Below, piece after piece: positions 1-64,000 of a stretch of 64,000 bases of DNA (positions within the stretch are counted from its first letter, which is position 1; the number at the start of each line of letters is the position of its first letter). The notes beneath the pieces are model-generated. The model was not told the DNA's origin, ran no database searches, and saw nothing but the letters and a program-made list of their open reading frames with translations. Position numbers and translations under genes: made by a program. The stretch lies in contig JANXYV010000154.1 in NCBI GenBank assembly GCA_025355875.1, forward strand, positions 1 to 64,000, written 5' to 3'. Source of the DNA: Prolixibacteraceae bacterium (GTDB taxonomy: Bacteria; Bacteroidota; Bacteroidia; Bacteroidales; Prolixibacteraceae).

Positions 1-204
1 ATCAATTTTACCGTATTTGAGCGTTATTTTTGAACCACAATAAAAGCACTTTTTTTATTCATATTTTTGATTTCTCGCAAAGCTATACCAATAAAGGATT
101 ACAGAGGTTTTCACCATTCTTTTTGTCCATTAACCCGAAAAGTTTTGTTTATAAGTCATTGACGGAGTGACTTCAAGTCACCCTATCAATGATTAATAGT
201 CGTT

Positions 205-285
205 ACTTTCCATATTTAGCCAAATTTAGACGCTCCACTTGCCAAATTTAGCTAAATACGGAAAGTTAACTTGCTAAATTTAGGT
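205..285. repeat. Imperfect inverted repeat (arms about 205-228 and 243-266) plus a further partial copy at 270-285
   Basis: actttccatatttagccaaattta vs reverse complement of the right arm actttccgtatttagctaaatttg; short direct copies cttgccaaatttag / cttgctaaatttag. Confidence 0.65.
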
Positions 286-335
286 TTTTTGAAAATTTCG
301 TTTTAGCTTTACCTTATCAAAATTACACAAATTCA

Positions 336-1475
336 ATGGAATCAGCCTGGTATAATCGATATTTGGAATCTCAAACAGTTTCAATTCTGAAAAAAGGTAA
401 AGTTTTCGTGCTGTACGGTCCACGCCGTGTTGGGAAAACAGAACTAATCAGAAAGATTATTCCAGGATATAATGGCAAAATTTTTAGTGGAACTGGCGAC
501 AATCAGGAATTGCGCGAATTGCTCTCGGCTCAAAAGCTAAGTCAGTTGCAGACTGCTTTTGGAAGTTACGAGTTGGTGTTTATTGACGAAGCGCAGCGAA
601 TTCCGGAGGCTGGATATGGACTAAAACTGCTCATCGATCATTTTCCTGAAATGATTATCCTGGTCACTGGCTCTTCTTCATTTGACCTTTCAGGCAAAAT
701 CGGTGAGCCATTGACCGGCAGGCATATAGTCCGTAACTTATTTCCAATTTCAGTGTTGGAGTTAAACGAGCAGTTTGGAGGCATGTATGTGTTACAAAAA
801 CTGGATGAATTACTAATCTATGGGGCATATCCTGATGTTTTAAATGCCTCTTCTGCCAACGATAAAAGAGAATATTTGATGTCGATCAGAGACTCCTATT
901 TGCTGAAAGATATCCTGGAACTGGAGAGCATCAAAAACCCGTCAAAACTCAGCGATTTATTGAAATTGCTGGCCTTCCAGATTGGTCAGGAGGTTTCGCT
1001 GAATGAGTTGAGCAACAATTTGGGAATTGCCAAACAAAGCGTTGAACGCTATTTGGATTTGCTTGAAAAGACATTCATTATCAAAAAGGTTGGTGGATTT
1101 TCCAGAAACCTCCGGAAGGAAGTAGTGAAAACTTCCCGCTATTTTTTTTGGGATAATGGCATCCGAAACGCACTAATCAACAACTTCAACCCAATCGGAC
1201 AGAGGAATGATATTGGAATGCTTTGGGAAAACTTCCTGTATATGGAACGGCTGAAAACCAAATCGTACAAGCGTATTTTTTCCAACGACTACTTTTGGCG
1301 TACTTATGACCGACAAGAAATCGATCTGATAGAAGAGCGTGACGGCAAGCTTTTCGCATACGAATTTAAGTGGAGTCCGAAAAACGTAAAAGCACCGAAA
1401 GCATGGTCAGATACCTACCCTGATTCCGAATTTCAGGTTATTTCGAAGGAGAATTTTCTGGAGTTTCTGATATGA
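336..1475 (+). CDS. AAA_14/DUF4143-type ATP-binding protein
   Basis: Walker A YGPRRVGKTEL, Walker B LVFIDEAQ, sensor LVTGSSSF, C-terminal DUF4143-like ..WENFLYMERL..YFWRTYDRQEIDLIEE. Confidence 0.9.
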   Translation: MESAWYNRYLESQTVSILKKGKVFVLYGPRRVGKTELIRKIIPGYNGKIFSGTGDNQELRELLSAQKLSQLQTAFGSYELVFIDEAQRIPEAGYGLKLLIDHFPEMIILVTGSSSFDLSGKIGEPLTGRHIVRNLFPISVLELNEQFGGMYVLQKLDELLIYGAYPDVLNASSANDKREYLMSIRDSYLLKDILELESIKNPSKLSDLLKLLAFQIGQEVSLNELSNNLGIAKQSVERYLDLLEKTFIIKKVGGFSRNLRKEVVKTSRYFFWDNGIRNALINNFNPIGQRNDIGMLWENFLYMERLKTKSYKRIFSNDYFWRTYDRQEIDLIEERDGKLFAYEFKWSPKNVKAPKAWSDTYPDSEFQVISKENFLEFLI

Positions 1476-1484
1476 CAATAAGAT

Positions 1485-1907
1485 TTATTGAACCAACTGC
1501 AATTTGATGGTTCCCCAGTTCGGAACATTCAACATCAGGATATTTCCGTTGATGTCATATGAAGTTGCTGAAGGAAGAAGCGCGGTAAACTTCTTTGAGA
1601 ACTCGCTGTCGCAGCAGGCTTCAGTGCATGCCGGGATTCCGATATCGATCACATTGGCGACATCCGATTTAAATGTACTTGTGCAACTATTCACATCAAG
1701 TTTTAACTGATAGGTTCCCGATTCGTTAAAGGTAATCAGTATTTTATTGTTCTTGTCCTTCTGAAAATTAACTGACTGTAGCGAAATAAACTCTGTCGCT
1801 TCCCAGGTATGAAATAGCGTAACGGTTGCCGGCGTATTGTCCTTATGACAAGAACCTGGTATCAGGAGAATTACCAGCAAAACTGAAATTTGAAATACTG
1901 TTTTCAT
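1485..1907 (-). CDS. Small hypothetical lipoprotein
   Basis: Signal peptide with lipobox-like LIPGSC; about 140 aa; no recognised domain. Confidence 0.65.
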   Translation of the reverse strand: MKTVFQISVLLVILLIPGSCHKDNTPATVTLFHTWEATEFISLQSVNFQKDKNNKILITFNESGTYQLKLDVNSCTSTFKSDVANVIDIGIPACTEACCDSEFSKKFTALLPSATSYDINGNILMLNVPNWGTIKLQLVQ

Positions 1908-1965
1908 GTGGATGTTTTCCTTTACAGTGAAACGAACAGATCGTTGAAATGTTTTTCCTGAAAAG

Positions 1966-2004
1966 AAAAGGATCCGATCTTTGCAGAAAGATCAGATCCT
2001 TTTT
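1966..2004 (-). terminator. Intrinsic terminator downstream of the hexokinase gene
   Basis: aaaaggatccgatcttt-gcag-aaagatcagatcctttt, 16/17 paired arms, T-rich on the minus-strand exit side. Confidence 0.75.
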
Positions 2005-2021
2005 AAACAGAACAATCAAGT

Positions 2022-3224
2022 TTATGAAAGTACCGACATGGCAGCACCGATCAGGTTCGCATTTTCGATGCGTGAAAGCTGAACTTCATTATCTCCAAGT
2101 CCGCTTTCCGCCAACAGTTCTTTCAAGGTTGCATTAACGATGTCGACATATTTGGCGTTGTGTGTTTTTACTTTGCTCCAGAATAAGCTTCCTTCAGCCA
2201 AAACCTGGATTTTTTTCACCGATGGATAGGCTGAATTCAGGTTTAAAACCAATCCGGCAATTGAAGCAGCTACCAGTTTGGCAGAACGTTCGTAAATCTG
2301 GAAAGCGGTCTCCACATATTCAGGTTTAAACTGATCCGGATTATTCATCATCTTGCTTAAACCGGCTGCATCAAGGTTGACATCCAGGCCATCGTTCGGA
2401 TACACAGCACGGAAAGTACGACCAAGATACATGCCTGAAATCGCTTTTTCGAAACGCTGAAATCCCTTATTATCGGAGTTGGCATCCACTTCCACATCGT
2501 AAGCAGTAAGGTGTGGCGGATCAAAATTTCCCGATTCCAAATTAACCGGTGTTTCGCCCGACCATCCTTCCATACCTTCAATTTTCGGAATATAGCTGGA
2601 TGGGAAGAAGGTAGCCATATTGGTTCCTGTTCCAACAATGAGTCCGACATACGCATCGTATCCCGGATTGGCCAAACCTGCAAACAAACTGGTGATGGTG
2701 TCGTTGACTACGGCAATCTTACCGCTGAAACCAGCATTCAAAGTATCATTCAGGTATTTTACCATAGGGGCTCCTATTGCTTTGCCTTCCATGTTCGGAA
2801 TGTTCACGCCTTTGGTCCAGACGATCAATTCCGCATCGCCATTCAGCATTGGTTTTGCAGGATACGAAAAACAATATCCGATGGATGAATTCGCCGGTAA
2901 ATCGAGTTGATTAATCACTTCTGCTTCCGAATTGTACAAATCGGTTTCGGTAAATCCCTCGATTTTCATCTCAGTAATGTTTTTTTCGGCCATGCCGGTG
3001 ATTTTGGTTTCCAGGCCTACCGAAACCACTGCGGCACGGAAGTTTGTTCCACCCAAATCAAACACTACTGCGTCGCCTTTGATTCCATCCTTCTTTGGAT
3101 GAATATAGGTTGGCAAACACTTGATTTCTGTTCCGTCGGCACGAAGACCGGTTTCAATTTTTAATTTCAAATCATTTGCTATGTCGAGCAATTGATTGTT
3201 GGATAATGCGAAAGGATTATTCAT
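2022..3224 (-). CDS. Hexokinase (eukaryotic-type hexokinase family)
   Basis: VVFDLGGTNFRAAVV phosphate motif, VNDTITSLFAG, VGLIVGTGTN, EGSLFW. Confidence 0.88.
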   Translation of the reverse strand: MNNPFALSNNQLLDIANDLKLKIETGLRADGTEIKCLPTYIHPKKDGIKGDAVVFDLGGTNFRAAVVSVGLETKITGMAEKNITEMKIEGFTETDLYNSEAEVINQLDLPANSSIGYCFSYPAKPMLNGDAELIVWTKGVNIPNMEGKAIGAPMVKYLNDTLNAGFSGKIAVVNDTITSLFAGLANPGYDAYVGLIVGTGTNMATFFPSSYIPKIEGMEGWSGETPVNLESGNFDPPHLTAYDVEVDANSDNKGFQRFEKAISGMYLGRTFRAVYPNDGLDVNLDAAGLSKMMNNPDQFKPEYVETAFQIYERSAKLVAASIAGLVLNLNSAYPSVKKIQVLAEGSLFWSKVKTHNAKYVDIVNATLKELLAESGLGDNEVQLSRIENANLIGAAMSVLS

Positions 3225-3332
3225 GTTGAGTTTATTAGTTTTATTGATTAATCACTAGGAGCGGCTAAAATAGGTAAATCCTTCTACTTCAGCAAAAGGA
3301 TTTACCGGTTCTGAATTTTTAATTGAAATCTA

Positions 3333-5969
3333 TTATTTTCCAATCCGGAAAGACATTTTCAGAAGGAAAACATTGTAGGGTTTGGTTTGAAACAGGCTGG
3401 TCATGTCGTTATTCACATCAAAGTTTCCGGTCGAATTGGTCTGACTTCTGGTTTGTGACCATACCAGGTAAATGGTCGAGCCCGGCAGATATTCCCATCG
3501 GACGACCATGTTCGAAAGAAACTCCCTTACATCGAAATTGGGTTGATCGAAAGTGTATAATTTATTTCCGCCTGAATTAGAAATGTGGTACTGATTCGAT
3601 GAAGCATCATACGAAATCTCGTTTGACGGGAAGGTATAAAACCGGTTGGTGTAGGCGTCGGCCCGACCGTCGGTAATTTTTTTGAATTCGGTATAATTTC
3701 CGGTCGAAATAAATGGCTGTCCCCAGTACTGGATGCTCAAATCAGGAGTAATATTATAGTTTATGCGCAGTGAAGCATTCAGGGTATTCTGGTTTATCCG
3801 GCCAAATACATAATCTTTCTGATTACCGTATTCCTGCTGGGTGACGTATTGAAGTTCATCTTCATTCATCGTGTAGCCGGGAGACAGGGTGATCTTGAGA
3901 TTTTTACTGGGCCGGTAACCAAATCCGAAGCTGTAACTGGTCATATTTTTCGAATTTTCTACATTGTTCTTCATGATCATGAACTCCATTTCAGCAGTTA
4001 ACTTCTTCTGATCATTGGAACCAAAAGCAAACCAGACATTTTTCGTTCCAGGCAACTTTAAGGCCGGTCCGCCTCGCAGCTCGGTGGTTGATAGCGACTC
4101 ACCGTTAATATTCGTTCCGAGATTAAAGTTCCAGTAGTTCTTGAATTGCGTATGGGCATTGAAATTTCCACCAGGGCCAAGCGATTCTCCGGCAAAATTC
4201 CATTCGGTCCATTGATTCAGATTCAGGTTTAAATTCCTGAAAATGGAAAATGGTTGATAGATTCGATACCCTACCCAGATGACTTCCAGAATATCATCAG
4301 CCTGGCGCATGTATCCCACATCATTTAATTCCAATCCAGGCGATTTCCATGCAGTTGCTGCCATAAATTTCAGGCTGCCGCCATTTTTAGAAAAGGTAAA
4401 TTTTCCCCCCTGACCGGTTAGACTGGTTCGTGTGGTATCCAACCTGATATGAGTGGCATCGGGCCGCTGGAAATTGTGTATCCACGATTGCTGGGTGGTA
4501 CTGATGGCCTTGGTGCTTCCTTCCACGCGACTGAAATAGCCTGATAAATCGACTTCCCAATCTTTATGATGCCATTTGTGCACCAGATCGAAGCCGCCGG
4601 TATAGGCTGCTTTGTGAAGGAAATCGACTTCTGCCGATGCAAGGTTCCGGTTGACCATGGTAGCCATTCCTCCCAGAACCGTATTTCCTTTGTCGAAATC
4701 CTTTTGTACCCGCCCAATGGAGTAATTGGTGAAAGGTTCGATCATTTCAGTCCGTTCAGTTTGTCCGTTGCTGATTTTGGCAAATTCGTCCGAAGTGAGA
4801 CTTTCCATGAAACCCAGCGATAATCCTTTTTTGGTTTTCCCGGTGATTTTTGCTGCTCCCAGAATGCTGGTAAAATCAGGGGCATCAATATGTTCATCCT
4901 CTTTCAGCTCAGGACAATTATGAGGCCGGCGACCAATGCGGCGCGAATAGAACAGGTTTTCCGAAGATAGATCACCATCGCCAAACATGAGTGGAAAACT
5001 CAGTATATTTTTGCCTTCAATAAAGAAAGGTCGTTTTTCCTGAAAAAAAGTTTCATAGGAAGTCAGGTTCACCTGAGAAGGGTCGGCTTCTACCTGACCA
5101 AAATCGGGGTTGATGGTGAAATCCATAGTGATGTTATTTGTCAATCCAACTTTGCCATCTAAACCACCACTCAATTGGTTCTTTTTTCCTGAACTTTTGT
5201 ATGGATTTTCAGGTTCCTTCTCATACCGGTCAGTCCGGGCAACCACATACGGAGTGAAATCGGCTATTTTTCGTGATTTCAGGTTCGTCAACCCTTTTAA
5301 TTCCCCAAACTGTGAAACCCAAGCGGCTGCTTTTTTCGACGAAGGTTGCCAAATGCTAACCTCCTGTTTCCGGAAGAGCATCCGGCCCAGTTGCAAGCCC
5401 CAGGTTTGTTCGTTATTTCCTTCAAAACGCAGTTGAGTGAGCGGAATCCGCATTTCGGCATACCAGCCCAATGAATCACGACTCGTTTTGGCCAGCCAGA
5501 TTGGATCCCAGGTATTATCTTCGTTTTGACCATCGTTGCTGATAATGTAATCTTGTTTGGTTCCGGCAGTGCTGACCAAAAAAGCAAATGCAGTGCGCTT
5601 GTCGTTATATGAGTCAATCTGGATGGCAACCAGATCACCGTCAATCTCATCGCGTTTGGTGAGCCGCTGAACAATACTGTCGGGGCTGCTGTCCCAGGCC
5701 TTAAATCCGACATACATATAATTTTCGTCGAGCAAAATGGCGAATTCGGTTTTTTGTCCGGGCGGTTTACCTTCCGACGGCTCATACTGAATAAAATCAT
5801 CCTGCCAGTTGGCTTTCAGCCAGGCAGGATCGTCTAATTTGCCATCAATGGTGATATCTGTTTTGCTGCACTTGTCAGCGAAGTATTCCTTTTTAGCTTG
5901 AGTTTGAGCCAATACCTGACCAGAAATGATCAGCAGAACAGAGAAGAATATTTGAAATCTTGCCTTCAT
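3333..5969 (-). CDS. DUF5916-type outer-membrane protein with N-terminal CBM9-like domain
   Basis: Signal peptide, KTDITIDGKLDDPAWLKA CBM9-like start, DFGQVEADPSQVNLTSYETFFQEKRPFFIEG signature, beta-strand rich C-terminus. Confidence 0.85.
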   Translation of the reverse strand: MKARFQIFFSVLLIISGQVLAQTQAKKEYFADKCSKTDITIDGKLDDPAWLKANWQDDFIQYEPSEGKPPGQKTEFAILLDENYMYVGFKAWDSSPDSIVQRLTKRDEIDGDLVAIQIDSYNDKRTAFAFLVSTAGTKQDYIISNDGQNEDNTWDPIWLAKTSRDSLGWYAEMRIPLTQLRFEGNNEQTWGLQLGRMLFRKQEVSIWQPSSKKAAAWVSQFGELKGLTNLKSRKIADFTPYVVARTDRYEKEPENPYKSSGKKNQLSGGLDGKVGLTNNITMDFTINPDFGQVEADPSQVNLTSYETFFQEKRPFFIEGKNILSFPLMFGDGDLSSENLFYSRRIGRRPHNCPELKEDEHIDAPDFTSILGAAKITGKTKKGLSLGFMESLTSDEFAKISNGQTERTEMIEPFTNYSIGRVQKDFDKGNTVLGGMATMVNRNLASAEVDFLHKAAYTGGFDLVHKWHHKDWEVDLSGYFSRVEGSTKAISTTQQSWIHNFQRPDATHIRLDTTRTSLTGQGGKFTFSKNGGSLKFMAATAWKSPGLELNDVGYMRQADDILEVIWVGYRIYQPFSIFRNLNLNLNQWTEWNFAGESLGPGGNFNAHTQFKNYWNFNLGTNINGESLSTTELRGGPALKLPGTKNVWFAFGSNDQKKLTAEMEFMIMKNNVENSKNMTSYSFGFGYRPSKNLKITLSPGYTMNEDELQYVTQQEYGNQKDYVFGRINQNTLNASLRINYNITPDLSIQYWGQPFISTGNYTEFKKITDGRADAYTNRFYTFPSNEISYDASSNQYHISNSGGNKLYTFDQPNFDVREFLSNMVVRWEYLPGSTIYLVWSQTRSQTNSTGNFDVNNDMTSLFQTKPYNVFLLKMSFRIGK

Positions 5970-6204
5970 GAAATAGGTTTAGCATCTTAAGAGACTCCTG
6001 AAATCGGAATTCGTTACAGGTTTTGGTTTTTTTTAGAGAAAATTTCGAACTCTTTTTTACGCAATTGGCAAATTTCCCTTTTTGGGGGGTTATGCATTTC
6101 CGGATAAAACAAACCGATTTTGTTTCATTCAAAAATATTTTGTTAATTTACATGACAAACTGACACACAGATCATAGGCAGATTCAACTTCTAAACGATT
6201 ATAT

Positions 6205-7176
6205 ATGCAGAGACTCATTTTCCTGATCTTTATTGCGGTTATATCGGCAAACGTATTTGCACAAAACTTTACGAATATTCGCGCTAAAAAGGAAGCTGAA
6301 AAAGTGGTTATCCGTTACGATTTCAAAACTGATCAGCCCGAGCAAACTTTTAATGTCAGGCTGGAATGCTCTTCAGATGGAGGAAAGACCTTCAACATTT
6401 TCCCTCAATGGGTCAGTGGCGATCTCATGAAAGTATCTGCCGGTGCGGAAAAGACAATCATTTGGGAAATGCAAAAGGAGAGTCCGGACCTTTCGGGTGA
6501 TCAGCTGGTTTTCCAGTTGGTGGCAGTTCAGAATATTCCTGAAGTGCCCAAACCTGAAAACACAGGCACTTTTACCGATGGGCGCGACGGACATGTTTAC
6601 AAATATGTAAAAATCGGCAGTCAAACCTGGATGGCCGAAAATCTGGCTTTTTTGCCTTCCGTCAGTCCGTCCGGGGAAGGTGATCAGAGAGAGCCTTTCT
6701 GTTATGTTTATGGTTATAATGGTAATAACATAGCTGAGGTCAGGGCTACAGAAAATTACAAAACTTTTGGTGTGCTTTACAATTGGACTGCGGCACTTAA
6801 ATACTGCCCGGTGGGGTGGCACTTGCCCAGTGACGAAGAATGGAAACAACTGGAAATTACATTGGGTATTTGCTGGGAACAGGCAAATTCAACAGGCACC
6901 CGTGGAGCTGAAAATGGTGCAAAGCTGAAAAGTCAGGAAGGCTGGTTTAAATCCGGAAATGGTACGAACGCTTCCAATTTTTCGGCACTTCCTGGTGGTG
7001 GCCGTTATGGTGACGGTAACTTCGGAAATATCGGAGCTAGTGGTTTCTGGTGGAGTTCTTCTCAATTTGGAAGTGCCTTTGCATGGGGCAGGGGACTGGG
7101 CTGCGACGGCCAGGGAATCCAGAAAGGTGTCAACAATATGGAAGGTGGTTTTTCTGTTCGTTGTATTAAAGATTAG
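6205..7176 (+). CDS. FISUMP (Fibrobacter succinogenes major paralogous) domain protein
   Basis: TFTDGRDGHVYKYVKIGSQTWMAENL ... YNWTAAL..CPVGWHLPSDEEW ... WWSSSQ ... GFSVRCIKD. Confidence 0.9.
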   Translation: MQRLIFLIFIAVISANVFAQNFTNIRAKKEAEKVVIRYDFKTDQPEQTFNVRLECSSDGGKTFNIFPQWVSGDLMKVSAGAEKTIIWEMQKESPDLSGDQLVFQLVAVQNIPEVPKPENTGTFTDGRDGHVYKYVKIGSQTWMAENLAFLPSVSPSGEGDQREPFCYVYGYNGNNIAEVRATENYKTFGVLYNWTAALKYCPVGWHLPSDEEWKQLEITLGICWEQANSTGTRGAENGAKLKSQEGWFKSGNGTNASNFSALPGGGRYGDGNFGNIGASGFWWSSSQFGSAFAWGRGLGCDGQGIQKGVNNMEGGFSVRCIKD

Positions 7177-7426
7177 TGGAATTTGCTCCAACTTTGTTCC
7201 ATAAAATCCTCGCACGGATAGTCAGCTTTTAAGATGCTTTCAGGAATATCCGGATTTAAGAAATATACTCATCAACATGTTTTGAAATAGTTCGATTTGA
7301 TTTTTAAAATCAGATTAAAATATTTTACTTTACAACAAAGATCAGCACAGATCAGCACAGGACTAGAATGTTTAAAATTAATCGGATCAAATGTGCTACT
7401 TCTAAAGCGAAACTTAACCTATACGA

Positions 7427-9502
7427 ATGAAAACCTTAAACTTGTTCACACTACTTTTTCTCCTGACAATCGCTTCAAATGTCTTTTCACAGACTCAGCG
7501 CTCTATCGATCAACCTTTGCCATCCCGTCAGGTTCATCTCGATTTCCATACTTCGGAATTTATTCCCGGAATCGGTGAAAAATTTGATAAAAAACAGTTT
7601 CAGGAAGCCCTGAAAATTGGTCATATCAATTCGATTAACATTTTTGCCAAGTGCCATCACAGCTGGAGTTATTATCCCACTAAAATTGGTAATCAGCATC
7701 CAAATCTGAAGTTCGATCTCCTTGGCGCTGAAATTGAAGCCTGTCACGAGATAGGCGTGAAATGCCCGATTTATTTTACAGTTGGCTGGTCGGCTCACGA
7801 TGCGGAAACGCATCCCGAATGGTGTGCCCGCGAAAAAGATGGCAAATACCTGGCTTTTCTCTACGATTTCGATGCTAAACCCACCGATGTGAAAACCGAA
7901 AACTCCTGGAAATGGCTTTGTCCGGCTGCTGGTGGTGCTTACAGTGAGATGATCAAAAAACAGATAGAAGAAATTTGCCAAAATTATCCGGTTGATGGCT
8001 TTTGGTTCGACATTTACCATGTGGCCGATTTAGGTTGTTATTGCGAAAATTGCACCAAACGAATGCAGGCGGAAGGAGTTGACATGAATGATCACGAAGC
8101 TGTGGTGAAAAGCACGGCTTTGGCCATAAAAAAACATCAGACTGAACTAAGGGCAGTAATCACCAAATATTTTCCAAATGCAACGGTTTACTTTAATGCC
8201 ACACCTCATGTACGCAATAACGGAAGTTTCAACAATCACCTTTACGACCTGAACACCCATCAGGAACTCGAAGATTTGCCTTCCACCTGGGGTGGCTATG
8301 ATAAATTGCCGCTGGAAGCGAAATACCATTTGCAGAACGGAAATCCAATTGTGGCCATGAGCGGAAAGTTCCATAAATCGTGGGGCGAATTTGGCGGTTT
8401 CAAACATGCCGATGCCATTAAATATGAGGCAGCGGCCATGATTTCGAACGGAGCGGCCTGTAATTTTGGCGATCAGTTACACCCATCAGGTCTGATGGAT
8501 CTTGAAACTTACCGAAACATTGGCAAAGCGTATGAATATGTGGAGAAAATCGAAAAGTATGGTTTGGGCGGCTTGCCTGTTTCGCGCCTGGGATTGTGGT
8601 TGTCGCTCGACAATAAAGCCGACTATGGCATGGTGAATATCCTGCTCGAAACCCACAACGATTTCATCATTGCCAACGAAAAAGATCTCGATAATCTGGA
8701 ATTGCTGATTCTTCCAAGTGCCAGTCAATTAACGGAGGAACAGGCACAACGGATCAACAATTGGGTTCAAAAAGGTGGAAAACTGATTGCCTTTGGAGAA
8801 GGTGCAATAAACAAAAATCACGACAAATTCCTTATCAATGTAGGAGCCGATTATATTAGTAAATCGCCTTTCAATTTCGATTTTACGGTGGTGGAGAAAG
8901 AAATTGGCACCGAAGTGGTAAGCTCTCCATTCCTGAATTATGAGTCTGCATTGAGGTGCAAACCCACTTCAGGAACGGTATTGGCCTACATTCGTGAACC
9001 CTATTTTAACCGTACCATGGAAAAATATTCGGGTCACCGGGCAACACCTTATAAATTGGAGAACTCAGAATATCCCGCCGTTGTGAAAAATGGCAATGTT
9101 ATCTATTTCACGCATAAACTTGATCAATTGTATTACACTTCTGCGGTTCGTCTGCACCGTCAATTGGTTGCAAATGCCATCGATCTGTTGTACGAAAAGC
9201 CAATGATTGCGGTCAAAAACCTTCCAAGTTGTGGCAGGGTAAGTTTCCTGAAACAGGGAAAGGAAAACCGGTATGTGGCTCATTTGCTTTATGCGCCTGC
9301 TCTGCAGCGTGGCGAAGTGATGGTCATCGAAGATTTTTTGCCCGTTCCGGGAGTGGAAATTGAAGTGAATGTTCCGGAAAAAGTAAAAAAGGTTTACCAG
9401 ATTCCGGATGGTAAAAAGCTAGATTTCAAACGAAAAGACAACAAACTGATCGTAAAAGTTCCCACATTTACCATGCACACCGGGATAGTGCTTGAGTATT
9501 AA
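7427..9502 (+). CDS. Putative glycoside hydrolase (GHL6-like barrel plus beta-galactosidase trimerisation-like domain)
   Basis: Signal peptide; DGFWFDIYHVADLGCYCENCTKRMQ; trimerisation-like NLELLILPSASQLTEEQAQRINNWVQKGGKLIAFGEG. Confidence 0.7.
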   Translation: MKTLNLFTLLFLLTIASNVFSQTQRSIDQPLPSRQVHLDFHTSEFIPGIGEKFDKKQFQEALKIGHINSINIFAKCHHSWSYYPTKIGNQHPNLKFDLLGAEIEACHEIGVKCPIYFTVGWSAHDAETHPEWCAREKDGKYLAFLYDFDAKPTDVKTENSWKWLCPAAGGAYSEMIKKQIEEICQNYPVDGFWFDIYHVADLGCYCENCTKRMQAEGVDMNDHEAVVKSTALAIKKHQTELRAVITKYFPNATVYFNATPHVRNNGSFNNHLYDLNTHQELEDLPSTWGGYDKLPLEAKYHLQNGNPIVAMSGKFHKSWGEFGGFKHADAIKYEAAAMISNGAACNFGDQLHPSGLMDLETYRNIGKAYEYVEKIEKYGLGGLPVSRLGLWLSLDNKADYGMVNILLETHNDFIIANEKDLDNLELLILPSASQLTEEQAQRINNWVQKGGKLIAFGEGAINKNHDKFLINVGADYISKSPFNFDFTVVEKEIGTEVVSSPFLNYESALRCKPTSGTVLAYIREPYFNRTMEKYSGHRATPYKLENSEYPAVVKNGNVIYFTHKLDQLYYTSAVRLHRQLVANAIDLLYEKPMIAVKNLPSCGRVSFLKQGKENRYVAHLLYAPALQRGEVMVIEDFLPVPGVEIEVNVPEKVKKVYQIPDGKKLDFKRKDNKLIVKVPTFTMHTGIVLEY

Positions 9503-9522
9503 CTAAACCAGATTTAAATGCC

Positions 9523-9943
9523 ATGAAGCAACTTTGTTCCCTGTTTTTTGTGCTTGAATCTGGCTTGGCTCAACTTCAGGCTAAACACATTTTTATTCTT
9601 CGACCGATTGTTCAGGAATTAATACGGGCGGGATGTTGGCTATAACCCATGATCATGAAATAGTATACAAAACGGTAACCCGAAACTGACGCATAAATAT
9701 AATACCAAGAGAAAGGGCAATTTCGACAAAACCAAATTTCTGGCGTGTATTCACCAGAACGACTTAAGGAAGCTAAACGTGAACTCGAAAGTGTTCATTT
9801 TTGATCCGCTCAGCTCAACAGTTGGGATCAGGCAAACTTCAGGAAATGAAGTGCTGACAATTCCACTTTCAGTGGACGGGATTTACCTGGTAAAGGTTGA
9901 ACATGGGAATCAAATATTTTTAGGGAAAGTACTTGTGTTTTAA
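9523..9943 (+). pseudogene. Remnant of a secreted T9SS-cargo gene (signal-peptide-like start and C-terminal sorting-domain end)
   Basis: 9523 encodes MKQLCSLFFVLESGLAQLQA then stop; about 9659-9943 is open and ends VFIFDPLSSTVGIRQTSGNEVLTIPLSVDGIYLVKVEHGNQIFLGKVLVF*, matching the T9SS type A C-terminal pattern. Confidence 0.6.
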
Positions 9944-10040
9944 GCTGGATTGATAGTGGCAGACAGGCATTGATTTTTTTAATTGATTTACTGAGAATTG
10001 TGGATAATATGGCACTTAACTAAAACTAAACAACTAAACT

Positions 10041-13000
10041 ATGAAACAAAAACTGGTTACCCGATTGTTAGCTTTTTTCTTTTTATCTATTCTGGCTTCC
10101 ATAAGTTTTAACGGATTTTGCCAGACAACTCCTTCTGATATTGTTGCCAAATTGGATGCTTATAATGTGAGTTGGACAACGCCAAGCACCACCGGTTCAG
10201 CTGGCTCTATGCCAATTGGCAATGGCGACATTACCTCGAATGTATGGGTCGAGAAGGATGGCGATTTGATGCTCTACCTCGGAAAATCGGACAATTGGAG
10301 CGAAGGTACCCGGATGTTGAAAACCGGCCGTGTCCGAATCAGCATCCTTCCAAATCCTTTTCTAACGGGCAATTCGTTTAAACAGGAACTTAATTTGCAC
10401 AAAGGAGAAATGAATGTCTCTGCAGGTGCAACAGGTTCAATGATCAAACTAAAAATATGGGTCGATGCAAATCATCCGGTTATCCATGTTGAGGCAACAG
10501 GCGATCAGAAATTTTCGATGAAATGCAAAACAGAGATTATGCGTCCGCTCGCTTACACTCTGCCTTCAGCAACTGATCCATTGGCTCATAGTTTTTTAGG
10601 TGTGCGCGATGGAGTACTTAGGCCAACAGAAAGCGCTGACATAGTTTTGTCGGGAGACAATGTTACCGGTTGGTATCACCGGAATACAAGCTCCTTGTTT
10701 TCTACCATTCTGACCAACGAAAACCTGGGCACAATGGTCAATTCGTTTGCTGATCCCTACCTTAACCGAACCTTTGGGGCAATAGTGAAAGGAGATGGAA
10801 TGATAAAAGCAGATGATCTTACTTTGCAAACCTCAGCCGATGTATCGAATTGTTCTTTGTCAATATACTCATACACAGCACAGACCAATACCCTGGAAGA
10901 ATGGGAAAGTCAGTTCAATACAAAAATTGCCGAAACAGAAGCCATTCCGCTTGCAACAGCTTATACCAGTCATGGAATCTGGTGGGATAATTTCTGGAGC
11001 CGGAGCTGGGTTTTTATTACAGGCGATGCTGCAGCAACCTCAGTCACTCAGGGGTACTTGCTTCAACGCTATATGATGGCCTGCATGAGCCGGGGAAAAC
11101 ATCCGGTCAAATTTAATGGAGGCTCACTTACTTTTGATTATAATGGAAAGAATGGAGACTTCCGCCAATGGGGTCCTGGTTACTGGAATCAGAATGTCCG
11201 TCACCTATACTGGCCTATGATGTCTGGTGGAGACTTTGATTTAATGATGCCATGGTTCGATTGTTACCTAAACATGATCCCGATTCAAAAGGCGTTTACA
11301 CAGAAATTATACAACCACGACGGAGCATTGTTTCCCGAAACATTTAATTTCTTTGGCCTGAATATTCTAGACGACTGGGGATGGGGAAATACCGATAATA
11401 AAACAATAAATCCTTACATCCGATATCACTATTCAGGCGCTTTGGAAGTCATCTCACAAATGTTGGATTATTACTACTTTACCAAAGATCCTGTATTTCT
11501 GAACAAATATATCGTCCCCTTTTCGACCGAAGCCATTCGGTTCTTCGACAAACATTTCCCGAAAGAAAATGGGATCATCAAGTTTTATCCGGCCAACGCA
11601 CTCGAAACCTATTGGGATTGCACCAATCCAACCGACATTGTAGCCGGTTTGCAATACGTGATTCCCAAGCTTTGTTCTTTACCTGAAAATGCCATTTCTT
11701 CTGATTTAAAAGCTGAGTGGACGAATTGCCTGAACTCCTTGCCTCCAATCGCTTTTGATGCTGAAGCACTGGCTGTAAAACCTGCTGAAATAGCCGGAAA
11801 CGCCAACAACTCAGAAGATCCGGATTGCTATTCCATTTTCCCATACAAGATTTATGTCAATGGCCGTGAAAACATCGATATCGGGATTGAAACCTATGCA
11901 AACCGCAAGGAAAAGAAGTCGACCTGCTGGGCTCCTGATCCGATTTGGGCGGCCTTGGTTGGCATGACCGATAATGCGAAGCAATATGTAACCGACGATT
12001 CAAAATCCTTGGATGCCAATGTCAGGTTTCCGGCCTTCTGGGCGCCGCGAAATGACTATATGCCCGATCTGGATAATGGTGGTGCCATGATGACCGGCGT
12101 CCAAAGCATGCTCCTTCAGAATGTAGATTCACTTATTCGGGTATTGCCATCCTGGCCTTCAACATGGAATGTCGATTATAAACTTCAGGCATTTGATAAT
12201 ACTACGGTAAGGTTGATTTCAACTGGCCAGACCATTAATCAGATCGACGTTTTGCCATCAAATCGGTTAAAAGATGTTGTTTTGCCAAACGGGAAACAAA
12301 ACCAAAGCCTTATTATGTCGCCTTTTCCGGTAACAAAACCCGGGGCAAAGCCTCTAACAAATAAGGCATTTGCAAGTTCCAAACTGCCAGTGACCTATCT
12401 CTCATCCGACACTACGGTGGCCAAGGTATCGGGCACTTCCATTGTAATCGTTGGAAAAGGAACATCAGTTATAACCGCTTTTCAGACCGGGAATGAGCTT
12501 TTTAATCCAAGTCCCAGGATCAGCAGGAAACTGGTCGTATCATCTCAGACGTATAAAAAAATCGAAGCTGAAACATTTACCGGACAATCGGGGATCGAGA
12601 CGGAGAACAGCAGCGAGAGTGGGCAGGATGTAACCCGAATCGATGGTGGAGATTACACTTTTTATAAAGATGTAAGCCTCACAAACGTGTCAAATATTGA
12701 ATTAAGAGTGGCAAGCAGTCTTCCGGTTGGGAGCAGTGCCGGATCTATCGAAATCAGGACTGGCAGCATCACAGGACCAATTCTGGGTGAAATAGAAGTG
12801 AAAGGTACAGGCGGTGCCCAAATCTGGACCACCATTTCGTGTCCAATTACCAGTGCCAAAGGTACTCAGGTAGTTTACCTGATGTATAAAAACAACTGTA
12901 ATTTTAATCTTAACTGGCTGCAGACGCTATCCTTTCCGACCGGAATTGAAAACAGGACAAAGCAGGAATACAGAATGAAACTTTTTCCAAATCCGGCTGA

Positions 13001-13226
13001 AAAAAATTGCCAAATCCAATTAACGAACCCAGACAGCTCAAATGGTGACTTAACTTTGAATATATACAGCATTCAGGGAAAACTAATCAATTCAAGCATT
13101 TACCGATCACAACCTGGATCTCTGGAAGTTTCAGTCAATACAAGTGCATTTCAGTCAGGAATTTACCTGGTTGATTGTACCTGGAAAGATGGATGCCGGA
13201 AAACCGAAAAACTGATGATTAAGTAA
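10041..13226 (+). CDS. DUF5703 (GH95-like fold) protein with Ig-like, CBM6-like and T9SS type A C-terminal domains
   Basis: DAYNVSWTTPSTTGSAGSMPIGNGDI start; Ig-like VTYLSSDTTVAKVSG; CBM6-like KIEAETFTGQSGIETE..YTFYKDVSL; C-terminal KLFPNPAEKNCQIQL..GIYLVDCTWKDGCRKTEKLMIK. Confidence 0.82.
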   Translation: MKQKLVTRLLAFFFLSILASISFNGFCQTTPSDIVAKLDAYNVSWTTPSTTGSAGSMPIGNGDITSNVWVEKDGDLMLYLGKSDNWSEGTRMLKTGRVRISILPNPFLTGNSFKQELNLHKGEMNVSAGATGSMIKLKIWVDANHPVIHVEATGDQKFSMKCKTEIMRPLAYTLPSATDPLAHSFLGVRDGVLRPTESADIVLSGDNVTGWYHRNTSSLFSTILTNENLGTMVNSFADPYLNRTFGAIVKGDGMIKADDLTLQTSADVSNCSLSIYSYTAQTNTLEEWESQFNTKIAETEAIPLATAYTSHGIWWDNFWSRSWVFITGDAAATSVTQGYLLQRYMMACMSRGKHPVKFNGGSLTFDYNGKNGDFRQWGPGYWNQNVRHLYWPMMSGGDFDLMMPWFDCYLNMIPIQKAFTQKLYNHDGALFPETFNFFGLNILDDWGWGNTDNKTINPYIRYHYSGALEVISQMLDYYYFTKDPVFLNKYIVPFSTEAIRFFDKHFPKENGIIKFYPANALETYWDCTNPTDIVAGLQYVIPKLCSLPENAISSDLKAEWTNCLNSLPPIAFDAEALAVKPAEIAGNANNSEDPDCYSIFPYKIYVNGRENIDIGIETYANRKEKKSTCWAPDPIWAALVGMTDNAKQYVTDDSKSLDANVRFPAFWAPRNDYMPDLDNGGAMMTGVQSMLLQNVDSLIRVLPSWPSTWNVDYKLQAFDNTTVRLISTGQTINQIDVLPSNRLKDVVLPNGKQNQSLIMSPFPVTKPGAKPLTNKAFASSKLPVTYLSSDTTVAKVSGTSIVIVGKGTSVITAFQTGNELFNPSPRISRKLVVSSQTYKKIEAETFTGQSGIETENSSESGQDVTRIDGGDYTFYKDVSLTNVSNIELRVASSLPVGSSAGSIEIRTGSITGPILGEIEVKGTGGAQIWTTISCPITSAKGTQVVYLMYKNNCNFNLNWLQTLSFPTGIENRTKQEYRMKLFPNPAEKNCQIQLTNPDSSNGDLTLNIYSIQGKLINSSIYRSQPGSLEVSVNTSAFQSGIYLVDCTWKDGCRKTEKLMIK

Positions 13227-13263
13227 GAAAGAACTTCCAGTATTGAAACATAACCCATTACTT

Positions 13264-15867
13264 ATGAAACCTTTTCTGATTCTTTCCCTTTTTCTCTTTT
13301 CCCTTTCCTCTTTTGCCCAGCAGAAGCCCTGGATTGATTTTAATCGCAACGGCAAAATGGATGTTTACGAAAATCCTGAAGCTGAAATTGACAAGCGGGT
13401 CAACGATTTGCTTTCGCGCATGACTGTGGAGGAGAAAATGCAGATTTTGCACGAAGTGGCTCCTGCCATATCGAGGCTGGGAGTTGCCAAATATGATCAT
13501 GGCAACGAAGCGCTGCACGGAGTATGCCGCCCGGGAAAATTCACGGTTTTCCCGCAGGCAATAGCCTTGGGGGCAACCTGGAATCCTGAATTGATCAACA
13601 AAGTATCGACAGCCATTTCTGACGAAGCACGCGCCAAGTGGAACGAGTTGAATCAAGGGAAAGACCAATTGGAAAAGTACAGCGATGTTCTGGCTTTCTG
13701 GTCGCCCACGGTAAATATGGCTCGCGATCCGCGCTGGGGACGAACTCCGGAAACCTACGGTGAAGATCCGTATCTGACTTCGCGCATCGGGGTGGCCTTT
13801 GTCAAAGGTCTGCAGGGCGATGATCCGCACTACCTGAAAGTGGTTTCGACCCCGAAGCATTTTGCGGCTAACAACGAAGAACACAACCGCTTTGAATGCA
13901 AAGTGAACGTGTCGGAAAGGACATTTCGTTCGTATTATCTTCCGGCATTCAAGGCGCTGATCACCGAAGGAAAAGCACAAGCCATCATGAGCGCCTATCC
14001 TGCCATCAATGGTGTTCCCTGCACGGCCAACAAATGGTTGCTCACCGATATTTTGCGAAATGAATGGGGATTCAACGGCTATGTGGTTTCCGATTGTGGT
14101 GCGGTTGGGAATGTATTTTCCCCTCACAATTATGCGCCCACCCGCGAAGATGCCGCGGCAATGTCGCTCAAAGCCGGTCTTGACCTCGAATGTGCCGGTT
14201 ATTGCAACGACTGTTTCATGTATCGAGACTTCCTTCCAAAAGCCTACAACCTGGGCAAAGTCACCGAAAGCGAAATCAATATGGCAGCCTTCAGGGTTTT
14301 GCGTGCCCGGTTCAAATTGGGAATGTTCGACGATCCATCGCTAAATCCGTACACCAAAATTTCACCCACAGTCATCGGGAATAAAGAACATCAGCAGCTG
14401 GCACTCAAGACGGCCCGTCAATCCATCGTTTTGCTAAAAAACAACAACAATATTCTGCCTTTGAACCGAAGCAAAATCAAATCGATTGCGGTTTTGGGAA
14501 TCAACGCTGCCACTTGCGAATTCGGCGATTACAGCGGTGTTTCGAAAAACGATCCTGTTTCGCCTTTGCAGGGAATCATCAACAAAGCAGGAAACGAAAT
14601 TCAGGTCAAAACACTTCCATGGATTGGAAAAATGACACAACAGGAAATCATTCCGACCGCCTTTTACACGCATCCCGAGAATGGGAAAATTCGAAAAGGC
14701 CTGAAAGTTGAATATTTTTCCAATGCTGCTTTCTTTGGAAATCCTTCTGTATCCGGAACAGAAAATATCCTTTTCGATCCGGCCAATCAGCCGCCAAATT
14801 CGGCCATTCCGTCCGTTCCGGTTTCGATCCGCTGGACTGGACTTCTGAATCCGACGGTTTCCGGAACATACACCTTCGGCATCAAACAATCTGGTGAATA
14901 CAAATTGTACCTGAACGGCAAAATCCTAATGGATACCCAAAATGAAATGGCAACGATTGATATGGAAGCAGGGAAAAGTTACACTTTAAAATTGGAATAC
15001 CGTTGCAGCAGCGGACAGGCGTATTGCGCTCTTTCGTGGAAAACTCCGGATAAAAAAGGCTCCGACATGTACCAGGCCGAGAAGAAACTGGCCAAAAGCT
15101 GCGATGTGGTGATTGCGGTTCTAGGCATAAACAAATCGATCGAGATGGAAGGCCGTGACCGAACTACCCTGGATCTGCCAATCGATCAGCAGCAGTTTAT
15201 TCAGGATATATACAAAGCCAACCCTAAAACCGTGGTAGTTCTGGTCGCCGGAAGTTCGCTGGCCATCAACTGGATTCAGGAAAATGTGCCGGCCATTGTC
15301 GATGCATGGTATCCGGGCGAACAGGGCGGAAACGCGATTGCCGAAGTTTTGTTTGGCGAAACCAATCCGGCCGGGCGATTGCCGCTTACCTGGTACAAAT
15401 CTATGGATGATCTGCCGCCGTTCAATGATTATGAAATTTCGAGGGGCCGCACCTACATGTATTTCGAAGGAAAACCCATTTATCCGTTTGGATTCGGTTT
15501 GAGTTACACTAATTTTACCTATTCCAATCTTCAGCTTGATAAAACGGAGATGCAGCGCGGTGATACCGTTTCGGTGAAATTGGATGTCCAAAATTCAGGA
15601 AAATCTGATGGCGATGAAGTGGTTCAGTTGTATATTCATCAGAAATTGGCAACTGTAAAATTGCCACAGAAGCAACTGAAAGCATTTCAACGGATCAGCC
15701 TGAAAAAAGGTGAAATAAAAACCGTCAGTTTCCAGCTCTGCCGCAAAGATTTATCGTTCTGGAACGAAAAGAACGAATTTGTGATGGAACCGGGAGAAAT
15801 TCAGATTCTGGTCGGTGCCTCATCCGAAGATATTCGTTTAAAAACCAAGACCACCATCATAAACTAA
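13264..15867 (+). CDS. GH3 beta-glucosidase/beta-xylosidase with inserted PA14 domain
   Basis: LSRMTVEEKMQ, DPRWGRTPETYGEDPYL, GYVVSDCGAV, YPFGFGLSYT; PA14-like GLKVEYFSN..GTYTFGIKQSGEYKLYLNGK. Start moved to the ATG at 13264; the ORF track uses TTG at 13243. Confidence 0.92.
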   Translation: MKPFLILSLFLFSLSSFAQQKPWIDFNRNGKMDVYENPEAEIDKRVNDLLSRMTVEEKMQILHEVAPAISRLGVAKYDHGNEALHGVCRPGKFTVFPQAIALGATWNPELINKVSTAISDEARAKWNELNQGKDQLEKYSDVLAFWSPTVNMARDPRWGRTPETYGEDPYLTSRIGVAFVKGLQGDDPHYLKVVSTPKHFAANNEEHNRFECKVNVSERTFRSYYLPAFKALITEGKAQAIMSAYPAINGVPCTANKWLLTDILRNEWGFNGYVVSDCGAVGNVFSPHNYAPTREDAAAMSLKAGLDLECAGYCNDCFMYRDFLPKAYNLGKVTESEINMAAFRVLRARFKLGMFDDPSLNPYTKISPTVIGNKEHQQLALKTARQSIVLLKNNNNILPLNRSKIKSIAVLGINAATCEFGDYSGVSKNDPVSPLQGIINKAGNEIQVKTLPWIGKMTQQEIIPTAFYTHPENGKIRKGLKVEYFSNAAFFGNPSVSGTENILFDPANQPPNSAIPSVPVSIRWTGLLNPTVSGTYTFGIKQSGEYKLYLNGKILMDTQNEMATIDMEAGKSYTLKLEYRCSSGQAYCALSWKTPDKKGSDMYQAEKKLAKSCDVVIAVLGINKSIEMEGRDRTTLDLPIDQQQFIQDIYKANPKTVVVLVAGSSLAINWIQENVPAIVDAWYPGEQGGNAIAEVLFGETNPAGRLPLTWYKSMDDLPPFNDYEISRGRTYMYFEGKPIYPFGFGLSYTNFTYSNLQLDKTEMQRGDTVSVKLDVQNSGKSDGDEVVQLYIHQKLATVKLPQKQLKAFQRISLKKGEIKTVSFQLCRKDLSFWNEKNEFVMEPGEIQILVGASSEDIRLKTKTTIIN

Positions 15868-15878
15868 AGTGAATCACT

Positions 15879-17945
15879 ATGAAACGAACTATTTTATTCC
15901 TGTTGCTTTTTGCAATGATTCATTTGGCAAATGCACAGCCGGTCACAATTTATGTTTCGCCGAATGGAAATGATCAAAACTCCGGAAAGTCGGCTGATGC
16001 GCCACTGGCTTCGCTTCAAAAAGCGCTCGACAACTGGGCAGCGATAAAAAAATCAGGACAGCCAGTTTCTGAAGCAACCATTTCGTTGGCCGGAGGAACT
16101 TATCATCTTTCGGAACCAGTCAAAATAACTCCTGAAAACGGAGGTTCTGAAAAGTCAACATTAATTATCCGCTCGGCAGAAAATCAGAAAGCGGTGTTCA
16201 ATGGTGCCCGGAAAATTTCAGGTTGGAAGAAAACCAAAAATAACATCTGGACGGTTCCGGTTCCGGAGGCCAAAGAAGGAAAATGGAATTTTAACCAACT
16301 GTTTGTAAATGGTGAGCAAAAAACACTGGCTCGCTTTCCCAACCAAGGCTTCTACTCTGTTGCAGGATTTCCTGATGGCGGTGAAGAAATCGATTACCAT
16401 CAGCCATGCAAACGGTTTCAGTTTAAAGCAGGAAACCTCAATCCAAAATGGAAGAATATCAAAGATGTTAAAGTGATCGTTTACCATTTCTGGACCGATA
16501 CACATTTGGTAATCGATACCATAGACACGAAAACCAATATTGTCACATTCAAACACGAAGCCGATAAACGTTTTACCGACGATTTCAGCAACGAAGGAGC
16601 GCGGTACATTGTGGAGAATGTCTTCGAAGGGCTGGATAGTCCCGGAGAATGGTTCCTCGATCGGCACAAAGGAGTGGTTTATTACATTCCGATGCCGGGC
16701 GAAAACATGGAAACGGCTGAAATTCTGGCTCCTGTGTCCAAAGAATTTATCCGTTTCGAAGGCGATCCGTTGGCAAAACGAGTCGAAAATGTGCGTATTG
16801 AAAACATCAGTTTTGAATACAGCAATTTCATTTTGCCTGAAAACGATGCGAATGATTATCAGGGCAGTGTCACTGTTCCGGCATCTGTTACTGCAAAGGG
16901 CGCGACCAACATCAGCATGAAAGGCTGTTCGGTTAAAAATATGGGCAATTTTGCTTTCGATATCCAAAAGGGATGTTCCGATATCCGGATTGTCGGGAAT
17001 AAGCTGGAGCACATTGCTGCCGGGGCTTTCAAAATCAATGGCGGAACCGAGAAGGATCACCCGCTGGAAAGAACCAAAAACATTACGATTTCTGATAATG
17101 AGATATTGCATTACGGCGAAAAGTATCCATCGGCAGTGGGAATCCTATTAATGAATGCTGAAGGCTGCTACATCGGCCACAACCACATTTTCGATGGCTG
17201 GTACACCGGCATTTCAATCGGCTGGGAATGGGGTTACCAACGAAGCGTCAGCCGAGACAACCTCATCGAATTCAATCATATTCACCAGATTGGTCAGGGA
17301 TTGTTATCTGATATGGGCGGAATTTATACCTTGGGCGTTTCGCCTGGAACGGTTATCCGGAACAATCTCATTCACGATGTGGAATCGAACAAATACGGTG
17401 GCTGGGGAATTTACGACGATGAAGGATCGACCCATATCCTTATTGAAAACAACATTGTTTACAACACCAAATATGCAGCGTACGATATACATTATGCCAA
17501 AGAGCTGACCGTCCGCAACAACATTTTTGCACTGGGCCGGCTGGAGGTATTAAACCGTGGCCGGCAGGAACCTCACAACACCGTATATTTCGAAAACAAC
17601 ATCGTTTACTGGAATTCGGTCAAAGATCCGTTTACCGGAAACTGGAAAGATCAGCCGTATGTTTTTCACCAGAATCCAAATATCAAGACACAGCCAAATT
17701 TCACCAATACTTTCGATGCCGATTACAACATTTATTTTAATCCACAGCAAACCCTCGGAAACATTCATTTTAACGGATTGACCTGGGACGAATGGCACCA
17801 AAAAGGGAAAGACGTTCATTCACTTTACACCGATCCGATGTTTGTCAATCCGGAGAACTACGATTTCACCTTAAAACCTGAATCTCCTGCATTTAAACTG
17901 GGCTTCAGGAATATTGACATGAGTGAAGTTGGACCAAGAAAATAA
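15879..17945 (+). CDS. Right-handed parallel beta-helix hydrolase (GH141/GH120-like)
   Basis: Signal peptide; YVSPNGNDQNSGKSADAPLASLQKAL; repeated beta-helix runs NISMKGCSVKNMGNFAF / ITISDNEILHYG / ILIENNIVYNT. Confidence 0.75.
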   Translation: MKRTILFLLLFAMIHLANAQPVTIYVSPNGNDQNSGKSADAPLASLQKALDNWAAIKKSGQPVSEATISLAGGTYHLSEPVKITPENGGSEKSTLIIRSAENQKAVFNGARKISGWKKTKNNIWTVPVPEAKEGKWNFNQLFVNGEQKTLARFPNQGFYSVAGFPDGGEEIDYHQPCKRFQFKAGNLNPKWKNIKDVKVIVYHFWTDTHLVIDTIDTKTNIVTFKHEADKRFTDDFSNEGARYIVENVFEGLDSPGEWFLDRHKGVVYYIPMPGENMETAEILAPVSKEFIRFEGDPLAKRVENVRIENISFEYSNFILPENDANDYQGSVTVPASVTAKGATNISMKGCSVKNMGNFAFDIQKGCSDIRIVGNKLEHIAAGAFKINGGTEKDHPLERTKNITISDNEILHYGEKYPSAVGILLMNAEGCYIGHNHIFDGWYTGISIGWEWGYQRSVSRDNLIEFNHIHQIGQGLLSDMGGIYTLGVSPGTVIRNNLIHDVESNKYGGWGIYDDEGSTHILIENNIVYNTKYAAYDIHYAKELTVRNNIFALGRLEVLNRGRQEPHNTVYFENNIVYWNSVKDPFTGNWKDQPYVFHQNPNIKTQPNFTNTFDADYNIYFNPQQTLGNIHFNGLTWDEWHQKGKDVHSLYTDPMFVNPENYDFTLKPESPAFKLGFRNIDMSEVGPRK

Positions 17946-17970
17946 AATTAACCAATAAATAGATACAATC

Positions 17971-19344
17971 ATGAAAAAATCAATCCTACTGTTTCTACTG
18001 TTACTGGCTGTTTCTTTCGGCCAAATCTCCGCTCAGGAAGTGCCTACCAAAGAGTACGCCGACAACTACAAAAAAGTGATGGAACGCACCCAATGGTGGC
18101 GTGATGCGCGTTTCGGAATGTTCATTCATTTCGGAGCTTATGCTGTTCCTGCCCGTGGCGAATGGGTAAAATCGAACGAACGTTTGACCACCGAAACCTA
18201 TCAGAAATATGTCGATGAGTTTAATCCAAAGGATTTCGATGCCAAAGCATGGGCCAAAACTGCCAAAGCCGCCGGTATGAAATACGCTGTTTTGACTGCC
18301 AAACATCACGATGGTTTCTGCATGTTCGACAGCAAACTAACCGATTACAAACTCAGCAAAAACTTTGGAGGACGCGACCTGGTTCGGGAATTTCTGGATG
18401 CATTCCGGGCTGAAGGATTAAAAGTCGGTTTGTATTATTCGCTCATCGACTGGCATCATGCTGACTATCCGAATGTGGGTAACCATCCGCAGCGTGATGA
18501 TAAGGAATATGCAAAACGCACGTTCAACTGGGACAATTACCTGAAATACATGCACGGACAGGTTGAAGAACTGGTTAAAAACTACGGAAAACTCGACATC
18601 ATGTGGTTCGATTATTCGTTCGACGATTACAACGGCGAAAAATGGAAAGCTACTGAATTGGTTTCGATGATACGCAAATATCAGCCAGACATTATTTTGG
18701 ATAACCGTTTGACTTTAAACGAAGGCACTTCGTCGAAACAGCGCATGCTGAAAACAATCGGTGACTTTGAAAGTCCTGAGCAGGGAATTCCGGATGCACC
18801 ACTAATCGACAAATACAACAATCCGCTTCCCTGGGAAACCTGTCTCACGCTCAACGGTGGCTGGGGCTACACCGAACAGGATCACAACTGGAAATCTCCG
18901 GAACTGATCGTTCAAACCCTGGTGAATTGTGTCAGCAAAAACGGCAACCTGTTGTTGAATGTTGGACCGAATGCCCGTGGAATGATCCCTCAGGAGAGTG
19001 TGGATATTCTGACAGAAGTTGGAAAATGGATGGCAATGAATGGCGAAAGTGTTTATGGATGTGGTGCTGCCAATTTGCCTAAACCCGACTGGGGAAGGTA
19101 TACTCAAAAAGGTAATACCATTTATGCACACTGGATGAATCCAAACCTGGGACAGTTGAATACCAAAGGAATTGACGGCGACAATGTGAAGAATATTTAT
19201 CTATTGAAGTCCGGTGGTGAATTGTCCTATCAAAAGGCATGGTGGGGAAACAACGAACCCGGAAACCTGTTCATTACCGTTGGAAGTTCTCCGCAAAAGC
19301 CAGTAGAATACGATACAGTGGTGAAAATTGAACTGAAGAAATAA
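17971..19344 (+). CDS. GH29 alpha-L-fucosidase
   Basis: WWRDARFGMFIHFGAYAVPARGEWV, AKHHDGFCMFDS, IMWFDYSFDD, NLLLNVGPNARG. Confidence 0.92.
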   Translation: MKKSILLFLLLLAVSFGQISAQEVPTKEYADNYKKVMERTQWWRDARFGMFIHFGAYAVPARGEWVKSNERLTTETYQKYVDEFNPKDFDAKAWAKTAKAAGMKYAVLTAKHHDGFCMFDSKLTDYKLSKNFGGRDLVREFLDAFRAEGLKVGLYYSLIDWHHADYPNVGNHPQRDDKEYAKRTFNWDNYLKYMHGQVEELVKNYGKLDIMWFDYSFDDYNGEKWKATELVSMIRKYQPDIILDNRLTLNEGTSSKQRMLKTIGDFESPEQGIPDAPLIDKYNNPLPWETCLTLNGGWGYTEQDHNWKSPELIVQTLVNCVSKNGNLLLNVGPNARGMIPQESVDILTEVGKWMAMNGESVYGCGAANLPKPDWGRYTQKGNTIYAHWMNPNLGQLNTKGIDGDNVKNIYLLKSGGELSYQKAWWGNNEPGNLFITVGSSPQKPVEYDTVVKIELKK

Positions 19345-19350
19345 CAAGAT

Positions 19351-19483
19351 TGAGGCTGTCTCAAAAGTCAAAATACTTGCGAATCAGGTCATCCCGAATT
19401 TATTTCGGGATCTGATAAACAATGCGTTGGGATCCTGAAACAAGTTCAGGATGACGGTATCAATGACTTTTGAGACAGCCTCA
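19351..19483. mobile_element. MITE-like non-autonomous element
   Basis: TIRs gaggctgtctcaaaagtca (19352-19370) and tgacttttgagacagcctc (19464-19482), perfect 19 bp and 20 bp with flanking t/a; internal palindromes atcccgaatttatttcgggat and atcctgaaacaagttcaggat. Confidence 0.85.
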
Positions 19484-19511
19484 TGTTGGACAACTCATTT
19501 ATTCTCTTTTC

Positions 19512-21410
19512 ATGAAAAAATATATTTCAATACTGATCCTCTTCCTGACCATTTCAGGATTTTCAGCCGCAATCAATCCCGATTCTCCGGAAGCCAAATA
19601 CCAGGCTGTTCAAACCAAACTTCAAACCGGATGGGGAACTTTCAACCACAAAAGTGTGTTGAGCCATGTATTATTGCCCGAAGGATTCGCAATGAATATC
19701 GGCATCAAACTGCACCAGAATAATGCTGACAATTACCTGAAAGAAGCCTATATCTCCTCACGCGGACCAAGGCCCGAGAAAATTACTCCCGGATACAAAG
19801 CCTATGATGGCAGTTATTCCGACCTGACTGTGGAATGGAATGGAGTGAAATTTAGGATCGAAAGTGCGACCACGGACAATCAGGATCTGATGTTGCTGGT
19901 TACTCCGATCCAAAATCCGGAGAATATTCCGTCAGTTATACTGGAAACCGGAATGCTTTGGAACCGATCGGGAAATCTTGAATTGGAAGGAAATGTCATT
20001 CAGGTGAAAACAAAAAACAGGAATTTAACTGTTCGTTCAACCGGTCTTCAGGGAAAGGAATTTCTGGCCAATACTTCACCTTATCTTGCCGTCAAATTCG
20101 ATCAGCCGGTAGCTTTTTATACCGGAGAGCCTAAAAGTCTTAATCAGATCAAAGAGTTGGTTGCCAAACGGAGATCGGAACTCGAATTGAAGTTTTCAAA
20201 ATATGGAGAATTTGCTCCGACTTATCAGGCCATCCAGAGTGTGGTTGGGTGGAATGTCATTTTTGATGCTTCCAAAGAGCGGATAATCATCCCGGTGAGC
20301 CGTTTGTGGAACGACAATTTTGGCGGTCAATATGTTTTGTTCGACTGGGATACCTATTTTGGTGCATGGATGGCCAGTATGGAATGTAAAGAACTGGCGT
20401 ATGCCAATGCGGTGGAAATCACCAAGTCCATTACTCCGGGAGGTTTTATTCCCAACTTCTCCGGTTCGTATGGAAACGCTTCATTCGACCGCTCGCAACC
20501 TCCGGTTGGCAGTCTGGTTTTCAATGCACTGTATAAGAAATTTCAGGACAAATGGCTGCTCGAATATGTGTACGACGATCTCCTGAAATGGAACCGGTGG
20601 TGGCCCAAAAACCGCGACAACAAAGGTTTGCTTTGTTGGGGATCTAGTGCAGTTGAACCACCTCTGAAATCAGATGGAGGAACCAACGAATGGCAGGGAG
20701 CAGCCTGGGAATCCGGACTGGATAATTCGCCGATGTTCGACAAAGTTCCGTTCAACAAACAAACCCATCTACTTGAATTGGCCGATGCCGGACTGATGGG
20801 CTTGTATGTGATGGATTGCGATCAACTGGCCGAAATAGCCAACATTCTTGGAAAAACTCAGGATGCCAAAGAGCTGAAAGAACGTGGCGAATACTACCGA
20901 AAAAATCTTGCTCAGCTGTGGGACGAAAATGCCGGAATCTACAAAAACAAACGGACCGATACCGGCGAACTTTCACCCCGGATTTCGCCCACCAATTTTT
21001 ATCCGCTACTTGCTAATGCTCCAACACAAGGACAGGCAGAACGGATGATCAAGGATCATTTGCTGAATCCGGAAGAGTTTAATGGCGAGTGGATGATGCC
21101 TTCAATTTCGGCAACCGATCCGGCTTTCAAAGATCAGGATTACTGGCGCGGACGAATCTGGGGACCGATGAATTTTCTGGTTTACCTGGGACTGAAGAAT
21201 TACGATCTTCCGAAGGCTAGAGGAGTGTTGGCCGAAAAATCGAACCGCCTGATGATGGAAAATGTGAAACTAAATGGCTACATCTATGAAAATTACAATG
21301 GTATCACCGGTAACGTAAAAGATCCTGCTGAAGGAAAACGAATGGGGGACAATTACTACCACTGGGGCGCTTTGCTGGGATTTATCAAGCTGATTGAAAA
21401 CGGGTTCTAG
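19512..21410 (+). CDS. GH63/trehalase-like (MGH1-like) glycoside hydrolase
   Basis: FDWDTYFGAWMAS, NEWQGAAWESGLDNSPMFD, YWRGRIWGPMNFLVYLGL, YYHWGALLGFI. Start set to the ATG at 19512; the ORF-track start (TTG at 19470) lies inside the MITE. Confidence 0.82.
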   Translation: MKKYISILILFLTISGFSAAINPDSPEAKYQAVQTKLQTGWGTFNHKSVLSHVLLPEGFAMNIGIKLHQNNADNYLKEAYISSRGPRPEKITPGYKAYDGSYSDLTVEWNGVKFRIESATTDNQDLMLLVTPIQNPENIPSVILETGMLWNRSGNLELEGNVIQVKTKNRNLTVRSTGLQGKEFLANTSPYLAVKFDQPVAFYTGEPKSLNQIKELVAKRRSELELKFSKYGEFAPTYQAIQSVVGWNVIFDASKERIIIPVSRLWNDNFGGQYVLFDWDTYFGAWMASMECKELAYANAVEITKSITPGGFIPNFSGSYGNASFDRSQPPVGSLVFNALYKKFQDKWLLEYVYDDLLKWNRWWPKNRDNKGLLCWGSSAVEPPLKSDGGTNEWQGAAWESGLDNSPMFDKVPFNKQTHLLELADAGLMGLYVMDCDQLAEIANILGKTQDAKELKERGEYYRKNLAQLWDENAGIYKNKRTDTGELSPRISPTNFYPLLANAPTQGQAERMIKDHLLNPEEFNGEWMMPSISATDPAFKDQDYWRGRIWGPMNFLVYLGLKNYDLPKARGVLAEKSNRLMMENVKLNGYIYENYNGITGNVKDPAEGKRMGDNYYHWGALLGFIKLIENGF

Positions 21411-21527
21411 ACGATTGAGTTTTCTGAAACATTATTTTTTTCGAATATTCGCTTCTGTTTCGGCATATTGTCTTGTCGGTATTCGGCAGATTCTTAATTT
21501 TGCCAGCCAAATAATAATTTGTACAAC

Positions 21528-22031
21528 ATGAAAAAGACTATTCAGGTAATCCTTCTGGTTCTTATTTGTTCAGTCGGACAGGCCAAAAGCGCGAAAGAAT
21601 ATTACAACGAAGCCAACGAAAAGCTCGATCAGAAAAGATATAAGGAGGCAATCCGCGAATACAATAAGGCGATTGAAATAGACGAATCTTTTGCTGCGGC
21701 CTATTACAACAGGGGAATAGCTAAAAATGACCTAAAAGATTACAAGGGGGCACTTTCAGACTATTCAAAAACAATTGAACTGAACCCAACCCACGCGTTG
21801 GCATACAATAACCGCGGATTAGTCAGGAAATCACTGAACGATCTTGATGGTGCTTACGAAGACTATTGCAAAGCAATTGAAATCAATCCAAATTTTGCTT
21901 CCGCCTATTTTAACCGGGGGAGCATCAAAGTGCTGAAAGAACAACCAGAACTTAGTTGTGAAGATTTTAAACAAGCACTTGTTCTTGGCCAAAATAAGGC
22001 ACTGGAATATATTTCGAAATACTGCAAATAG
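21528..22031 (+). CDS. Tetratricopeptide-repeat protein
   Basis: Three or more TPR units: YKEAIREYNKAIEIDESFAAAYYNRGIAKNDLKDYKGALSDYSKTIELNPTHALAYNNRG. Confidence 0.9.
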   Translation: MKKTIQVILLVLICSVGQAKSAKEYYNEANEKLDQKRYKEAIREYNKAIEIDESFAAAYYNRGIAKNDLKDYKGALSDYSKTIELNPTHALAYNNRGLVRKSLNDLDGAYEDYCKAIEINPNFASAYFNRGSIKVLKEQPELSCEDFKQALVLGQNKALEYISKYCK

Positions 22032-22037
22032 ACTAAA

Positions 22038-24488
22038 TTATTTAGTTACTTTGATCACCTCACCTTTCCGTGTATCAACATCATACTCGTAAATTTTCTT
22101 CAATACCGGCGCTGAAACTTTATTTTCAGAATGATTCAGTGTTGTTTGAATCTTAGCAACGGTAAAGAATGCATTTGGGTTTTCTCCATTGGCAACTTTC
22201 AATCCTTTGCCTTTCAGCGGAGAATAAGAACGAATGCGGCAATTTCCACCAAGCGAAGATTTGATGGTGGCTTTTACCACCTCGCCATTTTTCCATTGCA
22301 TTCTCACCTCGAAACCACCAAAAGCCTTCAATCCGCTTACACTTCCATCTTTCCAAATCGAAGGAAGCGCAGGCAACAGCTGAATGGCCCCATCCTGACT
22401 CTGAAGCAGCATTTCTGCAATTCCGGAGGTGCATCCAAAGTTACCGTCAATCTGGAAAGGCGGATGTGCATCGAAAAGATTTGGATAGGTTCCTCCCTGC
22501 ATTCTTCCGCCGCCCAAAATGGGTTTCAGCTGTTCGGTGATCAATTTGTAGGCATGATCACCATCGAGCAAACGTGCCCAGAAATTGACTTTCCAACCCA
22601 TCGACCATCCGGTTGAAGCATCACCACGGGCAATTAAAGTGGTTTTTGCCGCATTGAATAATTCAGGATTACGATAGGGCGAAATCTGGTTCGAAGGGAA
22701 AAGTCCGTACAAATGAGAAACGTGCCGGTGTTTATCGTCCGGATTATCCAAATCTTCCATCCATTCCTGCAATTGTCCCCATTTCCCGACTTGCATAGGC
22801 GGCATCCTTTTTAAGGTTTCGCTCAAAGTTACCGACAATTCCTGATCGGTATTCAAAATATGAGCTGCTTCCATGGTTTTTGTGAACAGATCGAATACCA
22901 GTTGGTTGTCCATGGTAACTCCGGCAGCCAAAGTTGATGGCCGGCCCTGTGGGTTATTTTCAGGAGAAGTAGATGGACAAACAACCAGCCAATGATTTAC
23001 CGGTTCTTCCACCAGGTAATCGAGGAAAAACATGGCTGCTCCTTTGATCGCCGGATAAATCGATTTCAGGTATTCTTTATCGCCATTGTATGCATACTTC
23101 TCGAACAGATGTTGAGAAAGCCAGGCAGCACCCATCGGCCACATGCCCCAGGTTGCCCCATCGATCGGTCCGTTAATGCGCCATATATCGGTATTGTGGT
23201 GCAAAACCCAGCCTCCGGCGCCATACATATCTTTGGCTGTTTGTTTCCCGGTTTCCGAAAGTTCCCGAATCATTTGAATCAATGGCTCATTCATTTCGGT
23301 CATGTTGGTAATTTCTGAGGGCCAGTAATTCATTTCAGTGTTGATATTCACCGTGTATTTGCTGTCCCATGCCGGTGCCAGCTGATCGGTCCAGATTCCC
23401 TGAAGATTCGCAGGTTGTCCGCCTTGTCGCGAAGCTGAAATCAGCAAATAACGACCAAACTGGAAATAAAGGCTTACAAACTGAGGATCGTTTCCTTTTG
23501 CGAAGTCTGCCAAACGCACATTGGTTGGATTTTTAACAGCATCAGTTACACCCAGATCAAGTTTTACTCTATTGAAATAGTTTTGAAAATCGGCGACATG
23601 ATCTTTCAAAATCTGGTCGTAATTCTTTTTTAAGGCTTTCTGAAGATAGCTGGTCGCCCTTTCTTCTTCGTTGGCACTTAAATCATGGTAGTTCACGAAA
23701 TTGGTAGCAATGGAAATATAAAGCGTAACTTCATCAGCATTGGCCACATTCAGAGAACCTTCGGAAGCAGTCACAGTACCACTTTTAGCCACGATTTTTA
23801 CTCGGGCCTGAAATTTTACACTTCCCGGCATCTTTTCAAATTCGCTTGTAATTCCTGATAGGATGAGTTCGCCGTCAGCATTCGAAGTAACGGTTACTTC
23901 CGAAGGTTTTGGGCGATCCATAGTGGCTGAAAATGTTACTGAACCAGGCTTATTGGCCTTGATCCGGGCAACGATGACCTGATCAGGAAAAGATGAAAAC
24001 ACACTTGTTTCGTATTTCACGCCATTTGACTCGTAACGGGAAGAGGCTGTTGCTTTTTCCAGATTGAGTTCACGGTAATAGTTCGTAAAATGCTCATGTC
24101 CGGGGAAAGTCAATTTCAGGTTACCCACGGTTTGGTAGGGCATTCCGTGCGACTTTTTCGTAATAATACTCTTATTCACCAAATCCTGTGCTTCCTTGTA
24201 TTTGCCACCAAATATCAGTTGCCTGACTTCAGGCAAAGCCGCTTTTGCATCCGGATTATCGTTCCGGTTAGGTTGCCCGGCCCATAAGGTATTTTCGTTC
24301 AATTGAATGACTTCATTACTTGGATTGCCAAAAACCATCGCTCCCAAACGGCCATTCCCTATCGGCAAAGCTTCAACCCATTGTTTGGCGGGCTGGTCGT
24401 ACCAAAGTTTTAACAAGGAGTTATCCTGAGCATTGACTTCAAAAACTATTGCCAGACTCAATACCCAATAAGCGATTATCTTCTTCAT
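22038..24488 (-). CDS. GH95 alpha-L-fucosidase/alpha-L-galactosidase
   Basis: [60 protein letters not shown]. Start chosen at MKKIIAYW. Confidence 0.92.
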
Positions 24489-24523
24489 TTCTTTTCGATA
24501 TAATTCAAAGTTCAATTTGCATT

Positions 24524-25873
24524 TTATTTAAACTGCACCCAGTCAATTTCAACCAGATTTTCATCTTTCAGCACCACAACCAAATTATGGATTCCAGCCT
24601 GAAATTTGGATACTTTTGCTTCAACCGTGTTCCAACTTTTACCTTTTGGAACTTTAACTTCGGCCATCACCGGCCCATCAATTTTATCCAGATGAATTTG
24701 AAGAGTGCTTCCTTTTTCAGACAAAGCCTTGACTTGAAATGATTTTAGCTTCGATTTACCAAAATCAACGGTATTGTATTTCACCCAGGAACTTTTGCTT
24801 TTCAGTATGGTTTTCCAGCCTTTGAAGGTATTGGTCGAATCCAGAAATGCAATGGAGGAACCGGTTTCGCTTTTGCTGCTGTACCGGTCGATTTCAATTG
24901 TATTTGTAGCGCTGGTCACTCCCACGCCACGAAATGTTGGTGTTACTTTTTGAATGGTTCCATCAGCATTAAAGAATAGACTGTCGGCACAAATTGATCG
25001 GTTTTTATCGAATTTGGGTGAATAGGCATCCTGATGATAAAATAAGTACCATTGATCTTTGTACTGAACGAAAGACTGGTGATTGGTCCAACAGTTCATG
25101 GGCGATTCGTCCATCACCACTCCTGCCATTTTGAAAGGTCCCATCGGATTGTCACCAATGGCGTATTCAAGCCTTTCGATTTTGTTTTCCACATGCGGAA
25201 TGGTCAGGTAATAAATTCCTTTGCGTTCAAACAAAAAAGGGCCTTCTTTCAGGCCTTTCGACGGAAGATTAGCAATAATCTGTGGTTCTGAGGCCAACTC
25301 GGTCATGTTATCTTTCAGTTTTGCCACAACGATGTTTCCCATGGCCCAGTACAAATAGGCCTGTCCGTCTTTGTCGATAAACACGTTGGGATCGATGCCA
25401 AACACTCCTTTTATCGGTTCTGGAAGCGGCAGATATGGCCCTTCAGGTTTATCGGCGATGGCCACTCCGATTCCAAAACCCTTCCTTCCGTTGGCATCGG
25501 CCACATTTTTGTTTGCCGGAAAATAGAAGTAATACTTTCCGTTGCGTTCGATACAATCGGGAGCCCACATACTGTAGGAAGTTGAATCGACCCATTTTAC
25601 TTTGTTCTGGCTTACGATCATCCCTTGATCGGTCCAGTCGGTTAGGTTTTCAGAAGAAAACACATGATAATCTGCCATACAAAACCAGTCTTTGCGTCCC
25701 GGTTTTTCTGCGGGGGTAGGAATGTCGTGCGAAGGAAATACATAGACTTTCCCATTGAATACTCTTGCCGTTGGATCGGCAGAAAACTGGTTCCGAACAA
25801 TTGGGTTTTGAGCTGAAAGAGTATTGATTCCGATCAGAGCTAAACCGAAAATGAATAATTTATAATTTTTCAT
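24524..25873 (-). CDS. GH43 glycosidase with C-terminal CBM6-like domain
   Basis: [66 protein letters not shown]-terminal [28 protein letters not shown]. Start at [10 protein letters not shown]. Confidence 0.9.
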
Positions 25874-25890
25874 GATTATTTTTTTATGTA

Positions 25891-28521
25891 TTACTTTGTT
25901 TCTTTCACCAATTCCTCCACAGCATTCGCCAGGAAGATGTACCAGGCACCACCGTCGATGATGCATTCGTTTTCGCCCCACAAGAACGGCCAGTCATCTT
26001 TGTTTTCAAGATAGTCAGGATTTAACAGGATCAGGCCGGGAACAACGCCACCGGCAATGGTTGTAAAATCGGCCCGGTTATTTCCATAGGCAGCTTTCTT
26101 GGAATGAGCACCAACGGCATTTACAAATGACAGATTGGAATACGGATGGCAACCATAAATATAATTAAGACCCTGATACACATATTCTTTGCCAATAATG
26201 TCAGGAAAAGCCTTGTAAGCATAGTAATTTGTAATTGCCCAGTTGATTACATTCGACGTTCCTCCCCAACCCCGAACAGACATCGGAACCCCAAAAGGAT
26301 TTTCCTTTTTGTTCAGGTCGATCGATTCCTTGTATTTCAGCATATAGTCTTTGAGCTTTGTTTTATAATCAGCGTCCATGTATGGAACAGCCATCAAAAT
26401 CTGAATGAGGTTGCCGCGCCCGCCAAAACCCGCAAAATAACCAGAGCCCCGACCCTTTTGCGTGGACATCCGATCGAGCATTGGCCACACTTGTTCAAGA
26501 AACCGGTCGGCATATTTCTTTTCTTTGGTAGTGATATACAATTGAAGTGCAGGAACCATGTCGGCGCCTTTCCCCATCATTTTTGAAAACTGATCTTCAT
26601 TTTCATTGGGCGTTTTGGTAGCCTCATCCGCTTCGTCAAACAGCCTTTTGGCACAGGCTAAACTTCGGTCGGCAAGATCGTTGTTGAACCCTCTGAGCGC
26701 GCGGCTGGCTTCAGCCAACGAGGCTGCAGTTTGAAAGTCGAGGAAACTGGATCGATTGGTAAAAGCCCAGCGATCGTCCAGAGTTCCGCTGGTTAAACCG
26801 TCTGATTCGTAAGGCTTCAGGTTTGGATTGTATTTCAGGTTGTCCGTTTCGTTGATTGCATCGCCCAAATGATGGTATTGATGAAGATTCGGAACAACAA
26901 TTCCGCGAACCGGATGACCAATGTTTTCGCATTGAGCAACCAGATTTAAGGTGCCATGTTCAATTTGCTGCAACATATCCGGTTTTCCATCCGGACGATG
27001 AATATCAACATATCGGGTTTTCTGGTCAATGTAAGTTTCATCGCGAGCAACTTTGAAATTCTCCCAGGAATCTACAAAACTTGAAATGACGCTGTTGTGC
27101 GAACCGGTCTGAATATCAAAATCTCCGGCATCGAACCAGCCACCAATAGCCATGTTCGGAATCCGTTCCAGCGATTTGTATTTGGTATCCGTGGCTGGTC
27201 CCTGAACATATCCATCAAAATGCTGATGATTGACCGGGGCCTGAAGACAATCGTCCAGGTAAGGAGCACCATGCCACACGCGGTAAGCCTCGTTGACTTC
27301 CATGTGATCCATTTGTACCGGGAACCAAACATCCATGGTCGGATGCCAGATATTGTCGTAAACATTCGGCCCGATTGAAAATGTATTTGTTTTTTGATCG
27401 CCGTACTGAATAAAATAAACTCCGGATTCTTTTACTGAACTAAAGTCAAATTTGGCATAATTGTAACGGAGGTATTTCCCCCAAACTTTCACTTCCCCCT
27501 TCAGTTTCTCAACAATTTTCCCTTCCGGAGTAACCTGAAAAACAGAAGCTTTGGTTAACGGTGTATCATTTTTATCCAGTTCAATAACTGCCACTTTTTC
27601 CTGAACCGGAATATAACCTACCTGTGAAAATCCAATAACCGGTTTCCTGATCCAGTTGGGAATCGCACTGGGTTCGATAAACCAGGTCAGCACTTTGCCG
27701 GTTTTATTGGCCGGAAGCAAACTGCGAACGACGTACCAACCGTTCTGGGCCAGGTTGCGACCATCAAACAACATCAGATCAGCATCAAACGACTGAACTT
27801 TCACCATTTGTTCGGGATCTTCAGGCGCCAGAACAATTGTTTTGCCTGAAGCTATTGGAAAAGGCACAATAAATTCGTCCCTGCCCCGGTCATCAAAAGT
27901 GGTATGTCCGGCAAATTGAGGAATCTTTTTACTGATGGATTCAATTTTCGTGTTGCTGGCCGGATACCTTGGAAAAAGTCCCGGTTTTCCGTCCATAAAA
28001 TAGGTCTTTTCAAAGTATGCCGAGGGTAAAAATTCAAGGTTAAACCCTGCGATTCCCTCAAGTTCCTTGGGCAGTGCCTGGTCTAAAAAAACATTGATTT
28101 CAAATCCGTTATCTTTCGGAGAAACACTTATTCTGGAATTAAAATTATAGGCTTTATAAGTCAGTTCAACATTGATGGTGTTGGTGGCCCGATCCACTTT
28201 CCGGTCGACCATGGTTGGAATCAAATCCCATTGTTCCGGAGTATTTTGCAATCGGACGGCACCTCCGGTTGAAGTTCTGACTCCGTGGTGAATGATTTCA
28301 ATCCCGGCGGTTTTCTCGTCGAAAAACATCCCGTTATATTGGTCGCTGAAAACCAAAACATTAACGCCAGGTTTTTCGAAATATTCCAGATCGTTGATTT
28401 TTAGAGCTTGGCCAAGGGCATGATTTGTAAGCAAACAAATACTGATAAGTACTTCAAAGACAGCGAATGAAAACTGTAGATTTTTAGGTTTGAACAGGTA
28501 AAATTGCATCGGTTTATTCAT
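25891..28521 (-). CDS. GH9 glycoside hydrolase with CelD_N-like Ig domain and extra N-terminal domain
   Basis: PVIGFSQVGYIPVQEKVAVIEL (Ig N-terminal), GGWFDAGDFDIQTG, VNAVGAHSKKAAYGN, WGENECIIDGGAWYIFLANAVEELV. Confidence 0.88.
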   Translation of the reverse strand: MNKPMQFYLFKPKNLQFSFAVFEVLISICLLTNHALGQALKINDLEYFEKPGVNVLVFSDQYNGMFFDEKTAGIEIIHHGVRTSTGGAVRLQNTPEQWDLIPTMVDRKVDRATNTINVELTYKAYNFNSRISVSPKDNGFEINVFLDQALPKELEGIAGFNLEFLPSAYFEKTYFMDGKPGLFPRYPASNTKIESISKKIPQFAGHTTFDDRGRDEFIVPFPIASGKTIVLAPEDPEQMVKVQSFDADLMLFDGRNLAQNGWYVVRSLLPANKTGKVLTWFIEPSAIPNWIRKPVIGFSQVGYIPVQEKVAVIELDKNDTPLTKASVFQVTPEGKIVEKLKGEVKVWGKYLRYNYAKFDFSSVKESGVYFIQYGDQKTNTFSIGPNVYDNIWHPTMDVWFPVQMDHMEVNEAYRVWHGAPYLDDCLQAPVNHQHFDGYVQGPATDTKYKSLERIPNMAIGGWFDAGDFDIQTGSHNSVISSFVDSWENFKVARDETYIDQKTRYVDIHRPDGKPDMLQQIEHGTLNLVAQCENIGHPVRGIVVPNLHQYHHLGDAINETDNLKYNPNLKPYESDGLTSGTLDDRWAFTNRSSFLDFQTAASLAEASRALRGFNNDLADRSLACAKRLFDEADEATKTPNENEDQFSKMMGKGADMVPALQLYITTKEKKYADRFLEQVWPMLDRMSTQKGRGSGYFAGFGGRGNLIQILMAVPYMDADYKTKLKDYMLKYKESIDLNKKENPFGVPMSVRGWGGTSNVINWAITNYYAYKAFPDIIGKEYVYQGLNYIYGCHPYSNLSFVNAVGAHSKKAAYGNNRADFTTIAGGVVPGLILLNPDYLENKDDWPFLWGENECIIDGGAWYIFLANAVEELVKETK

Positions 28522-28542
28522 TTTGTGGTTTATAATTATTCT

Positions 28543-30123
28543 TTAATTCGCTTTGCTTATCTGATCGCTGATGTGGAAGTAATCGAAATCGGCAAAGCCA
28601 CCCGGATTTTTGGAAGCATAATTGAACAAGCCAAAACGGTAACCCATAAAATGTTCCATCAGGGTATATTCCATTTTAAGTGACCCACCAATCACGTTCC
28701 ATTTCTTACCATCCAGACTGTAATAGAAGTTGGCAAGGTCAATTTTCTCCCGGTAGTCGCAGTCAATTTTCAGGTAAACTTTATTCTGGGATAACGGAAT
28801 ACTTTGCAATTCTGTAGGATGATCGGTTTTGTTGCTGACCATGAAAATGAATTTCTTACCATTCACCATTTTTACGCCGACCTGCCCGAATTTCCGCTGG
28901 AAAGTACATAAACCGGCAAAATCGCCATCTTTCATGTTCATAACGTCTATCAAAGTCGATCCCGAAGACACTGGGCCAAAGGTACGCTGAGTCAGGGTGT
29001 TTCTTGATTTTAGGAACAAGCTGTCGATCCGTCCGGTCTTCAGGCGTAAAAAGCCTTTTCGTTCCGAAACCGACCACAAACTGTTGTCAGGATTATGGTT
29101 CCACTGCCAAACCAATGGTAAGGCAGGTTCTCCTTTTTTGCGACTAAACTCATCGCTGTTGACAATTCCCGGAATTAGCCCTTTGCTGGCTGGCAAATCA
29201 AGCGTTTCAGGCACTTTCCCATCAACACCAATTATCGGCCATCCATCTTCCCATTTCATCGGAACAAAAAAAGGAATGCGGCCAACCGCACCATGATCCT
29301 GGAACAAGTAGGCAAACCAGCGACCATCGGGCGTATCAATGATTCCACCTTGTGCAACGCCTTTATCCTGAAGCGCAATTCGACCTTCCCACGGACCAAG
29401 CAAATTATCTGCACGATGAACAGTTACCGTGCGCATGCCACCCCTTGGCCAGACAATGTTGAAGAGATAATATTTACCGTTCACTTTAAAAAGCTGAGAA
29501 CCTTCAGCGCCAAGCATGATTTTATCTCCGGCAGGTTTACTGGCATTTTCAATAAGAACCTGATTGATACCACCTTCTTTTACGCCGGTCAAATCGTCTT
29601 TCAGTTCTACAATAGTCAGTCTTCCGTTACCGGTGATCAAATAGGCATGTCCATTGTCAAAAACCAAAGAGCAATCATGGAACCCAGGTGTAAACTCCGT
29701 AACCGTCCATGGACCTTTTTCAATGTCTTTAGTTTTATAAATATAGGTCTTATTGGTGGTTTGAGCATAGGTTTCAACGTAATAAAACCCATTGTAATAG
29801 CGCATACTGCTTGCCCATGAACCCTTTCCATAGTTACTTTTCCCGTTTACAAGATTTAGTTCATCGGTGTCGCCCAGTGAGTAGCTGGCATAATTCACCA
29901 ATTGCCAGTTCACCAGATCTTTCGACTTCATGATTGGCACACCCGGACTCATGTGCATGGTTGTGCTACTCATGTAATACGTATCTCCTACGCGAATCAT
30001 CGACATATCGGGAACATCAGCCCAAATGATTGGATTTTGAGCTTTGGATACCTGTGCCGAAATTTCGGAAACGAACGCTGACAGGATAATTAAAGCTACG
30101 GCAGCATAAATTGATTTTTTCAT
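28543..30123 (-). CDS. GH43 beta-xylosidase/arabinofuranosidase with C-terminal beta-sandwich
   Basis: NPIIWADVPDMSMIRVGDTYYMSSTTMHMSPGVPIMKSKDLVNW; QGGIIDTPDGRWFAYLFQDHGAVGR. Confidence 0.92.
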   Translation of the reverse strand: MKKSIYAAVALIILSAFVSEISAQVSKAQNPIIWADVPDMSMIRVGDTYYMSSTTMHMSPGVPIMKSKDLVNWQLVNYASYSLGDTDELNLVNGKSNYGKGSWASSMRYYNGFYYVETYAQTTNKTYIYKTKDIEKGPWTVTEFTPGFHDCSLVFDNGHAYLITGNGRLTIVELKDDLTGVKEGGINQVLIENASKPAGDKIMLGAEGSQLFKVNGKYYLFNIVWPRGGMRTVTVHRADNLLGPWEGRIALQDKGVAQGGIIDTPDGRWFAYLFQDHGAVGRIPFFVPMKWEDGWPIIGVDGKVPETLDLPASKGLIPGIVNSDEFSRKKGEPALPLVWQWNHNPDNSLWSVSERKGFLRLKTGRIDSLFLKSRNTLTQRTFGPVSSGSTLIDVMNMKDGDFAGLCTFQRKFGQVGVKMVNGKKFIFMVSNKTDHPTELQSIPLSQNKVYLKIDCDYREKIDLANFYYSLDGKKWNVIGGSLKMEYTLMEHFMGYRFGLFNYASKNPGGFADFDYFHISDQISKAN

Positions 30124-30141
30124 TTCAAAAAGGTTAACGGT

Positions 30142-32103
30142 TTATTTCATTTTTATTCGGACGACTGTCAGCGACATCGCCGGCGCTGAATAATCAAAAG
30201 ATTTACTGATTTTCACGATTGAGCTAGTTGGCACTATATTTTTTGTGTTGGCAAACGTGTTTTCGGCATCCATACTTCCGGTCAAAACAGTCTGTTCACC
30301 TTCTGCGGCGATTTTACCAAACCGACCCAGATTAACTTTCATGGGTTTGGCCGTTTCGTTGTAATTCACCAGTTTCAGGATAATGTCACCAGTTTTCGAG
30401 TCCTGAACACAGGAAGCAGCCAAGTTGATGTCCTTTTCGTCTTTGGAAATTACCTTGTCGAAATAATAATCGCCCCGGTTGGCCGAAAACATTTTTTGCA
30501 CAAAATAATTCGGCGTTGGACAAATATTCACATTATCGAAAAAGATCATGTCTATTTTCCATTGGGTGAAGTCTTTTTTGGCCAGTAAAGGTGCATAAGA
30601 TGCCATCCGAACCACGTCGCCGTTGCGTTCGAGCGAAGTCATGTAAGCGGCTTCGGCAATGGCATTTCGCAATTTATTTCCCCACGAGGCATATTCTCCA
30701 AGATAAACCTGAGTTGCATTTCGTTTATATGAATCGTACCGGTGCTGATTGGAAATGAACCATTCCGGGCTCGTATAATAATGTTCGTCTACAATAGGCA
30801 CCTTTTGCTCATCGGCAATTTTCCAGCCTTTGGTAAAATCTTCACCGTCGGGAGCCGGGCCAACTGTTCCTACCACGGTGATCTCCGGATGTTTGACTTT
30901 TACCGCATCAAAAATCATTTTGAAACGCTGTTCAAATTCAGGAGTCATTTTATCTTCATTTCCAATTCCAATGTATTGAAGATGAAAGGATTCAGGATGT
31001 CCTGCCGCCGCGCGTCTGGCACCCCATACTGAAGTTGCCGGGCCGTTGGCCCATTCAATCAAATCCAATACTTCCTGAATGTAGTCCTGCATTTCATCCA
31101 TCGGGAGCGCTTTTTGTCCGGTTCCGCCAATCTGCCAGGTTCCTCCTGAATTCTGACAACTCACCGCAGCCGGTAAAACCGGAAGCGGTTTTGCGCCAAT
31201 ATCTTCACAAAACTGAAAATATTCGAAATATCCCAGTCCTGAAGTTTGGTGATAGCCCCAGATGTTCCGCTGTTCTTTTCGTTGTTCGATGGGGCCAATG
31301 GTGTTTTCCCATCGGTACATGTTTCCAAGGCCATCACCGTGAACCAGACAACCTCCCGGAAACCGGATAAAAGCTGGTTTCATGTCAGCCAGCATTTGGG
31401 CAAGATCGGCACGCATCCCATTCGGACGATTCCTGAATGTTTTTTCAGGAAAGAGAGAAACCACATCGATTGCAAATTTTCCTTCGGTGGTGGCCAGAAT
31501 CACCAGACTGGCCGAGTCGCAACTCTGTGTTGGAATAAGTCTGGCCTGATGTTTTTTCCAGTCATTCGACGAAGTTGAGAGCTTACTTTCAGCAAGAATA
31601 TCACCTTTGGGGTTTTGTAAACGAATGTTGAATGAAATCGGTTCCTTACTAAGCTGACGGACAAACATCGAAAAGTTGTATGGATCGTTTGCCTTGACGA
31701 CCATTCCGTCGAATCCAGAGTTTTTTAATCCTACTCCGGAAGTGCCGACAAACTTAACTTCTCGGCCAACATGCTCCACATCCAGGACCAGGTAATGCGG
31801 ATTATTGGGATGAATCGGTTCAGCCGTTTCAACGCTTATTCTTCCGTATGAAAATCCCGGAGCAATGTATTCCCAATACGAATATGGATTCCATTCCCTG
31901 CACTCGGTCGGGTTGTATTCGAATGAACGGTTTTGCACCAACTCGGCATACAACCCGCCGTCGGCAGAATAGTTGATATCCTCGAAAAACAATCCAAACA
32001 AATCGGGGCCGATTTTTTTGCCGCCTTTTGCTGGTTGAGCTTTCGTTACGACAGATAGAAACAGCAATAATCCAAGTATCAGGATTGATTTTATGGTTTT
32101 CAT
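30142..32103 (-). CDS. GH51-like alpha-L-arabinofuranosidase
   Basis: GPDLFGLFFEDINYSADGGLYAELVQNRSFEY; FIRFPGGCLVHGDGL; IGIGNEDKM. Start at MKTIKSIL. Confidence 0.9.
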   Translation of the reverse strand: MKTIKSILILGLLLFLSVVTKAQPAKGGKKIGPDLFGLFFEDINYSADGGLYAELVQNRSFEYNPTECREWNPYSYWEYIAPGFSYGRISVETAEPIHPNNPHYLVLDVEHVGREVKFVGTSGVGLKNSGFDGMVVKANDPYNFSMFVRQLSKEPISFNIRLQNPKGDILAESKLSTSSNDWKKHQARLIPTQSCDSASLVILATTEGKFAIDVVSLFPEKTFRNRPNGMRADLAQMLADMKPAFIRFPGGCLVHGDGLGNMYRWENTIGPIEQRKEQRNIWGYHQTSGLGYFEYFQFCEDIGAKPLPVLPAAVSCQNSGGTWQIGGTGQKALPMDEMQDYIQEVLDLIEWANGPATSVWGARRAAAGHPESFHLQYIGIGNEDKMTPEFEQRFKMIFDAVKVKHPEITVVGTVGPAPDGEDFTKGWKIADEQKVPIVDEHYYTSPEWFISNQHRYDSYKRNATQVYLGEYASWGNKLRNAIAEAAYMTSLERNGDVVRMASYAPLLAKKDFTQWKIDMIFFDNVNICPTPNYFVQKMFSANRGDYYFDKVISKDEKDINLAASCVQDSKTGDIILKLVNYNETAKPMKVNLGRFGKIAAEGEQTVLTGSMDAENTFANTKNIVPTSSIVKISKSFDYSAPAMSLTVVRIKMK

Positions 32104-32117
32104 TCTAAATTGTTTTC

Positions 32118-34517
32118 TCATTTATTCCTGACCAATCTGAGGTAATAAACCGCTCCTGCAGTGCTTCCCGGCGAAGCCTGAAATTTAACCCTGATGTGAT
32201 CTTTTCCCTGAATCATTTGGTTTGGAATGGCATATTCCAGATCCTGAAAATTGGATTGACTCCATCTTCCCGTATTATTCTCTGTCAGTAGCTTTTGGTC
32301 GTCAATGTAAATATCAAATTTCCGGTCACCCCATTCGGCACCCCAATAGCGGATGAGCAAGCTTAATTTGGTTTCTGACTTTGTAGCCAGATCGTAACTG
32401 AAATAACCTCCATCGCGCGCTTCACGAAAGAACTCATTCAAATTGTTGCCTTTATTTGATTTTTCAAGCAGCATCGCATGGTCGGTTTCAGGTTGTTGCT
32501 CGCCGGTGGCGACCTGATCAATGGTGCGTTTCTCAAGAGCCAATTTCTCCTTTTCGATGTTTGCCAACGAATCGGTATAGGCTTTGTAACCTGAATTTGA
32601 AAGGGCTAGCCAGTACATCATATATCGGGCATCATGGATTTTATAAAATGGCTCCAGGGTAAGTTCTACAGGATTTTCCATTTTGACATTGAGCCTGAAG
32701 TTTAAAGGCTTGTCCTTCACCGGAACCAACTTATCTGCAATCGTTTCAATGTTGTCGTCAATCAGGATAGGCGCTTTGTCAACCGGCAAATATTCTCCGC
32801 CGGCATATTGTCCCCAACGTCCATCGTCGGCAATCAGGCCTTTCAAATCTTCAGTACCGGTTTTTGCACCCAGCAAAACCGGGCCATGCATGATGGCAAT
32901 GTATTCAGGAACATTGGGCAAATGCTCAATGGAATTGTGCATCGGCAGCGCGATCTGAACCACGTCACCTTTTTTCCATTTTCGTTCGATGCATAAATAA
33001 GATGAAGGAAGTGTAGAATAAGCAACATCTTTCCCATTTACCGAAATTTTTAATGCGCCTTGGCTTACCCATGCCGGATAACGAATCAGCAATTTGAAGT
33101 TTGCAGCGCCTTCAGTGACAGTCAGTTTTGTTTGCTCCTCTTCAGGGAAACTGGTTTCCTGTTTAATTTTCACTCCTTTTTTCTTCCAATTGAGTTCCGA
33201 AGCAATAAAAAGATTCAGGAACAACGAATCGTTTGAATGGGTATAGATGAACTGGTTGTATTTGCCGTGATTTTCCATACCAGTGCCCACACAACACCAC
33301 ATGGCTTCGTTTGGAGCCGAGTATACCCGGTAATGACGCGGCCGAGCCGGAGTGAAATAAACATATCCTCCATGTTCCGGATGCTGTGAGGAAAGTATGT
33401 GATTCAGTATGGTACGTTCGTAATAATCAGCATACTTGGCCGACGGATGAACCCGAAACAGGTCTTCGGTCAGCTTAAGCATGTTGTACGAATTGCAGGA
33501 TTCAGGACCATCGTTGACGTTGATAAAATCGATGCAGGATTCTTTGCTCGGGAAATGTTCCCGTCGGCTGTTTCCTCCAAATGCCAGCGAACGGTTGGTG
33601 GTGACTGTTTCCCAGAAAAAACTGCCGGCTTTGCCGTATTTTGAATCATGACCAAGTTCGGCAATCCGCTCAAACCCAATAAACTTAGGGATCTGGGTAT
33701 TGGCGTGTTTGTTATCCAGGTTGTCAATTCCCTGCGACAATGGTTCGAGAAACACTTTGTGCGAATACCGTTTTGCGCCTGTCAGGTATTTTTCATTGCC
33801 GGTAATTTGGTAAGCATCAGCGAGTACTTCGTCCATTCCGCCGTGTTCGTTTCCGAGCATTTCTTCCATTTGAGCATCACTCAAACCTGAAGTAATTGCA
33901 ATTGCCCAATCGCAAAAATGGAGGAAAATTTGTTTGGCATCGGCATTTCCGGTATACAACCAGGCATCCCGAAGTCCGGCAAACATTTTGTGGATATTGT
34001 AATAGGGCGCCCAGTATTTCCATATTACAGCTACTTCTCCGGCCTTAATCTTCGGCCACAAACCTGCGCTGTTTGGAATTCCTCCGACATACCCAACACC
34101 CCAACCAGGATATTTCAGTGCATTAGCTTCCTGACAGGCTTTTAGCTCCGCAATCATGTGATCCATGCGCTTTTTACATTCCGCATTACCAGTAGCTGCA
34201 TAATTCATGGCCATTGCCGACAGGTAATGACCGCCCACATGACCATCGAGACCGTCCCAGTTGGGATAACATTTTGCCTTTTCGGGCAAGCCAGCTTCTT
34301 TGCGATAAGGCGCCAGCAAACGGTCAACATCGTATTTCAGGAGAACCTCAATATTCAGGTCACGGGCATGTTTGAACGGACCATCGAGCAGTTTTACATC
34401 ACCCAAAGGAAATTCGTTGGGATACAGTTTATCCTGAGATTGAACCTTGCCTGCCAAAAGCAAAAAGCCAATGAATGCACTGATTTTCAATAGTTTTATT
34501 TTACTTTTCCGCGTCAT
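32118..34517 (-). CDS. GH127/GH146-family beta-L-arabinofuranosidase
   Basis: PLGDVKLLDGPFKHARDLN, YPNWDGLDGHVGGHYLSA, PESCNSYNMLKLTEDLF, MWCCVGTGMENHGKY; C-terminal beta-sandwich. Confidence 0.92.
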   Translation of the reverse strand: MTRKSKIKLLKISAFIGFLLLAGKVQSQDKLYPNEFPLGDVKLLDGPFKHARDLNIEVLLKYDVDRLLAPYRKEAGLPEKAKCYPNWDGLDGHVGGHYLSAMAMNYAATGNAECKKRMDHMIAELKACQEANALKYPGWGVGYVGGIPNSAGLWPKIKAGEVAVIWKYWAPYYNIHKMFAGLRDAWLYTGNADAKQIFLHFCDWAIAITSGLSDAQMEEMLGNEHGGMDEVLADAYQITGNEKYLTGAKRYSHKVFLEPLSQGIDNLDNKHANTQIPKFIGFERIAELGHDSKYGKAGSFFWETVTTNRSLAFGGNSRREHFPSKESCIDFINVNDGPESCNSYNMLKLTEDLFRVHPSAKYADYYERTILNHILSSQHPEHGGYVYFTPARPRHYRVYSAPNEAMWCCVGTGMENHGKYNQFIYTHSNDSLFLNLFIASELNWKKKGVKIKQETSFPEEEQTKLTVTEGAANFKLLIRYPAWVSQGALKISVNGKDVAYSTLPSSYLCIERKWKKGDVVQIALPMHNSIEHLPNVPEYIAIMHGPVLLGAKTGTEDLKGLIADDGRWGQYAGGEYLPVDKAPILIDDNIETIADKLVPVKDKPLNFRLNVKMENPVELTLEPFYKIHDARYMMYWLALSNSGYKAYTDSLANIEKEKLALEKRTIDQVATGEQQPETDHAMLLEKSNKGNNLNEFFREARDGGYFSYDLATKSETKLSLLIRYWGAEWGDRKFDIYIDDQKLLTENNTGRWSQSNFQDLEYAIPNQMIQGKDHIRVKFQASPGSTAGAVYYLRLVRNK

Positions 34518-34600
34518 TTTATACTATGAGATTAATATCTGAAACCCTGTCTTTGGAAGTCTAAACAATCATTCAACCGGTTAATATAGTTACCTTTTAT

Positions 34601-36388
34601 TTAATCTAAAGGTTTAGCATCATTTGCCGAAGTTGCGTACAGCCCAAGCAAACACCCTGTAAAGCCACCTGCCACATCGGTTGAAAGAATATCACCGGAA
34701 ACAGTGCCGCCTAAATTCAAAAAGTCGGTTCCGTTGGTTGAATAACTAAACTGGTAATCGTCGCCTTTTGCTGATACCTGTAAACGAACGGGTTTCGAAA
34801 TATCAATTTTTGTGCTTGCCAGAATTGTTGAAGTTACCTCCCTGCTTCTGAACTTTCCCTGGGTTCGTTCGAGCAGGAGATAATAGTCGCCTCCTTTTTT
34901 AGTGATTCCAAAAACATAATTAAACCGCTCACTTTGCAAAGCCACTATTCCGGCCAAATCTTTTTCAGATTCGGGTTTGTAGTCCATTGTTACCGTATAC
35001 GAAAAACTGTTGTGCATCTGCCTGTAGAACAGCGTCGATGTTGGGGCAACCTGTTTGATATTTGCTTCAAACGGTTTTATCTGCAATCCATTTTTTGATG
35101 TTGAAATAAACTCTTCGCGCGGACCTCTTAATCCAATCCAGCGGTAACCGGGTTTTCCGGAAGTAAAATCGTCAGAAAAAGTAAAGTTACCATTCGGAAA
35201 GAACCCATTTTGACCTGCTTGGTTTTCAGTAACTCCTACAGGCATTTTCAGTTTTGGTTCCAACGGAATGAGTCCGTTTTCAAAAACAGGGAACTCCCCA
35301 GACCAATCGACAGGCAATATAAAGGTTTCGCGACCAGTATTCACCCTGTTTTTTTCGTTTGGACGTACGGCAAGGAATACCCCGTAATACTTTTTATTGT
35401 CGGGCCCCAGAACCAAATCGGCATGCCCGGCCCAATCCACTTTATTGGCGCGGTCTTTTGCAAAATAGCGTTGTGTTAAAATCGGGTTGTTGGGAGCCGG
35501 TTTATAAGGACCTTTCGGATTATCGCTTACAAAAATCACTTCGCTGTGCCAGCCACCGGTACCACCTTCGGCGCACATCAGGTAATATTTCCCGTTTTTT
35601 TTATAAATGTGAGGCGCTTCAATCCAGATTGGCTTTTTCGAAAGGTCAACACCGCCGTCAACAATTATTTTATCTGTTCCCGGAATGATTTTGTCGGTTT
35701 CTACATCATATTCCCAGATTTTGATTACCCGGTGTCCGTTATAAAGTTCCTTGCCTTTATCGGGCGCATCGTTGTGAATGATATAAGCCTTCCCGTTATC
35801 ATCGAAGAAAAGAGAAGGGTCTATCCCGTTAAAATCCAGCTTTATCGGGTCGCTCCAGCCTTTAATCGGGTCTTTGGTTTTTACCACAATATTTCCAAAA
35901 CCTCCTGAAAATTCGGTGGTAATCATGTAAAAAGTATCGTTATTTTTGTTGTACAGAATCTGCGGGGCATATATACCGGCGCTAATTCCGCAATCGGTTA
36001 CCTTTAACTGCGAAACACGGTCGAGCACATGCCCAATTTGCCTCCAGTTTACCAGATCTTTTGATTGAAAAATCGGAACACCCGGGAACATGGCAAAAGT
36101 TGAGCATACCAAATAAAAATCGTCACCTTTTCGGGTAATACTCGGGTCGGGGTAACACCCCTGCAAAATCGGGTTATAAAACTCATCCGTCTTTAACGGA
36201 TTATCGGTATAAATCTTATCGTTGCCCTGATAAACAAAATTGGAGAACACAGGCGAATTGGAAGTCATCTTTGCCTTTGCCTTTGTCTTATTCTGACCGC
36301 TTGTTCCGGTGACGGAGATCAGAGACATAAAAACAGACAATAAAATTACGGCTTGACTTTTAAGTGATTGGCATATTTTTTTTTTCAT
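34601..36388 (-). CDS. GH43 xylosidase/arabinofuranosidase with C-terminal beta-sandwich
   Basis: YNPILQGCYPDPSITRKGDDFYLVCSTFAMFPGVPIFQSKDLVNWRQIGHVL; FNGIDPSLFFDDNGKAYIIH. Confidence 0.94.
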   Translation of the reverse strand: MKKKICQSLKSQAVILLSVFMSLISVTGTSGQNKTKAKAKMTSNSPVFSNFVYQGNDKIYTDNPLKTDEFYNPILQGCYPDPSITRKGDDFYLVCSTFAMFPGVPIFQSKDLVNWRQIGHVLDRVSQLKVTDCGISAGIYAPQILYNKNNDTFYMITTEFSGGFGNIVVKTKDPIKGWSDPIKLDFNGIDPSLFFDDNGKAYIIHNDAPDKGKELYNGHRVIKIWEYDVETDKIIPGTDKIIVDGGVDLSKKPIWIEAPHIYKKNGKYYLMCAEGGTGGWHSEVIFVSDNPKGPYKPAPNNPILTQRYFAKDRANKVDWAGHADLVLGPDNKKYYGVFLAVRPNEKNRVNTGRETFILPVDWSGEFPVFENGLIPLEPKLKMPVGVTENQAGQNGFFPNGNFTFSDDFTSGKPGYRWIGLRGPREEFISTSKNGLQIKPFEANIKQVAPTSTLFYRQMHNSFSYTVTMDYKPESEKDLAGIVALQSERFNYVFGITKKGGDYYLLLERTQGKFRSREVTSTILASTKIDISKPVRLQVSAKGDDYQFSYSTNGTDFLNLGGTVSGDILSTDVAGGFTGCLLGLYATSANDAKPLD

Positions 36389-36426
36389 TCTGAACGATTT
36401 TATTTAAGCTATTATTTTGGACTGAC

Positions 36427-37290
<864 letters not shown>

Positions 37291-37357
37291 TTAAATGGAA
37301 TATGCAGAATATTTTATGTCGAAAGTAAAAATTTTCAGACTAATCAGATTTAAGTCT

Positions 37358-38488
<1,131 letters not shown>

Positions 38489-38573
38489 TTATTTACGATT
38501 TTAAAGATTTACGATTTACTATTACGATTGCAACACAAATTGTAAATAGTAAATGGATAAATAGTACATATTG

Positions 38574-40952
<2,379 letters not shown>

Positions 40953-40997
40953 TCAGATATTTAGATTAATTAGATTGACTATAACATTGATATATAA

Positions 40998-43900
40998 CTA
41001 TTTTAAGCCACTATTTTCAATATGAAAATAATCGAAAGCTACATCAAACGGGGTAGCCGGTTTAGTAGTATCCGAATTAAACCAGTAGGTACTTTTCATA
41101 TACTGTGTGATTATTCCATCGCAAACGATTAATCCGGCTTTGATATCTTTTAAGAGCATATCAGCAGTTCCCAGCTTTTCAAATTTGGTGCCGTCAGTTG
41201 ACCAGGATGCTGTGTATAGGCTTCCTTTTTTTTCCAGTTTGAGAACCAGTGAATTATTTCCTGTAATTTCATTTTTCAGGTTAAAGGAAGCCACCGACTT
41301 GGCAATGCCGTTTTCTTCCATCATCAGATCGATTGTACCAGGCTGAACACCTCTTTGTTGGGTTGTTTTTACAACGGCCCTGAACATCAGTTTGACGAAA
41401 TTTCCGTCGTTCTCATAGGCCACAATTCCTGAATTCTCTGGCTGAGATGGTGTTCTGGAGCAAACCAGTTTCGTTTCTATGGTCCAGTCGTTGTTCGCAC
41501 TTTGCAGCAACATATTTTTGGCATTATTGGTAGCCTCTGAGATGTCGCCAGTTTCACTCGTTATGGTGAGTGAACCATTATTCTTATTAAGACTATGTGT
41601 TGCCTGATTTTCACGCACCCATACCCATTGTTTACCTACAGAAGGATCATTGAATTCGTCGCTGACCGAAGCCGCATCAAAATTTAAATAATAGGTATTT
41701 TTCTCCAGCGTGATGTTGTCAATAAACTTAACCACAGCCGTTCCAGGAATGCCTTTTGCCTGTTCAATATCCACTGTTATTTCACTTCCTGTTGCAGAAG
41801 CTTTTACCACAGGTATTTTCGATGAGCTTTTCAAAAGATAACTGTAAGCTTTTATGTCTTTATTAAAGCCTGAAATGTTTTTGCCATCGACTGTAATTGA
41901 TTTTGGCGTGAGATCAGGCATCACTTTTAACGGATAACTGTTCGAAACAACAGTGCCATCAATGGTTACACTTGCAAAGATCATCGCAGCTCCAACTCCT
42001 GAAGCAGTTACTTTCCCGTTTGCATCGACCGAGGCAACCGAAGGATTGTTGCTTTTATAACTGACTTTCGCTTGTTTGATATCAAAAAAACTATCGTCGG
42101 TCATGGCCGCTGTAACGCTGGTTTGAACGGTATTTCCCGGTCTCAAAACTACACTGCCACACTCAGCGACAACGGTCTTTAATACCGGTTTATAAATTCC
42201 GCTCATATTGGCCTGTACCTGTCCTTTAATGTCTTTTGATGATGCACCGATTTCGAAAATGTATTTGCCCTGATCGAAGGAGATTCTTTTGCCTTTTGTG
42301 TCCCAGAACCAAAGGTCTGCACAATCAATGTCAATGGCAACGGTTTTGGTCTGTCCGGCAGCAATGGTCACCCGCTTGAACCCTTTCAAACGTTTGATCG
42401 GTCTTTCAAGAGATGCAGGGCTATCCGGCGTTTTTACATATACTTGAACGACTTCGTCTCCGTCAACCGATCCCGTATTTTTCACATCTGCCTGAAGGGT
42501 GATTTTATCATTCGGAGTAATGTCACTTTTGCTGATGCTGAAATTACCGTATTCGAATGTTGTGTAAGAAAGTCCGTAACCAAATTCATACGAAACATCT
42601 TTTTTGAAATACATGTAGGTCCGGCCATTTTTGCCCGATTCGCCCCTTAAAGTGTAATCGTTGAAATCAGGTAAATCTTTTATTGACTTATACCAAGTCA
42701 GACTTGTTTTTCCACCTGGGTTCACTTCACCAAATAATATTTTGGCTATCGCTGTTCCCTGCGCCTGCCCATTGTATCCGGTAAAGATAATTCCAGCCAC
42801 ATTCGGATTGTTTTTAATTTGCTCAATTTCAACCATTCCCATACCCTGAATAACGACAATGGTATTCGGATTTACGGCGGCAACTGCTTTAATCAACTCG
42901 TTCTGATTTCCCGGCAAGGTGATGGCAAACCGGTCAGATTCTTCTCTACCGGTGCTTTGATCGGTACCAACAAAAACAACGGCTACATCGGCTGAGGCTG
43001 CCATGTCCAATGTTTCTTTATCAGTAGCCTTAGCTTCAGGTTCGCGATAAACAAGTACAAGGGTTTGAGGCCCGGTTATACCCAATGTTTTAATTTTAAC
43101 CCGAACAATCCTGGGTCTTGCAAAACCCGGAAATCCACCTGCTTGCTGAATCGGTTCAATTCTTTCAGAAGCCAGGACATTACCTGTTGCAGAACCAATC
43201 CTAACTTCCAATATTCCGCCTTCTCCCGAAACACTCATGTTAAACCGAATGGAATCAACATCAGTGATATCAACATTTTGATACAATGTCCAGTCGCCAT
43301 TCTTAATTCCGCGAACAGAAGCCTGACCAAATCGGGCAGAAGTAATTAATCCGCTGGCAGAGGCATCGAATTTTGTTGCATCATAGGCCTTTAATACTTC
43401 GCCGTTGCGAACAGTTGAAAATCCGATCATGTTAAAGAAGTCGGTTTTCCGGTCGGTATTTCCACCTGATTTTGATACTACTTCGGTATTCAGATTATTC
43501 TGTTTAATGTAATTTTGAATTCCCGCAAGCGGTGAAATTCTTAATTTTTCTTCCACTTGACCTGAATAATCTCCCAATTCAACCTTATCAGCCTGAGGCC
43601 CCAACAGGGCAATCTTCTTAACTGATTTTAAATTGATCGGCAATGCCTTTTTTCCTGTTTGGACAACAGCGTCATTTTTCAACAGAACAAGTGTTTTGGT
43701 AGCTATTTCAATGGCAAGGTCGTTGTGCGACGGGTCGTTAATGATACTTGGCTTGATACCTGCATAAGGTACCATTTCTTTGGGATCAAATTCTCCCAAT
43801 CTCATTCGAATGGAAAAAATATTCACAAGCGCCTGATCGATCTCACCCTGAGACAGTAATCCTTGGGCCAGAGATTTTAAGGCGAAATTCTGGTAAACAC

Positions 43901-44834
43901 CACCACAATCCGTATCAACACCCGATTTTAGACCCATTGCTGTTGCTTCTTCATTGGTCTTGGCGTAATGATGCCCACGAATGATATCATCAATTGCACC
44001 GCAATCGCCAGTCACATAACCGTCCATTCCATAAGTCTTTCTGGCAATGGTATCTACAAGGAATTTACTGGCCGACATGGGCACATCATTTACGGCGCTG
44101 TAAGCGGTCATGATGGCCGGAAGTTTATCTTCCTTGATCAGGGTTCGGTATGGAAAAAGGTAAAATTCGCGCATGTCACGATCGTCCATGTTGGCGCTTC
44201 CGGAATGGCGGTTAAACTCTGTATTATTGGCAAAAAAGTGTTTACCACAAGGTACAGCTTTCAGGTAACGTATATCGTCACCCATTAATCCCCGGATAAA
44301 ACCACTTCCGATTTGCGATACCAGAAATGGATCTTCTCCGAAGGTTTCGGCAGTTCTTCCCCAGCGCGGGTCGCGGGTAGGTTCGATAACCGGGGACCAG
44401 AAAGTAAGGGTAAATATCAGGTCATGGTTAAAACCACGGGCCTCGTCAGCAATGACTGAAGTTTCGCGCTTAATCAATTCCGGATCCCATGTTGACCCGA
44501 CTGCAACACTGTTTGGAAATGAGGTTGCGGTCATCCCGCTGTTGTTGTTTCTCCCCATAACTCCATGCAGTGCTTCGCCCCAAACATCGTAATGGTTCAC
44601 TCCCAATCGCGGAATTGGCGGCATGGTATTTCCCAACTGGCTCTGTTTTTCTTCGGGCGTCATCCTCGAAACCAGGTCAGCGGCTCTTTCTTTAAAAGAG
44701 TATGCTGTGTTTAGATAAATTGGAACTACAGCACACTGTTCTTTATTATCGACAGGCTTTGATGCCATTAAAAATGAAAGAACAAGAAAACCTGATAATC
44801 CAATCATCGTATTCCTTAGAGATATTTTTTTCAT
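40998..44834 (-). CDS. Large multimodular GH3 (GH3 with CBM6-like insert, Big_2-like, GH43-C-like sandwich)
   Basis: SRMTPEEKQSQLG, DPRWGRTAETFGEDPFL, GYVTGDCGAIDD, YEFGYGLSYT; insert DGDWTLYQNVDI-like; Big_2-like VSYKSNNPSVASVDANGKVTASGVG; terminal VSDEFNDPSVGKQWVW..FDYFHIEN. Confidence 0.92.
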   Translation of the reverse strand: MKKISLRNTMIGLSGFLVLSFLMASKPVDNKEQCAVVPIYLNTAYSFKERAADLVSRMTPEEKQSQLGNTMPPIPRLGVNHYDVWGEALHGVMGRNNNSGMTATSFPNSVAVGSTWDPELIKRETSVIADEARGFNHDLIFTLTFWSPVIEPTRDPRWGRTAETFGEDPFLVSQIGSGFIRGLMGDDIRYLKAVPCGKHFFANNTEFNRHSGSANMDDRDMREFYLFPYRTLIKEDKLPAIMTAYSAVNDVPMSASKFLVDTIARKTYGMDGYVTGDCGAIDDIIRGHHYAKTNEEATAMGLKSGVDTDCGGVYQNFALKSLAQGLLSQGEIDQALVNIFSIRMRLGEFDPKEMVPYAGIKPSIINDPSHNDLAIEIATKTLVLLKNDAVVQTGKKALPINLKSVKKIALLGPQADKVELGDYSGQVEEKLRISPLAGIQNYIKQNNLNTEVVSKSGGNTDRKTDFFNMIGFSTVRNGEVLKAYDATKFDASASGLITSARFGQASVRGIKNGDWTLYQNVDITDVDSIRFNMSVSGEGGILEVRIGSATGNVLASERIEPIQQAGGFPGFARPRIVRVKIKTLGITGPQTLVLVYREPEAKATDKETLDMAASADVAVVFVGTDQSTGREESDRFAITLPGNQNELIKAVAAVNPNTIVVIQGMGMVEIEQIKNNPNVAGIIFTGYNGQAQGTAIAKILFGEVNPGGKTSLTWYKSIKDLPDFNDYTLRGESGKNGRTYMYFKKDVSYEFGYGLSYTTFEYGNFSISKSDITPNDKITLQADVKNTGSVDGDEVVQVYVKTPDSPASLERPIKRLKGFKRVTIAAGQTKTVAIDIDCADLWFWDTKGKRISFDQGKYIFEIGASSKDIKGQVQANMSGIYKPVLKTVVAECGSVVLRPGNTVQTSVTAAMTDDSFFDIKQAKVSYKSNNPSVASVDANGKVTASGVGAAMIFASVTIDGTVVSNSYPLKVMPDLTPKSITVDGKNISGFNKDIKAYSYLLKSSSKIPVVKASATGSEITVDIEQAKGIPGTAVVKFIDNITLEKNTYYLNFDAASVSDEFNDPSVGKQWVWVRENQATHSLNKNNGSLTITSETGDISEATNNAKNMLLQSANNDWTIETKLVCSRTPSQPENSGIVAYENDGNFVKLMFRAVVKTTQQRGVQPGTIDLMMEENGIAKSVASFNLKNEITGNNSLVLKLEKKGSLYTASWSTDGTKFEKLGTADMLLKDIKAGLIVCDGIITQYMKSTYWFNSDTTKPATPFDVAFDYFHIENSGLK

Positions 44835-44907
44835 TATTTTTCCTTTTTTTTCCTTTTCTAATCAATAACCGGTCAATGCATAAAGATGGCAATATAATTT
44901 CTGAGCA

Positions 44908-46062
44908 TTAAGGATTAAATCTTTTCCCAAGCACCAGCTTATCTCCTGAATCATCGACTTCCCATAGCTGAGGTTTTCGGGGTCCGTCGTCTTCAGCATG
45001 ATGGATGCTGAGTAGTAGTTTCCCATCGAAAGTCCGGAATAACATTCCATGACCGGTGTTATTGTCAATAAATGGTTTTTCTTCCTGAATCCATGGGCCA
45101 TCGATGGTGCCCGACTGCGAGTAGGCCACACATTCGAGGTAACGTTTTGCACCCCATGAAGCCCAGAGCATTCCCAGCTTTCCGGTTTTGGTATGGAATA
45201 ATTCAGGGCCATCGGTTACCCAACCCGGAAGCTTCAATCCATAGGTCATTTCACCGTTGCCAACCATTTCGAGCGGGCAGGGCGATTCGGTTGCACGGAA
45301 AAGCATCACCGGGGCACTGATCGTTTTGCTCAAGTCGGGCGAAAGTTTCACGTATTCCATGGTTCCGTCGAAGGTTTGCATCCATTCATTGACAAAAACC
45401 ATATAAGCCTGACCATTTTCCATATAAATAGTTCCATCGATAATATCAAGGTGATGAGGAAGATAATCGTAATTCGGATCAGGATTCTTTAGTTTGAACG
45501 GACCTTCAGCTTTATCCGATTCCAGAATCATGGTTTGATGGCGATAGACATTGTACCGGCGGGGAACCACATCAACCAGTTCTTTCCGGTCGCCAAAAGA
45601 AGCCGCGTAGTAATATTTCCCATTGACGTGATGGATTTCGGCCGCAGCAACGAAATTGATTCCCTCCATCCAGGTTCCGTGGGTATCATAAGCGCCATAA
45701 GGTCCTGACCAGTTTTTCAGGTCAGTACTTTTGTAAATGCAGCCACCGCTTCCGGTCAGGTAATAGGTTTTGGTTGCATCGTCAGCCAGAATATACGGAT
45801 CGCTCATACTGATCGAATCTAACAGGATGGTCTTGATTTCACGCTGTTCAGTCACACTCGCACTAACCCTGATCCTTCTCGGAGCCGGAGTTGCTCCCGG
45901 GTTGCCGGGTTGCGGCATACCAAAGCCTTTTGATCCGGCAGGAGCTGGAATAGTCACCGTTGGAACGAGTTGTTTCTTTACTGAAGTCTGGGCTTCTCCT
46001 GAAAGGCTTACTGACATAGCTAAACAGAAGACAACCAGCGAGATATTCGTCATCTTTTTCAT
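44908..46062 (-). CDS. GH43-like five-bladed propeller glycosidase
   Basis: ISMSDPYILADDATKTYYLTGSGGCIYKSTDLKNWSGP; DIIDGTIYMENGQAYMVFVNEW; VTDGPELFHTKTGKLGMLWAS. Confidence 0.87.
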   Translation of the reverse strand: MKKMTNISLVVFCLAMSVSLSGEAQTSVKKQLVPTVTIPAPAGSKGFGMPQPGNPGATPAPRRIRVSASVTEQREIKTILLDSISMSDPYILADDATKTYYLTGSGGCIYKSTDLKNWSGPYGAYDTHGTWMEGINFVAAAEIHHVNGKYYYAASFGDRKELVDVVPRRYNVYRHQTMILESDKAEGPFKLKNPDPNYDYLPHHLDIIDGTIYMENGQAYMVFVNEWMQTFDGTMEYVKLSPDLSKTISAPVMLFRATESPCPLEMVGNGEMTYGLKLPGWVTDGPELFHTKTGKLGMLWASWGAKRYLECVAYSQSGTIDGPWIQEEKPFIDNNTGHGMLFRTFDGKLLLSIHHAEDDGPRKPQLWEVDDSGDKLVLGKRFNP

Positions 46063-46083
46063 AAAGTACGGTTTCAGTTAAAT

Positions 46084-48678
46084 TTACAAAATCGTAATTC
46101 TTACCATTTTCATATCTTTTGAGTCTGAACTGGTCCCGTAATACACTTCATATTCTCCTGGCGTAACAGCCATTTTGAGCTGACTGCGATCGTAGAATTC
46201 GAATGCCGACGGAGGAAGTTCAATGGTAACCGGAATGGTTTTGCCAGCAGCCACTTCAACCCGTTTAAATCCGCGCAGCGTTTTGCTTGGTCCATCCGTA
46301 TCGTTCGTTTTTTTCACATAAACCTGAACGACTTCAGTTCCGTTTCTTTTTCCGGAGTTCGTAACAGGAATTGTCAATTCAAGGGTTTCGTCTTTCCTGA
46401 TCTCGGTCTTGCAAGGTTTGGCATCCCCGATTTTGAATGTGGTATAACTCAAGCCAAAACCAAAGGGGAAAAGGGCATCGCTCATGAAACGGTAGGTGCG
46501 GCCTTTCATCGAGTAATCTTCAAAATCTTTCAGCTGATCGGAATTTTTGTAGAAAGTGACGGGCAATTTACCCGATGGGTTATGATCGCCAAAAAGTACA
46601 TCGGCAACAGCCTGACCACCCGATTCGCCAGCGTACCAAGCCTGAAGTATGGCATCGCAGGTTTCAGTCTCCGGAGTTAATGCAATGGCCGAGCCTGAAC
46701 AGTTTATAAAAATCACCTTCTTGCCGGCTGCTTTCAAGGCTTTCAAACAGTTGCGCTGTACCGATGGCAAATCAATGTTGGTGCGGTCGCCACCTTTGAA
46801 ACCGGGATACGAAACAGGCATTTCCTCACCTTCCAATTGCCCCGAAAGTCCGCCGACAAAAACAACCACATCAACTTCTTTAAGCTTGTTAATCAGGCTG
46901 GTATAATCCACATCAACTTCTTTGCCGAAGTTGAACTCGATGTTTGCCTCCCAATTGTTCAATTGAGCGTACCTGATTTCGATTTTGTATTTTTTTCCGC
47001 TTTCCACTTTTAATGGCAGACGGTTTGGCAGCGTTCTCCAGTTATCGTACATCGCCATCGACTTACCATTCACCAGCAATTCGAAATGTCCGGTTGCGCC
47101 GCATTTGAAAACAAGTTCTTCGGTTTTTGGAGCAACAAATTCAGTCTCGAACAATCCTGAAAAGCCTTCAAGTTTAACTCCGGTAGCAAATTCGTGCTGA
47201 CCGGCAACCGTTAATTTTAATGGATTTGTTATTTGCTGCGTGGCTGTAATATCGCCTTTTCGGTCCCGGTTGTTCCAGTAAGTTGCTTTCATTCCCGGTT
47301 TTCCTTCGAAAGAAAAACGCTGAAAATAGCTATCGGTAACTTTATCTTCGACCAAATCACAACCCTTGTCGTACAGAATTTTGTTTGCCTGAAGTTTGGA
47401 AGAGATGCCATCGAGAATGGTGATTGTTTTTACCGGTGTTCCGTTGTAATTTCCCCACAACATCGGCTTATCGTTGGCATTCGGGCCAATCACCGCGATC
47501 TTTTTTCCGGTTTTACTTAAAGGAAGGATGTTGTTTTTATTCTGAAGAAGCGTCATGGTTTCGCGCGACATATCCAGCGCAAGTTTCCGGTGTTCTTCGT
47601 TGTTTATCACTGAAGTGGGGATTTTGGTCCAGGGAACAATGGCATCATCGTCCATTTCACCTAAATCGAAACGACCAATCAGGACCCGCAATAAATGTCT
47701 GTTAATTTCTTCTTCGGAAATCAAACCTTTGGAAACCGCTTGGGGCAATTGTTTGAACGGGTAATTTTGCCACACACATTCCACATCGGTTCCGGCCAAA
47801 ACCGCTTTCGATGCCGCATGAACAGCATCGGAAGAAACTTTATGACTGGTGAAAAAATCGGTTACCGCACCACAATCGGAAACAACGAGATATTTAAAAC
47901 CCCAGTCTTCGCGAAGAATCTGCTGTAACAACCTTGAATTGCCGCAACAAGGTTCATCATCCAAACGCTGGTAAGCGCACATGACCTCGCGCACATCGGA
48001 TTGCTGAACCAGCGATTTGAACGCCGGAAGATAGGTCTCGTATAAATCGCGTGGATCGACATTGTTGAGATTGAGCTGGTGACGGCTCCACTCCGGACCG
48101 GAATGCACGGCGTAATGTTTGGCGCAGGCCAGCAGTTTACGGTATTTGGCATCGGCAGGGCCTTGCAATCCTTTCACCACCTGAACACCCATGCGCGAAG
48201 TCAGGTAAGGATCTTCGCCATAAGTTTCTTGGCCGCGCCCCCACCGTGGGTCACGAAAAATATTCACGTTGGGTGTCCAAACCGAAAGACTAAGGAACCG
48301 CTTATTTTCCTCACCCTTTAGTCTGGCTTCGTTTACTTTGGCGCGTGCTTCATCCGAAACTGCGTCGTAAATCTGATAAAGCAGTTGATCGTCAAAAGAA
48401 GCAGCCATCCCGATTGGTTCAGGAAAAACAGTCACATTGCCATTGTTGGCATATCCATGCAAAGCTTCGCTCCACCAGTTGAACCTTTTAATCCCCAGGC
48501 GTGGTATGGGATATGACTGGTCGCACATCAGTGTTGCTTTTTCTTCCAGGGTCAGGCGCGAGATCAAATCTTTGGCCCGTTCTTCGGAACTCAGTTTGGG
48601 GTTTTGATAAGGGAATTGCTCTGCCCAAATACTGATTGCGAATGAGAAACAAATGGCTAGGAGAACTGCTTTTTTCAT
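46084..48678 (-). CDS. GH3 beta-xylosidase/beta-glucosidase with inserted PA14-like domain
   Basis: ISRLTLEEKATLM, DPRWGRGQETYGEDPYL, YLVVSDCGAVTDFF, FPFGFGLSYTTF; insert GMKATYWNNRDRKGDI..FKCGATGHFELLVNGK. Confidence 0.93.
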   Translation of the reverse strand: MKKAVLLAICFSFAISIWAEQFPYQNPKLSSEERAKDLISRLTLEEKATLMCDQSYPIPRLGIKRFNWWSEALHGYANNGNVTVFPEPIGMAASFDDQLLYQIYDAVSDEARAKVNEARLKGEENKRFLSLSVWTPNVNIFRDPRWGRGQETYGEDPYLTSRMGVQVVKGLQGPADAKYRKLLACAKHYAVHSGPEWSRHQLNLNNVDPRDLYETYLPAFKSLVQQSDVREVMCAYQRLDDEPCCGNSRLLQQILREDWGFKYLVVSDCGAVTDFFTSHKVSSDAVHAASKAVLAGTDVECVWQNYPFKQLPQAVSKGLISEEEINRHLLRVLIGRFDLGEMDDDAIVPWTKIPTSVINNEEHRKLALDMSRETMTLLQNKNNILPLSKTGKKIAVIGPNANDKPMLWGNYNGTPVKTITILDGISSKLQANKILYDKGCDLVEDKVTDSYFQRFSFEGKPGMKATYWNNRDRKGDITATQQITNPLKLTVAGQHEFATGVKLEGFSGLFETEFVAPKTEELVFKCGATGHFELLVNGKSMAMYDNWRTLPNRLPLKVESGKKYKIEIRYAQLNNWEANIEFNFGKEVDVDYTSLINKLKEVDVVVFVGGLSGQLEGEEMPVSYPGFKGGDRTNIDLPSVQRNCLKALKAAGKKVIFINCSGSAIALTPETETCDAILQAWYAGESGGQAVADVLFGDHNPSGKLPVTFYKNSDQLKDFEDYSMKGRTYRFMSDALFPFGFGLSYTTFKIGDAKPCKTEIRKDETLELTIPVTNSGKRNGTEVVQVYVKKTNDTDGPSKTLRGFKRVEVAAGKTIPVTIELPPSAFEFYDRSQLKMAVTPGEYEVYYGTSSDSKDMKMVRITIL

Positions 48679-48701
48679 ATTTAATAGAATTTAGTTAGTT
48701 A

Positions 48702-51155
48702 TTACTTCACCTTAAGATCAACTTCATTACCTGATAGCGTTTCGGAAGAAGCTTTTAACCGAATCTCTCCTGCGGTTTTATCTGATTGAATCAAAATCAT
48801 GCAATATCCATTAAAAGCTTTCCGCTGACTGGCTTTGTCCGGTTCGTGGCTGGTGGGGTTGCCATTGCCTGTACCGATGATTTTGGCCGGGCCTTGAATC
48901 TCAAATTTCACAAGGTTATCGGCCGTTGGAACAACTCGTCCCTTGTCATCTTTTATAGCAACCCTGATTACCGCCACGTCGCAGCCATCGGCTTTGAGTG
49001 TGGTAACATCGCTGTTCAGTGCTACTTGTGCGGCTGCTGAAGTGGTTTCTACTATATCTTTCGTTACCAGTTTTCCGGCTTTGTACCCTTTGGCTTCGAG
49101 CTTGCCGGGTTTGTAAATGGCAGGCCAGATAAGCATTTTGAAAGGTTCAGCTTTTTTCTTGCCCAGACTTTTGCCGTTGAGCGACAATTCCACCTCATCG
49201 CAATTGGTATAACAATGTACTTTTACGGTATCGCCTTCTTTGCCAGGCCAGTTCCAGTGCGGAAAAATATGCACAACAGGATCGTTGCCCCAGGCTGCTT
49301 TGTAGGCGTAGTATCCGTCTTTCGGAAAACCGCAAACATCCATGATGCCAAATTGTGATGACACTGCCGGCCACTGAAAGGGCGTTGGTTCGCCACGGTA
49401 ATCGAAACCTGTCCAGACAAATAAGCCGCCCAGATATGGGTATTTTACAATGTCGCCCCAATCTTCGCCCGGATAGGGTCCCCAACCCGGCTGCCAGATA
49501 ATTGAGTTTGAACAAGTCTGCGGGCACCAACTATTCACGTATTCGCCACGGGTGGAAACAAAGCTTGTTCCCTCGGTGCAAAACATCACACGGTCGGGGT
49601 GAGCTTCTTTATCTTTTACATAGGCTAATTGTTTATCGCCATAGTTATAGCCTAAAACGTCCAGCACATCGCCATAACCGCCATCGTTGCGGGCGTGATT
49701 CATTGCAGCTGTAACTTTCCGGGTAGAATCAATCTTATGAGTAGTTGTAACCATGGTTTCGAGAATTCTAGCTCCTGTAACCGTACCTTGTATTGCTTCT
49801 TCGTTCTCCATGCTCCATATAAATACGGAAGGATGGTTTCTGTCGCGGTAAAGCATGGCGCTTAAATCTTTCAACCCTTCATCACTACTTGATAAATAGC
49901 GATTTTCGTCCAATACCAGCAAACCCAGGATGTCGCACATATCGAGCAATTCTGGTGTGGGCGGATGATGGGAACAACGGTAGCCATTACTTCCCATTTC
50001 CTTAAGCAACTTCAGTTTGTAGTAGTTTATTTTATCGGGAAGGGCAACACCAATGCCGGCAAAATCCTGATGGTTACAGGTACCTTTTACCGGATAAAGC
50101 TTCCCATTCAGGAATACTCCGTTGCGGTTGATTTCTACTGTTCGGACTCCAAAAGTGGTTTCATAAGTATCTACAATTTTCCCATTTTCAGAAACTTCGG
50201 TCAAGACTTTGTAAAGGGTTGGTGTTTCGGGCGACCAAAGCAAAGGCTTTTTAATTAATCCTGACTGGGCGATTTCTGTCTGGTCAAAAGATGGTATCGA
50301 AACAGTAGAAGTTTTTGTATCAAAAACAAGTCCTTTATTGTCAACAATTTTTGAAACAAGCATAACGTTTTTGGCTGTTTTGTATTCGTTTTTCAGAGTT
50401 GTTTTTATGCTTACAACAGCTTCTTTATCTGAAACATCAGGAGTTGTGATATAGGTTCCAAACCGGTCGACATGAAGCCTGTCGGTTTCAACAAACCAGG
50501 TATGTCTATAAATTCCGGCTCCTTCGTACCACCAGCCTTCGCATTCGCTGGCATCGACTTTCACCAGGATCACATTTTTGCCTTCGTTGCCGTAACGCAA
50601 AACATCCGTCAAATCGTAGTTTGAGGGAGTGTAGCCACTTTGGTGGTTTCCTAAATAATGTCCGTTTACATAAACCGTGCTGTTCCTGAAAATCCCGTCA
50701 AATTCAATGGATATTTTTCGTCCTTTGTCTGTTTCGGGTATTTCAAATTCCTTTCGGTAAAACCCAACGCCAGTTGGCAAGTAACCGTTACCGGCTGGCT
50801 GGCTGCCCAAATTATCGTCCTGCACAAAGGTGCCTTCGACAGCCCAGTCGTGAGGAAGGTTAACTTCTTTCCAATCGCGTGGATAAAGAATTTTAGCACT
50901 TTCAGCTTTTGTATAATCAATAATGGTATCGTTGGTGGTTAAAATTTTCACATTCAAATCGGTTAAACCACCCTGGGCACCGGCTTTAACCACTCGCTTT
51001 ATTGCGATGTCGCCTTTGTGGAACTGCCAGTTAAAATCGAATTTTTCTTTGGTTCGTTTATCAGAGATAGTCGGCTGTATCGTTTGGGCGCTTCCTTCAA
51101 GAAAACCCAACAACGATAAGGCAAATGCAGCAAACCATTTTAATCTCTGATCCAT
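48702..51155 (-). CDS. GH2 beta-galactosidase-like
   Basis: FDFNWQFHKGD, VNLPHDWAVEG, GTCNHQDFAGIG, FIWSMENEE, GLFVWTGFDYRGEPTPF; C-terminal Ig-like/DUF4982-like. Confidence 0.93.
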   Translation of the reverse strand: MDQRLKWFAAFALSLLGFLEGSAQTIQPTISDKRTKEKFDFNWQFHKGDIAIKRVVKAGAQGGLTDLNVKILTTNDTIIDYTKAESAKILYPRDWKEVNLPHDWAVEGTFVQDDNLGSQPAGNGYLPTGVGFYRKEFEIPETDKGRKISIEFDGIFRNSTVYVNGHYLGNHQSGYTPSNYDLTDVLRYGNEGKNVILVKVDASECEGWWYEGAGIYRHTWFVETDRLHVDRFGTYITTPDVSDKEAVVSIKTTLKNEYKTAKNVMLVSKIVDNKGLVFDTKTSTVSIPSFDQTEIAQSGLIKKPLLWSPETPTLYKVLTEVSENGKIVDTYETTFGVRTVEINRNGVFLNGKLYPVKGTCNHQDFAGIGVALPDKINYYKLKLLKEMGSNGYRCSHHPPTPELLDMCDILGLLVLDENRYLSSSDEGLKDLSAMLYRDRNHPSVFIWSMENEEAIQGTVTGARILETMVTTTHKIDSTRKVTAAMNHARNDGGYGDVLDVLGYNYGDKQLAYVKDKEAHPDRVMFCTEGTSFVSTRGEYVNSWCPQTCSNSIIWQPGWGPYPGEDWGDIVKYPYLGGLFVWTGFDYRGEPTPFQWPAVSSQFGIMDVCGFPKDGYYAYKAAWGNDPVVHIFPHWNWPGKEGDTVKVHCYTNCDEVELSLNGKSLGKKKAEPFKMLIWPAIYKPGKLEAKGYKAGKLVTKDIVETTSAAAQVALNSDVTTLKADGCDVAVIRVAIKDDKGRVVPTADNLVKFEIQGPAKIIGTGNGNPTSHEPDKASQRKAFNGYCMILIQSDKTAGEIRLKASSETLSGNEVDLKVK

Positions 51156-51175
51156 ATTCTGATGATTTTCACAAA

Positions 51176-53209
51176 TTATTTGATCTCGATAAACTCCGGT
51201 TCAAACGGCGCAAGGATGAATTTGCCAGTGTAATCTTTATCAAAAAGAATACTCCGCGAATTTCCTTTCACTGGAATCTCTTTGGGTTCGCCGCTGACAT
51301 TCAGGTAAAGGAAATGATTTTTGTCGATTTGCCGTGCCATCACTCCGGAAGGCACATCAGGTCCTTTTTTAATGCTCAGTTTAACAATTAAGTCGTCGAG
51401 TAAACTACCAAGAACTTCGCCTTTTGCAGGCAAGCCGACATAAATTGCCTGACCTTTGCCATATTTGTTCGAAGTCATGATTGGGTAATCCTTATCCAGA
51501 CTGGTGATGCTTCCAAGAATATCAGCGCCTTTCGGTTCCACAATGTCAAAGCGGGAAGATTCAGTATCAAAGGCTTTCCCTTTGTAAGTGAATTCAAGCT
51601 TTTTGCCTTTATAGGATTTTCTGGAAACTTCATTCATCATTTCAGTTTCTTCGTAACTTCCTATCCTGATTCCAAACACATCGCTTAAACGACCGGGCCG
51701 AGTGGTGGCGAAGACTTGCCCGGTTTCGTCAACTATGGCCGAATTGCTGGTCATAATTACTGTTCCACCATTTTTCACATAGTCGCGGATTTTGCCGGCT
51801 GTTGCTTCATCCATCACAGCAACTCCGGGGACAAACAGGATTTTGTAATTCAAAGCGCTTCTGCTGATTTCAACGATTCGGGCATCCATGTTGCGGTAAT
51901 AGAATAGATCGAAGCAGGCTTGCAACTGGTTATCATGCTGTTCAGGAAAATAACTGCTTGCAATCTGGCTGGGGAACGAGAAAGCCAGACCAACTTCTGC
52001 CTGAAGCTGATACGGAAAGAATTTTTCTATCTTTTTAAATTCGGTGGCTATTTGCTTGTATTCATCGTATTTGCGGTTAGGAACACCATCCCAATCCAAC
52101 AAGCCTTCCAGATATTGTTCTTCGCCGGCCAGCATACTTTGCCAGGTCCAACCGCAAACCATCTGGTTGCCATAGAATAAAGTTGAATATGCCTGTTTAC
52201 GGATGGCGTTTGGAACGGCTGTCATGGTGGTGAATTCGCTGCACCAGAATGGATTGGTACTTTCAAATTGAATGCGTGAAATTCCGAACAAGGCGTTCAT
52301 CACGCCCCAGTTGGTGGTCAAAGTTGTGCCGGGATAAAAACCGCAACCTTCGCGCGTCAGCTTTCCGGAATAGGCGATTTGAGAATAATCGAAATACTTC
52401 AAAGCGCTGTAATACCAGGCATTGGTATTTGTTAAGGCTTTGGGCGCATTGGCATTGACCTTATCGATCACTTTCAACAGAAACTGGTTTACCTCGTCGG
52501 AAACAAAACGCCTGAAATCGAGCATCCGTTCGGGAACATCGGTTGCGTGGGTAGCCACCGGGAATCCAACTTCTTCGAACTGATTCAATTTTCTCGACCA
52601 GCGTTGGGTTGCCCAGGCTTTATTCAGGTTTTCAAGGCTGGTATATTTGTTTTTAAGCCAGACAATGAACCGCTGGCGGGCAGTTTCGGAATAAGAAATT
52701 CGTCCATCTCCCGATTCATTGTCAATTCCGAAAGCTAGTAAAGCCGGATGATTTGCATAGCGTTTTGTGATTGCATCAGTAAATCGCAGGGCATATTGCT
52801 GGTAATTCGGGTCGCCAATATCTTCCATGTAACGATGATTGGGGTAAAGCACATCGCCATTGGCATCCACAATATCGATTGATGGAAATTTGTGATGCAA
52901 CCAGATTGGCGCGGGCCGAATGGCAATATCCAAAATAACTTTGATTCCGGCCTTGTTCATCTCGTCCATGACCAGGTCAAACCATTCAAAGTCGAACTTC
53001 CCTTCCGAAGGTTCGTAGCTGTCCCAGGCCAGATGACCCAAGCGAACAGAAGTAAATCCGGCGGCTTTCATCAGCTCAATATCCTTTTTGATCTTCTCCG
53101 GATTTTTATCGTCGTGCGGATGGTAATTGGCTCCTACATATAACTGCTGCGCCCCTAATGAAAAGCCATAAACGAGCAAGATTGTAACTATTAAAAGAAC
53201 CTTTTGCAT
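51176..53209 (-). CDS. GH42 beta-galactosidase-like
   Basis: GANYHPHDD, FTSVRLGHLAWDSYEPSEGKFDFEWFD, LLAFGIDNESGDG, trimerisation-like FVPGVAVMDEATAGKIRDYVKNGGTVIMTSNSAIVDETGQVF. Confidence 0.92.
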   Translation of the reverse strand: MQKVLLIVTILLVYGFSLGAQQLYVGANYHPHDDKNPEKIKKDIELMKAAGFTSVRLGHLAWDSYEPSEGKFDFEWFDLVMDEMNKAGIKVILDIAIRPAPIWLHHKFPSIDIVDANGDVLYPNHRYMEDIGDPNYQQYALRFTDAITKRYANHPALLAFGIDNESGDGRISYSETARQRFIVWLKNKYTSLENLNKAWATQRWSRKLNQFEEVGFPVATHATDVPERMLDFRRFVSDEVNQFLLKVIDKVNANAPKALTNTNAWYYSALKYFDYSQIAYSGKLTREGCGFYPGTTLTTNWGVMNALFGISRIQFESTNPFWCSEFTTMTAVPNAIRKQAYSTLFYGNQMVCGWTWQSMLAGEEQYLEGLLDWDGVPNRKYDEYKQIATEFKKIEKFFPYQLQAEVGLAFSFPSQIASSYFPEQHDNQLQACFDLFYYRNMDARIVEISRSALNYKILFVPGVAVMDEATAGKIRDYVKNGGTVIMTSNSAIVDETGQVFATTRPGRLSDVFGIRIGSYEETEMMNEVSRKSYKGKKLEFTYKGKAFDTESSRFDIVEPKGADILGSITSLDKDYPIMTSNKYGKGQAIYVGLPAKGEVLGSLLDDLIVKLSIKKGPDVPSGVMARQIDKNHFLYLNVSGEPKEIPVKGNSRSILFDKDYTGKFILAPFEPEFIEIK

Positions 53210-53232
53210 TGGAGTTATTTTTGTTTAACTGG

Positions 53233-54957
53233 TTAGTTCAATTCGATAATGCTTTTTCCTTTTGTAATGCCATTTTCATTGAAAGCATCGATAGTGAAAT
53301 AATACCTCTGAAGAGCATTTAAGCTTCTGATGGTTAACTTTTCAGTACCAAGCACCTGGTAATTTTGGTACAATTTCTCTTTGCTGGTTCCGTAACGGAT
53401 GTTGTATCCAACAGTACCCGGCGTTTTTGTCCAGTTTAAATCCACCACACAACGGTCGGTTTCCAAACGTTTCAGGCTTAAATTTTTCACTTCGGAAGGT
53501 GTTTTTCCACCTCCATTTCCGAAGACACGCAAGCCTGCAAGGGCAAATGTGCCAGAAGGTACCTTGTAATTGGTGAGTTTGATGTACCGCGCTTTTACCG
53601 GTTTTGCCAACTCCATGTAATCGTGCGGAACATCGGTTTGATTCTGAGTTTTATCGGCCAAAGTTTTCCAGGTTTTGCCATCGGCAGAATATTCGAGAAG
53701 ATATTGGTAGTTAATGCCTGGCTGACGCCCCATGATCTTGGTTCCATTTTCGGCATAGTTAATCTGAATGGCATTTACTGTGCATTCGTTCTGCAAATCC
53801 ATGCTGATCCATTCGCCCTTGTCGCCAGTTTTAGCGCTCCAGAAAGTGCGGATATCTTCATTGGCTGCAAATTTCTTCGGATGATCAGGCAGTTCCGAAG
53901 AAACCTCGACTGGCTTGTTGTACGAAAGCAACATCCAGTTGGGGAATAACCCGGTTGGGTCGGAAATCTTTTTGGTCGGAACTTTAAACGGGAAGTCGCC
54001 AAATCCGGTGTACGCACACATTTCGCCATCCTTATCGAAGAAAGTAGGGAACAAACCTAATCGCCGCTCGAACATGTGTTTTTGCGAGATGGTCATGGTC
54101 GAAATATGCCAGTAGTTTCCGTATTTATCCTGAAAAGTACTACTGTGTCCGGCTCCGGCAACAAACCCTTCAGGTTTATAAGAAAATGGGTTATGAGCAG
54201 CCAATTTAAACGGGCCCAGTGGCTGATCAGAAACATATACGCCATCGCCATAGCTTTTAAATTCGGTACCCGGACCAGCATATTGCAGGTAATATTTACC
54301 ATCGTGTTTAGTCATCCACGCCCCTTCAATCCAGGGATTGTTGCCAACCTCATTGTAATCGCCTGATCGTTCCCATCCATAATTTTTCTTGTCGCTATTG
54401 ATTACAGCAACTGATTTTCCAATAGGATTCAGTGTTTTGGGATCCAGTTCAACCGCATAAATTGGGTTTACGTTGGAACAACCATAATAGAAGTATAAAC
54501 GTCCGTCATCGTCAACAAACAAATCAGGATCGGTCATACCGATTGGAAAGGCCGCATTGGCAACTTCCCATTTTCCCGATTTTGGGTCTGAAGTTTTATA
54601 AATAGTAAGCGGAGGATCATTTTTGGAAGCCATGAAATACAGTGTGCCTTTCATTTCAACAACAGTTGGGGCATAATCTTCTATGGAAAGGTCTTTGGTT
54701 GCAATTAAATCCCAGTTGATTAAATCAGTCGAATGAAAATAGCCACCCGATTTGGATGCAAAAAGATAGTATTCGCCGTTGAAAGTAACCATGGTCGGAT
54801 CGGCCGCTTCACGCCGCGATGGAGCATCGGAACAAAACCGGTAACTCATGTTCATCGGGTTACAAATGGTGTGTTGATCCTGCTTGTTTTGCGGATAGGC
54901 AACAAGTGTGCAAGTCAAAAGGACAAGGAATAGTAGAGATTTAGTTAGTTGTTTCAT
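53233..54957 (-). CDS. GH43 glycosidase with F5/8 type C-like and FN3 domains
   Basis: REAADPTMVTFNGEYYLFASKSGGYFHSTDLINW; MTDPDLFVDDDGRLYFYYGCSN; discoidin-like DMQNECTVNAIQINYAENG..ARYIKLTNYKVPSGTFALAGLRVFG; FN3 ending. Confidence 0.9.
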   Translation of the reverse strand: MKQLTKSLLFLVLLTCTLVAYPQNKQDQHTICNPMNMSYRFCSDAPSRREAADPTMVTFNGEYYLFASKSGGYFHSTDLINWDLIATKDLSIEDYAPTVVEMKGTLYFMASKNDPPLTIYKTSDPKSGKWEVANAAFPIGMTDPDLFVDDDGRLYFYYGCSNVNPIYAVELDPKTLNPIGKSVAVINSDKKNYGWERSGDYNEVGNNPWIEGAWMTKHDGKYYLQYAGPGTEFKSYGDGVYVSDQPLGPFKLAAHNPFSYKPEGFVAGAGHSSTFQDKYGNYWHISTMTISQKHMFERRLGLFPTFFDKDGEMCAYTGFGDFPFKVPTKKISDPTGLFPNWMLLSYNKPVEVSSELPDHPKKFAANEDIRTFWSAKTGDKGEWISMDLQNECTVNAIQINYAENGTKIMGRQPGINYQYLLEYSADGKTWKTLADKTQNQTDVPHDYMELAKPVKARYIKLTNYKVPSGTFALAGLRVFGNGGGKTPSEVKNLSLKRLETDRCVVDLNWTKTPGTVGYNIRYGTSKEKLYQNYQVLGTEKLTIRSLNALQRYYFTIDAFNENGITKGKSIIELN

Positions 54958-54965
54958 TGTAAATT

Positions 54966-56903
<1,938 letters not shown>

Positions 56904-56910
56904 TTAGGTT

Positions 56911-57010
56911 AGCTAAAAGTAGATATTTGTAATGACCGGTTATTCTGATTTCAGATATTCTACTTCTAATTCCAAATATTGATCAAGCTTAAAATACGAT
57001 AATGACCAGT
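56911..57010 (-). promoter_or_regulatory. Candidate promoter/operator region of the 18-gene CAZyme run
   Basis: aatgaccggt (56931) and aatgaccagt (57001) exactly 70 bp apart; imperfect inverted repeat agtagatatt...atattctact flanking an accggt core. Confidence 0.35.
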
Positions 57011-57030
57011 AGGCTCGAGACATACTTTTT

Positions 57031-57363
57031 CTATTCTGATGTTTTTAAAGCAACCGAAGAATGGTTCTTTAATTTCATTTCTATCGCTTCGTAATCACCC
57101 AAGTAATGAGCCATCATGCTTTTCCACACTGGTCCGTGATTGGGATAATGAAAATGAAGCAGTTCGTGTACGATTACATAAATGCCAATTTCCTTATCAA
57201 TACTGAGCAATTCATCGTTGAAATTAAGATTGCCCTTGGTGCTGCATGATGCCCATTTGTTCGACATTGGACGAAGTGCCAGCGCCTGGACATTTAATTC
57301 AAGTTTTTTTGCCCACCGATAAACTTCCTCTTTAAAATCGGCTTTATCTTTCCAGTGTTTCAT
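57031..57363 (-). CDS. Short DUF45/YgjP-like M48-type metallopeptidase linked to Type I RM
   Basis: VIVHELLHFHYPNHGPVWKSMMAHYLGDY (HExxH plus downstream H); overlaps the end of hsdR by 4 nt. Confidence 0.85.
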   Translation of the reverse strand: MKHWKDKADFKEEVYRWAKKLELNVQALALRPMSNKWASCSTKGNLNFNDELLSIDKEIGIYVIVHELLHFHYPNHGPVWKSMMAHYLGDYEAIEMKLKNHSSVALKTSE

Positions 57364-60344
57364 TTCTTAATAGTTTCATTCAGTCGCGTGAACAAATCGT
57401 CAACAAATGATTTTACCTTATCCATGTCAATCTCATGATCTATTTTCAGGATTGAAGTGTAAACTTTATTGCGCAGTTCACGCTGGTCGGCATCTCTGGA
57501 AGCCCAATAAGGATGTGCAACAAAGGCAGTCCGGATGGCTGTAGCAATAGCATCAGGATCGCTGAAACTTTGTTCGCGAAGTTTCTTGAAAACATAGTAA
57601 GTGATGTCGTCGAATTGCTTTTCGGCTTGTTCTTTTTCTTCCGCCAAACGCTGCTCAATCAATCTTTCAAGTTCTGCAAGTACTTCCTGCGTTGTATCCT
57701 GCTTGTCTTCATAGCTGTCAAGTGCATCTTCGGCCTTTTTCTTCATCGAAATCAGGTTAGGGTCACAGGGATCTTGGGTGGTATATTTTTCGATGCTTTT
57801 CACCAGATTGATAACCCGCGTATCGTCGCCCTTTGCGTTGTCCCTTTTAATTTGTTCGAGAGTATCAGCATCGATGGTTATTTCCTTTTCGATGGCACCA
57901 ATGGCATTGATGGAGGAATGTTTCTTTATCAGTTCTTCTGTTTTTGCCAGAAATTCCCGGTCTGCTCCTTTCCCTTTTTTCAGGTCGAATGCTTTTTTGA
58001 CGATGGCAACAATGTTTGAAATGATGATATACTTCTGAATGTATGGAACCAGAAACGCATCAGGAGAAATGATCTCATAAAGCAGCTCTATCCGTTTATA
58101 GAACCGGTATAATTCATGTCGCTTCCCTTTGTCCTTGAACTCCTGAACGATCAGATTTACCGTTTTATCATTAAAGCTGGTACCAATCAGTGCGATGTAA
58201 ATTTCGCCTTCGGTTTCCATAAGCTTTTGGAAATCATCTTTCAAAATCTGAATATCGCGAATAATGGCATTGATCTCATCACTGTCGAACGAGAGCGCTT
58301 TTTCAAGCTTGTCGAAAATACCTATGAAATCGAGGACGAAACCATATTTCTTTTCGAGGTCGAGCGCTTCATCATAATATGGCCGGTTGACCCGTGCTAC
58401 AGCTTGTAGCAAAGTATGATCGCGCATGGGTTTGTCGAGATACATGGCATACAGATTTGGAGCGTCAAACCCGGTAAGCAGCTTTTCGGTAACAATCAGA
58501 ATTTTAGGAAATGTATCGCGCTTTGAGAACTCTTTTCGAAGGTTTTTCTCTTCTTTGTCGGTGATGTAAAATTCCTTTAGCTTTTGTGTGTCGTTGTGAT
58601 ATTCGGAATAAACCGGAACACTGTATTCGGGAGGCAGATATTTATCCAGCGCGTTTTTATACAAGGCGCAAGCCTCCCGGTCAACAGTAACAAGAAGGGC
58701 TTTGTAGCCAAGCTGTTCAACGTTTCTCAGATAATGTTCAGCCACGTATTTTGCAATGTCGTCAACACGTTTTTCGCCTTTAAGAAATGATTTGAACCCG
58801 ATTTTATCCAGAATTTTATTGAGCTCGTGGATTTCTGTAATCCCTTCGGTTTCGGCCAGCGCAAGAAATTCTGTTTCGAGTTGTTCGGCATTGACAAGCA
58901 GATCGTTGGGCGCTAAAGCATAATTCAATGGCAGGGTGGTTTTATCTTCAATCGATTCCTTCATGGAATATTTATGCAGATAGCCTTTGGGATCGGGATT
59001 ATCCTGATCGTTGAACACTTTAAAAGTTCCTTTGCCTTTGGCAGTATTATCGATGGGTGTGCCGGTGAATCCGATTAATGTAGCCTTTGGAAGTGTTGCC
59101 ATTAAATAAGTACCCATGTCACCGTTCGTGGTTCGGTGTGCTTCGTCAATAAGTACAAAGATGTTTTCACGGGTATTGAGCGCTTTATCGGTTTTATCGA
59201 ATTTGTGAAGCATACAAATAAGAATTCCCCTGAAATCTTCCGAAAGAAATTTATCAAGCTGAATGCGTGAACTAACCACTTTTACATTTTCAACTTTTAA
59301 TGATTCGATGTTGCGGGCCATCTGGTCTTCGAGTTCATTACGGTCGAGTAATACCAAGACCGTAGGTTTGCTGGCTCGCTGGTCTTTATATACCTTTTCG
59401 GCAACTTTAATAATGGTGAATGTTTTACCGCTGCCTTGTGTATGCCATATCAGGCCACGCTTGCGCGAATCGGCAACAAGTCGTGTGACAATGAGTTCAA
59501 CGGCTTCGGTCTGATGCTGCTTCAGAATGTACTTGTTCAGTACATCGTCTTTCAACTGAAAAAGAATATAATCTTTCAGGAAAGCCAGAACTGCTTCGGG
59601 ATGGCAAAACTCTTTAACCTTGGCTTCGAGGTTCCCGATTTCTTCGCTTTTCCATTCAAAAATGTTCCGGTTTTTTAAATTCCAGGTTACCCCATAATGA
59701 AAACCCAACGAATCAACGGAGGTGAACAATTGTTCGGGCATCATCATTTCGGGCGTTTCGTCGTGGTAGCGGCGCAATTGATTGATGCCTATTGCAATGG
59801 CTTCGTCTTTGGTCGCATTTTTACACTCAATAATCAATACCGGAATGCCGTTGATTAAGAAAACAATATCGGCACGGTTGGCAAAACGGCCATTGTTATA
59901 CCAGTATTCTTCGGTAACGTGGTAAGCATTGTTTTCAGGATGTTCGTAATCGACAAGCACCAGCGAATCTTCCTTATTTCGGGCAGCATTGAACCAATTT
60001 TTTTGATTGCGCAAATACAACAACATATCGTTGTTGCCATGAATGGTTGCAGGCAGATTGTTGAGCCTTCGGCAGAGTTCTTCCTCTGTTTCGGAATAAC
60101 CCTTGTTAAATTCTACTGCTTTTGAGAAAAGGATATGATTAAAAAACAACGAAGCATTTTTTGCCTGTTCCTTTTGCGAACCGGAACTTGTATCGAACAA
60201 GCGTAATTCTTCAGCTTGTTTTTGAGGCACAAAAATCCAGGCAGTATTGATACCTTTTATGAGCGGTGGATTGCTCACATAGTTCAGTATAGGTTCCTGA
60301 ACAGTTCCAGCTTCGGTACTTGTTTTGTAGGCTTTTGCACTCAT
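57360..60344 (-). CDS. hsdR: Type I restriction endonuclease subunit R
   Basis: RADIVFLINGIPVLIIECK nuclease motif; GLIWHTQGSGKTFTI Walker A; VLIDEAHR; GFTGTPID; VNRPYYDE. Confidence 0.95.
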   Translation of the reverse strand: MSAKAYKTSTEAGTVQEPILNYVSNPPLIKGINTAWIFVPQKQAEELRLFDTSSGSQKEQAKNASLFFNHILFSKAVEFNKGYSETEEELCRRLNNLPATIHGNNDMLLYLRNQKNWFNAARNKEDSLVLVDYEHPENNAYHVTEEYWYNNGRFANRADIVFLINGIPVLIIECKNATKDEAIAIGINQLRRYHDETPEMMMPEQLFTSVDSLGFHYGVTWNLKNRNIFEWKSEEIGNLEAKVKEFCHPEAVLAFLKDYILFQLKDDVLNKYILKQHQTEAVELIVTRLVADSRKRGLIWHTQGSGKTFTIIKVAEKVYKDQRASKPTVLVLLDRNELEDQMARNIESLKVENVKVVSSRIQLDKFLSEDFRGILICMLHKFDKTDKALNTRENIFVLIDEAHRTTNGDMGTYLMATLPKATLIGFTGTPIDNTAKGKGTFKVFNDQDNPDPKGYLHKYSMKESIEDKTTLPLNYALAPNDLLVNAEQLETEFLALAETEGITEIHELNKILDKIGFKSFLKGEKRVDDIAKYVAEHYLRNVEQLGYKALLVTVDREACALYKNALDKYLPPEYSVPVYSEYHNDTQKLKEFYITDKEEKNLRKEFSKRDTFPKILIVTEKLLTGFDAPNLYAMYLDKPMRDHTLLQAVARVNRPYYDEALDLEKKYGFVLDFIGIFDKLEKALSFDSDEINAIIRDIQILKDDFQKLMETEGEIYIALIGTSFNDKTVNLIVQEFKDKGKRHELYRFYKRIELLYEIISPDAFLVPYIQKYIIISNIVAIVKKAFDLKKGKGADREFLAKTEELIKKHSSINAIGAIEKEITIDADTLEQIKRDNAKGDDTRVINLVKSIEKYTTQDPCDPNLISMKKKAEDALDSYEDKQDTTQEVLAELERLIEQRLAEEKEQAEKQFDDITYYVFKKLREQSFSDPDAIATAIRTAFVAHPYWASRDADQRELRNKVYTSILKIDHEIDMDKVKSFVDDLFTRLNETIKK

Positions 60345-60385
60345 ACCTTTTCAAGTTTAGGTTATTCGTAGGTGAAACAATTTAT

Positions 60386-60515
60386 TGTCGTATTTTATCC
60401 TTGACTCACCCCACGTCCGCTAGCGGCCGTCCCCCCTCTCTACACGTAGAGAGGGGAAAAGCGAGCGTTGCGAGCTTGGGGTGAGTCTATAAAACAACAA
60501 ATTTGAAATACGACA
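60386..60515. repeat. Nested-palindrome REP/MITE-like element between hsdS and hsdR
   Basis: Outer arms tgtcgtattt/aaatacgaca, middle arms gactcacccca/tggggtgagtc, inner hairpin cccctctctac-ac-gtagagagggg, plus ccgctagcgg palindrome. Confidence 0.8.
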
Positions 60516-60516
60516 T

Positions 60517-61710
60517 TTATTCATTCTTTAAACTTAGATCAAATTCAAGCTGATCAACTCTAATGCCGCCAGTCATTAAATCGTTTAGCAAAGTTTTAAA
60601 AAGCGATTCGTAAACTTCCTTCTTTTTTAGGGAAACTGATATCTTATTTGTAAGAGCATTTAAAGATTTGCTAATGAATTCTTGCTCTGCCATGGGCGCT
60701 AGTGGGAATAAACATTCTTTAATATTTGAGTCTGAAACTGCCGGATAGCTTGCACCTTTTTGCATTTCTTCCATTTTTCTCAAAATCATGTTGGATTGCA
60801 GATAGTAATACAAAAAATCAGAAATGATCTTTTTTGCATCTGGTCTTAAAACACAATATCCTGTGCTGCAAATTTCATCATTTAACTCTTTGGGAACAAT
60901 CGCAATTCTTTGTAAAGTAGGTCTAACTGTAGCAAAAAGAATATCATTTTCAAGCATGACCTTTCTTGCTCTTGAAGGCGCATCCTTACCTTTGACTGAT
61001 GAAAATGTTGTAATAGAAAATGATTGGTTTGAAACACCTGAAACATCAACATATTTAAACATTTCATCAGGTTTTCCACTTGGATTTCTTTGTGTAGATT
61101 TGATTAAAACACTGCCAATTTCAACTGCCAACCAGCTCCCTGGCATCATCCCAATTTCAGTTTCTTTGAGTTTTTCGCCTTTGGCGCCTTGCGAAAACAA
61201 TTGGTGCAGCAGCGATTTCTTTAATGCCTGGGTGGTATCAATAATCTGTTGCTGCTTTTCGATGGCATTTTGAAGCGTGGAAAGAATGTATGCAATTTTA
61301 AGCTGCTCGATAGGTGGCACTTTAAATACAGGTAAATTTGAAAATAGATTACGATTAAGAGTAGGTACAGATACACCTGTTGCATGTTTATCCAGCTTAA
61401 GATGAGATAAATAGTAAAATATAAATTTGGGATTATTGTCTTTGAAATCGACAACAGCCAACACTGTATTATGAGCCCAAAATTTATTTTCGTAATAATG
61501 AACAACACCACATGAACCACTTCTCCCAATAGTAACGCCAGGACCTCTATAATTTGATGAGTCGTGAAAACCTATTATCCCATTAGATCCGGCAACAGGA
61601 ATATCTCCTTTTTTGAATTTGCTTTTTGTTAAATCTTTCCCTCTTCTGAGAATTACAAGATCGTCAAAACGTATTTCTTTCCATGTGCTAACTGTCGAAA
61701 ATTCTTTCAT
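60517..61710 (-). CDS. hsdS: Type I restriction-modification specificity subunit S
   Basis: Two TRD/helix repeats: WKEIRFDDLVILRRGKDLT..PPIEQLKIAYILSTLQNAIEKQQQIIDTTQALKKSLLHQLF and PGSWLAVEIGSVL..LAPMAEQEFISKSLNALTNKI. Confidence 0.93.
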   Translation of the reverse strand: MKEFSTVSTWKEIRFDDLVILRRGKDLTKSKFKKGDIPVAGSNGIIGFHDSSNYRGPGVTIGRSGSCGVVHYYENKFWAHNTVLAVVDFKDNNPKFIFYYLSHLKLDKHATGVSVPTLNRNLFSNLPVFKVPPIEQLKIAYILSTLQNAIEKQQQIIDTTQALKKSLLHQLFSQGAKGEKLKETEIGMMPGSWLAVEIGSVLIKSTQRNPSGKPDEMFKYVDVSGVSNQSFSITTFSSVKGKDAPSRARKVMLENDILFATVRPTLQRIAIVPKELNDEICSTGYCVLRPDAKKIISDFLYYYLQSNMILRKMEEMQKGASYPAVSDSNIKECLFPLAPMAEQEFISKSLNALTNKISVSLKKKEVYESLFKTLLNDLMTGGIRVDQLEFDLSLKNE

Positions 61711-61712
61711 TG

Positions 61713-63344
61713 TTAAAACCCCAATTTAGTTAACACTTCATTTACCTCTGCATCAATTGCTTTTGCTTCTTTTTCGAGCGTTCGCAGGCGGGTGACCAAT
61801 TCGGGAACGGGCAATAAAACTTCCTGCAAACCACTGGTAATGTATTTGGTAGGGCTTATGTTGTAATCGTTTTTCTCAATTGTTGCCTTTTCAATAATGG
61901 CTGCGCTGCCCATGCCCTCGCCTAGGGAAAGGGTATCGCTTTCGGGGTTTTCAGTGGTATAAAAATGCAGGTACGCATTGGCAACCAGCAACTGGTTTAC
62001 TTCGTCAACAAAGTTCTTCGGATTGCCTTTCGTAAAACAACGGCTGGCATTTAAAAGGATTAGTTTGTTTTTCAGGTGTTCCGGCTTACTGGTATTAAAA
62101 AACAACACGATGCCCGGAGCCGTAGTGTTGTAGAATAAATTTTCGGGTAAATAAATTACCCCTTCAATAAAATCGTTGTCGATAAACCATTTGCGGATTA
62201 CTTTTTCGGCGCTGCGCGAATCGCCACCGCTGCCCCGGCTTGCAGCGCCCGTGTCGAGAATCACAGCCGCGCGGCCGTTGGGTTGTTTTAAACTGGCCAG
62301 AATATGTTGCGCCCAACCCCAGTCGGCTGTATTTTTAGGTGGAATACGATCGCCAAAACGGGCATATTCATCTTTTTCGTAAACATCAGAATTGAAAACA
62401 TCCTGGTTCCACATCGGATTGGCAGTGATGCGGTCGAACTGGCGCAAGCCTTTGCCATCGGTGCTGTGAAATTTGGGATTGATCATGGTGTTGCCAATTT
62501 CAATCGTGCCTTCCATTTCGTGAATCACCATGTTCATGTTGGCCATCGCCCAGGTGGTAGGCAGCCATTCCTGTCCATAAATTTTCAGGCTTTCATAATC
62601 CGTTTTTCCTTCCAGTTTCATCTTTTCTTTCAGGATCAACTGAAGTTTTATGACCAAACCAGCCGAACCAACATTGGGGTCGTAACATTCCATCCCCGGA
62701 GCAGGATCGAGAATGCGGGCCATAATTAAGCCCACTTCTGTCGGGCTAAAGAACTCGCCAGCGCTTGAGCCGCCACCTTCGGCAAACTTACGGATGAGGT
62801 ATTCGTAACTTCGGCCAATAATATCCGGTTCCACGTCGAGCAAACCCAGTCGTTTTGAGCCAAGACGGTTGATGAGGTCCTGAATACGTTCATCCTCAAT
62901 TTCACGAACGCCGTGAGTAGTCTGGTTAAAATCAATGCGATTAACAATCCCGGAGAGTTTGGGATTGGCTTTGGCTATTTCGTGCAGTATATCGGTAACC
63001 TGCTGCCCGAGGCTTTTCTTATCGGTTGCATTCAACAACTTGATGCAATCCCAGGTTGGTTGTTTTTCTATATCTTCCGGGCGAAACGGAAGGTAAAAAC
63101 GCACCAGCGAATGATCTTTATCAAAAAGCTGCAATACCCGTTTACGACTTCCAAATTCATCAGCCATTTTATTTACTTCATCATCGAATACGTCGCACAA
63201 CCTTTTAACAAACACCAGGGGCAAAATGTAATCTTTGTATTTTGGAGCGTCAACCGGGCCGTGTATGGCGCAAGCGGCGTCCCACAACCATGTTTCGAGC
63301 GATTTATTTGGATCAACTACGGTTTCTTTTTTCTTTTTAGCCAT
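61713..63344 (-). CDS. hsdM: Type I restriction-modification DNA methyltransferase subunit M
   Basis: N-terminal helical SLETWLWDAACAIHGPVDAPKYKDYILPLVFVKRL; EFFSPTEVGLIMARIL; motif I-like YDPNVGSAG; motif IV-like ANPMWNQ. Confidence 0.93.
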   Translation of the reverse strand: MAKKKKETVVDPNKSLETWLWDAACAIHGPVDAPKYKDYILPLVFVKRLCDVFDDEVNKMADEFGSRKRVLQLFDKDHSLVRFYLPFRPEDIEKQPTWDCIKLLNATDKKSLGQQVTDILHEIAKANPKLSGIVNRIDFNQTTHGVREIEDERIQDLINRLGSKRLGLLDVEPDIIGRSYEYLIRKFAEGGGSSAGEFFSPTEVGLIMARILDPAPGMECYDPNVGSAGLVIKLQLILKEKMKLEGKTDYESLKIYGQEWLPTTWAMANMNMVIHEMEGTIEIGNTMINPKFHSTDGKGLRQFDRITANPMWNQDVFNSDVYEKDEYARFGDRIPPKNTADWGWAQHILASLKQPNGRAAVILDTGAASRGSGGDSRSAEKVIRKWFIDNDFIEGVIYLPENLFYNTTAPGIVLFFNTSKPEHLKNKLILLNASRCFTKGNPKNFVDEVNQLLVANAYLHFYTTENPESDTLSLGEGMGSAAIIEKATIEKNDYNISPTKYITSGLQEVLLPVPELVTRLRTLEKEAKAIDAEVNEVLTKLGF

Positions 63345-63491
63345 GAAAAGGAATTATGTTTTTTTGGCAAGAACGCTAATGCGATAGCCTTTTATTTAAC
63401 GATTTCCAAAGTTAGGTCGAATTTAGTATAAAGCAAATTGAAGGATGGGATTTAAAGGGAAAAGCAAGGAATAACCTTAAATTTCTGATAA

Positions 63492-63602
63492 CTCATGGGG
63501 TGACTACGAGTCCCCCCGTGAAAAAATTAAGATTTGTTTCGTTCCTACGGAACTCTTTTCTGTTATACTTTCATGTCCTCCACGTTAAATCCGTGGTCAA
63601 CA
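63492..63602. repeat. REP-like hairpin cluster
   Basis: ggggtgact-acg-agtcccccc, gttcc-tac-ggaac and ccacg-ttaaatc-cgtgg hairpins within about 110 bp of intergenic DNA. Confidence 0.5.
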
Positions 63603-63639
63603 TAAACTATTCATCAGTGATTTACAAGCCAAATCCGGC

Positions 63640-64000
63640 TTAATTAGACACTTCAGATGGCGATTTTCCATAGTGCTTCCTGAATACTGTACTAAAATAT
63701 CCTACGCTGGCAAAACCGCACATTTCGCTGACTTCGGTAACCGTGTATTTTCGCGACTGCAACAATTCAACTGCATGTTTAAGCCGGATGGTTTTGATAA
63801 AATCGGTCGGCGATTGGTCGGTGAGTGACTTGATTTTCTTATAAAGCAATGAAGAACTGACATTCATCGCTGAAGCAAATTCATCTTTGTCGAATTCGGC
63901 ATTGGAGATATTGGCCTGAGCCACTTCCAGCATCCTCTTTACAAACTTATCGTTGAGTTCGTTTTCGAGGATCGGTTCTGACGATGAGATGCTAATTAAA
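63640..64000 (-). CDS. AraC-type DNA-binding C-terminus, probably of a hybrid two-component (HTCS) regulator; truncated at window edge
   Basis: Frame stays open to the window end (..LISISSSEPILENELNDKFVKRMLEVAQANISNAEFDKDEFASAMNVSSSLLYKKIKSLTDQSPTDFIKTIRLKHAVELL..VSEMCGFASVGYFSTVFRKHYGKSPSE); the ORF track starts at an internal Met. Confidence 0.85.
   Translation of the reverse strand, partial: LISISSSEPILENELNDKFVKRMLEVAQANISNAEFDKDEFASAMNVSSSLLYKKIKSLTDQSPTDFIKTIRLKHAVELLQSRKYTVTEVSEMCGFASVGYFSTVFRKHYGKSPSEVSN

Follow-up and report, generated by a model that had tools for sequence, protein, structure and literature searches.

A nested palindrome fills the gap between hsdS and hsdR in a Type I RM operon on the DNA analysed here (64,000 nucleotides from a Prolixibacteraceae genome, hereafter the window). 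The question that it raises is whether such a structure belongs to the operon, for instance as a hairpin that sets restriction against modification, or whether it is a repeat that came to lie there by insertion.

The element at the hsdS-hsdR junction

An earlier note on this DNA had described three nested inverted repeats within a minus-strand hsdM-hsdS-hsdR gene order. All three repeats are present at the positions claimed (Table 1), and the gene order is borne out by the coordinates and by Pfam; hsdS ends with its stop at 60517, hsdR starts at 60344, and the element fills the gap between them. When a 141-nt stretch of the mRNA (minus) strand was folded, we obtained -63 kcal/mol compared with -34.7 ± 3.7 kcal/mol for dinucleotide shuffles. 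Given a z-score of -7.6, with none of 200 shuffles as stable, the fold of the window copy is well past chance, in line with the strong mRNA hairpin that had been predicted ahead of hsdR. The window copy is also able to fold as one long hairpin. Further, the element reaches beyond what had been described, as its outer repeat is longer and two extra hairpins are present between its middle and innermost repeats. The ends of the element were set where similarity drops abruptly in the genus alignment and are uncertain by several bases. Comparison with other copies places the element at about 60366-60537, and the six terminal codons of hsdS and its stop are therefore element sequence. No match above the family gathering score was obtained with Rfam 15 anywhere in the window. 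Downstream of the element, the ygjP gene that adjoins hsdR in the window also lies beside most HsdR homologues in the phylum (L245-L270), and hsdR and ygjP form a conserved pair.

Table 1. Coordinates of the repeat element, its parts, and the surrounding genes in the window
Feature	Position	Strand	Remark
Whole repeat element, ~172 bp	60366..60537	.	Many copies in own genome and genus; aligned copies place boundary at TAAGT..
Outermost inverted repeat, TGTCGTATTT / AAATACGACA	60387-60396 / 60506-60515
Middle inverted repeat, GACTCACCCCA / TGGGGTGAGTC	60403-60413 / 60477-60487
Innermost inverted repeat, CCCCTCTCTAC / GTAGAGAGGGG	60433-60443 / 60446-60456
Terminal inverted repeat, hsdR-side, short arm CGTAGGTGAAACAATTTATTGTCGTATTTT	60367..60396	+	Genus alignment
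Terminal inverted repeat, hsdS-side, long arm AAATACGACATTTATTCATTCTTTAAACTTAG	60506..60537	+	Contains hsdS stop and last six codons (LSLKNE*)
Cloverleaf outer stem, 5' strand GACTCACCCC	60403..60412	+
Cloverleaf outer stem, 3' strand GGGGTGAGTC	60478..60487	+
Variable side hairpin ACGTCCGC-TA-GCGGCCGT	60413..60430	+
Constant central hairpin CCCCTCTCTACACGTAGAGAGGGG	60433..60456	+
Second variable side hairpin AAGCGAGCGTTGCGAGCTT	60459..60477	+	Imperfect in window copy
hsdM, Type I methylation subunit	61713..63344	-	Pfam N6_Mtase, HsdM_N
hsdS, Type I specificity subunit	60517..61710	-	Pfam Methylase_S; 3' end within repeat element
hsdR, Type I restriction subunit, downstream	57360..60344	-	Pfam HSDR_N, SWI2_SNF2, T1R_D3-like
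YgjP-like metallopeptidase gene, after hsdR	57031..57363	-	Pfam PF01863; adjoins HsdR homologues in other genomes

HsdR homologues from outside the genus, which came from a whole-genome search, are encoded at loci that lack the element. At the locus of the closest homologue (55% identity, L245), hsdS and hsdR are separated by 9 bp, and at others the two genes overlap; conserved presence of the element at all homologous RM loci, which had been named as a refutation of the earlier idea, was not seen. The best HsdR relative in the genus reaches only 31% identity; the genus has no close RM orthologue, and no exact empty site was obtained for the window copy. A peptide-pattern search of the genome contigs for relatives of the window HsdR likewise gave none. 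The proposed count of genomic copies revealed the element to be multicopy, with about ten BLAST places in its own genome (5.18 Mb), some of which represent both strands of one palindromic copy. The claim that the element is inserted inside the Type I RM operon therefore holds, because it is a dispersed repeat and homologous RM loci are without it. We conclude that the palindrome is not native to the RM operon and is one copy of a dispersed repeat of ~170 bp.

We note that, in two other Bacteroidota (L248 and L253), a DUF559 gene and a different palindrome (ACACACCCC..GGGATGTGT) lie between hsdS and hsdR. There, the insertion falls at HsdS ..MTGQIRVKD[IM]EF, near the same point of HsdS as in the window, where ..MTGGIRVDQLEFD is followed by LSLKNE*, and the junction therefore looks as if it has been hit independently.

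The purposes that had been suggested for the hairpin, namely control of stoichiometry or a phase-variable site, found no support, as the same element lies beside unrelated genes genome-wide with no terminator-like bias, and nothing points to inversion or length variation. Among predicted ORFs, its placements are tandem in 52 cases, divergent in 11, and convergent in 9, and hence show no excess at convergent gene ends. A scan of 60200-60700 detected no intrinsic terminator (a GC-rich hairpin followed by a T-run) and no sigma-70-type promoter, the latter negative being weak because Bacteroidota use other promoter types. A native terminator or attenuator was rejected because there is no T-tract and no convergent bias and because homologous loci are without the element. 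The very stable mRNA-strand structure in the hsdS-hsdR gap does make partial attenuation or an mRNA processing site plausible, and hsdR may be subject to a partial polar effect; however, in view of the many unrelated loci that carry the same element, and of the same results from the scan, the gene ends, and the homologous RM loci, we regard it as quite improbable that the hairpin is a cis-regulatory one, kept by selection, by which hsdR expression is lowered relative to hsdM and hsdS.

Dispersal and conserved shape of the repeat

Of the 22 other genus genomes searched, 19 carry the element, and the number of matches in one genome reaches 35. Outside the genus it is essentially absent at the DNA level, except for one weak family member. 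The core pattern, consisting of the outer stem and the central hairpin, was found on more than 113 contigs across Bacteroidota, in taxa that include Prolixibacteraceae, Prevotellaceae, Chitinophagaceae, Mucilaginibacter, and Flavobacteriales; a single contig carries the label Chlorobiota. No exact match to the core pattern was present in viral contigs, and an origin from a phage or virus was rejected on this ground. As is expected of a repeat, two contigs of the window genome (C227 and C162; L408 and L409) end inside an element copy, and their upstream sequences are nearly identical.

The 92 distinct elements that we compared share a common plan, which comprises an outer stem, (GA)CTCACCCC/GGGGTGAG(TC), a left hairpin, a central hairpin, CCCTCTC..GAGAGGG, and a right hairpin. 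The sequences of the side arms are very diverse (for example, TCCGC-nn-GCGGA, GCATC-tgc-GATGC, ACACC-ttc-GGTGT, and AGACCGA..TCGGTCT), and their self-complementarity is kept. When 164 distinct side arms were folded alone, the mean energy was -6.9 kcal/mol compared with -2.9 kcal/mol for shuffled arms, and the longest perfect stem measured 5.5 bases compared with 3.2 bases, with 92 different stem sequences among the 164 arms. Pairing of left with right arms showed no gain within an element (-11.8) over pairing between elements (-14.0). Because the arms pair with themselves and the left and right arms of one element pair no better than those of different elements, the conserved shape is a four-way one, a cloverleaf, and a long simple hairpin was rejected as the conserved shape on the same evidence. 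The foot of the element is GACTCACCCC, and GTAG is confined to the tops of some central hairpins.

In genus copies, the element ends in imperfect terminal repeats of ~30 bp (TAAGTAAT..TGTCGTATTT), outside of which similarity is lost abruptly. Such ends, together with the lack of a gene of its own, would fit a MITE whose terminal inverted repeats are used by a conventional DDE transposase, but we hold this origin to be very unlikely. The cloverleaf core is phylum-wide, whereas the TGTCGTATTT terminal repeats occur mainly in genus copies; no target-site duplication was obvious by eye in the several genus copies inspected, for which no exact empty site was obtained; and no transposase with TAAGTAAT...TGTCGTATTT as its ends was encountered among the loci examined.

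DUF559 genes bracketed by the cloverleaf

While tandem copies of the element were being examined, a DUF559 gene was spotted between two of them, and, among all loci then collected, most of the DUF559 genes found adjoin the element. Seven DUF559 genes are bracketed by the same cloverleaf (L164, L177, L215, L241, L304, L334, and L343). Half-elements lie 17-125 bp upstream of all seven and, under a strict pattern, at most 100 bp downstream of all except L343, the downstream copy of which is slightly diverged and visible by eye outside the strict pattern. L344 covers the same place as L241, and the downstream copy there contains the stop codon of the DUF559 gene. In four genus genomes, the chance of two-sided bracketing was about 1e-5 to 1e-6 per gene. 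The seven bracketed proteins form one clade (support 87/89; 0 of 500 shuffles as clustered), and, in a 95-row DUF559 tree that was built quickly and leaves many forks without resolution, the motif label changes 7 times compared with 21.6 times when shuffled (0 of 500 as low). Related DUF559s outside the seven-gene set were seen by eye to have other palindromes alongside. Speaking against a match between cloverleaf and clade, part of the matching DUF559 clade has flanking palindromes of different sequence. We also note that tandem arrays or clusters of the element adjoin DUF559 genes at L147 (5144-5684, with a period of ~135 bp) and L304 (4168-5164).

Because part of the bracketed loci had been fetched via the element, DUF559 genes were also picked by protein only, blind to the repeat, either by Pfam score (L346-L375) or by closeness to the L304 protein (L376-L405). 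An exact repeat of at least 14 nt was shared by the flanks at 60% of the 57 usable loci picked in this way compared with 10% of 116 control ORFs, and the median length of the shared repeat was 18 nt compared with 8 nt for the controls (rank test p 1.5e-10). The flanks at these loci also folded more strongly than those of controls, modestly so, and the 7-mer CTCACCC/GGGTGAG was present in the flanks of 39% of closeness-picked and 28% of Pfam-picked DUF559 genes compared with 6% of controls.

Further, the genus genomes that contain a DUF559 of the matching clade (G005, G010, G012, G016, and G022) have 15-35 matches to the element, and the median for the other genus genomes is about 5 (one-sided p 8e-4), these numbers being BLAST matches and not curated copies. 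One exception is G018, with 27 matches and no matching DUF559 detected. No DUF559 of the matching clade was found in the window genome, and its copies thus look like relics or like copies driven in trans, although the assembly breaks inside element copies and may therefore lack a bracketed DUF559 gene, so that the absence is not certain.

Only two DUF559s were detected in this assembly, which belong to other clades and are both in frame inside larger genes. One occupies residues 232-338 of a valyl-tRNA synthetase (ValS), within tRNA-synt_1 (L406:1042-4140, contig C211), and the other occupies residues 872-977 of a Type ISP RM enzyme, where it splits Type_ISP_C (L407:6550-10074, contig C205); both units are bracketed by palindromes other than the window cloverleaf. 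Similar in-frame units occur in ValS of other genus genomes (L324 and L325), and one is present in an apparent isoleucyl-tRNA synthetase of G004 (L316). Among the Bacteroidota genomes sampled, 170 of 297 contain DUF559. Palindromes also adjoin, on at least one side, the DUF559 genes of plasmids from cyanobacteria, Sinorhizobium, and Azospirillum (L422-L427), and the partnership may therefore extend past Bacteroidota; at L426, the stretch that encodes DUF559 is part of a larger annotated gene.

The protein, which Pfam assigns to DUF559, is small and has a predicted Vsr/homing-endonuclease fold. In sequence searches, it matched 3hrl (1.2e-11), which is an 'endonuclease-like protein' of Neisseria; a weak match was to 3r3p (0.34), a mobile-intron protein. 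An AlphaFold2 model (pLDDT 89), when compared with known structures, matched 3hrl (5e-7), the homing endonuclease I-Bth0305I (3r3p; 1.3e-3), and, weakly, TnsA (0.04). In the DUF559 alignment, D60, E71, H77, and D84 are invariant and D73 is nearly so, a pattern of conservation consistent with a nuclease of the PD-(D/E)XK type. The Caulobacter DUF559 protein VsrA has a genetic link to DNA damage and a proposed role in mismatch repair, and some DUF559 relatives are treated as mismatch-repair (Vsr-like) enzymes, which is a different role from mobilisation (PMC12907096).

Alternatively, a Y1 (HUH tyrosine) transposase could mobilise the element as an ordinary repeat of the REP/RAYT type, in which case the link of the element to DUF559 would be secondary. 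Y1_Tnp genes are present in the window genome and in all 14 of the genus genomes searched, and the TnpA-REP genes of Bacteroidetes subclass 2.6 are reported to be flanked by 'atypical secondary structures' that are also found elsewhere in the genome (PMC6006769). However, none of 34 Y1_Tnp loci from the window genome and the genus had the cloverleaf in its flanks, whereas DUF559 genes have it in both flanks and co-vary with it in the tree. A RAYT-driven REP was rejected because these Y1 loci carry other palindromes (as several do) or none, and we judge this reading unlikely overall. Some genus Y1_Tnp (RAYT) genes have palindromes of their own nearby (GGCTTTAGCC, GACGGCAAAGGATA, and CCGTCACAT; L281-L283, L292, and others), so several nuclease-palindrome partnerships may coexist.

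Proposed mechanism and comparison with known systems

Overall, we consider it probable that the window element is a solo, non-autonomous copy of a DUF559-associated, cloverleaf-folding repeat family, inserted at the hsdS-hsdR junction. The pairing of cloverleaf and DUF559 suggests a previously undescribed kind of mobile element; a search of the open-licence literature found no description of a DUF559-repeat partnership, and one may exist elsewhere. The analysis establishes the repeat, its conserved shape, its lack at homologous RM loci, its bracketing of DUF559 genes, and its co-variation with them in the tree; binding, cutting, and mobilisation of the cloverleaf are candidate activities of DUF559. 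In the mechanism that we propose, the element inserted at the hsdS-hsdR junction and took the place of the hsdS 3' end. A DUF559 nuclease of the matching clade would recognise or nick the palindrome, probably in a single-stranded or extruded form, and repair or recombination would then copy the palindrome to new sites, with solo copies such as that in the window as non-autonomous products. Such an arrangement would resemble the REP/RAYT partnership but would be run by an enzyme of the Vsr/homing-endonuclease type. Against it, neither cutting nor movement was directly evident, and we found neither an exact empty site nor an obvious target-site duplication.

A wider reading, which we put forward tentatively and with slightly more doubt than conviction, is that DUF559 proteins may drive an as yet undescribed but widespread class of mobile elements, with clade-specific recognition of cloverleafs or palindromes, spread of solo repeats, and self-moving bracketed units that enter even essential genes in frame, such as that for valyl-tRNA synthetase. 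If this were true, DUF559, a large uncharacterised family, could be assigned a probable function, that of nuclease partner to dispersed palindromic repeats, and the in-frame units in ValS would represent an intein-like invasion of an essential gene with no splicing domain identified. Each DUF559 clade would then predict its own substrate from the palindromes that adjoin it, which would make concrete tests possible.

Among known repeats, the ERIC and RU elements of enterobacteria are intergenic imperfect palindromes of 100-200 bp and have been described as MITE-like (PMC2229807, PMC2759123). Going by their descriptions, they resemble the present element in these respects. To our knowledge, neither has a cloverleaf with swapped self-complementary arms or a DUF559 partner. 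The EDxHD homing endonucleases, both free-standing and intron-encoded, are similar in that the DUF559 model is structurally near the catalytic domain of one of them, I-Bth0305I, and in the proposed nuclease-driven spread of flanking DNA; here, however, no intron or intein was recognised and there is no extended DNA-binding domain, and the palindromes in the flanks also occur scattered on their own, apart from the gene. The palindromic elements of Rickettsia are repeats able to insert in frame in protein genes, as the other DUF559 palindromes have done in ValS and the Type ISP enzyme, but they differ in lineage and sequence, and we know of no nuclease gene linked to them.

The closest likeness is to REP/BIME and RAYT (the REPtron), which likewise consist of dispersed, mostly intergenic palindromes and a cognate small nuclease gene bracketed by copies, with enzyme clade and palindrome type co-varying. 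In contrast, the enzyme here is DUF559, with a PD-(D/E)XK, Vsr-like fold, and not a Y1 HUH tyrosine protein; the REP palindrome is 20-40 bp with a GT[AG]G foot, whereas the present element is a ~170-bp cloverleaf that has the foot GACTCACCCC and no GT[AG]G at its end; and a cognate Y1 gene is flanked by its repeat, whereas the genus Y1 genes are not flanked by the cloverleaf. The element thus fails two defining features of REP/RAYT (the Y1 partner and the GT[AG]G foot), and on paper its way of working appears similar. If the wider reading is true, DUF559 and its palindromes would represent a second, unrelated solution to a partnership of the REP/RAYT type, and many Bacteroidota palindromes would be accounted for.
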